Assembly: GCA_014728215.1 (NCBI GenBank)
Contig: WJLZ01000193.1
Location: forward strand, 1 to 36,175
DNA: 36,175 nt
Direction of reading: 5' to 3'
From: Chitinivibrionales bacterium
GTDB lineage: Bacteria; Fibrobacterota; Chitinivibrionia; Chitinivibrionales; WJKA01
Position numbers and translations under genes: made by a program. This document shows, piece after piece, positions 1 to 36,175 of the stretch. Each line of letters opens with the position of its first letter. Position 1 is the first letter of the stretch. The notes under the pieces were generated by a model. It was not told where the DNA came from, searched no databases, and saw only the letters and a program-made list of their open reading frames with translations.

Positions 1-406
1 CGATATCGGGCATGCCGTTTCGCTTGCTTGCCCAGGTGACTCCTTTGTCGGTGCTTTTGCAGGGCCCGCTCATGGTGGCTGCCCAGATTATATCAGGATT
101 TTCAGGGTGAAACGTAAAATCGCCGATCTCCCAGCTCGGAAGGCCGAAAGTCGCAAGCCATGAATCTCCTTTATCAAAACTGACGCCAATACCCAACATA
201 TCGCCGCCTAAAAGGACATGGTTGGGATCGTGGGGGCTGACTGCAATCGAAGTAAGCCGGCCGCCGGATCCGGGTTCGTGAAGCGGGGTCCATTCGATCT
301 GGGTAGCGGCGATGGCTGGCATAAAACACCATGGTGCCAGGAACGCAACCGCCCGGACACATTTGATTAGGTCATCCGGCACAATTCCGGTAATTTTTCC
401 GATCAC
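1..406 (-). CDS. Exported BNR/sortilin-like beta-propeller protein, N-terminal part
   Basis: Reading the minus strand from a GTG at 406 gives about 135 residues open to the window edge, so only the N-terminus is present. A GAGGG Shine-Dalgarno lies about 6 nt before the GTG, which decides the start. A hydrophobic stretch (VAFLAPWCFMPAIAA) looks like a signal peptide. After it come patterns typical of BNR/VPS10-type propellers: ITSIAVSPHDPNHVLLGG-like blade starts, SFDKGDSW and STDKGVTWA, which resemble Asp-box (SxDxGxTW) motifs. Such proteins are usually secreted or surface-bound glycan- or protein-binding factors. The substrate cannot be told from this fragment. A shadow frame (174-362) covers the same DNA but lacks these motifs. 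Confidence 0.72.
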   Translation of the reverse strand, partial: MIGKITGIVPDDLIKCVRAVAFLAPWCFMPAIAATQIEWTPLHEPGSGGRLTSIAVSPHDPNHVLLGGDMLGIGVSFDKGDSWLATFGLPSWEIGDFTFHPENPDIIWAATMSGPCKSTDKGVTWASKRNGMPDI

Positions 407-600
407 TATTTTTCCCTCGATGAATTTTAAGAGGTTTCGCCTTTTACGCAAACAGTATGTAATCAAAATATAAAATGGAGCATAACAACAAATATATATT
501 GACTTCATAAATATGCTTTGAAAAAATCAATAGCGGGATTTTTCTGAACCAATCAATTAATTTCTCAAAATCACCTGCAACCGGCTATTATTTTTTATCA

Positions 601-929
601 ATGCACAACATGCCATGTAGAACTCTGTTTCTTATTTTGATTGCCGCGATTTTTTTTTGCAGCAGGGATTCTTCGATTGCTCCAACCGAAAAACTCTCAG
701 CGCCTGTACCGGTCGCTCCTGATTCCAACGATTCCGGATTTATTATTGACGGCATTCAATCGTGGTATCTAATTCCCATCCGGTCAGCCTTAATGAGAAA
801 AATTTCAGCGAGCTTGATAGTGTCCTGGATTATTGCGATCGTTTTCTGGCATCGGAAGGTAAAGGGTCTGTTGTGTATGCGCGAATGAAAGATCTTCGGA
901 AGGTGTGGAATCAGACAAATAGCAGGTAG
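601..929 (+). pseudogene. Frameshifted small exported/lipoprotein-like gene
   Basis: The frame opened at 601 encodes a signal-like start (LFLILIAAIFFC, a weak lipobox) followed by a Ser/Pro/Ala-rich linker, then degenerates into hydrophobic residues and stops at 888. In the frame one base back, an amphipathic tail that looks like real protein (NFSELDSVLDYCDRFL, then KGSVVYARMKDLRKVW) runs from about 771 to a TAG at 927-929. That second frame is closed upstream by a TGA at 747-749. A single-base deletion between about 750 and 771 would explain both halves, giving an ancestral product of about 109 residues. A run of nine T near 651-659 sits in the signal region. No Shine-Dalgarno is visible. 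The family is not recognised. A sequencing error is equally possible. Confidence 0.45.
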
Positions 930-1029
930 ATAACAATTATGCCAGGCTGGAAGGCTGTGAGCTACTCATATTTCGAATATATTCTGGTTGTGATTTTCTG
1001 TATATGCTGTATTGGACGTGATACCGGTT

Positions 1030-1401
1030 TTAAGCAGGAAAGAATATAACCCCTTCACGCCCCTCAAAATCACTGTCCTGGGTCCATACTACTGCGTTAT
1101 ACTTACGGGCGGTAGCAAGGATAATACTATCTGCCATGGGAAGAGAGAATTGCAGGCTGATCAATGCTGCATTACACGCCAGGCTTGCGGTCAAATCGAC
1201 AACGGATCCCTGTTGTAAATGTGCCTGCGCGACTATTGCCGAATCGGCCCCCTTTTCCCGCATCAACACCTCGGTTACTTCGTAAATAACTATCGATGGA
1301 ACAAGCAGGTTGCCGATATCCTGTATCGGTTCGGCAAATTTTTCTGCGTTTGCGCTGTCAGCCAGAAATGCAAGCCATCCGGAAGAATCAACAAGGTTCA
1401 T
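1030..1401 (-). CDS. vapC: VapC-type PIN-domain ribonuclease toxin
   Basis: The 123-aa product has the length and layout of a VapC toxin. PIN domains are metal-dependent endoribonucleases, commonly aimed at tRNA or rRNA. The expected acidic residues are present: D5 in NLVDSSGWL, E41/E44 in the YEVTEVLM helix, D91 in PMADSIILATA, and D109/D111 in VVWTQDSDF. It overlaps the upstream antitoxin gene by 4 bp (1398-1401), the usual translational coupling of toxin-antitoxin pairs. Nothing suggests inactivation. The target RNA is not predictable from sequence. Confidence 0.9.
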   Translation of the reverse strand: MNLVDSSGWLAFLADSANAEKFAEPIQDIGNLLVPSIVIYEVTEVLMREKGADSAIVAQAHLQQGSVVDLTASLACNAALISLQFSLPMADSIILATARKYNAVVWTQDSDFEGREGVIFFPA

Positions 1402-1604
1402 ACGCGGTCCTGCTCACGATCGATTGTCGTATTAATACCGCGTGCAAAGCCCCTCAGGTCACCCAATGTGCGGAGAGGAACAAACTCTATGCGATCCCCG
1501 AATTCCACAACCTGCATTTTTTGTCCCGGCTGAAGATGCATCGATTCACGGATGCTGCGCGGGATAACTACCTGGAATTTCGGCGAAATTTTCACGGTTT
1601 CCAT
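1398..1604 (-). CDS. vapB: VapB-type AbrB/MazE-family antitoxin
   Basis: This 68-aa protein begins METVKISPKFQVVIPRSIRE, the swapped-hairpin AbrB/SpoVT DNA-binding fold (KxQVVIPxxIR core, then PGQKMQVVEFGDRIEFVP). The C-terminal 20 residues would wrap and inhibit the PIN toxin encoded just downstream. An AGAGG Shine-Dalgarno sits 5 nt before the ATG at 1604. Antitoxins of this type repress their own promoter together with the toxin, which fits the symmetric site at 1612-1652 immediately upstream. Confidence 0.9.
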   Translation of the reverse strand: METVKISPKFQVVIPRSIRESMHLQPGQKMQVVEFGDRIEFVPLRTLGDLRGFARGINTTIDREQDRV

Positions 1605-1611
1605 AAAGCCT

Positions 1612-1652
1612 CTATCGATATTGCACTTGTATTACAAATATACTATCGATAT
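1612..1652. promoter_or_regulatory. Symmetric operator-like site upstream of vapBC
   Basis: Two identical 10-mers, CTATCGATAT, lie at 1612-1621 and 1643-1652, exactly 31 bp apart (about three helical turns). Each contains the palindrome TATCGATA. Midway between them sits a third palindrome, TTGTATTACAA (1627-1637). The midpoint of the two outer palindromes and the centre of the inner one coincide at base 1632. The site starts 8 bp upstream of the vapB start codon, where VapBC autorepression sites are normally found. Binding by VapB is inferred. Confidence 0.6.
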
Positions 1653-1992
1653 GGCATAAATGCAAATATTTCTTTTCAGGGTGTGAAACTAAATATCGGA
1701 ATTCAGTCTTGTCCAAAATAGAACGCTAATTACGCTAATATAGCTGATAATCGCTGATCAGAAAGATAAAAATATCAATCTAAAAAAATACAAAACAAAG
1801 AATTGCCATAAACAAATCCACATCCCCTCCTCGCTTTCAATCGGAATGCCGGTAATCCCTCCAAAGCTCCGCGAATCACCGAAACTTTTGCGGTGCAAAA
1901 ACGCCATAACAGTAATTAAATAATCCTTTCCTTGATTTCGCTGCCCTGCACAGCTATTTTTATGAACAATAACTTTCCATTATGGAGTTTAT
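1653..1992. other. Gene-poor region between vapBC and the AI-2E permease gene
   Basis: I see no convincing coding sequence here on either strand. Codon-like patterning is absent and the ORFs crossing it are shadows of vapBC. The stretch holds a short degenerate tandem repeat (1724-1760) and an AT-rich segment (about 1765-1805). At its right end is a GGAG Shine-Dalgarno 5 nt before the ATG at 1993. No clear terminator or promoter pair stands out. Confidence 0.5.
1724..1760. repeat. Degenerate 9-10 bp tandem repeat
   Basis: Four adjoining units can be read: CGCTAATTA, CGCTAATATA, GCTGATAAT and CGCTGATCA. All share a (C)GCT-[AG]AT core and drift gradually along the array. It lies in intergenic DNA with no hairpin potential of note. 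Its function is unknown. Confidence 0.45.
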
Positions 1993-3291
1993 ATGCCCGA
2001 AAATCCCGTACCTGAAAAAAACAATAATCCTCAAAAAGAGCAGGATTCACCGGAAAATCCCAAAAGCCCGGAAACAGTTGATTCTCATTCGGAAAAACCT
2101 GCGGAACAGTCTGCGGGCCCGAATCCTGATGAGGAGCAGAGAAACAAACCGGTAGAGAAGTTTCCGGTGAAATCGACTCAACCGGATTCCCTGAATATCG
2201 GACACCATTCGTCCGCCTATAAAGCCACTGGTGCCCGTCTCAACCGAAAAGTCCTCGTTGTCATGCTTGTCCTTCTCGGCCTGATGCTTGTTCCTATTAT
2301 TAAACAGTTTCTGGTCCCCCTGGTTCTTGCCGCTACTTTTGCGACTCTTTTCTATCCGTTATATCAATGGTTTTTGAAACACTTCAAGCACAAAAAGGCC
2401 CTCTGCTCCGTACTCACCTGTCTGATTCTTATTCTGGGAGTACTTATTCCTGCCTATATTTTGGTTCACCTCGTGACTCTTCAGACAATCGAATTATACA
2501 CTACTGCAGAACCGAAAATACGGGAGGTAATCAGCAGGGGAGAGGAAGGTATTCTTGGGCAGCTGCAAGATTTCAAGCTGGTTAGCTGGCTCAGGCTGAG
2601 TCAGATAGACTGGAGATCATCACTGCAGGATGCAGCCAAATCACTCGGCAAGATTTTGACCGCTGCTTTCAGCCGGACATCCACCGGTGTTCTCCAGCTT
2701 GCCGCCAATCTTGCAATCATGTTTTTTACCATGTTTTATTTCTTTATTGATGGTGAACACATTATACGCCATCTCCGGTATCTGAGCCCCTTGCGGAACG
2801 ATTATGAAGACCTCATTTTCAGCAGGTTTCTTCTCATATCTCGCGCAACTGTCAAAGGAACCTTTCTGGTTGGATTGACCCAGGGAGCGATCGGTGGAAT
2901 AACACTCCTTATCTTCGGCATAAACACATGGCTTTTATGGGGATTTATCATGGTAATCCTCTCGATCATACCCATGATTGGCGCGTGGCTTGTGATGGTT
3001 CCTGCTGCAATTATACAGATTCTTCTGGGCAATATCTGGCAGGGTGTCGGTATCGCAATAGTCAGTACCGTTGTCATTTCAAATATCGATAACCTTCTCA
3101 GGCCCCGACTGGTGGGGAAAGATGCCAAAATGCATGACCTTCTGATATTTTTCTCGACCCTGGGCGGGATCGCAATCTTTGGTGTCATGGGCTTTATTGT
3201 AGGACCGGTGATTGTTTCGCTCTTTATCACGGTGCTCGACATTTACGGCATGGAATTCAAAGAAGAACTGTCATCGCCCTATACCAATTGA
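1993..3291 (+). CDS. AI-2E family transporter (PerM/TqsA-like permease)
   Basis: The product is 432 aa. Residues 1 to about 88 are a hydrophilic Pro/Glu/Asn/Ser-rich cytoplasmic tail unusual for the family. It is followed by an AI-2E/UPF0118 membrane core of some eight helices: a first pair at LVVMLVLLGLMLVPIIKQF and VLAATFATLFYPLYQWF, a long amphipathic middle segment, then LAIMFFTMFYFFIDG, GAIGGITLLIFGI and the late conserved block around IDNLLRPRLVGKDAKMHDLL and GFIVGPVI. Family members have been linked to quorum-signal export, Na+/H+ exchange or other small-molecule export, so the substrate is open. It is preceded by GGAG 5 nt before the ATG and stands 152 bp from the next gene, so it may be a single-gene unit. 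Confidence 0.88.
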   Translation: MPENPVPEKNNNPQKEQDSPENPKSPETVDSHSEKPAEQSAGPNPDEEQRNKPVEKFPVKSTQPDSLNIGHHSSAYKATGARLNRKVLVVMLVLLGLMLVPIIKQFLVPLVLAATFATLFYPLYQWFLKHFKHKKALCSVLTCLILILGVLIPAYILVHLVTLQTIELYTTAEPKIREVISRGEEGILGQLQDFKLVSWLRLSQIDWRSSLQDAAKSLGKILTAAFSRTSTGVLQLAANLAIMFFTMFYFFIDGEHIIRHLRYLSPLRNDYEDLIFSRFLLISRATVKGTFLVGLTQGAIGGITLLIFGINTWLLWGFIMVILSIIPMIGAWLVMVPAAIIQILLGNIWQGVGIAIVSTVVISNIDNLLRPRLVGKDAKMHDLLIFFSTLGGIAIFGVMGFIVGPVIVSLFITVLDIYGMEFKEELSSPYTN

Positions 3292-3443
3292 AATGTTTTC
3301 CGCGGAACACCCCCAAAGGCACGGAATAGAGAAACGATACGTGTCTCTTGTGGCTGGATGCCGGATAGTGCAATAACATCTATAGTATTCGGGATTTGAT
3401 TGTCTTATGAGCATTGGAATTTGAGAGGTAGAAAACATTTCTT

Positions 3444-5777
3444 ATGACAACTGATAAAAATATGAATAATTCAATTTTAATGGGTTTCCTTCTCCAAAAC
3501 GTTCCTCTCTTTACGGGTTTTTCTGAAGAAAAGATTCAGAAATTAATCGACCATTCCCGTGTTACCACATTCGAGGGTAAGGAAGCGGTTGTCGAGTTTG
3601 GTGAAGAAGGAAGATTTCTCGGCGTTATACTTGAGGGCACCGCCGAAGTATCGGTAACCGACAATACCGGTAAAAAATATAAGGTAGCAATTCTTGAACC
3701 GGGAGATATTTACGGCGAAATGTCACTTATGACCGGGGATAAAACAGTTGCTGATGTAATCGGAATAACCCGGTGTAAAACACTGCTCATTCCCCAGACA
3801 CTTTTTTCTTCGATGGTGATAACTCATCCGCCCGCAATCCGATATCTGTCGAAACTCATAGCCCGGCGGTCAAAGGGTTATGCTCCCGGTATGGAGGTTA
3901 CCTCCGAAGCGTTACACAAAAGCGATGATCCCTATGGGTTCAGGCTTCGGACCGAAATGCCTTCAAAAATACTCATTATCAACTGCGGATCGTCATCATT
4001 AAAATACACCCTTTTTGATACCGGGAATCCGGGTGCAGAAATCCGTGGTGTGGTGGAGCGAATCGGTGAGTCACGGTTGATACATTTATCATCGTACAGC
4101 ACTACACGCAGCTCCGATGAGCTTCCCGGGGGAGATCATGCCGATGCATTCAGAGCCGTGATCGATTATCTTGTCGATAAATGTAAGGTAATCAAATCTC
4201 CCGGCGATATTACGGCGGTGGGGCACCGGGTTGTTCATGGAGGTGATCAATTTTCCGGGCCGGTTATTATCGATGATACGACAATGAAAGCAATTGAGGA
4301 TGCCGCCGTTCTGGCCCCCCTTCATAACCCCGTGAATATTATCGGCATTCGCGAGGCACAGAAGATTTTTCATTCTGTACCCCATGTTGCTGTGTTCGAT
4401 ACGACCTTTCATCATACACTCCCGCCCTATGCCTATATGTATGGGCTTCCCTATGAACTGTATAAAGAGAAAAAAATCCGCCGTTACGGATTCCATGGGA
4501 TGTCTCATTTCTACATATCCCTCAAAGCCGCCGAATATTTGCATCGCCCGTTCAATGAACTCGAAATAATTTCGTGTCACCTGGGAAACGGAGCATCCAT
4601 GTGCGCAATCGACCATGGACGGTCGGTTGATACGAGCATGGGTTTTACTCCCACGCCCGGTTTGATTATGGGAACCCGGACAGGTGATATCGATCCGTCA
4701 ATACTGCTCCATCTCATGCGGACCGAAAACATGTCGGTTGATGAACTGGATCATTTAATTAATAAAGAGAGCGGATTAAAGGGAATATCGGGAATCTCAA
4801 ACGATATGCGGGAAATCGAAGATGCCGCGGAAAGGGGAGAGCACCGTGCTCTTCTGGCATACAAATCATTCTGTTATCACATACGTAAATATATCGGGGC
4901 CTATGTGGCGGCGATGCAGGGGCTTGATGTGGTTGTGTTTACCGGGGGAATAGGATATAAAAGTCCTGGAGTGAGGAGCCTTTCCTGTCAGGGACTCGGC
5001 TACATGGGGATTGATATCGATGAGTCGAAAAATCATTCGGTTCCCAGTGACGGCGCTGTAACAGATATTTCTCACGAAGGATCACCGGTCAGAATCCTGG
5101 TCATTCAAACCGATGAGGAACGGATGATCGCCAGGGAAACGCTCAGAACAATCCAGACAGAATATATTACCCGGATTGTATCTTCACAGAAGGAAACTCC
5201 GATTCCCATTGAAGTTTCCGCTCATCATGTTCATCTTTCACAAGACCATGTGGAACGCCTTTTCGGAATGGGTCACCAGTTGACCCCAATCGGTGATCTT
5301 TCCCAGCCCGGACAGTTTGCCTGCAAAGAGAGAGTGACATTTGTGGGGCCTAAGGGAAAAGTTGAACGGGTACGGGTTCTGGGACCGGTGCGGAAAGAGA
5401 CTCAAGTGGAAATTTCCATGACCGAACAGTATAAACTGGGAATCCATCCACCCATACGGGAATCGGGAGACCTTGCCAATACCCCGGGCATTATCCTTGA
5501 AGCCGATGGAAGTAGTGTGTCAATCGATAAGGGGGTTATCTGCGCAATGCGTCATATTCACATGGCACCCGAAGATGCTCTGAAATTAGGACTGCGTGAC
5601 CGATATGTTGTCCGCATGCGTGTCGGCGGCGACCGGGAACTGGTATACGGTGATATTTTAGTACGGGTGAATCCCCGGTATAAACTGGCGATGCATCTGG
5701 ACACCGATGAAGCTAATGCGGCAAATATTACCGACGGTATGAATGGATATATAGATAGTATACAGAGCAGGGAGTAA
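3444..5777 (+). CDS. ackA-pduL: Three-part fusion: cNMP-binding-like domain, acetate kinase, PduL phosphotransacylase
   Basis: This 777-aa protein joins three domains. Residues about 16-138 form a Crp/cNMP-type beta-roll with the cassette GDIYGEMSLMTGDKTVADV (87-105); the Arg that normally contacts the cyclic phosphate is replaced (K100-T101). Residues about 174-570 are a full acetate kinase: N180, S183-S185 and K187 in INCGSSSLK, R262 in GHRVVHGG, D319 in FDTTFH, H351 in RYGFHGMSH, R412 in MGTRTGDIDP, and the late metal-site Glu in QTDEERMIARET. The usual GGIGENS loop reads GGIGYKS (501-507). Residues about 586-773 are PduL, with Zn ligand positions H595/H597, H704/H706 and H751, and R650 in GPVRKETQ. 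The chain would interconvert acetate plus ATP and acetyl-CoA through acetyl phosphate, possibly under ligand control. An AGAGGT lies about 13 nt before the ATG. An ATG at 3462 is a less likely alternative start. Confidence 0.92.
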   Translation: MTTDKNMNNSILMGFLLQNVPLFTGFSEEKIQKLIDHSRVTTFEGKEAVVEFGEEGRFLGVILEGTAEVSVTDNTGKKYKVAILEPGDIYGEMSLMTGDKTVADVIGITRCKTLLIPQTLFSSMVITHPPAIRYLSKLIARRSKGYAPGMEVTSEALHKSDDPYGFRLRTEMPSKILIINCGSSSLKYTLFDTGNPGAEIRGVVERIGESRLIHLSSYSTTRSSDELPGGDHADAFRAVIDYLVDKCKVIKSPGDITAVGHRVVHGGDQFSGPVIIDDTTMKAIEDAAVLAPLHNPVNIIGIREAQKIFHSVPHVAVFDTTFHHTLPPYAYMYGLPYELYKEKKIRRYGFHGMSHFYISLKAAEYLHRPFNELEIISCHLGNGASMCAIDHGRSVDTSMGFTPTPGLIMGTRTGDIDPSILLHLMRTENMSVDELDHLINKESGLKGISGISNDMREIEDAAERGEHRALLAYKSFCYHIRKYIGAYVAAMQGLDVVVFTGGIGYKSPGVRSLSCQGLGYMGIDIDESKNHSVPSDGAVTDISHEGSPVRILVIQTDEERMIARETLRTIQTEYITRIVSSQKETPIPIEVSAHHVHLSQDHVERLFGMGHQLTPIGDLSQPGQFACKERVTFVGPKGKVERVRVLGPVRKETQVEISMTEQYKLGIHPPIRESGDLANTPGIILEADGSSVSIDKGVICAMRHIHMAPEDALKLGLRDRYVVRMRVGGDRELVYGDILVRVNPRYKLAMHLDTDEANAANITDGMNGYIDSIQSRE

Positions 5778-5823
5778 AAAATTGGAGTGATAAAGAGGTG
5801 GAGTACCGAAAGAAAAATCGTTG

Positions 5824-6942
5824 ATGATTCCTCAAATTCTTTCTAAACGCGGCGCGTACATCGATGCTCTTCGGGGAACTGCTGTCATACTCATGGTCCA
5901 GCAGCATCTCGGCAAATGGCTCTGGAACAATCCCTGGAACGATATCCGTTCACAACTCAGCCGCTATCCTTTACTGATCGGGTTTAATGCTCTCGGCGGG
6001 CTCGCGGCACCGATTTTTATTGTTTTAGCCGGCGTAGGGACGGTTTATTTCATCAATAAAAACTCCGGGACCAAATGTGTCCTATTTATTCGGGGGCTTT
6101 GCATAATCGGATTCGGTTATCTGCTCAATGTGATTACGCCCGGATGGTTTACCTGGGGAAGCTGGTATGTGTTGCACCTGATCGGCTTCTCTATCCTTCT
6201 CTCGCCACTGGTGCTCCGGCACAATTCGATCACGGTTTTAGCAATCGGTTTTTTTGCTCTTTTTATCGCCCCTCTGGGACAGGAAATTCTGCAAACTCCC
6301 TATAAACTATATAACCACGCAATGGGCGATACCACACTGCCGGGTGGGGTGTTGCGATTGATGTTCTTTGAAGGCCATTTTCCGATATTCCCCTGGTTTG
6401 GTCTGTTCTGTTTTGGTATTGTCACCGGAAAGCTTCTTATAAATCGTCAGACCCGGTTTTGCCTTGCTCTGGGAGGACTCTTTCTGGTACTTGGGGCGCT
6501 ATTTCCTGCTATGAACAGCTTAATACTCCATGTCTCGAAAGATCATACTCTTTACAGGTTTGTTGCCCTCACCAGCCGGATCTATCCTCCCTTTCCACCC
6601 CTGCTTCTGCTTCTCTCGGCCGCAGTGGTTTTTCTTCTTATTTTCTACCGCTACATGGAAAACAAAAATGTTTTCAATGAACGCTCTGCCATTACTTTGC
6701 TTGGAAGATGTTCATTAACGCTTCTGATAGTACATGTTTTTCTGTTTCGTCAGATGGCGCAATGGCTCGATGTCTACAAGCTATTTTCCGCTTTTGGAAC
6801 AGGATTCTTAATTTCAGGAGTAATCCTGCTCTTTGGTGTTATCGCTAAGTTCTGGAGCAAAGTTGATTTTGCATTGGGAGCAGAGTGGAGTATCAGGAAA
6901 TGGGTACAAGCAGGGAGGAATGATAGTCCAGGGGAAAAATAA
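5824..6942 (+). CDS. Multi-pass membrane acyltransferase-like protein (DUF1624/HGSNAT-like)
   Basis: The product is about 372 aa with ten or so hydrophobic helices. The opening RGAYIDALRGTAVILMVQQH matches the R...DxLRGxxxxxMxxxH signature of the DUF1624/heparan-alpha-glucosaminide acetyltransferase and acyltransferase-3 group. Those enzymes use cytoplasmic acyl-CoA to modify sugars across a membrane. The conserved His is H22 or H23 depending on which start is used. Further motifs are NALGGLAAPIFIVLAGVG and FEGHFPIFPWFGLFCFGIVTGKLL. It starts 46 bp after the AckA-PduL fusion, so co-transcription is likely and a link to acetyl-CoA supply is conceivable. I chose ATG 5824; TTG 5821 is adjacent, and GAGGTGGAG lies about 20 nt upstream. 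The acceptor substrate is unknown. Confidence 0.72.
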   Translation: MIPQILSKRGAYIDALRGTAVILMVQQHLGKWLWNNPWNDIRSQLSRYPLLIGFNALGGLAAPIFIVLAGVGTVYFINKNSGTKCVLFIRGLCIIGFGYLLNVITPGWFTWGSWYVLHLIGFSILLSPLVLRHNSITVLAIGFFALFIAPLGQEILQTPYKLYNHAMGDTTLPGGVLRLMFFEGHFPIFPWFGLFCFGIVTGKLLINRQTRFCLALGGLFLVLGALFPAMNSLILHVSKDHTLYRFVALTSRIYPPFPPLLLLLSAAVVFLLIFYRYMENKNVFNERSAITLLGRCSLTLLIVHVFLFRQMAQWLDVYKLFSAFGTGFLISGVILLFGVIAKFWSKVDFALGAEWSIRKWVQAGRNDSPGEK

Positions 6943-6948
6943 ATAATT

Positions 6949-7365
6949 TTATTTGCTTTTATCGGTTACTTTCGAAACATATTCTTCGGCCTCTTTAATC
7001 ACCACTTCCGAAAAAGCTTTGTCTTCACCCGAATAAGCCTTCTTTTTTTCTGAAGGAAGATCTTCGATTTCCTTCTCGATTTCTTCCAGATACTCATTCC
7101 GCGTTTTATCATCGAGCTTGTGCAGTAGTTTCTGGATCTCGATAATACCGGCGATATTTACTCTTTTGACACATCCTAAATAATGTATATACGCCAGAAC
7201 ATCGATATCCTTTAACGAATAGAGCCGCCGATTTCCTTCAGTACGGGAAGGCGTAATCAATCCCCGTTCTTCGTAAAGCCTGAGCATCCGGGGTTGAATA
7301 TTTAAAATTTCAGCGACTGCCCCAATAGAAAAGTAGGGCTTGTTAACATTAAGTTTTCGAGGCAT
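6949..7365 (-). CDS. MerR-family transcriptional regulator, HspR-like
   Basis: The product is about 138 aa from ATG 7365 (MPRKLNVNKPYFS); an upstream GTG at 7389 would add eight unlikely residues. The winged-helix part IGAVAEILNIQPRMLRLYEE and RTEGNRRLYSLKDIDVLAYI is standard MerR. The following VNIAGIIEIQKLL resembles the HspR subgroup, which represses chaperone genes. The C-terminus is a charged coiled-coil-like helix rich in Glu and Lys, with no cysteine pair for metal sensing. It is third in the sigma factor, HesB-like, MerR set on the minus strand, 74 bp after the second gene. Targets are unknown. Confidence 0.87.
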   Translation of the reverse strand: MPRKLNVNKPYFSIGAVAEILNIQPRMLRLYEERGLITPSRTEGNRRLYSLKDIDVLAYIHYLGCVKRVNIAGIIEIQKLLHKLDDKTRNEYLEEIEKEIEDLPSEKKKAYSGEDKAFSEVVIKEAEEYVSKVTDKSK

Positions 7366-7439
7366 ACTTGAAAAAAATAAAATGTCCACGCGAACTAATA
7401 CAACTAACAGGTTTGATATTTTTCAGGTCAACAATATAA

Positions 7440-7739
7440 TTATTTCGAATTTTGATCCGGAATATTTGATAGAGTAAATGCAGCGTCCTGATTGTCCTCT
7501 GGGTAATCAAGAACTTTGCCCTCAAGAACCGGCTGCAATTTTGAGTCAAATATCAGAATCTCCTCATTTCCATCATTTTTAACGATCTGGTCGTTACCCT
7601 GTGGTTCATCAATAACCATCCGTAATTTCCCCTCCTTATGAGGAGAAACAACAAGTCTGATTGCACTTTTCGGATCGCTTCCCTTACTCTCTAAAAGCTC
7701 TTTCAGCTGTTGTTTTGCTCTTCCGGTTACATTAAGCAT
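7440..7739 (-). CDS. HesB/IscA-fold protein without cysteines
   Basis: The product is 99 aa from ATG 7739, chosen because GAGG lies about 7 nt upstream; a TTG at 7754 is the alternative. The order GRAKQQLKELLES, AIRLVVSPH, LRMVIDEPQGND, ILIFDSKLQPVLEGKVLDY and AAFTL follows the A-type Fe-S carrier (HesB/IscA/ErpA) fold closely. However, all three cysteines that bind iron or a cluster are missing, and the protein has none at all. It therefore cannot act as a normal cluster carrier and may have a structural, chaperone or regulatory role. It sits between the sigma factor (35 bp) and the MerR regulator. Confidence 0.72.
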   Translation of the reverse strand: MLNVTGRAKQQLKELLESKGSDPKSAIRLVVSPHKEGKLRMVIDEPQGNDQIVKNDGNEEILIFDSKLQPVLEGKVLDYPEDNQDAAFTLSNIPDQNSK

Positions 7740-7774
7740 ATGAAACCTCGTCAAATATTGGTGTATTATTTCAT

Positions 7775-8635
7775 TTAATGGTATGCACGAAGCAATTGTG
7801 TTTCAGGAGAATCTTTCAGTTTCTGGATTGCTCTTTGCTTGAGTTGCCTGACCCGTTCCCGGGTAATGTCGAACCGCTGCGATATCTCATCCAATGTAAG
7901 CGGAACACCGTCGTTGATACCAAAATAAAGGATAAGTATCTCTTTCTCCTTATCGCACAATGAACTCAAAACATTATAGATCTTCTGCCGAAGCGATACG
8001 GAATTGACATTGCTGTCGGGTGATGATATCGTTGAGTTGGTAAGAATATCAAGAAGTTTCAGGTCCTTCCCCTGAGCCAGGGGAGCATCCAGTGACGCAT
8101 GATTGTTGCCGATACGAACAGCATCGATCACCCTGTCCTTATCGAGATCCAAGTCATCGGCGATTTCTTCAATATCGGGAGTCCTGCTTTTTCGCTGTTC
8201 CAGTTTGCTCTGGGCTTTTCCGATTTTGTGGATAGTTCCCACCTGATTAAGTGGCAATTTGGTTATTCGCGATTGGTTAGCCAGAGCCTGAAGAATAGAC
8301 TGGCGGATCCACCAGACGGCATAGGAAATGAATTTGAAATTCTTGTTTTCATCAAACCGTTTCGCCGCCTTAATCAGCCCAAGATTCCCTTCGTTGATTA
8401 AATCGTTGAGCGGCAAACCCTGATTCTGATAAGTACGGGCAACTCCTACAACAAAACGAAGATTGCACTCGACCAGCTCTTTCAATGCCGACTTATCGCC
8501 TTTTTTAATCCGTCGAGCCAACTGGAACTCATCTTCCCGTGAAAGCGATTTGCTTTTGCTTATCTCTTTGAGATACTGCTCAAGCGATGTTGGCTTGACC
8601 CGGATATTATGTGGAATTGAGATAGTATGTGACAT
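7775..8635 (-). CDS. rpoD: Short RpoD-like sigma-70 factor
   Basis: This 286-aa sigma factor has region 1.2 (SLEQYLKEISKSKSLSREDE), region 2 (NLRFVVGVARTYQNQGLPL, DLINEGNLGLIKAAKRFDE, FISYAVWWIRQSI), region 3 (KLPLNQVGTIHKIGKAQ) and region 4 with the helix-turn-helix LTLDEISQRFDITRERVRQ. Region 1.1 and the large non-conserved insert of proteobacterial RpoD are absent. This compact form is the usual housekeeping sigma in FCB-group bacteria, but the gene could also be an alternative group-2 sigma. Its promoter (8723-8751) is close to the E. coli consensus. It leads a set with the HesB-like and MerR genes. Confidence 0.92.
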   Translation of the reverse strand: MSHTISIPHNIRVKPTSLEQYLKEISKSKSLSREDEFQLARRIKKGDKSALKELVECNLRFVVGVARTYQNQGLPLNDLINEGNLGLIKAAKRFDENKNFKFISYAVWWIRQSILQALANQSRITKLPLNQVGTIHKIGKAQSKLEQRKSRTPDIEEIADDLDLDKDRVIDAVRIGNNHASLDAPLAQGKDLKLLDILTNSTISSPDSNVNSVSLRQKIYNVLSSLCDKEKEILILYFGINDGVPLTLDEISQRFDITRERVRQLKQRAIQKLKDSPETQLLRAYH

Positions 8636-8722
8636 TCTTGTTAGTAGTACATTAAGTTAACATTAAAATGACAATTAAAGTAACACAAAAAAATAATAAA
8701 TATTGCATCTATATAGCAAAAT

Positions 8723-8751
8723 ATATTATTATTACATACAAATAAAGTCAA
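8723..8751 (-). promoter_or_regulatory. Sigma-70 promoter of the sigma-factor gene
   Basis: On the minus strand TTGACT (8751-8746) and TAATAT (8728-8723) are separated by exactly 17 bp. This predicts a leader of about 80 nt before the ATG at 8635. Confidence 0.7.
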
Positions 8752-8817
8752 AATACTTTTTGTTGGGAATAATGATGAGCCTGAATGAAACTGAAAAAAC
8801 AGTAGGGCATAACAGGT

Positions 8818-8866
8818 GCTTCTATATAGAAGCAAATTAGCAGGGAAAAGATTAGCAGGGAAAAAG
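8818..8866. repeat. 16-bp perfect palindrome followed by a tandem 15-bp repeat
   Basis: GCTTCTATATAGAAGC at 8818-8833 is a perfect palindrome. Two bases later the 15-mer ATTAGCAGGGAAAAG begins at 8836 and is repeated at 8851-8866 with one extra A. The block lies between the divergent sigma-factor and methyltransferase genes, about 65 bp before the latter's ATG. It looks like an operator region for the plus-strand operon. The binding protein is unknown. Confidence 0.65.
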
Positions 8867-8931
8867 ATTTGTATATCCCTGAAATTCTGTTCATCTCATT
8901 GGTCCCACTTATCTGAAAGGAGATCCAGAAA

Positions 8932-9696
8932 ATGCCTGCAACTCTTAAGCGATACGATATCACATTTCCCGAAATATCCGGTTTGTCTCAAGACAAAGAA
9001 TGGGTATTGTTTGATGATGGTGAATGTAAGCGAAAAGTGAGATTACATAACTATGATGAGATTTATCAGGTGCCCGGTTTATATGAAGAAATATTCTATA
9101 ATAGCCTTCAATGCTGCTCACCGCGGGTTATTGTATCGATGTTAAAAGAGGAGATGGCCAGGGAAGGTGCTGATCCGAAAAACCTTTCAGTTCTCGATTT
9201 TGGTGCAGGAAATGGTATTGTAGGTGAAGAACTCCGGAAAATCGGCGTTAGCCGGGTTGTGGGTGCAGATATTATTCCGGAAGCGTGCGAAGCCGCATAC
9301 CGTGACCGTCCGGGAGTCTATCATGACTACGCTGTCATGGATTTAAGTCAGATGGATGTTTTTACAACCAAGTCATTGCTTACTCATAAGTTCAATTCCC
9401 TGATTACTGTTGCCGCCCTTGGTTTCGGTGACATTCCAACCCAGGCATTTATCAATGCTTTCAATCTGGTTGAAGATGGCGGATGGATCGCTTTTAATAT
9501 TAAAGAGACATTCCTTTCAGATAAAGATTTTACAGGATTCAAGGATCTTTTACACACAAATCTTGATACGAGTATTTCGATTTGTGCGAGCAAAAACTAT
9601 TGCCATCGCCTTTCAATTACCGGGAAAAAGCTTCATTATGCAGCGGTTATCGGACGAAAGGTATCTGATATGAAAATGAACGACCGCAATAATTAA
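8932..9696 (+). CDS. Class I SAM-dependent methyltransferase
   Basis: The product is 254 aa with a strong AAGGAG Shine-Dalgarno before the ATG. The SAM-binding motif VLDFGAGNGIVGEEL (residues 87-101) and the acidic end of strand 2, VVGADIIPEA, mark a Rossmann-type methyltransferase. The later FNSLITVAALGFGDIPTQAF and GGWIAFNIKETFL fit strands 4 and 5. The N-terminal 60 residues are a substrate-recognition region I do not recognise. It is only 6 bp upstream of the osmoprotectant-type ABC ATPase gene and clearly heads that operon, so its substrate may be related to the transported compound. That link is inference. Confidence 0.85.
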   Translation: MPATLKRYDITFPEISGLSQDKEWVLFDDGECKRKVRLHNYDEIYQVPGLYEEIFYNSLQCCSPRVIVSMLKEEMAREGADPKNLSVLDFGAGNGIVGEELRKIGVSRVVGADIIPEACEAAYRDRPGVYHDYAVMDLSQMDVFTTKSLLTHKFNSLITVAALGFGDIPTQAFINAFNLVEDGGWIAFNIKETFLSDKDFTGFKDLLHTNLDTSISICASKNYCHRLSITGKKLHYAAVIGRKVSDMKMNDRNN

Positions 9697-9702
9697 CCCG
9701 GA

Positions 9703-10482
9703 ATGATTGAATTTAAAAACGTCAGCAAACACTATAATGCAGACACTTACGGGGCAAAAGACCTCAGTTTTCTGGTAAAAGATGGAGAAATCTTTGTTCT
9801 TGTCGGTTTATCCGGATGTGGCAAGACAACCACATTAAAACTGATCAACCGATTGATCGAGGCGGATACCGGGGATATTAAGATTAACGGTATTGATGTA
9901 AAAGAGTGGGATCCTATTGCCCTCAGAAGGAATATCGGGTACGTCATTCAGGACTCCGGCCTGTTTCCTCATATGACTATTGCCGAAAATGTCGCCATTA
10001 TTCCTCGATTAAAACGGTGGAACCGGAAAAAGATCGATGATACGGTCAGATCAATGCTTTCGAAGGTGGATCTTGACCCTGAGATTTACGGGAGCAGGTA
10101 TCCAGCTCAGTTATCGGGCGGCCAGAAAAAAAGAGCTGGTGTGGCCCGGGCACTTGCCGGAAATGCCGAGATTATTCTCATGGATGAACCCTTTGGCGGG
10201 CTCGATCCGATAACCAGGGAAGAACTCCAGAATGAGTTTGTAAAACTGCAAAAAAAGCTGAGTAAATCGGTCGTTTTTGTGACCCATGATATCTTCGAGG
10301 CTGTGAAAATCGGAAATCGTATCGCTGTAATGCACGATGGCCGCATACAGCAGCTCAATTATCCCGATTTAATCCTGCATAATCCCGCCAACAAATTTGT
10401 TGAAAATTTTATCGGGCCTCACCGGGATTATCTGATAAACTATGCAGAAAAACTTGCTCGGGAAAAACGTTTAGTATTATGA
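9703..10482 (+). CDS. opuCA: Osmoprotectant (betaine/choline/carnitine-type) ABC transporter ATPase
   Basis: The product is 259 aa. Walker A is GLSGCGKTT (35-43), the Q-loop is at Q83 (YVIQDSGLFPH), the signature is LSGGQKKRAG (137-146), Walker B is IILMDEPFGGLDP (157-169), and the switch His is in VTHDIFEA. The closest family is OpuCA/OpuBA/ProV, which energises uptake of quaternary amines. It lacks the C-terminal CBS domains that sense ionic strength in many OpuA/OpuC ATPases, so activity control must lie elsewhere. It ends in a 4-bp overlap (ATGA) with the permease gene. Confidence 0.93.
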   Translation: MIEFKNVSKHYNADTYGAKDLSFLVKDGEIFVLVGLSGCGKTTTLKLINRLIEADTGDIKINGIDVKEWDPIALRRNIGYVIQDSGLFPHMTIAENVAIIPRLKRWNRKKIDDTVRSMLSKVDLDPEIYGSRYPAQLSGGQKKRAGVARALAGNAEIILMDEPFGGLDPITREELQNEFVKLQKKLSKSVVFVTHDIFEAVKIGNRIAVMHDGRIQQLNYPDLILHNPANKFVENFIGPHRDYLINYAEKLAREKRLVL

Positions 10483-11117
10483 TGGCTTTTATTCGTTTTG
10501 TGCTTGAAAAAAAAGCGGAAATCCTTACCCTTACCGGCCAGCACATTACCCTGACCGGTATATCGGTATTTCTTGCAATTGTATGCGGGGTACCGCTGGG
10601 TATACTTTTAAGCAGGATCCAGTGGCTGGCGCGATGGGTCCTTGGATTGGCCGGAATTGTTCAGACAATCCCCAGCCTCGCTCTCCTTGGCTTTTTGGTT
10701 CCCATTCCGATTATCGGGGGGATCGGCATTACCCCCGCAATCGTTGCCCTTTTCCTCTATTCTCTTCTTGCGATAATCCGGAATACATATACCGGAATTA
10801 TGCAGGTGGATGATTCCATAAAAGAAGCGGCCCGGGGAATCGGAATGACCGATTGGCAGCTTCTGACAAAAGTTGAGTTCCCGCTGGCATCACCTATGAT
10901 AATGGCAGGAATCAGGATTTCTACCGTTATCTGTATCGGTATCGCAACGCTCTGTGCCGCAATTGGTGCCGGAGGATTAGGCCAGTTTATTTTTCGGGGA
11001 ATATCTCTGGTGAATAACACAATGATTCTTGCCGGGGCAGTTCCCGCTGCGATCCTGGCACTTCTTCTTGATTTTATATTCGAACGATTCGAATCAATGA
11101 TGAAACCTCCTATGTAG
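10479..11117 (+). CDS. opuCB: Osmoprotectant ABC transporter permease
   Basis: The product is 212 aa with about five or six membrane helices, typical of OpuCB/OpuBB/ProW-type permeases. The EAA loop that docks on the ATPase is readable as SIKEAARGIGMTDWQLLTKV. Flanking motifs GIVQTIPSLALLGFLVPI and IATLCAAIGAGGLGQFIFRG are hallmarks of the family. It overlaps the ATPase gene by 4 bp and is followed 16 bp later by the binding-protein gene. Only one permease gene is present, so a homodimeric pore is likely. Confidence 0.93.
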   Translation: MMAFIRFVLEKKAEILTLTGQHITLTGISVFLAIVCGVPLGILLSRIQWLARWVLGLAGIVQTIPSLALLGFLVPIPIIGGIGITPAIVALFLYSLLAIIRNTYTGIMQVDDSIKEAARGIGMTDWQLLTKVEFPLASPMIMAGIRISTVICIGIATLCAAIGAGGLGQFIFRGISLVNNTMILAGAVPAAILALLLDFIFERFESMMKPPM

Positions 11118-11133
11118 AGAATCGGGTAAAGTA

Positions 11134-12054
11134 ATGGGTAAAAAACCTTATTTAATAATTAGTATCGTTGCTCTTGTTATCCTTGTTGCTGTAGGGCTGG
11201 GAATACATTCGATCATTACAATAAACAAGAAACAAAATGGTAGTATTATAATAGGAACGAAAAATTTTACCGAACAGATAATTCTGGGTGAGATAATGTC
11301 CCAGCTCATAGAAAATCGTATGAACGTACCGGTAAAAAGAAAGTTTAATCTGGGTGGAACATTTATCTGCTTTACTGCCCTTAAAAACGAAAAATTAGAT
11401 TGCTATGCCGAATATACCGGCACAGGACTGGTTGCCATTCTTAAAGAAGAGGTAATAACCGAGCCCGACAGTTTGTATCGTAAAGTAAAGGAAGAGTTTA
11501 AGAACCGATGGAACCTTTTGTGGATGCCGCCTTTTGGATTTAATAATACCTATACATTAGCCATGAAAAAATCACTGGCAGAGAGCCTTTCAATCAGTAC
11601 CATTTCCGATCTTAAAAAGAAGAGCGATATTCTTAAGGCCGGATTCAATCACGAATTTATGGGACGTCCCGACGGTTACCCCGGTCTGGTCCAACATTAT
11701 AATTTCAAATTTGAAAAATCTCCCAGAGAAATGGATTCCGGGCTCATGTATAGGGCTATTGATGATGGTGAGGTTGATGTTATCTGCAGTTTTAAGACCG
11801 ACGGCAAAATCAAGGCATACAATCTTGTTACCCTCAGGGATGATAAAAACTTTTTTCCGCCCTATTTTGCCGCACCGCTGGTTCGAAACACGACGGTGCA
11901 GGAATATCCGCAGCTACGTTCTGTACTAACTTCGCTCAAGGGAACTATAAGCGATAAAGAAATGAGTGAATTGAATTTCCGGGTTGATGAGAAAAATGAA
12001 GATCCCGCAGATGTTGCCCACTCATTTCTTCTTCAAAAAGATCTTATCGACTAA
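11134..12054 (+). CDS. opuCC: Osmoprotectant ABC transporter substrate-binding protein (OpuAC/OpuCC family)
   Basis: This 306-aa protein has an N-terminal hydrophobic segment (LIISIVALVILVAVGLGI) without a lipobox, so it looks membrane-anchored or cleaved by signal peptidase I. The mature part starts IIIGTKNFTEQIILGEIMSQ, the classic opening of the OpuBC/OsmF quaternary-amine binders. It continues with YAEYTGTGL and later WMPPFGFNNTYTLAM, where the ligand-cage aromatics are usually found. The final lobe contains VDVICSFKTDGKIKAYNL. It completes a three-component importer with the two genes before it. Choline, betaine or carnitine cannot be told apart by eye. Confidence 0.92.
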   Translation: MGKKPYLIISIVALVILVAVGLGIHSIITINKKQNGSIIIGTKNFTEQIILGEIMSQLIENRMNVPVKRKFNLGGTFICFTALKNEKLDCYAEYTGTGLVAILKEEVITEPDSLYRKVKEEFKNRWNLLWMPPFGFNNTYTLAMKKSLAESLSISTISDLKKKSDILKAGFNHEFMGRPDGYPGLVQHYNFKFEKSPREMDSGLMYRAIDDGEVDVICSFKTDGKIKAYNLVTLRDDKNFFPPYFAAPLVRNTTVQEYPQLRSVLTSLKGTISDKEMSELNFRVDEKNEDPADVAHSFLLQKDLID

Positions 12055-12245
12055 GACAACCTTTTTCGGTGAAAACACCAGATTAATCAATAGAAAGAGA
12101 AAAAGAGACGGGAAACCTCTATGGCAGGAATTACCGGATTTTTAAAAATGTTCCTAAAAGGTTCTTCTTAAAAACCGACAAAAAAACCTTTTGAATAAGT
12201 GGTATATACAATTGCTGCCACATCTTTGAAGAAAGGAATGATGTT

Positions 12246-12473
12246 ATGAATTCACAGAATGATTCGGTCGTTTCCGTATCGGTTGTTGCAATGAATGAAA
12301 ATCTTGCTATCAGTGAAGCTGCAAAGGAAAGCGCATTGCCTCATCCGTGGGCACGATACTGGAGAGATAAGCGATACGAAAAGGCTATTAATGCCGAGAA
12401 AAACGGTCCTTACAGCTGGGTCGTTAGAATTGATAAGGACCTGGCAACAAAGATCGGGAATGAAAACGATTAG
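12246..12473 (+). CDS. Small protein of unknown function
   Basis: This 75-aa protein has an AAAGGA Shine-Dalgarno about 8 nt before the ATG. The second half is rich in aromatic and basic residues (HPWARYWRDKRYEKAI, then GPYSWVVRID). There is no signal peptide or membrane helix, and I do not recognise a family. It lies 191 bp after the transporter operon and 91 bp before tRNA-Leu. An internal start at Met16 is possible. The good ribosome binding site and sensible composition favour a real gene. Confidence 0.6.
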   Translation: MNSQNDSVVSVSVVAMNENLAISEAAKESALPHPWARYWRDKRYEKAINAEKNGPYSWVVRIDKDLATKIGNEND

Positions 12474-12518
12474 GGCATAGTTTTTTAACCGAATGACCGT
12501 ATTATATCGATTATTTCC

Positions 12519-12547
12519 TTATCCACAATATATTTTATCAGGATAAT
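12519..12547 (+). promoter_or_regulatory. Possible promoter of tRNA-Leu
   Basis: TTATCC (12519-12524) and GATAAT (12542-12547) are separated by 17 bp. The start point would fall about 10 nt before the tRNA. The -10 is good and the -35 weak. Confidence 0.4.
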
Positions 12548-12564
12548 TCGTCACACGATGACTT

Positions 12565-12648
12565 GCGGAAGTGGTGGAATTGGTAGACGCGCTAGATTCA
12601 GGGTCTAGTGTACGAAAGTACGTGGGGGTTCAAATCCCCCCTTCCGCA
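12565..12648 (+). tRNA. tRNA-Leu (anticodon CAG)
   Basis: The 84-nt class II tRNA has acceptor arms GCGGAAG and CTTCCGC and discriminator A. The D-arm contains TGGTAGACGC. The anticodon stem is CTAGA/TCTAG around loop TTCAGGG (anticodon CAG). The long variable arm is GTAC-GAAA-GTAC, and the T-arm is GGGGG-TTCAAAT-CCCCC. The CCA end is not encoded. Confidence 0.96.
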
Positions 12649-12759
12649 TTTTCACCATGCATAATTCCAGGTAATAATTGTTTCCAGTCTCAATTTTTTC
12701 AACCGGCTCGACCGTAATCAACCCCGACAATATCATTGTAACTATCCTTATACCAGCTT

Positions 12760-14613
12760 ATGGCGCCGATGAGAAATCATATCGAAATTCTTCCCCGCCC
12801 GGTTGTAGAAAAGATCGCTGCCGGTGAGGTCATTGAGCGGCCGTCATCAGTGCTCAAAGAGCTGATCGAAAATTCAATCGATGCTGAGGCGGAAAAAATT
12901 GAAATCACTGTCGAGGATGCCGGTTTTGCATTAATCCGGGTTGCCGACAACGGTGTTGGTATGTCAAGCGATGATCTTTCCCGTTGTTTGATCCGGTATG
13001 CGACAAGCAAAATAACGTCTGCCGACGACCTCTTTGCTGTTGCCACCCTGGGATTCAGGGGGGAAGCGCTGGCAAGTATCGGTGCCGTGAGTAGAATGGA
13101 AATTATTTCAAGCGATTCGGACAGCGGCCTCGGAACTAAGGTGAATAGTCAGGGAGGCGAAAAATCAGAACCGGAACCCGAATCCCATGTACAGGGCACT
13201 ACAATCACGGTTCGCGATCTGTTTTTTAATGTACCGGCGCGCAAAAAATTCATGAAATCCCGCAAGGCAGAGCGAATGAATATGCTCAAAATGATCGAAC
13301 AGGTCGCTATCGCTTTTCCCACGATCCATTTCAAAGCCTGGTTTGATGGTAAACGGGTATTTGATACACCACCGGTCGATTCTCCACGAATGCGGATAGC
13401 TCAGGTTGCGGGAACCGAATTTGCCAAAGATTTAATCGAGTGCAGAAACAGCAGAGCTGAGATGGGGCTTCTTCTCTATGTCACCCCCCCCACGCATGCA
13501 TCGGCCCGCCCGCGATACCAGAATCTCTATGTGAACCTTCGACGGGCAGATAACGATTCGGTCGCCTATGCTGTCAAAGAAGCCTACCGCCGGTTTATAA
13601 CAACCCAGTACCGTCCGGCATATTTCTGTTTTCTGGATATCGATCCATCCAAAGTCGATGTCAATGTTCATCCGACAAAAAAAACTATCAAATTCGATGA
13701 TGAAAAATCATTGTTTTCCTTTGTTTTTGCATCACTGCAATCGGCAGTCGATACCAATCTCAGGCCGGGCAATGATGAGCTTCCTTATCCGGATTTTCAC
13801 CCTCCGGAATCACAGGGTCGATACTCTGTTGTCCGGGAAGAATCCTCATCGTTGGATACAAAATCACCCGAACAGCTTTCTCCAACACTCTTTTCTTCAG
13901 TTACTGTCGATCAGCACGGCAATATCCCTCAACCGCAAGCATCACTGCAATTTACCTATAAATCCGACAAAACGGAAAAACAACTTGATGGAACCATGGA
14001 TAATACAGTACAATTATCAGAGAACGAAAAAAAGATTTTTCATGATCTGATCTCATGTTATCAAATCCATGAGACCTATATATTAGCGCCGATAAAAAAT
14101 GGTATCCTGCTCATCGATCAGCACGCTGCTCATGAACGGGTTATCTACGAACAGACGCTTTCCGATTTAAGGAATGGGCGAACCGAATCTCAACAGCTGC
14201 TGTTTCCAATCACAATTGAACTCACAGCTTCAGAGAAGTCAGTTGTGAATTCATCGAGCGACTATTTTAAAGCATTTGGTTATGATATCCAGGATTTTGG
14301 CGGTAACACAGTAGCCGTTGCGGCAATTCCGGCTTTTTTAAAAGACTCTGATGTGGAGTATTCAATACGAACTATGGTACAATATCTTCTTGATGAAGAT
14401 GATTCCCGTCGAATATCAGAACCGGAGAAAAGGTATGCAAGCGCCTTTGCCTGCGGCACCGCTGTCCGGGCCGGTCAGAAACTCGATCAGGAAGAAATGA
14501 ACGGATTGCTCAACAGTCTTTTCGCCGCTGAAAATCCCTATACCTGTCCCCATGGACGGCCCACTGTTGTACGAATATCTCTCAATGAACTTTCCCGCAG
14601 GTTCCTGCGGTAA
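12760..14613 (+). CDS. mutL: DNA mismatch repair protein MutL
   Basis: The product is 617 aa. The N-terminal GHKL ATPase shows IAAGEVIERPSSVLKELIEN, VADNGVGM, TSKI and LGFRGEALASIG. The C-terminal domain has the endonuclease metal motif DQHAAHERVIYE, the DQHA-x2-E-x4-E form, together with ACGTAVRAG and CPHGRPTVV. It is therefore the nicking type of MutL found in organisms without MutH. The middle (about residues 335-430) is a Ser/Pro/Gln-rich linker. The start at ATG 12760 has no visible Shine-Dalgarno; ATG 12769 is a close alternative. Ten bases separate its stop from the next start, so it probably leads the plus-strand cluster. No mutS is in this window. Confidence 0.96.
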   Translation: MAPMRNHIEILPRPVVEKIAAGEVIERPSSVLKELIENSIDAEAEKIEITVEDAGFALIRVADNGVGMSSDDLSRCLIRYATSKITSADDLFAVATLGFRGEALASIGAVSRMEIISSDSDSGLGTKVNSQGGEKSEPEPESHVQGTTITVRDLFFNVPARKKFMKSRKAERMNMLKMIEQVAIAFPTIHFKAWFDGKRVFDTPPVDSPRMRIAQVAGTEFAKDLIECRNSRAEMGLLLYVTPPTHASARPRYQNLYVNLRRADNDSVAYAVKEAYRRFITTQYRPAYFCFLDIDPSKVDVNVHPTKKTIKFDDEKSLFSFVFASLQSAVDTNLRPGNDELPYPDFHPPESQGRYSVVREESSSLDTKSPEQLSPTLFSSVTVDQHGNIPQPQASLQFTYKSDKTEKQLDGTMDNTVQLSENEKKIFHDLISCYQIHETYILAPIKNGILLIDQHAAHERVIYEQTLSDLRNGRTESQQLLFPITIELTASEKSVVNSSSDYFKAFGYDIQDFGGNTVAVAAIPAFLKDSDVEYSIRTMVQYLLDEDDSRRISEPEKRYASAFACGTAVRAGQKLDQEEMNGLLNSLFAAENPYTCPHGRPTVVRISLNELSRRFLR

Positions 14614-14623
14614 GGGAGGAATA

Positions 14624-15313
14624 ATGGCTGTCGATAAAGATGGTGATATTACGTCTGTGTGCGCACCGGAAAATCTGAGCGGATCTCATGTCAAAGAAAT
14701 GAAGGCAGCTATCAGCGAGGCGATGGATGAACATAACGACCGGATAGTGATCGACCTGAAAAAAACCGTCTTTATTGATTCTTCCGGGATCGGCGCACTG
14801 GTCTCGCTCGCAAAAGAACTGAAGTCCCGGGGGGAGCAACTTTCTCTTCGTAACGTGCAGGGAGATATCCGGGAACTCTTTGAAGAAACCGGGTTGGATA
14901 AAATCTTTGCCCTGGCTGATAATTCCAGCGATCTGACTCCGGAAGTCGATATCTTTGAGGAATCGGTCGATATCAAGCTCGAGATTGATCAGAAAACACT
15001 CAACAATGTCTGTATTTTTCATTTAAAAGGTGTTATGAATCACCCGCGGGGCTCTCGGTATTTCAAACAGCGGTTTCTTCTTGCCATGGAAAATCATAAC
15101 AGGATCCTTCTCGACTTTGATGATCTGACTTTTTTCGACAGTTTGAGTGTAAGTGTCATTCTTAATATGAATAAACTTATCAAAGATACCGGCGGAAAAC
15201 TTCGTGTTTCAGGCACAAATTATATAGTCAACGACCTTTTTTCTACCCTGAGTATCGACAAGATTATCCCATTTTACAAATCGGCCAGGGATGCGCTTGA
15301 AGAATGGGAATAG
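14624..15313 (+). CDS. Tandem STAS-domain protein (anti-sigma factor antagonist-like)
   Basis: The 229-aa product starts at ATG 14624, which has AAGGGAGGA 4 nt upstream; a longer frame from 14552 lies inside mutL and is not used. Domain 1 (about 6-105) is a canonical STAS fold with FIDSSGIGALVSL and phosphorylatable S53/S54. Domain 2 (about 117-225) repeats the fold (ILLDFDDLTFFDSLSVSVIL) but has Leu174 where the phospho-Ser should be, so it is probably a structural or non-phosphorylated partner. Such proteins bind RsbW/SpoIIAB-type kinases in partner switching. A candidate kinase is encoded at 22068-22973. It lies between mutL and mtaB, apparently in one operon. Confidence 0.88.
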   Translation: MAVDKDGDITSVCAPENLSGSHVKEMKAAISEAMDEHNDRIVIDLKKTVFIDSSGIGALVSLAKELKSRGEQLSLRNVQGDIRELFEETGLDKIFALADNSSDLTPEVDIFEESVDIKLEIDQKTLNNVCIFHLKGVMNHPRGSRYFKQRFLLAMENHNRILLDFDDLTFFDSLSVSVILNMNKLIKDTGGKLRVSGTNYIVNDLFSTLSIDKIIPFYKSARDALEEWE

Positions 15314-15351
15314 AAATCACCGCTTTACGGTATTACCCGTTACAGTAACAA

Positions 15352-16746
15352 ATGATAAGAGCCAGAGAAAAAAGAAGGTGTTCGGATCCATTTTCCTTGC
15401 AAAAGCAGGCCTCGCAAAGCGGGACGGGCAAGCGGATTGCGTTGAAATCGCTCGGTTGTCGGACAAATCAGGAAGAGTTGCAGGCTATTGCCGCCCATTG
15501 CCTCCGGAAAGGGTACCGGATTGTTAACGACCTATCACAGGCCGATATAATTATTGTCAATACCTGCACAGTCACTCGTACTGCTGAAGCCAAATCCCGC
15601 CGGATGCTCGAGGCATCCCGAAGAAATGCATCACAGGCAAAAATTCTTGCCACCGGATGCCTTGCCCAGCAGAAACCCGAGATGGTCCGGAAGAAGATGC
15701 CGGTCGACTGGGTGGTAGGCAATGCTTACAAAGATCAAATATGCGCCATCATTTCGGAAAGTATGGGCGGTTGTGTTCATGCGCCGCTGAATACAAAAAG
15801 CGCAGAGCCCCTTCCCATGAATATTTCGCTCGTTCCTGTGCAAAAGGCGCTGCGGACCCGGTTCGCTCTGAAAATTCAGGAAGGATGCGATTTTCGCTGT
15901 ACCTACTGTATCGTACCTTCTGTCCGTGGACCGGCCCGCTCCGTTTCTATGGGGACGGTGTTACAACAGGCAAAGCATGTTCTTTTGGCCGGCTATAAAG
16001 AAATTGTACTGACCGGAACACATATCGGTCAGTACCATAACGCTCAGAGCACAAATCTTGTCGATTTATTGGATGCTTTGGTGGCCCTTGAGGGTGATTT
16101 CCGGATCAGATTAAGCTCTATCGATCCTCGGGATCTTTCCAATGACCTTCTGGACCTGGTGGTCTCTTCCCCAAAAATCTGCAACCATCTTCATGTCTCA
16201 GTACAAAGCCTTTCTTCCCGGGTTGTTGAACGGATGGGACGAGATGCCGGGGCTGTAGAATCAACAATCGAGAAACTGGGCCTGATTCGAAAGAATAATC
16301 CGATACTTTGCCTCGGGGGAGATTTTATTGTCGGGTTTCCCGGTGAAACCGACGAGATGTTCGAAGAAACCATGGCGGGAATACATTCTGCAGGGTTCTG
16401 CTATGGTCATGTGTTTCGCTTTTCATCCCGTCCGGGCACACCTGCCGAATCGTTTACCCCCAAAGTTTGTCATCAGGTAAAAAACAGACGAAGTGTTCGT
16501 TTACGCTCGATACTCAAAAAAACTAAACAGGATTTTGCCCTCAGTGCAAAGCCGGTTGTTCAGAGAATCCTGGTCCAGAATCCATCACCGGTAATCGGGT
16601 ACACTTCGAATTATCTGAATGTACGTGTTCCAAACCGGACGCTTCCCAAAAACAGCTGGGCGACTGTTACAATCAACGACTATAATCCCGATACGGGAAT
16701 ATGTATCGGCGAAATATGCTCAAATGATCCCGGAGAAATTTTATAG
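15352..16746 (+). CDS. mtaB: tRNA t6A37 methylthiotransferase MtaB
   Basis: The product is 464 aa. The N-terminal methylthiotransferase domain carries C36 (LKSLGCRTNQ), C72 (VNTCTVT) and C103 (ATGCLAQ) for the auxiliary cluster. The radical-SAM motif CDFRCTYC gives C179, C183 and C186. The C-terminal third holds the TRAM-like RNA-binding region (QRILVQNPSPVIGYTSNYL). MtaB converts t6A to ms2t6A at tRNA position 37. The substrate t6A depends on TsaD, encoded at 19931-20953. The first 25 residues are an extension beyond the usual MKxxxxTLGC start, so translation may begin later. The gap to the STAS gene is 38 bp. Confidence 0.9.
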   Translation: MIRAREKRRCSDPFSLQKQASQSGTGKRIALKSLGCRTNQEELQAIAAHCLRKGYRIVNDLSQADIIIVNTCTVTRTAEAKSRRMLEASRRNASQAKILATGCLAQQKPEMVRKKMPVDWVVGNAYKDQICAIISESMGGCVHAPLNTKSAEPLPMNISLVPVQKALRTRFALKIQEGCDFRCTYCIVPSVRGPARSVSMGTVLQQAKHVLLAGYKEIVLTGTHIGQYHNAQSTNLVDLLDALVALEGDFRIRLSSIDPRDLSNDLLDLVVSSPKICNHLHVSVQSLSSRVVERMGRDAGAVESTIEKLGLIRKNNPILCLGGDFIVGFPGETDEMFEETMAGIHSAGFCYGHVFRFSSRPGTPAESFTPKVCHQVKNRRSVRLRSILKKTKQDFALSAKPVVQRILVQNPSPVIGYTSNYLNVRVPNRTLPKNSWATVTINDYNPDTGICIGEICSNDPGEIL

Positions 16747-16759
16747 AAAGAGAATAGTT

Positions 16760-17647
16760 ATGGGTGATGTCACACAGAGCGAACGCTATAACAGAGTTGT
16801 CGAAAATATCGATCAGCTTCCCTCACTCCCGGCGGTAGTAACCAGGCTTATCGAAATTGTCAATTCACCCGATACTTCTGCCGACGATGCTGCCGGGTTA
16901 ATCGAAAAAGATCCCGCACTTACCAGTAAAATGCTCCGGCTTGCCAACAGTGCATTCTACGGTATTCCCCGTACCATATCGTCGGTATCGAGCGCAGTAG
17001 TCATTCTGGGATTTAATACGATCAAATCACTTGTACTGAGTGCATCGGTAATGAAGATTTTCGGCAACGATATGCAAAGCGAAAATTTCGATCGGAAACA
17101 GTTCTGGCGCCATTCAATTGTCTGCGCTCTTGCGGCGCGCACGATTGTACGGAGTTTCATGAATATCCGCATGATGGACCCTGAAAGCGCTTTTTGTGCC
17201 GGAATTCTCCACGACATAGGAAAGCTTGTCTTTGATCAGTATCTTCACGACGATTATCATGCTGCATGCCGGTACGCCGCAGAGAATAATGTTTCGCTGC
17301 TCGATGCCGAATCCCAGGTTCTGGGTATCACCCATGCCGAGCTTGGCAGGATGCTGGCCGATAAATGGGCTCTTCCTATCGAACTTGAAGCATCCATCGT
17401 TTCTCATCATGCACCCGATACCGCCGGAAAGATTATCGACCTTGTGACAGTTGTTCATGTGGCCGATATAATTACACACCATCTGAATGTCGATCTGTGG
17501 GAAGGGGAAACTGGCCCCCGGGAATGGGCACGGAGTCGTACACTTTTAAAAATGGATGATGCTATCTATCGCCGTATTGTCGAAACGGTGGAGAATGAAA
17601 TAGATAAATCAAATGAATTCTTTTCCATAGTCAATTCGGGAGATTGA
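16760..17647 (+). CDS. HDOD-domain signalling protein (first of a pair)
   Basis: The product is 295 aa from ATG 16760. A longer frame from 16619 overlaps mtaB and is rejected. The HDOD core reads LPSLPAVVTRLIEIVN, DPALTSKMLRLANSAFYG, ISSVSSAVVILGFNTIKSL and FWRHSIVCALAA, with an HD pair in GILHDIGKLVF. HDOD proteins are HD-domain relatives, mostly non-enzymatic, that work in signal transduction, motility or DNA-uptake control. No effector domain is attached. It starts 13 bp after mtaB and overlaps or abuts the second HDOD gene. Confidence 0.88.
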   Translation: MGDVTQSERYNRVVENIDQLPSLPAVVTRLIEIVNSPDTSADDAAGLIEKDPALTSKMLRLANSAFYGIPRTISSVSSAVVILGFNTIKSLVLSASVMKIFGNDMQSENFDRKQFWRHSIVCALAARTIVRSFMNIRMMDPESAFCAGILHDIGKLVFDQYLHDDYHAACRYAAENNVSLLDAESQVLGITHAELGRMLADKWALPIELEASIVSHHAPDTAGKIIDLVTVVHVADIITHHLNVDLWEGETGPREWARSRTLLKMDDAIYRRIVETVENEIDKSNEFFSIVNSGD

Positions 17648-17652
17648 TTGAC

Positions 17653-18510
17653 ATGGAAGAATTTGCTCTCCTTTTTGACCGTCTTCAGAACCTCCCGTCA
17701 CCATCACCGGTACTCCAGAGGATCCGGACAATTATTACAAATCCCGAGTCTTCAGCGCAGGACCTTGTCGATGCGCTCAAACTGGATCCGGCTATGGCAG
17801 GGAAAGTACTGAAACTGGCAAATTCAGCCTATATCGGAATACCCAGAACCGTGTCATCATTACAAAATGCTGTCGTGCTCCTCGGGCAGAAACGACTGTA
17901 TTCCCTTGTTATGGGGGCATCGGTGCTCTCGAACCTGAGAGTAAATACATTCCCTTCATTTTTCAACATAAAAAACTACTGGCGCCATTCAATTACTACC
18001 GCAGTTATTGCAGAATCGATCGCAAAACATCTCAACCGATATGATGATGTTTTTGACAGTGATGAAGTGTTTACTATTGGTATTTTGCATGATATCGGTA
18101 AGCTTGTTTTGTGCGGGTATGATCCGGAGCGGGTGAATGAAGCTCTCAGCCACAGTAAGTCGGTGAATAAACCTTTTTATTTATCCGAAGAGCCTCAATG
18201 TTCACATATGAAAATCGGAGCAGCACTCGCTTATCACTGGAATTTCCCCGATGTTCTTGCAGATGCAATAGAGTACCATCACACCCCCTTAAAGAGCGAA
18301 AAAGAGCATTCCTCGCTTTCGATAGTCCACACTGCCAATTGTATCGCCCATGTAGCCGGATTTCCCACTTTTGAAGGAGAGATCGATCCTCCGTTTGATG
18401 ATGCCGCTGTGGCTGCAGTACGCCTCTCACCGGAACGTCTTCGGGTAATAACCGAAAACACCTTGAATTATGAGAAAAAAACAGAGTCCCTTCTTGATTT
18501 CATGACCTGA
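17653..18510 (+). CDS. HDOD-domain signalling protein (second of a pair)
   Basis: The product is 285 aa from ATG 17653; GGAG lies about 10 nt upstream, and a TTG at 17644 is an alternative. It is clearly paralogous to the preceding protein: LPSPSPVLQRIRTII, DPAMAGKVLKLANSAYIG, VSSLQNAVVLLGQKRLYSL, YWRHSITTAVIA and GILHDIGKLVL align throughout. The pair looks like a tandem duplication that has diverged, perhaps forming a heterodimer. It is followed 45 bp later by ftsY. Confidence 0.87.
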   Translation: MEEFALLFDRLQNLPSPSPVLQRIRTIITNPESSAQDLVDALKLDPAMAGKVLKLANSAYIGIPRTVSSLQNAVVLLGQKRLYSLVMGASVLSNLRVNTFPSFFNIKNYWRHSITTAVIAESIAKHLNRYDDVFDSDEVFTIGILHDIGKLVLCGYDPERVNEALSHSKSVNKPFYLSEEPQCSHMKIGAALAYHWNFPDVLADAIEYHHTPLKSEKEHSSLSIVHTANCIAHVAGFPTFEGEIDPPFDDAAVAAVRLSPERLRVITENTLNYEKKTESLLDFMT

Positions 18511-18555
18511 GGTGCCCGAGATTATTTTTAATAAAAACCACAGGGATAAAAGAGC

Positions 18556-19458
18556 ATGAATGTTTTTGGAAAGCTGAAAGAAGGACTCAATAAGACACGT
18601 TCCCAGATTGCTACAATCGTAGGAAAGGCTGTCTTTGACGATTCATTTTACGATACCATTGAAGAGGCTTTGATCAGTGCTGATATCGGGATGGATTTGA
18701 GTCTGGAGATTATCGATGAAATGAAAGATGCTATTGCGCGACAGGGGATCACCGATGCTAAAGAGGCCTATGATCTCATGAAAAAGATCATCGCCGATAG
18801 TCTTCATGTGGTTCAATTCCCCGATGAGTTTCCTCCCAAGCCGTGGACTGTTCTTGTTGTTGGCGTAAACGGCGTAGGTAAAACCACGACGATCGGCAAG
18901 CTCTGTCATGAGTATACCCGTGAGGGAAAAGATGTTGTATTGGGTGCCGCCGATACCTTTCGCGCGGGCGCTGTGGAACAGCTGAGAATCTGGGCTCAGC
19001 GCAATAACGCCGGTTTTGTTTCTCAGGACATAGGCGCAGATCCGGCATCGGTGGCATTCGATGCACTGGAAGCCGCGCAATCGCGGGGGAGTGATGTTCT
19101 TCTCCTGGATACCGCCGGCCGCCTTCATACAAAAGCCAACCTGATGAATGAACTTCAGAAAATAGTCCGGGTACTTCGCCGGAAAGCGGCCCATGTACCC
19201 AATGAAATTCTTCTGGTTATCGATGCCACCACCGGACAGAATGCACTCCGTCAGGCCCGGGTTTTCAATGACGCCCTGGGACTCACCGGACTAATTATTA
19301 CCAAGCTCGATGGTACGGCAAAGGGCGGTATTGCCGTTGCCTTAACAAAAGAGCTCAATATACCGATCCGGAAAATCGGCGTAGGGGAGGGGATAGAAGA
19401 TCTTCAGGATTTCGACCCCCAGGCCTATGTGGATGCCATGTTCGGTGATATCAAATAA
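18556..19458 (+). CDS. ftsY: Signal recognition particle receptor FtsY
   Basis: The product is 300 aa. The NG domain starts at once (FGKLKEGLNKTRSQIATIVG) with no acidic A domain, as in many bacteria with a short FtsY. GTPase motifs are G1 VVGVNGVGKTTT (102-112), G2/G3 AADTFRAGAVEQLRIWA and LLLDTAGRLHT, G4 TKLDGTAKGG, and the closing GVGEGIEDLQDFDPQAYVD. FtsY receives SRP-bound ribosomes at the inner membrane. It closes the main plus-strand cluster. After its TAA the same reading frame stays open to 19761, where a small zinc-ribbon gene is read. Confidence 0.96.
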   Translation: MNVFGKLKEGLNKTRSQIATIVGKAVFDDSFYDTIEEALISADIGMDLSLEIIDEMKDAIARQGITDAKEAYDLMKKIIADSLHVVQFPDEFPPKPWTVLVVGVNGVGKTTTIGKLCHEYTREGKDVVLGAADTFRAGAVEQLRIWAQRNNAGFVSQDIGADPASVAFDALEAAQSRGSDVLLLDTAGRLHTKANLMNELQKIVRVLRRKAAHVPNEILLVIDATTGQNALRQARVFNDALGLTGLIITKLDGTAKGGIAVALTKELNIPIRKIGVGEGIEDLQDFDPQAYVDAMFGDIK

Positions 19459-19587
19459 TTAATTATTGATAAATATACTCACATAGGGTATAATCAAAGA
19501 AATATTCTGCGGCTTTGCATTCAGTGCAGGCTGGAAATATCCTGTACTTTCAAAAAAGCTTTTACTTTTTTACCATGGGTACACTTT

Positions 19588-19761
19588 GTGTTCGATGAAA
19601 GCCAATATCCCACATTACGATACCTTCGTTGCAAAAAATGCGGGATGATATTTGCTGCGCGTATGGAAGGGGCCAGGGAGTGTCCCGACTGTATGTCGGA
19701 TGAAACCACTCCTTATAAACCTGGTGCAAATGAAGAACGATCAGGAGAACAACCGCAGTAG
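19588..19761 (+). CDS. Small zinc-ribbon protein with non-ATG start
   Basis: A 57-aa product is read from GTG 19588 to TAG 19761. Two CxxC knuckles 19 residues apart (YLRCKKCGMIFAA and ARECPDCMSD) make a rubredoxin-like or FmdB-like zinc ribbon. The tail is hydrophilic. No in-frame ATG lies upstream of the first knuckle. Other possible starts are CTG 19507 or ATT 19504, which would add about 27 residues with another CxxC (LCIQCRL). No clear Shine-Dalgarno precedes any of them. The frame is that of ftsY continued past its stop. The coding signal is good but the start is unresolved. Confidence 0.55.
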   Translation: MFDESQYPTLRYLRCKKCGMIFAARMEGARECPDCMSDETTPYKPGANEERSGEQPQ

Positions 19762-19781
19762 TCCACTCTCCCGATTAATAA

Positions 19782-19928
19782 TCATTTTCTAATGCGTGTG
19801 CCGAGTTTTACCTCGATAAGTGTTACTGCATTGATAATTTTCTTTTCCATTTTGACCAATTGGATGCTTATCATGAGCAGGAAAAATATGATACTTGCTC
19901 CGAGACATCCCATCAAAAATGATCCCAT
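19782..19928 (-). CDS. 48-aa membrane peptide downstream of tsaD
   Basis: The 48-aa product starts at ATG 19928, 2 nt after the tsaD stop, with a strong AAGGAG Shine-Dalgarno lying inside the end of tsaD. It has one hydrophobic helix (MGCLGASIIFFLLMISIQLV) followed by a basic tail (KLGTRIRK), so it is a small single-pass inner-membrane protein. I recognise no family. Position and ribosome site show it is translated with tsaD. Confidence 0.7.
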   Translation of the reverse strand: MGSFLMGCLGASIIFFLLMISIQLVKMEKKIINAVTLIEVKLGTRIRK

Positions 19929-19930
19929 AA

Positions 19931-20953
19931 TTACTCCTTGCTGTTTCCGGATATTTCCTGAATTACTTTTCCGATTCCACCAGACGGCGCCATGCGGGGA
20001 TAGCGTACCATATTTCTTTTGGCACGCATGAGTCCAGCCCGGGCAATCATCGCTGCATTATCGGTACAAAAGCGGGGTGAAGGAAAGAAGACGGTGCTAC
20101 CGAACCGGGAGATGATTGCTTTTCGAAGGGTTCCATTGCAGGCAACACCCCCGGCAACAACGATCCGGCTGATTCCCGTTTGCTCTGATGCGGCTGAAAG
20201 CTGATTAACAAGCGACTTGATAACTGCATCCTGAAATCCCTTGCATATTACATCTTTATGGTTTTCGATAAACTCATGATCTTTTCCCTTGAGATAATTA
20301 CGTACTGCGGTTTTCAAGCCCGAGAAACTGAAATCAAAGCCTGGTGTTGATAACCGTGCCACCGGAAACCGGACCGCTTTTTTTTCTCCCGCTCTATTTG
20401 CTTCCTGCTCAATAGAGCGGCCGGCAGGATAGGAAAAGCCGAGCATGGTGCCGACTTTGTCGAATGCTTCCCCCGCAGCATCATCGATAGTCTCACCAAG
20501 GCAATAATAGGACCCGAAATCATCAACGCGGTATATCGCCGTATGGCCGCCGGAGATGATCAGGCTCAAAAAGGGGTAGGAGAGAGAGGGATGCTCCAGA
20601 AAAATCGATTGAATGTGGCCTTCAAGATGATTTATACCGGTTACCGGAATTTTGTGCCGGATATGGATCCCTTGGGCATAGCTGATACCAACTAAAAGTG
20701 CTCCGGCAAGCCCCGGGCTGTCGGTGACTGCGAGGTGGTCGATTTTGTCAACCGACATGTTGCCCTTATCCAGAACGGAACGACACAGAGGACCGACTTT
20801 CTGAAGATGGGCGCGGGATGCGATTTCAGGAACAACGCCGCCGTAACGGGAATGAATATCCTGCGTATAGATTTCATCGGCAATAATAGTTTCATCGTCG
20901 AGAAGAGCGGCGGATGTTTCGTCGCATGATGTTTCGATTCCCAGAATGATCAT
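19931..20953 (-). CDS. tsaD: tRNA N6-threonylcarbamoyladenosine transferase TsaD
   Basis: This 340-aa protein has ASKHA-fold motifs GIETSCDETSAALL at the N-terminus, the metal ligands H109 and H113 in NHLEGHIQ, SLIISGGHTAIY, and ATP-site segments around DDAAGEAFDKVGTMLG and VVAGGVACNGTLR. TsaD moves threonylcarbamoyl to A37 of ANN-decoding tRNAs, working with TsaB and TsaE (not in this window). MtaB, encoded 3 kb away, acts on its product. It sits 9 bp after the membrane-anchored STAS-like gene and shares its promoter. Confidence 0.96.
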   Translation of the reverse strand: MIILGIETSCDETSAALLDDETIIADEIYTQDIHSRYGGVVPEIASRAHLQKVGPLCRSVLDKGNMSVDKIDHLAVTDSPGLAGALLVGISYAQGIHIRHKIPVTGINHLEGHIQSIFLEHPSLSYPFLSLIISGGHTAIYRVDDFGSYYCLGETIDDAAGEAFDKVGTMLGFSYPAGRSIEQEANRAGEKKAVRFPVARLSTPGFDFSFSGLKTAVRNYLKGKDHEFIENHKDVICKGFQDAVIKSLVNQLSAASEQTGISRIVVAGGVACNGTLRKAIISRFGSTVFFPSPRFCTDNAAMIARAGLMRAKRNMVRYPRMAPSGGIGKVIQEISGNSKE

Positions 20954-20962
20954 AAAACAGTA

Positions 20963-21952
20963 TCAATTTTCTATGCACGAAGCAAGTGTGGGATTGTTGC
21001 GAAGGATATATTTCAGTTCCTGTTGACAATTGCTTAAGATCGCATCGCCATGATGCATCTGGACGGTCTTTACGATTTGTTCCAGGTAATTGATTTCTTT
21101 TTCGTATAGAAACAGGATGTTTTCAAAATCGAGTTTCAGAACTGGGTTTTCGATATGGGGAAGTTTTTCGGATAAAATTTTCCACGCCCGGCTGAAATCG
21201 GCATCTTTCTTTGACGTTGAAAACAGGGGGATCGTGATCATTATGCGATCTGGGATTCCTTCATCCGGCTCATTCTGACGGTTTTCATCGACAATATCCA
21301 GAACATCATTTTCAGCCTCCATTGGTGGTTCAATCATTTCGGAGGGCATTTCCCCGCGCATTTCCGGTCGATTATAGGCCTGGTCTGCCTGGCCGGTAAA
21401 ATCAGCATGATTACTGCTGTCTCCGGGCGACGGAAATTCTGCCTGAGGAGATTCAGGTTGATGCGCCCTTGAGGGCTCTTGAATAAAATGGCTGTCGGGC
21501 GAAGGCGCCTGAAATTGATGGCCGGTGGGCGCTTGCGATGTCGGGGGCATGACGGTATCGATCTGTGGATCGGGATTTACCGGTGATGGAGGATGATCAT
21601 GCGGATGAACTTGCTCATCTTTCATCACAACTTCGGATGGAGAAAACGCACTTCTTACATTTCGTACAATTTGGATATCCTCGGAATCATTGTGGTTGTC
21701 TCCATGAATGCCGGAAACTTGTGCATGAGCAGGCGCAACATTTATATCTTCGTTAGTATGAAATCCTTTGCGTGCCTGTTGGACTTCTTTTCTCAGCGAA
21801 TCAAACTCGGTGCTTTTTTTTCTGACCTCCTTTTCGACATTTGATATCCGTGTTGATGTGGATGCAATGAATATCCAGTTGAGGAAGGCGACCGTTACTG
21901 AGATAAGCGAAATGAGGCCAACAATACCATATATTATATAGAGTGTGTTCAT
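20963..21952 (-). CDS. Membrane-anchored protein with Pro-rich linker and STAS-like C-terminus
   Basis: The product is 329 aa in three parts. A single N-terminal membrane helix (IIYGIVGLISLISVTVAFLNWIF) is followed by a short coiled coil (about 34-62). Next is a long disordered linker rich in Pro, His, Gln, Asp and Glu (about 65-235). The compact C-terminal domain (about 236-329) begins RIMITIPLF and contains NPVLKLDFENILFLYEKEIN and GDAILSNCQQELKYIL. The beta-alpha spacing of this last part resembles a STAS domain (strand, LDFxxI turn, helix, strand), but the DSS motif is absent. The STAS reading is inference. It could tether a partner-switch or stressosome-like complex to the inner membrane. 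It leads an operon with tsaD. Confidence 0.65.
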   Translation of the reverse strand: MNTLYIIYGIVGLISLISVTVAFLNWIFIASTSTRISNVEKEVRKKSTEFDSLRKEVQQARKGFHTNEDINVAPAHAQVSGIHGDNHNDSEDIQIVRNVRSAFSPSEVVMKDEQVHPHDHPPSPVNPDPQIDTVMPPTSQAPTGHQFQAPSPDSHFIQEPSRAHQPESPQAEFPSPGDSSNHADFTGQADQAYNRPEMRGEMPSEMIEPPMEAENDVLDIVDENRQNEPDEGIPDRIMITIPLFSTSKKDADFSRAWKILSEKLPHIENPVLKLDFENILFLYEKEINYLEQIVKTVQMHHGDAILSNCQQELKYILRNNPTLASCIEN

Positions 21953-21963
21953 GCTTTATTTTA

Positions 21964-21993
21964 ATTATACTCGTTAGAAATAAAATTTGTCAA
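21964..21993 (-). promoter_or_regulatory. Full-consensus sigma-70 promoter before the membrane-anchored STAS-like gene
   Basis: On the minus strand TTGACA (21993-21988) and TATAAT (21969-21964) are both perfect, with an 18-bp spacer. Only 11 nt separate the -10 box from the ATG at 21952, so transcription should begin about 5 nt before the start codon. No Shine-Dalgarno fits in that space. Confidence 0.8.
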
Positions 21994-22067
21994 AAAGAAT
22001 TGTGAAAAAAATATTTTATTTTAAATAATATACACAACTTGCAGCTGGATACAGGATTAGCGGCCAT

Positions 22068-22973
22068 ATGAATACCGATCAATACAGCATTCTTATTGTG
22101 GATGATGATGATACTATTCGCATGGTATTGAGCAAGTTTCTTCGGAAGAAGGGCTATACAATATTTGAGGCGCCGAATGGCAAGATCGGCCTCGATATGG
22201 TTGCCAGACATCATCCGCATATGGTCATATCCGATATCCAGATGCCTGAAATGGATGGTTTTGCTCTTATCCGGGAACTCCAGAAGAATTTTCCCGGAAT
22301 AAAAAGAATTCTTATGACCGGCTATGATATCGACAGTTATGTAGATATGATCAGACAACATAATATCGGGAATGTATTGCCGAAAGGAAGTGATTTCAAT
22401 CTCAATGAGCTGTCGCACTATATTCACAATTTGCTTACCGGAGAAATTTTCGGCCTCGAAAGGTATTTTCCAAAAGAAACAATTAAAACGAATATTGCCT
22501 GTACCCATGCCCAGGCACAGAAAATATGCAGCACCATTGTCGAACATTATCCTTCAAAGGGTGCCGTGTTTCTGGAAATTGCCATCGATGAGTTAATTTC
22601 CAATGCTGTTTTCCATGGGGTATTGCAAATGACGAATAAATCGAGAAGTGAATGGAGTGATGATTATACCCTTGCAAAAGAAGACGCCGTTACGATATCC
22701 TGGGCCAATGATGATGAAAAAATCGGGGTTGCTGTGGAAGACCCCAAGGGGAACCTGAAGAAAACCGATGTACTCAACTGGCTGGATAACCGGATTGATG
22801 AGAATATTCTCAACGAAAATGAGCATGGAAGAGGGTTTCTTCTGCTCCGGCGGCTGATCGATAAATTTATTGTCAATATCGATCCCGGAAAAAAAACCGA
22901 ATGTATCATTCTCAACTATTTCGATCGGGAGCGAAAAAAGTCCAGAAAACCGCTTCTTATCCATGAACTCTGA
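22068..22973 (+). CDS. Response-regulator receiver fused to RsbW-like anti-sigma kinase domain
   Basis: The product is 301 aa. Residues 5-122 are an intact receiver: acidic D12-D15, phospho-acceptor D56 (VISDIQMPEMDG), T84 and K106. Residues about 140-288 are a GHKL ATPase of the RsbW/SpoIIAB type. The N-box is EIAIDELISNAVFHG (E175, N179), G1 is VAVEDPKGNL (221-230), and G2 is HGRGFLLLRRLID. The arrangement would let a phosphorelay control a kinase that phosphorylates a STAS antagonist. The tandem-STAS protein (14624-15313) and the membrane-anchored STAS-like protein divergently encoded next door are candidate partners. No sensor kinase is in the window. It is divergent from the 20963-21952 gene across 115 bp. 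Confidence 0.88.
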   Translation: MNTDQYSILIVDDDDTIRMVLSKFLRKKGYTIFEAPNGKIGLDMVARHHPHMVISDIQMPEMDGFALIRELQKNFPGIKRILMTGYDIDSYVDMIRQHNIGNVLPKGSDFNLNELSHYIHNLLTGEIFGLERYFPKETIKTNIACTHAQAQKICSTIVEHYPSKGAVFLEIAIDELISNAVFHGVLQMTNKSRSEWSDDYTLAKEDAVTISWANDDEKIGVAVEDPKGNLKKTDVLNWLDNRIDENILNENEHGRGFLLLRRLIDKFIVNIDPGKKTECIILNYFDRERKKSRKPLLIHEL

Positions 22974-23071
22974 CTTTTTGCGATTGAAAAAAGTTGCAAT
23001 TTATATGAAAATACTGCACTATTATGAATGGTGATACCTGATACTTTTTCGCTCTCTGCGAAAAAAATTTA

Positions 23072-23503
23072 ATGAGGTGTATGCTGAAGATACTTATTAT
23101 AGACGACGATGTTGCTGCATGTCAGGTTCTGAAAGAGAGCTTTGCCCGTCTTGGGTTCAAAAGCAAAAATGTGGTGACTGCTGAAGAGGGCATTGAAATA
23201 CTTAAAAAAGAGAAATTTGATGTGGTTTTTGCCGCTCTTTCAGCCCGTATAAACGGGGGAAGAAGCGTTGCTCGATGGATCAAAAATAATAACCTCGATA
23301 CCTACTGCTTTATTACAACAAGTTGGAAAGGCGAACTCGAAACCGAGCTGCTCAGAAATGACGGTGTCCATAAAGTTATTCATAAGCCTCTGACTTATAA
23401 CCAGATAAAAGCGGTACTGGGAGAATCCTTCCTCTTACCCGACACATCAAAAATTGTAATTCCTAAAAACATATTACACAAAAATGATAAATCTCAAGAA
23501 TAA
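23072..23503 (+). CDS. Receiver-domain protein lacking the phospho-acceptor Asp (pseudo-receiver)
   Basis: The product is 143 aa. The fold is a clear receiver: ILIIDDDVAACQVL, then the strand FDVVFAALSARINGG, the TTS of strand 4, and K105 in VIHKPL. At the phosphorylation position the sequence has Ala (A55 in VVFAALS) instead of Asp, so classical phosphorylation is not possible, while the metal-site acidic residues and the Lys remain. It probably works as a protein-interaction module. Start choice: ATG 23072 has no ribosome site; ATG 23081 (MLKILIIDDD) is the more typical N-terminus but its GAGG is only 3 nt away. It lies 98 bp after the receiver-RsbW-like gene. Confidence 0.8.
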   Translation: MRCMLKILIIDDDVAACQVLKESFARLGFKSKNVVTAEEGIEILKKEKFDVVFAALSARINGGRSVARWIKNNNLDTYCFITTSWKGELETELLRNDGVHKVIHKPLTYNQIKAVLGESFLLPDTSKIVIPKNILHKNDKSQE

Positions 23504-23598
23504 AACCAATAAAAAGTTTGATTTTGACTAATTTTTTTGGAAATTTCCTCAATTTTTTATTATATTAGAAACAAAGAGAGGATGAGGAATCATTATTT

Positions 23599-23811
23599 AT
23601 GATTAAACGAGCTGTAATTTCGGTTCTCATAACAGGGGCAAGCATTGTCGCCTTTGCCCAGGAAGCCGATTCAACGCAAACCTTCGATAACAGCTCTCAA
23701 TCAATTCGAACTACCTCAAGCTCTTCACACGAAAACAAAAAAGCCAAACCCCTTGAAGTCAAGCCTACGGCAAAATCAAACTGGTCTCGAATCAAAGACC
23801 TTTTTCTTTAA
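23599..23811 (+). CDS. Small exported protein of unknown function
   Basis: This 70-aa protein has a clean signal peptide (MIKRAVISVLITGASIVAFA, cleavage after AFA). The mature part is about 50 residues, rich in Ser, Thr, Lys and Gln, and ends in an amphipathic SRIKDLFL. GAGAGGATGAGGA lies upstream of the ATG. It has no known family that I recognise. A 10-bp palindrome (GGAAATTTCC, 23539-23548) lies about 50 bp upstream and could be regulatory. Confidence 0.62.
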   Translation: MIKRAVISVLITGASIVAFAQEADSTQTFDNSSQSIRTTSSSSHENKKAKPLEVKPTAKSNWSRIKDLFL

Positions 23812-23834
23812 TCTGCTCTAATAAATCTCTCTTT

Positions 23835-24623
23835 TTACGGTTGCCATTCGATATCTGTCATCTCTCCATAGAGCCTTTTTGTCACTGTTCCAACGCTGAT
23901 AGAGAAACTAAACTCTTCAATGGGTGCTCGATTATTAAAATCGGCTTCGGGTGATAAGGAAATTTCAAAAGAGATATAGGGAAGGTTATTTGAAGCTATT
24001 TTCATGCGTGGAAAGAAATCGATTGAAAGCCATCCACGAAGATTATTGACGTTGGAATATTCACCGGATATATCGTTATAACTTCGATTTTCGCCCATAA
24101 TTACATAGAGCATGGGACCTGCAGTAATATAGCCGAAACCGGGAATATGAAATTGTACGCCAAGCACACCGGCGCCATCGGTGCCGCCATAGAAAGCGCC
24201 CTGGTCATTTTCTGAGGTGAAATAGGTTGCCTTTGCAATGCCGACTACCGCTAGACGCTCATTGAAAAAAAACGGTGAGGATACTTTGAGATGCCCTCCG
24301 CCAGAAAACCCGAAATTACCATCAAAAACACCAACCGTATCTGTTACTCCCGTATCCCCGGCAACACTCATCTGCACAGCACCAAGGTCGATCCCGAAAT
24401 TAATCATCGATACCGGAGAATAAGAGAGGCGTGCATCGACTCGATTGAGCATGCAAGGAACCGTATCAGCGGTAATACTGTATCCCCCGAGATGATATGA
24501 TATTCCCACCGATGCACGGGCATCGGGGATAGCAACGGTTGGATTGGCAATAGGCGATGCATTGCCGGTGCTTCCGGATATTAAAATCAGGCAGAGAAAT
24601 GTTAGAATTGTCTTTTTGATCAT
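23835..24623 (-). CDS. Outer-membrane beta-barrel-like protein paired with the Ig-repeat protein
   Basis: The 262-aa product has a signal peptide (IKKTILTFLCLILISGSTGNA). The rest is built of alternating polar and hydrophobic strands with many Gly, Tyr and Phe: ARASVGISYHLGGYSI, RVDARLSYSPVSMINFGI, GGGHLKVSSPFFF and FSFSISVGTV. About eight to ten strands suggest a small outer-membrane barrel. I recognise no named family. Its ATG overlaps the stop of the large Ig-repeat gene by 4 bp (24620-24623), so the two are translationally coupled and probably work together. The last residues (MTDIEWQP) do not show a clear terminal Phe/Tyr barrel signal. Confidence 0.6.
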   Translation of the reverse strand: MIKKTILTFLCLILISGSTGNASPIANPTVAIPDARASVGISYHLGGYSITADTVPCMLNRVDARLSYSPVSMINFGIDLGAVQMSVAGDTGVTDTVGVFDGNFGFSGGGHLKVSSPFFFNERLAVVGIAKATYFTSENDQGAFYGGTDGAGVLGVQFHIPGFGYITAGPMLYVIMGENRSYNDISGEYSNVNNLRGWLSIDFFPRMKIASNNLPYISFEISLSPEADFNNRAPIEEFSFSISVGTVTKRLYGEMTDIEWQP

Positions 24624-27600
24624 GGTCGGTATCTCCAGTAAACGACATCTTCAAGCAGTATTGGCAAAATAAACTCATCAGGACTCACGGTAACGATTCC
24701 CTGACTCTCGGCACTGAGTGAAATCTGTATGCGAAGAGCATCGGATTGTCCGTAAACCAATTCGTTTTGGGCAATGCCGTTTTCGGTTTGAATTGTCCGC
24801 TCTATGGTAACCGCTGTGGCCGGGTCGGGTATTCCATTCTGATTCCAGTCGATATCAGGATACCCCCCGGTAACCCGGACTCCTCCCCAGGTCAGGGTCG
24901 AGTCGTATCCTCTATCTGGGTCTCTATACTCTTCTTCAGTCATATTCGGGTCTTTCAGCGGCTCATAAATATCCCGTTTGCCGTTGGCATTGAGATCGAG
25001 ATAGACAGTATCCCATATAGCATTTCCAGCACCATCAAACGCTTCGACATACCCATGCGCCGGTTCGGGAAATGAATCCCTGATACCGTTCCAGTTAATA
25101 TCTTCAAAACCCGGCCCCGGCTGAAAAACACCGTTCCCGTTAACATCCTCACCACGATTCGCAAAGCCGTCACGATTTTTATCTTCACCGTTATCGAGCC
25201 GGTAATTATCATTCATATCTTCAAATGGCAGAATTGTCCGCACCGTATCGACTTCCCACCACCAGTGCCAGTAACCCTGAACCGAATGAGTATTCCAGCT
25301 GAAATCGGGAATGAGCTTATAGATACAGTAGCCGATAATTTTTGCAGTAAAAGTAACTTCGGTGCCGTCGGCCACAGGGTTTCCGTTGATATCACTCACG
25401 ATTGCTGCAACATTCATGGTGTAGGTGCCGTCTTTGTTGTCGACAATTTCACCTATATCCCGTCGAATGGTAATGTAATGGGGAGGACCGGCGATAGTAA
25501 ATTTTACCGTATCCGATTTTATTGAGGTAAAATCACCTGCAACAATCCAGATGTCGCGGTACATACTCGGTATCGATCCTGAGATAAGGTACGTTGTCGC
25601 TTTACCGTCCGCACCGGTGATGGCGGTTGGCGGGTCGAGAAATTCCCCACCGCCAGGGCCGCTGATCAAATTAAATGAAATAGTGGCGTCGTTAACCCTG
25701 TTTCCTTCATTATCATAGGCAATGGCGGTAATTTTCGCCCGGTCACCATTGGTGCTGATTACCTCGGGAGTACCTGAAAGCTTGATACTTTTGATTAAAT
25801 CCGCTTTGAAATAGAGCTGTATCGATTTTGACGTTATCTCTCCGCCTTTCGACGCTTTTGCTGCAATAGTAGCATAATTTGCAAAGTTCGGATTTCGCAT
25901 GTAAAACGATATCTTCCCATCGGCAGCGGTAGTGCCGGTATGCACAAAGAGAGTATCCGACTGTCCCGGAATATCACCAAGCGTTATACTGACTTCGGCC
26001 TGAGCACCGCTTATCGGCGTGGTTCCATCGCCTTCAATGTAGGTCACTGTAATAAGTGTGCTGTCTGCCCCGTTTGCTACGTAACTATGGGGTACCCCCG
26101 CTGCGGGGACCGTATCGATTAACAGGTAACGTGATGAATAATACACCACGGTTTTGGCCGATGCCCCTGCCGATTCGAAGGTGATGGTATCGGGGCCGAT
26201 ACCGGTTCCTACAACTTTGAAAGTAGCTTCACCACGGTTATCGGTGATTGAATCAACGGGAACAATAACTGTTTGTTCCTGTTGCCGCCGGTAGTCAAAC
26301 CGTTCGCCGACTATAGGGTTGTTCATGGCGTCGGTAAGGGTCAAGCGTATTGTGCTGGTATCCTGACCACTGGAATTGATACTCTGGGGGTTTGCCGCCG
26401 CACTTACTTCTACTCCGGCAAATTCAACCTGAATCGAAGCGGTCTTGGTAAGATCATTGGCAAGAGTGGCTGTAACCGTAGCAATCGCATTTCTTCGGTC
26501 GGAGGTCAGATGTATACTTGCCTTACCCTCTTGGTTGGTTTCTGCCGATGATGGTACCATGCCGACATCGGTGATAAAATTGATAACATCTCCCACAATC
26601 GGATTGTTATCTTCATTTTTAATCTGCACGGTAATAAGTGACTTACTGGTTCCATCTGCCTGAATTACCGATGGAAGCGCATAGATAGTCATTTCCCGCC
26701 GGGTAACGCATTCGAGCGATGTTTCAGCAGTGGCAACTTCCTGTGCATTATTTATTGCCGTAATTTCCAGCCGAATGGTGCCTTCATAGGGAAGTGCGCT
26801 GATTATAAATGAACACTGGCCAATCGAATCACCACTTGCATGGGTTGTTCCGACAAGGGTGTCGGATATTGCCGAGCCCTCTTTTGATTTATAATGGCGT
26901 ATAACTTCGACTCTCTTATTTGGCAGTGGAGTACCGTCATTTTGATTGAATTTTACCGTCAGCTCCGAATGATTCTCCCGCCGGGCCTGAATAATATTCG
27001 GATACAGCGCAACATCGAGAATAAGATCGGTTACGTTGATATTGATTTTCGCTTTGGTACCGGCCGCTCTCACGGTTATGGTATCGGTCCCCGGTTGATC
27101 GCCGGAAATAAATGCCCTCGCAATACCGTCAAAACCGGTCATCGAATCGACTGTCCCCGATTGAAAGGAGAGATTGGAAAGCGATTCATTGCCCAGAGAA
27201 AAGAATATGGGAGTGTTTGCTATAGGTTCGTTCGATGCATTCCGAAGATGAGCAGTCAGCCAGGTCGTGCCACCCAGTTTCAGATTGGATGAATCGGTGG
27301 AGAGTGAGATGGAAACACCCTGAAAGGCAACCTGTGTTTCATCGCTCATATTCAGATCCCCGGCCAGGTAGACCGTGATAAATGCGGTATCATTGATATT
27401 CGTACTGGTGAGTTTGGCCCTCGCAGTCCCGTTTGCATCGGTAATACTCTGGCCTGCCTTTTCTTCACTTGGAGGATTCACACCGCCGATTATTCCCGCA
27501 GATGTTATGAATTGTATCGGCTGACCTGCAATTGGATTATGATTCGAGTCGATGACGGTGACATTAACATAGGTAAAATCCTTTGCATCCGCCTTGATAC

Positions 27601-28096
27601 TCGATTTCTCGGGGAGCACCTTTATCAGTTTCTGAATTTTAACCGGTGTGTCGGTGACATCGAAGCGAATTACCCGGGAAACTCCCTGATATTCGAATGT
27701 TATCTGAACGTTCTCATCTTCGGTGGTATGCCAGTATTGCACTCGTGCGCGGCCATTGTTGTCGGTTATTATTACGTTACTCGAAAGATTTCCTGCCGAG
27801 GCCGATGCTTTCACCGTATCGCCGGTAATAGGCTGTTTAACCGCGGTTATGGTTGTGTCCTGCCAGAGTGTGATTGTGATATCCATTGTATCACCTACAC
27901 TGACATAGAGACTGTCCAGGGAGGCAAAAAGCAAAGGTGTGCCTTTAACAGGAATTTCAGGTCCCTGCTGGGTAGGTTCATCCTGGGGAGCACTCGGATT
28001 GGCCAATGAACCGAGATCATCCTGGATAGTACATACAAACGTGCCTGAACAAAGCATTACCAATCCAATTGCATAGAAAATGAAACGGGGTTTCAC
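24620..28096 (-). CDS. Large secreted Ig-repeat (Big-1/invasin-like) protein with calcium-loop-like insert
   Basis: The product is 1158 aa from GTG 28096, chosen because AGGAG lies 8 nt upstream and the protein then opens with a normal signal sequence (KPRFIFYAIGLVMLC, then SGTFVC, a weak lipobox). An ATG at 28123 would add nine residues. About nine Ig-like modules of about 100 aa follow, each marked by Big-1-type turns such as DSNHNPIAGQPIQF, EDNNPIVGDVINF, AMNNPIVGERFDY and NGNPVADGTEVTF. Near the C-terminus several DxNxDG/DxNxNG loops (DKNRDGFANRGED, DVNGNGVFQPG, DINWNGIRD, DLNANGKRD, DIDWNQNGIPD) form a putative calcium-binding insert. Big-1 proteins usually form rigid surface stalks for adhesion. 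It leads an operon with the barrel-like gene. Confidence 0.85.
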   Translation of the reverse strand: MKPRFIFYAIGLVMLCSGTFVCTIQDDLGSLANPSAPQDEPTQQGPEIPVKGTPLLFASLDSLYVSVGDTMDITITLWQDTTITAVKQPITGDTVKASASAGNLSSNVIITDNNGRARVQYWHTTEDENVQITFEYQGVSRVIRFDVTDTPVKIQKLIKVLPEKSSIKADAKDFTYVNVTVIDSNHNPIAGQPIQFITSAGIIGGVNPPSEEKAGQSITDANGTARAKLTSTNINDTAFITVYLAGDLNMSDETQVAFQGVSISLSTDSSNLKLGGTTWLTAHLRNASNEPIANTPIFFSLGNESLSNLSFQSGTVDSMTGFDGIARAFISGDQPGTDTITVRAAGTKAKININVTDLILDVALYPNIIQARRENHSELTVKFNQNDGTPLPNKRVEVIRHYKSKEGSAISDTLVGTTHASGDSIGQCSFIISALPYEGTIRLEITAINNAQEVATAETSLECVTRREMTIYALPSVIQADGTSKSLITVQIKNEDNNPIVGDVINFITDVGMVPSSAETNQEGKASIHLTSDRRNAIATVTATLANDLTKTASIQVEFAGVEVSAAANPQSINSSGQDTSTIRLTLTDAMNNPIVGERFDYRRQQEQTVIVPVDSITDNRGEATFKVVGTGIGPDTITFESAGASAKTVVYYSSRYLLIDTVPAAGVPHSYVANGADSTLITVTYIEGDGTTPISGAQAEVSITLGDIPGQSDTLFVHTGTTAADGKISFYMRNPNFANYATIAAKASKGGEITSKSIQLYFKADLIKSIKLSGTPEVISTNGDRAKITAIAYDNEGNRVNDATISFNLISGPGGGEFLDPPTAITGADGKATTYLISGSIPSMYRDIWIVAGDFTSIKSDTVKFTIAGPPHYITIRRDIGEIVDNKDGTYTMNVAAIVSDINGNPVADGTEVTFTAKIIGYCIYKLIPDFSWNTHSVQGYWHWWWEVDTVRTILPFEDMNDNYRLDNGEDKNRDGFANRGEDVNGNGVFQPGPGFEDINWNGIRDSFPEPAHGYVEAFDGAGNAIWDTVYLDLNANGKRDIYEPLKDPNMTEEEYRDPDRGYDSTLTWGGVRVTGGYPDIDWNQNGIPDPATAVTIERTIQTENGIAQNELVYGQSDALRIQISLSAESQGIVTVSPDEFILPILLEDVVYWRYRP

Positions 28097-28171
28097 AATG
28101 ATACTCCTGAGGTTAAATTTCATTTTGGGCGCCGATTAACTATAAGGGCAGTGAGAACGTATATTATTATT

Positions 28172-28201
28172 ATTATATAATTTAAACTTAAAAGAGTACA
28201 A
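28172..28201 (-). promoter_or_regulatory. Probable promoter of the Ig-repeat operon
   Basis: A perfect TATAAT (28177-28172, minus strand) lies 18 bp downstream of TTGTAC (28201-28196). The region is strongly AT-rich and shared with the divergent radical-SAM gene. A plus-strand TATAAT overlaps it at 28176-28181. Confidence 0.5.
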
Positions 28202-28228
28202 TAATAATAATTTTACGCAGCATCATTT

Positions 28229-29563
28229 ATGACTTTATCATGCAGGGGAATAATTGTCAAGAATGTGGCTCCCGACTCACCGGCTTCCCGTGCCGGTCTG
28301 CGGAAAAATGACCGTATCGTTGCCGTTGACGGCCACATGATTGAGAATGACATGGATTTCGGCTTTTATTCCTCAACCGACCAGGGTGATATTACCTTCG
28401 TTCGAAAGGGAAAGCAATTCACCTGCTCTTTCTTCCGGGAGCCGGGTGTTTTTCTGGGGCTCGACTGCTATCCTCAGCCCCTGAAACGGTGCCCGAATAA
28501 GTGCCTGTTCTGTTTTATCGACCAGCTCCCATCCGGACTGCGGAAATCGTTGTATGTTAAAGACGAAGACTATATCCATTCTTTTATTCACGGCAACTAT
28601 ATTACCTGTGCAGGACTGCGGGACCGGGATGTCAAAAAAATTTCCCGTCTCGGTCTTTCGCCACTCTATATCTCTGTTCATGCAACCGATCCCGCAGTAC
28701 GAAACCGTCTTCTGGGCAATCGCAAGGCTCCCGATATCCGGACCCAGCTCCGGATTTTTGAAGAGGAAGGTGTCGCTTTTCATACTCAGATTGTTGTCTG
28801 CCCCGGTATCAATGACGGCAGTGTCTTGACAAAAACAATTGCAGACCTCATGGAATTTGATGAAAGTCTTCTTTCTATCGCTGTCGTTCCGGTTGGGTTA
28901 ACAAAATACCATAAAAATAATCTTACCCTCTTTACTCCCCAAAAGGCTCGTCGGGTATGCGAAGGAATCAAAGAAATAAGCGATTATCATAGAGCGCATG
29001 AGGGGTTCCGGCGAATATTTTGTGCCGATGAATTTTTCCTGCTGGGCGGTGTTCCTCTCCCGAAACGATCCTACTATGAAGACTATCCTCAAATTGAAAA
29101 CGGTATCGGACTGGTCAACCAGCTGCTCGAAGAGTGGGGGAGAGTAAAAAAAACAGGTTTGAATAGTAGGGGAAGCCATAAAAAGAACGGCTCGCCCAAA
29201 CGAATTGCCCTGATTACATCACTTCTTGCCGCACCCTTTCTACAGGATATTGCCGGGACTATCGAACAGGCAATCGGGAGTGTCCTTTTGGATGTTGTAC
29301 CTGTTGTCAACAATTTTTTCGGTTCCTCGGTGACTGTCGCCGGTCTGCTTAGCGCATCGGATATTATCAGGGCCGTAAAAAATATGGATTCTCCGGTTGA
29401 TTATATTATTGTTCCCGATATCATATTTAATACTGAAGGATATACGCTGGACAGCTATTCACTACAAAGAATGGAGCGGACGGCAGGGGTACCTTTCAAA
29501 TCGGTCGATTCGGTTACCGAGCTGGTAGAATGGATTACTTTATCGCGTTATGAAAAAAAATAA
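28229..29563 (+). CDS. PDZ-radical SAM-DUF512 protein
   Basis: The product is 444 aa. Residues 5-65 form a PDZ-like domain (VAPDSPASRAGLRKNDRIVAVDG). A radical-SAM core follows, with the CxxxCxxC cluster motif in RCPNKCLFCFIDQLP (C88, C92, C95) and the HSFIHGNYITCAGL segment. The C-terminal half is DUF512 (FRRIFCADEFFLLGG, ALITSLLAAPFL, VVNNFFGSSVTVAGLL, DIIFNTEGYTLD). This family is conserved in many anaerobes, and its reaction is not established. It overlaps the pseudouridine synthase gene by 14 bp, suggesting coupled expression and perhaps a ribosome- or RNA-related task. Confidence 0.9.
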   Translation: MTLSCRGIIVKNVAPDSPASRAGLRKNDRIVAVDGHMIENDMDFGFYSSTDQGDITFVRKGKQFTCSFFREPGVFLGLDCYPQPLKRCPNKCLFCFIDQLPSGLRKSLYVKDEDYIHSFIHGNYITCAGLRDRDVKKISRLGLSPLYISVHATDPAVRNRLLGNRKAPDIRTQLRIFEEEGVAFHTQIVVCPGINDGSVLTKTIADLMEFDESLLSIAVVPVGLTKYHKNNLTLFTPQKARRVCEGIKEISDYHRAHEGFRRIFCADEFFLLGGVPLPKRSYYEDYPQIENGIGLVNQLLEEWGRVKKTGLNSRGSHKKNGSPKRIALITSLLAAPFLQDIAGTIEQAIGSVLLDVVPVVNNFFGSSVTVAGLLSASDIIRAVKNMDSPVDYIIVPDIIFNTEGYTLDSYSLQRMERTAGVPFKSVDSVTELVEWITLSRYEKK

Positions 29564-30344
29564 TACCGGAACCCGGAACAAAGAGCGGCAATTTTCCGAA
29601 GAGGAACCTGTTCGTCTGAACAAGTATCTGGCTCAGTGCGGTCTTGGCTCGCGGCGTGCCTGTGATGAACTCATCGCTTCAGGAAGAATCTATCTCAACG
29701 GAAAACGGGTAAAAGAACTCGGGGTACGAATCAATCCATTAAAAGACAAAGTCTCCTACAAAGGTAAAGAGCTTACCGCAGTACATACACTCGAATACTG
29801 GATTCTTCATAAGCCTAAAGGCCCCCTGGTGACTCATCATGACCCCGAGGGAAGAGAGACTGTTTTTGATTATCTGAAAAAGCAGGGAAAAGATCTGGAC
29901 CGGCTTAATTATGTCGGTCGTCTCGACAGAAATTCGGAAGGTCTTCTGTTACTCACCAACGACGGCTCTCTTATTCATGGGCTGACCCATCCGCGATATC
30001 ATATCAAAAAGGTCTATCGGATTAGAATAAACCGCAAACTTTCGCCTGAACACGCGTACCAGATGGTAAACGAAGGCGTACTCTCAAAAAACCAGGAACT
30101 ACATGCCGGAGAGATAAAGACTGCAGAGAGTCCATCGAAAGGACAACACTGGTATGAAGTTGTTCTGTACGAAGGGAAAAACCGTCAGATCCGGAGAATG
30201 TTCGAAGAACTTGGATATACCATAGTCCGCCTTAAACGTATCCAGTTCGGCTCTCTCCGCCTTCGTACCCTGCCAAGAGGTGCATTCCGTCAGCTAACAT
30301 CACGGGAGGTAGCGGCGATGAAGAGTGTTGGGTACAGGGTATAG
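29550..30344 (+). CDS. rluB: RsuA/RluB-family pseudouridine synthase
   Basis: The product is 264 aa. An S4 RNA-binding domain (VRLNKYLAQCGLGSRRACDE, then ASGRIYLNGKRVKELG) precedes the catalytic core GRLDRNSEGLLLLTNDG with nucleophile D126. Later motifs are HPRYHIKKVYRI, GKNRQIRRMFEELGY and LKRIQFGSL. The family changes specific uridines in 23S or 16S rRNA (RluB: U2605; RsuA: U516). S4 plus overall layout favour RluB, but the exact site is inferred. The N-terminal 20 residues are charged and disordered. It overlaps the DUF512 gene by 14 bp. Confidence 0.92.
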   Translation: MKKNNTGTRNKERQFSEEEPVRLNKYLAQCGLGSRRACDELIASGRIYLNGKRVKELGVRINPLKDKVSYKGKELTAVHTLEYWILHKPKGPLVTHHDPEGRETVFDYLKKQGKDLDRLNYVGRLDRNSEGLLLLTNDGSLIHGLTHPRYHIKKVYRIRINRKLSPEHAYQMVNEGVLSKNQELHAGEIKTAESPSKGQHWYEVVLYEGKNRQIRRMFEELGYTIVRLKRIQFGSLRLRTLPRGAFRQLTSREVAAMKSVGYRV

Positions 30345-30546
30345 GTACAGGATTTTCAAACATTCAATCCCGACAGCACTTCGGCACAGTGCTTTTGTCT
30401 CAAATCTCCCTTTTCTTCCCCTTCATTTGTCGCGATCGTTCTCCTGACGTTGTCCTGAGCATGCGTTTCACTGAGTGACACATTGAACATGCGCCGCATT
30501 GAGTCTATCGAAATGTCGAAAGATCTTTTTGTCTCTTTTTTCAACC
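30345..30546. other. Intergenic region between convergent rluB-like and fapA-like genes
   Basis: No credible gene is seen. The stretch has GCAC/GTGC short inverted arms (about 30378-30394). On the minus strand it also has several loosely repeated words: TTTCGACATTTCGATAGACTC, then CACTCAGTGAAACGCATGC, then GCTCAGGACAACG. This resembles a decayed intergenic repeat element. It could serve as a bidirectional terminator, though no classical stem plus T-run is visible. Confidence 0.35.
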
Positions 30547-32811
30547 TTATAGTATCCTGAACTGATTCTTGATCAGCCGCACGGTTTTGGGGCCGATGAT
30601 TTCATCTTTGACAAGAAAATAGCGGGGGCCGATTTTAAACATGGTTCCCGGCATTGCCGCATGAGTAATCTTAATGAATGCATTGTCGGTGTCGCGCATC
30701 TTTTTTTCTACGGCGCTTTTTCTCTTTTCCAGCTCCCCGAGTTGCTGGTCGTACCGTGCCAGGGTGTTTTTGAGCTTTGTAAAAAGAAACTCTTCTTTTG
30801 GGGGAAGTTTTTTGCGGATTTTGATCAATCGCTGAAATCGCCTTATCGGTTCGGCGAGCTTTTCTTTACTCTCGTTGATTTCCTTTATTTGTGATTCAAT
30901 TTTTTTCAGACCCTCGACCATGGTGAAATCCAGACCGACTTCAAGTATTGTACGAATGCTGCTGTTGTTTCCGACCGTGTGGACCGTAATTGAATCCCGT
31001 GCGATAAGGTGGCCTCCCGCAGCGGAGAGCGGATTGCCGAATATCTCGATTGAGTTTTTGGCATAGATTGTTGCATTGATGGCTTCCTTGGCAATGGAGA
31101 CGCTTTTCCGGGATCTGACCTGTTGATTCTTGAGAAATCCGATGTTGACATCTCCCTTGGCGTCAATTAACCCCTTTCCCTGCCCCACAAATCCGAGTTT
31201 ACAAAGAATATTTCCTCCCACACTGAGATGAGCATCTTCGATAGTACCTGAGACCTGGAGATCTCCGCCGCACTGAACCGAAAACCCGGACTTCACATCA
31301 CCATTCACCACAATTGACTTTGGATAGTTGAGATTCCCCGTCGAAAAGTCGATGTCACCCGGAACAACAAAGCCCTCACTTACCTCAACCAGACTGCCGT
31401 CATATTTAACATTGCCGTCTGTGCCGGAAATTAAAACTTCCGGGTGGTCGGGATGAGGTTGCGTGTTGGCGCCGGCAGGAAGTTTTGCCGGGCTGCCGTC
31501 TTCGGCAGGAAGCTCTCTTCCGGTGATATCCTTCCCGGGTTCTCCCTTTGTGGGGGGGGCAAGACGAGCGAGTTCATCACCTTTGGCAACCGACTTGACA
31601 ATGCTCAGGTTTTTGAAATCGACACTGCCGTCGGGATTGGACTTGGGCTTCAGAGAGGATGAGATATCAAATAAAAATTCAACTTTACCGTCCTTGCCAT
31701 TTTTCGGCCTGACACCTTCAGCAACAACAACCGATTCTCCGGGATACTGGTTTTTGGTTATTGAGTCGGCCAACCGGGCCAAAGCATCATTTTTAACACC
31801 AACAGTAATTTTCTCATTCTGCAGAAGCTGTTTGATCGTATCCATTGATGGAGCTTTGCCTCCGGGGCCGGGAGCATGAAGAGCAATGCGGGCGATCATC
31901 ATGTCCGGTTCCAGACTCAATTCCGCGGAACCGTCAAAATCAAGGGGCAGAACCCCGGCCATCCCGTCCACAAAATACGCAACCCCGCAAGCTTTTGAGA
32001 CAATTTCGTTTTTCTCCGATACATACTCCACCGTCTCATCGAGACCGAGCTTCTCCCTGATAATTTCATCGATAGTGACCAACTCACCTTTGATATTTTT
32101 CCCGGGAACAGGCGGCATACCCATCTGGCGTGCCGCAATTACCGTTCCTTTATCAACCCGGTCGATCTCGACTCCAATTTCGGCAATCTGCCAGTAATGA
32201 GAGGCATTTTTTATCTCATTGCAGTAATAGGAATCTTCGATATATTTAACCCTGAATTCCAGTTCGCCTTCCTTACCCGGTGTCGGAGGCGCACCCTGAG
32301 CAATGCTTTCAATTTCACAGGCTTTCTTCTCTTTCTCCCATCGCTCAATCAATTCGGAGACTTTTTTCTCGTTTATGCCGTACGTAACCTCGTATTGTCC
32401 CAAAACTTCCATTATTTTGTCGTATTCCAAGACCTCATTCGGTGCTCCCAGCGGTTCGACAATCATATTAGCCGACATGAGATCCTCGGAAACAAGTAAC
32501 CTGATATTCGGTACTACCGGCCGGGCTTCTTCGTGGTGATTGTGATGGTGTTGGGAGTGATGGTCGGTGCTCTCTTCCTCTTCTTCCTCCTCATAGGTTT
32601 CTTCAGATTCACTCTCATCGAACTCATCATCCAACGACGCAAGTTCTTCAGTGGTTGCCGCCTGAACTTCTTCAATACCCCGTTTTTTTAATGTCTCGAT
32701 AAGCTTCTCGGTAAGCTCGGTGGAAGCATTTACCAGAACAGCGCCATTCGGCATAACAACATCCTCAACAAGCACCATTCCGGGATTGACATCTTCAATG
32801 TTGATAAGCAA
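30547..32811 (-). CDS. FapA-like DUF342 polymerisation-type protein
   Basis: The product is 754 aa. The start is TTG 32811, since no ATG precedes the conserved opening INIEDVNPGMVLVEDVVMPN, which resembles the DUF3391 cap of HD-GYP proteins. An acidic and His-rich linker follows (Glu run near 75-82, then HHSQHHHNHH). The FapA/DUF342 core occupies about 110-600: GVEIDRVDKGTVIAARQMG, PPVPGKNIKGE and the right-handed beta-helix DGNVKYDGSLVEVSEGFVVP, DIDFSTGNLNYPKSI and GDLQVSGTIEDAHLSVGG. A coiled coil spans about 605-700. FapA-type proteins are implicated in flagellar assembly or polar scaffolding, but no flagellar genes are in this window. The His-rich stretch may bind metal. Confidence 0.85.
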   Translation of the reverse strand: MLINIEDVNPGMVLVEDVVMPNGAVLVNASTELTEKLIETLKKRGIEEVQAATTEELASLDDEFDESESEETYEEEEEEESTDHHSQHHHNHHEEARPVVPNIRLLVSEDLMSANMIVEPLGAPNEVLEYDKIMEVLGQYEVTYGINEKKVSELIERWEKEKKACEIESIAQGAPPTPGKEGELEFRVKYIEDSYYCNEIKNASHYWQIAEIGVEIDRVDKGTVIAARQMGMPPVPGKNIKGELVTIDEIIREKLGLDETVEYVSEKNEIVSKACGVAYFVDGMAGVLPLDFDGSAELSLEPDMMIARIALHAPGPGGKAPSMDTIKQLLQNEKITVGVKNDALARLADSITKNQYPGESVVVAEGVRPKNGKDGKVEFLFDISSSLKPKSNPDGSVDFKNLSIVKSVAKGDELARLAPPTKGEPGKDITGRELPAEDGSPAKLPAGANTQPHPDHPEVLISGTDGNVKYDGSLVEVSEGFVVPGDIDFSTGNLNYPKSIVVNGDVKSGFSVQCGGDLQVSGTIEDAHLSVGGNILCKLGFVGQGKGLIDAKGDVNIGFLKNQQVRSRKSVSIAKEAINATIYAKNSIEIFGNPLSAAGGHLIARDSITVHTVGNNSSIRTILEVGLDFTMVEGLKKIESQIKEINESKEKLAEPIRRFQRLIKIRKKLPPKEEFLFTKLKNTLARYDQQLGELEKRKSAVEKKMRDTDNAFIKITHAAMPGTMFKIGPRYFLVKDEIIGPKTVRLIKNQFRIL

Positions 32812-32948
32812 AAGCTAAGCCCCTGGGTACAATAAATGGCAAGAATTATGAAAATATCGGCAAAAATTGTCGACTAGTATTAATTTATACTATATCTCAG
32901 TCTCATAAATCATAACAATACCTCGGAAGAGGGTCAAGAAATTTCTTC

Positions 32949-35153
32949 ATGAATCGTTCAAAAGACCAAATTGTCAGCGTCGGTTTCCCTGTCGCTATTC
33001 CCGGTGTTTTCGATTACATACTCCCCGAGAAATTCGAAGGCAAGGTTGTTCGAGGCGCACCGGTGCTGGTTGAAGTCAGGAAAACAAAACTCTGGGGAGT
33101 GATCGTTCAATTCAAGGATTCATCGCCCTGCAAAAAACTCAAACCGGTACTGGAGATTAAAACCGGAAAATGGACCGATTCAAACCGTTCGCTTATCGAG
33201 TTGTATGAGTGGATCGCATCCTATTATCAGTGTGAAATCGGTAAGGTATTCAAGCCGGTGGTGCGCAAAAAACTCATGGAGACCGCACCCAAAGAGGTAA
33301 TAAACTACCGAATAGCAAATCCGGAGGTAGGAAATCTCACCCCGCGTCAAAAGGAAGTCCTCACCGGTCTACTTTCGGACAGCGCCCATGAATGGACCGG
33401 CCCGGTCCTTCAGAAAGAAAAAGGTATTTCCCATTCCCTGCTCTCAGCGCTCTGTTCCAAAGGAGCACTGGTACGGGAGCGGAAAACTGTAATCAGGGAA
33501 GCCACCGAACTCAGCAGAGGCGGTGAAAAAATGGAGATATGCCTTACTACAAAGCAGGAAGCCGTCTTTTCCACTCTGAAAAGAGCACTTGCCACTCCTG
33601 CAAAACCCTACCTTCTTCACGGTATTACCGGCAGCGGTAAAACCTATGTCTATATCGAACTCGCCAAAACGGCATGTGCTATGGGCAAAGGGGTTATCAT
33701 TCTGGTTCCCGAAATATCATTAACGCCCCAGACAATTCAGCGGTTTAAGAATGCCATGGGTGATGTAATTGCCGTGATGCACAGCCGGATGTCGGATGGC
33801 GAGCGGCGAGACAGCCTCGAACAGGTGGTGACCGGCAAAAAGCGGGTCCTGATCGGCGCCCGGAGCGCCATACTGGCACCCATGGATAATGTGGGGTTGA
33901 TCATTGTCGATGAAGAACATGATTCGAGCTATAAGCAAGGAGAAATGGAGCCTCGCTACAATGCCCGGGATACCGCAGTGATGAGAGGGAAATTCCAGCA
34001 AGCCCTGGTTGTGCTCGGAAGTGCAACGCCATCGATGGAAAGTTATCATAACGCTCTCCAGGGAAAATATTCCCTTCTGGAACTGAAAAAAAGAGTCGGT
34101 ATCGCCAGACTTCCCCTGGTCGAGATAGTCGACATGAATGCCGAACATAAAGAAAACAACTGGACATTCCTCTCCCGTCTTCTCCACTGGCGGATTACCG
34201 AGACACTCAAAAAGGGAAGGCAGATTATTCTACTTCTTAACAGAAGAGGTTATTCGGTATCCCTTATCTGTAAAGATTGCGGTCATACCTATATGTGCCC
34301 CAACTGTTCGGTGCACCTTACCTATCACCGGGTGGAGTTCTCAATGAAGTGTCATCAGTGCGGCCACATGATACGCGCTCCGGAGGTGTGTCCCAAATGT
34401 AAGGGAGAACATATCAAATACAGGGGAACCGGCATTCAGAAAGCCGAAGAGTATCTTCGTGATGTTTTCCCCGATGCTCGCATATTGAGGATGGACCAGG
34501 ATACCACCCGGAGAAAGGGGGCGCATGTATCGATCCTGGAAAGTTTTGCCGAAAAGAAAGCCGATATCCTTCTGGGTACCCAGATGGTGGCAAAGGGACT
34601 CGATTTCCCCGGTGTCGCCTTAGTAGGCGTTCTTCAGGCAGATATCGCGCTTCATATACCCGATTTTCGCTCTTCGGAAAGAACATTTCATCTCCTCACC
34701 CAGGTAGCAGGACGGGCCGGGAGAAGTGATGACACCGGCGAGGTTATTATCCAGACCTATTTCCCTCAAGACCCGGCTATCATCATGGCAAAGGAGCACG
34801 ATTTTTTCGGTTTTTTCGATCGGGAGATTGAGAGCCGTAAAGCATTGTTCTATCCTCCCCACGGACGGTTGGCGCGAATCATTGTTCAGGGAGCAGAAGA
34901 GGTCAGGGTCCGCGAGGCAATCGGCCGTATCGTTGTGGAGGCGAAAAGGGCCGCTCCAGACGGAATTATCCTCCTGGGACCCTCACCGGCAATTATCAGC
35001 CGAATCAAAAACGACTTTCGCTATTCGTTGATTTGTAAGAGTAACAGTGTATCCTTACTCAATAAGGTGCTTGCCCGGATCCGAATGGGGCCGGTAAAAA
35101 AGATGAAAAATATCAAGGTTATCGTTGATATCGATCCTTATTCGATGATGTAA
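32949..35153 (+). CDS. priA: Primosomal replication-restart helicase PriA
   Basis: The product is 734 aa. An N-terminal 3'-end-binding domain is followed by SF2 helicase motifs: Walker A HGITGSGKTYVY (about 224-235), motif II DEEH (321-324), and motif III GSATP. The eight zinc cysteines lie in CKDCGHTYMCPNC (C441-C453) and CHQCGHM...CPKC (C468-C484). LLGTQMVAKGLDFPGV and QVAGRAGRS are motifs V and VI. PriA reloads the replisome at stalled forks. GAGGG lies 15 nt before the ATG, a rather long spacing. It is divergent from the fapA-like gene across 137 bp. Confidence 0.96.
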   Translation: MNRSKDQIVSVGFPVAIPGVFDYILPEKFEGKVVRGAPVLVEVRKTKLWGVIVQFKDSSPCKKLKPVLEIKTGKWTDSNRSLIELYEWIASYYQCEIGKVFKPVVRKKLMETAPKEVINYRIANPEVGNLTPRQKEVLTGLLSDSAHEWTGPVLQKEKGISHSLLSALCSKGALVRERKTVIREATELSRGGEKMEICLTTKQEAVFSTLKRALATPAKPYLLHGITGSGKTYVYIELAKTACAMGKGVIILVPEISLTPQTIQRFKNAMGDVIAVMHSRMSDGERRDSLEQVVTGKKRVLIGARSAILAPMDNVGLIIVDEEHDSSYKQGEMEPRYNARDTAVMRGKFQQALVVLGSATPSMESYHNALQGKYSLLELKKRVGIARLPLVEIVDMNAEHKENNWTFLSRLLHWRITETLKKGRQIILLLNRRGYSVSLICKDCGHTYMCPNCSVHLTYHRVEFSMKCHQCGHMIRAPEVCPKCKGEHIKYRGTGIQKAEEYLRDVFPDARILRMDQDTTRRKGAHVSILESFAEKKADILLGTQMVAKGLDFPGVALVGVLQADIALHIPDFRSSERTFHLLTQVAGRAGRSDDTGEVIIQTYFPQDPAIIMAKEHDFFGFFDREIESRKALFYPPHGRLARIIVQGAEEVRVREAIGRIVVEAKRAAPDGIILLGPSPAIISRIKNDFRYSLICKSNSVSLLNKVLARIRMGPVKKMKNIKVIVDIDPYSMM

Positions 35154-35161
35154 CAGATTGA

Positions 35162-36175
35162 ATGGAACCAGCTAAAATTATAGAAGGCAAAAAATGGCAA
35201 TGGGCCGGCAAGATTGCGGTTACCGCAATTTTCCTGTATCTGGCCAACAGGAGTATCAGGGGAAGTGACCTTACACAGGTATGGTCGAAAGTGACATTCT
35301 TTCCTGTTGTTCTCACCCTGGCTTTCAGCATTGCAGGATTTCTGCTTCAGGCTCGACGGTGGCAGATTATTCTCGCCCATGACAGCTTTCCTTCAGGCTA
35401 CCGGATCGCGCTCAAGACTGTTTTGTGGGGCAATACCCTCGCCTTTATCACCCCCGGGAGAGTGGGGGAGTTTCTCCGCGGCCTCGAAGTGGATACTCAT
35501 CGGAAAGGCGATTCGGTTATCGCAGTGATTGTGGAGAAAGCCTACATTGTCGGCACGACCGCACTTATCGGACTCCTCTGTTTTGCCGGTAATATATTTA
35601 TCGTACAGAAAACACCCCGGGTCAATGAAGTTGTTCTTTTGTGTATGATTATCCTTCTGGCACTCTTTGTCGCTGCGGTGTTCTGGAAACGGGACATTGT
35701 CAAGGAAAAACATGCCTTTATGAAATATATCGCCCGGGCATGGAAAATGTTTCCCCGTCTGTATACCTTCGCCGGACAACGTGCCCTTCTCTATTCACTG
35801 CTCATTCACGGAATTCTGATCCTGCAGACTGCATTGTTATTCAGGATGTTTGGAAGCACCGATATGCTTGTCAATTACCTGGCCGCCGGGCAGGCCTATG
35901 CATTCATGATATTTATCCCCTTCTCAATTGCAAATATCGGTATCCGGGAGTACAGCTTCGCACTCTTCCTGTCAAGCGGCGCTATCGCCGAAACGCTGGA
36001 AGGGCCGGTGTCGAGTATCAGCCTGGGGGCATCGATGATGATTTTAGGGGCGAATATATTTTTTCCAGCCTTCGTGGGACTGATCTGGGAACTGGTTGAT
36101 AGTCGGGGGAGAGGGAGAGATGGTGAGGGGAGAAAAACGACGCGACGACGCGACGACGCGACGACACGACGACAC
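35162..36175 (+). CDS. Lysylphosphatidylglycerol synthase-like/UPF0104 flippase-type membrane protein, C-terminus open
   Basis: From ATG 35162, 8 nt after priA, 338 codons run to the window edge without a stop. The UPF0104/LPG-synthase transmembrane family is shown by GFLLQARRWQIIL, TVLWGNTLAFITPGRVGEFLRG, VIVEKAYIVGTTALIGLL, FIPFSIANIGIREYSFALFL and about seven or eight helices. Such proteins act as lipid flippases or polyprenyl-linked glycan transporters; the substrate is not predictable here. After the last helix (IFFPAFVGLIWELVD) the frame enters a purine-rich stretch and then an 8-bp tandem repeat encoding RRRDDATT-type low complexity. Either the true C-terminus lies just beyond, or the tail is a repeat expansion. 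Confidence 0.8.
   Translation, partial: MEPAKIIEGKKWQWAGKIAVTAIFLYLANRSIRGSDLTQVWSKVTFFPVVLTLAFSIAGFLLQARRWQIILAHDSFPSGYRIALKTVLWGNTLAFITPGRVGEFLRGLEVDTHRKGDSVIAVIVEKAYIVGTTALIGLLCFAGNIFIVQKTPRVNEVVLLCMIILLALFVAAVFWKRDIVKEKHAFMKYIARAWKMFPRLYTFAGQRALLYSLLIHGILILQTALLFRMFGSTDMLVNYLAAGQAYAFMIFIPFSIANIGIREYSFALFLSSGAIAETLEGPVSSISLGASMMILGANIFFPAFVGLIWELVDSRGRGRDGEGRKTTRRRDDATTRRH
36137..36175. repeat. 8-bp tandem repeat (ACGACGCG) at the right edge
   Basis: Three perfect ACGACGCG units (36137-36160) are followed by ACGACACG and a partial ACGACAC that runs off the window. Eight is not a multiple of three, so in the coding frame the repeat yields an 8-residue period. Confidence 0.9.

Follow-up and report, generated by a model that had tools for sequence, protein, structure and literature searches.

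What a single protein that carries a Crp-type domain, an acetate kinase (AckA) and a PduL-type phosphotransacylase does for its host, and whether the first of these domains senses anything, are the questions raised by a gene in contig WJLZ01000193.1 of a Chitinivibrionales bacterium (assembly GCA_014728215.1), the whole analysed stretch of which, 36,175 nucleotides, is referred to here as the window. The gene is an unbroken frame of 777 amino acids from ATG to TAA, the antisense frame of the same interval being interrupted by many stops, and its product matches the Pfam families cNMP_binding, Acetate_kinase and PTAC, in that order and all above their gathering cut-offs. NCBIfam models for an acetate/propionate family kinase and a phosphate propanoyltransferase were also over their cut-offs, and the Crp-type NCBIfam models gave weak matches. 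An AlphaFold model of the entire chain, computed from 51 aligned window and locus sequences, had a mean pLDDT of 89.5 and a pTM of 0.80, with high confidence in the fold across both domain junctions. A scan of the gene region for promoters and terminators produced nothing better than shuffled sequence. The features of the gene are as follows.

3444 to 5777, plus strand: whole gene for the Crp-fold, acetate kinase and PduL fusion, 777 aa (ATG-to-TAA frame, Pfam, AlphaFold model)
3471 to 3878, plus strand: Crp/CNB-type domain, aa 10-145, with a beta roll, alphaB at 118-125 and alphaC at 129-145 (PF00027, model, Foldseek)
3711 to 3758, plus strand: altered phosphate-binding cassette YGEMSLMTGDKTVADV, aa 90-105, with the FGE-type start retained, Arg replaced by Thr101, and Asp104
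3879 to 3965, plus strand: linker, aa 146-174, with a partly conserved DPYG[FL]xL motif at 162-168
3966 to 5135, plus strand: acetate kinase domain, aa 175-564 (PF00871, E 3e-145, full model; TIGR00016; alignment to 1g99)
5205 to 5729, plus strand: PduL/PTAC phosphotransacylase domain, aa 588-762 (PF06130, E 8.9e-75; NF011652 above cut-off; gap-free alignment to 5cuo)

The initial annotation had taken this to be a true three-part fusion and had called for a structure prediction of the full chain; the model now provides one, with Foldseek matches for all three domains, and the fusion itself is borne out by the recurrence of the same order in 33 distinct homologues. The trivial explanation would be that gene prediction or assembly had joined three genes, and the assembly is indeed a draft in 229 contigs, but the homologues come from independent assemblies with the identical domain order, there are no stops in the frame, and the fold is confidently predicted over the junctions, leaving this explanation with a negligible probability. 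A frameshift or misassembly at a junction was ruled out because homologues from those independent assemblies have the same junctions. The linker between the first two domains, within which the model has a helix at 152-159, is also recognizable across the three-domain homologues (D162 in 23/33, P163 in 24/33 and L168 in 30/33).

The middle domain spans full-length PF00871 (ASKHA), scores 476.8 bits against a cut-off of 293.4 for TIGR00016, and superimposes on acetate kinases with target TM scores of 0.94-0.95 in Foldseek. In the alignment to the M. thermophila enzyme (1g99), its residues N180, R262, H294, D319, H351, N382, R412 and E558 correspond to N7, R91, H123, D148, H180, N211, R241 and E384, which, according to work from the Ferry laboratory, are reportedly the catalytic residues of that kinase. 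The domain is accordingly classed as an acetate kinase with a complete catalytic set; it has the full fold and all eight residues in common with the enzymes of M. thermophila (1g99/1tuy) and T. maritima (2iir), from which it differs in being fused at both ends.

The C-terminal domain covers 175 of the 176 model positions of PF06130 and matches the PduL of R. palustris (5cuo) with a target TM of 0.94. The latter coordinates zinc through H48, H50, E109, H157, H159 and H204 and contacts phosphate through R103 and S127 (PMC4784909). The gap-free alignment places H595, H597, E656, H704, H706 and H751 at the zinc positions, and R650 and S674 at those of R103 and S127, respectively, and all of these ligands are invariant in 33/33 three-domain homologues. 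Five of the six CoA contacts (Ser45, Lys70, Arg97, Leu99, His204 and Asn211; PMC4784909) are likewise present, Lys70 being replaced by Gly617. The initial annotation had credited the chain with most of its catalytic residues, a statement that was right as to their presence and too modest as to their extent, as all eight of the kinase and all metal and phosphate ligands of PduL are there. The R. palustris protein (5cuo/5cup) is 45% identical to the fusion's PduL in the structural alignment and has all of the zinc and phosphate ligands in common with it, but unlike that protein, the fused PduL has no N-terminal encapsulation peptide and no accompanying bacterial microcompartment (BMC) genes. The shell family PF00936 had no matches in the genome, and there were no BMC Pfam domains among the window ORFs scanned. 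A microcompartment-linked PduL was therefore rejected for this genome, as there is no shell gene and the PduL is fused at its N terminus, and the link mentioned in the initial annotation does not apply here.

Where such an enzyme would act is suggested by the remainder of the genome, which is 96% complete and in which the fusion is both the sole AckA and the sole PTAC. No Pta (PTA_PTB family) was found in this draft of 229 contigs, and there are two matches to pyruvate:ferredoxin oxidoreductase (PFOR) in frames of about 1200 aa. Because the fusion is the only AckA and PTAC, there is no Pta, and there are two PFORs, the most economical role for the protein is the last ATP-forming step of acetate fermentation; the earlier proposal of a self-contained two-step acetate/acetyl-CoA module is thus supported by the gene content of its host. 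Our favored reading, which we consider probable, is that of a bifunctional acetyl-CoA-to-ATP enzyme with a likely regulatory Crp-fold domain, any ligand of which would more likely be non-cyclic. Acetyl-CoA, probably derived from PFOR, would be converted with Pi by the PduL domain to acetyl phosphate and CoA, and the kinase domain would transfer the phosphoryl group to ADP, giving acetate and ATP, with the fusion standing in for separate Pta and AckA proteins in this fermenting bacterium. The Crp-fold domain would most likely exert regulation, with its alphaC helix running via the short linker into AckA. We infer the catalysis, direction, regulation and ligand class from sequence, and given the two PFORs, acetate formation would be likelier than the conversion of acetate, ATP and CoA to acetyl-CoA. 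Substrate channelling between the PduL and AckA domains is possible, and has been proposed before for AckA-PduL fusions (PMC4784909).

Within the class, the PTAC domain was found in 11 of 40 genomes and 11 of its 12 copies lie within the fusion; the 168 genomes sampled from the rest of the phylum yielded none. One genome of the sample (G033) has, besides the fusion, a second AckA and a PduL that stand alone side by side (L167:1854-4363), the latter being the only stand-alone PduL in the phylum sample. Among the AckA-bearing genomes of the class, Pta was found in one of the 11 that have the fusion and in eight of the 10 that do not (Fisher p 0.002, uncorrected for kinship). Beyond the class, Pta-family genes scored over the cut-off in 20 of the 36 genomes with the fusion, about 12 of them strongly, and a full mutual exclusion of the fusion and Pta across phyla is unsupported, the trend being found within the class alone. 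There was no conserved neighbor gene, as the clusters common to many loci consisted of the fusion or of frames that overlap it. Elsewhere in the window, on the minus strand, are genes for a protein of 1167 aa containing six Big_1/invasin-type Ig-like domains (24620-28123) and for a FapA-like protein of 754 aa that matches the N-terminal region of FapA twice (30547-32811).

The homologues were drawn from a scan of a contig collection and 40 genomes of the class. The 33 distinct three-domain proteins include the window copy, to which the others are 43-75% identical, and the nearest relative (L008/L088, 75% identity) is from a Chitinivibrionales MAG (Fibrobacterota). The MAGs concerned are labeled Fibrobacterota (Chitinivibrionales/Chitinispirillaceae), Planctomycetota, Verrucomicrobiota, Kiritimatiellae, Victivallales, Spirochaetales, Myxococcota/Deltaproteobacteria, Desulfobacteraceae and Pseudomonadota. 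A further 14 homologues, mainly from Smithella, Syntrophaceae and Spirochaetota, are two-domain AckA-PduL proteins with no detectable Crp domain; one other protein that seems to be two-domain (L026) is on a contig that begins inside the gene. In the AckA trees, a 99% branch sets the fused AckAs, together with a family designated f4, apart from the sampled stand-alone AckAs, which are near hits only, and the two-domain clade joins a Planctomycetota-type clade with 81% support. In the PduL tree, the fused PduLs group at 98%, apart from the stand-alone PduLs, and the sole other member of their group (L082) is cut by a contig end. These topologies fit a single old AckA-PduL fusion. An AckA-PduL protein also occurs in the Alphaproteobacteria as one unbroken frame in Paracoccus sp. 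Arc7-R13 (L168:2819-4582, WP_127899590.1), annotated merely as an acetate/propionate family kinase; it falls outside the main group on a long branch and may represent a separate event. In Sinorhizobium meliloti pSmeRU11d (L169:2819-4616), AckA-PduL is broken into two frames.

The family has also come apart in two ways that support the reading of the fusion as an acetyl-CoA-to-ATP module. The f4 proteins (L098-L101, from a family in the same taxonomic order) have an AckA that belongs inside the fused clade, have lost PduL, and have mostly lost the Crp domain: L098 is a Crp-AckA protein without PduL, its Crp domain degenerate (E 3e-25), only the linker motif DDPYGFKL is left in L099, and in all, three f4 AckAs are without the Crp domain. 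The first AckA tree had f4 nested within clade I, a placement that changed to sister of clade I (86%), inside the fused clade (99%), once long rows were removed. Pta was present in 5/5 sampled f4 genomes, which fits replacement of the PduL half by Pta. A different decay is seen in six Planctomycetota/Victivallales fusions (L023, L024, L025, L028, L030 and L036), the AckA domains of which are without N180, the GSSS phosphate loop, H294 and N382, and are probably pseudokinases; their PduL residues are intact, and each of the six genomes has another AckA in which the eight residues are complete. This is the pattern expected if the fused AckA is normally a working kinase that is free to decay beside another AckA.

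The N-terminal domain is the least conventional part of the protein. PF00027 (cNMP_binding) matches at aa 42-125 (E 1.8e-13), and the model of the domain (pLDDT 88.7) shows a complete CNB fold, in which alphaB, alphaC, the beta roll and the FGE cassette are all present. At the start of the cassette, position 90 is F/Y, and G91 and E92 are found in 33/33 three-domain homologues, but at position 101, the site of the Arg that would contact a cyclic phosphate, Thr occurs in 23/33, the rest have Ala, Asn, Ser, Val or Gly, and none has Arg. Control Crp-type domains from the same loci have Arg at this position in 12/19 (p 2e-7 versus 0/33, uncorrected for kinship), the controls being few and picked up by similarity to the fusion's own domain. 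By these residues, the domain is a member of the CNB fold without the defining feature of a working cyclic-nucleotide site.

A classical cAMP- or cGMP-gated enzyme, one form of the ligand gating that the initial annotation had put forward as possible, would find encouragement in the Pfam match, the retained FGE and the one class III nucleotide cyclase domain in the genome (in a 989-aa frame, L117, G000:C53:2781-3323), given which cAMP may be present in the cell; in addition, Lys/Arg at position 100, found in 19/33 fused homologues, could in principle compensate for the lost Arg. The complete absence of that Arg from the fused homologues, together with an acidic residue or Asn at position 104 in 32/33 (Asp, Glu or Asn), tells against such gating, however, and we think it improbable. 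With the Arg lost and the FGE kept, which in cyclic-nucleotide domains contacts the ribose, any ligand is more likely to be a ribose-bearing molecule that has no cyclic phosphate, such as a nucleoside, a nucleotide or a CoA-like molecule, than cAMP or cGMP. The FGE motif may, on the other hand, be kept for structural reasons. Mycobacterial Pat (cNMP and GNAT; NCBIfam NF058543, a weak match here) likewise has a Crp fold N-terminal to an enzyme of acetyl metabolism; it is a different enzyme from AckA-PduL, and is cAMP-gated through a canonical cAMP site.

The closest solved folds to the N-terminal domain are instead those of CNB-B of the trypanosomatid PKA regulatory subunit, PKA-R (6ftf, 6hyi and 6flo), trypanosomatid PKA-R structures occupying Foldseek ranks 1-8. 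PKA-R binds inosine, guanosine and adenosine, and in its cassette the Arg is changed to a polar residue and an Ala to a Glu, by which the hydroxyls of the ribose are held (PMC10959531). The fusion protein has the first of these changes (Thr101), and TVADV is common to it and T. cruzi PKA-R (DKTVADVIG and HRTVADVVA, respectively), its Thr and Val matching T318/V319 of TbPKAR. It is conceivable that the enzyme is gated by purine nucleosides, as is PKA-R, but the second change is missing: the ribose-holding Glu (E311/E435) is Ser94 in the window protein and Glu in only 1/33 homologues, and its loss cut the inosine potency of TbPKAR about 1500-fold (PMC10959531), so that we rate a gate of exactly this kind as unlikely. 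The systems differ, moreover, in that PKA-R inhibits a kinase, whereas the Crp domain of the fusion is joined to a metabolic enzyme. The exception is L097, from the same family, which alone has Glu at position 94 of the cassette (FGEMELMTGNATIANV) and so both trypanosome-type changes; its genome (G037) also has Pta.

It is also conceivable that the Crp-fold domain binds nothing, and is a structural or oligomerization module by which the dimers of AckA and PduL are kept together in an ungated enzyme. The loss of the canonical Arg agrees with this, as do the lower conservation of the domain (0.54, compared to 0.65 for AckA and 0.78 for PduL) and its absence from the two-domain clade and three f4 AckAs. 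That it is unneeded for catalysis follows from its absence in the 14 two-domain homologues. Yet its best-conserved positions are largely in the pocket cassette (F/Y90, G91, E92, L95, T97 and G98), and T101/D104 are common to distant clades of the family, a degree of conservation that exceeds the needs of a scaffold. We hold this explanation to be doubtful, while giving it real weight, and continue to favor a regulatory Crp-fold domain on a bifunctional enzyme.

The enzyme pair itself is already known from sequence. The parts of Erbilgin et al. 2016 that concern fusions describe multidomain proteins that contain PduL-type domains and are for the most part annotated as Acks; they also suggest that these domains replace Pta, and propose channelling (PMC4784909). 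Those proteins combine a PF06130 PduL with an acetate kinase and have no encapsulation peptide, as is true of the window protein, in which AckA precedes PduL in one frame. The fusion section of that paper makes no mention of an N-terminal Crp/cNMP domain, an altered pocket or a pseudokinase subclade (PMC4784909). In the open-licence literature, a scope outside which most subscription journals fall, no paper on the Crp-type domain of AckA-PduL and no enzymology on any fused family member were found, and the initial remark that no characterized enzyme has this three-part order stands within the same scope. The conserved, altered, sensor-like domain therefore appears to have been undescribed so far.

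AckA and a phosphotransacylase constitute the main ATP-yielding step in many fermentations; if a single chain does combine them with a conserved sensor of something other than cyclic nucleotides, this step would be under direct allosteric control, and bacterial Crp-fold domains would gain a new class of ligand. A bolder idea, and a long shot in our estimation, is that across many phyla the domain is a sensor of non-cyclic purines, i.e., a read-out of energy that directly gates a single-chain acetyl-CoA-to-ATP enzyme, which would be a bacterial parallel to the nucleoside-regulated PKA of trypanosomes. The family offers its own natural tests, in the sensor-free two-domain forms, the lineage that dropped PduL and has Pta, and the subclade with an AckA that has lost its active site and an intact PduL.
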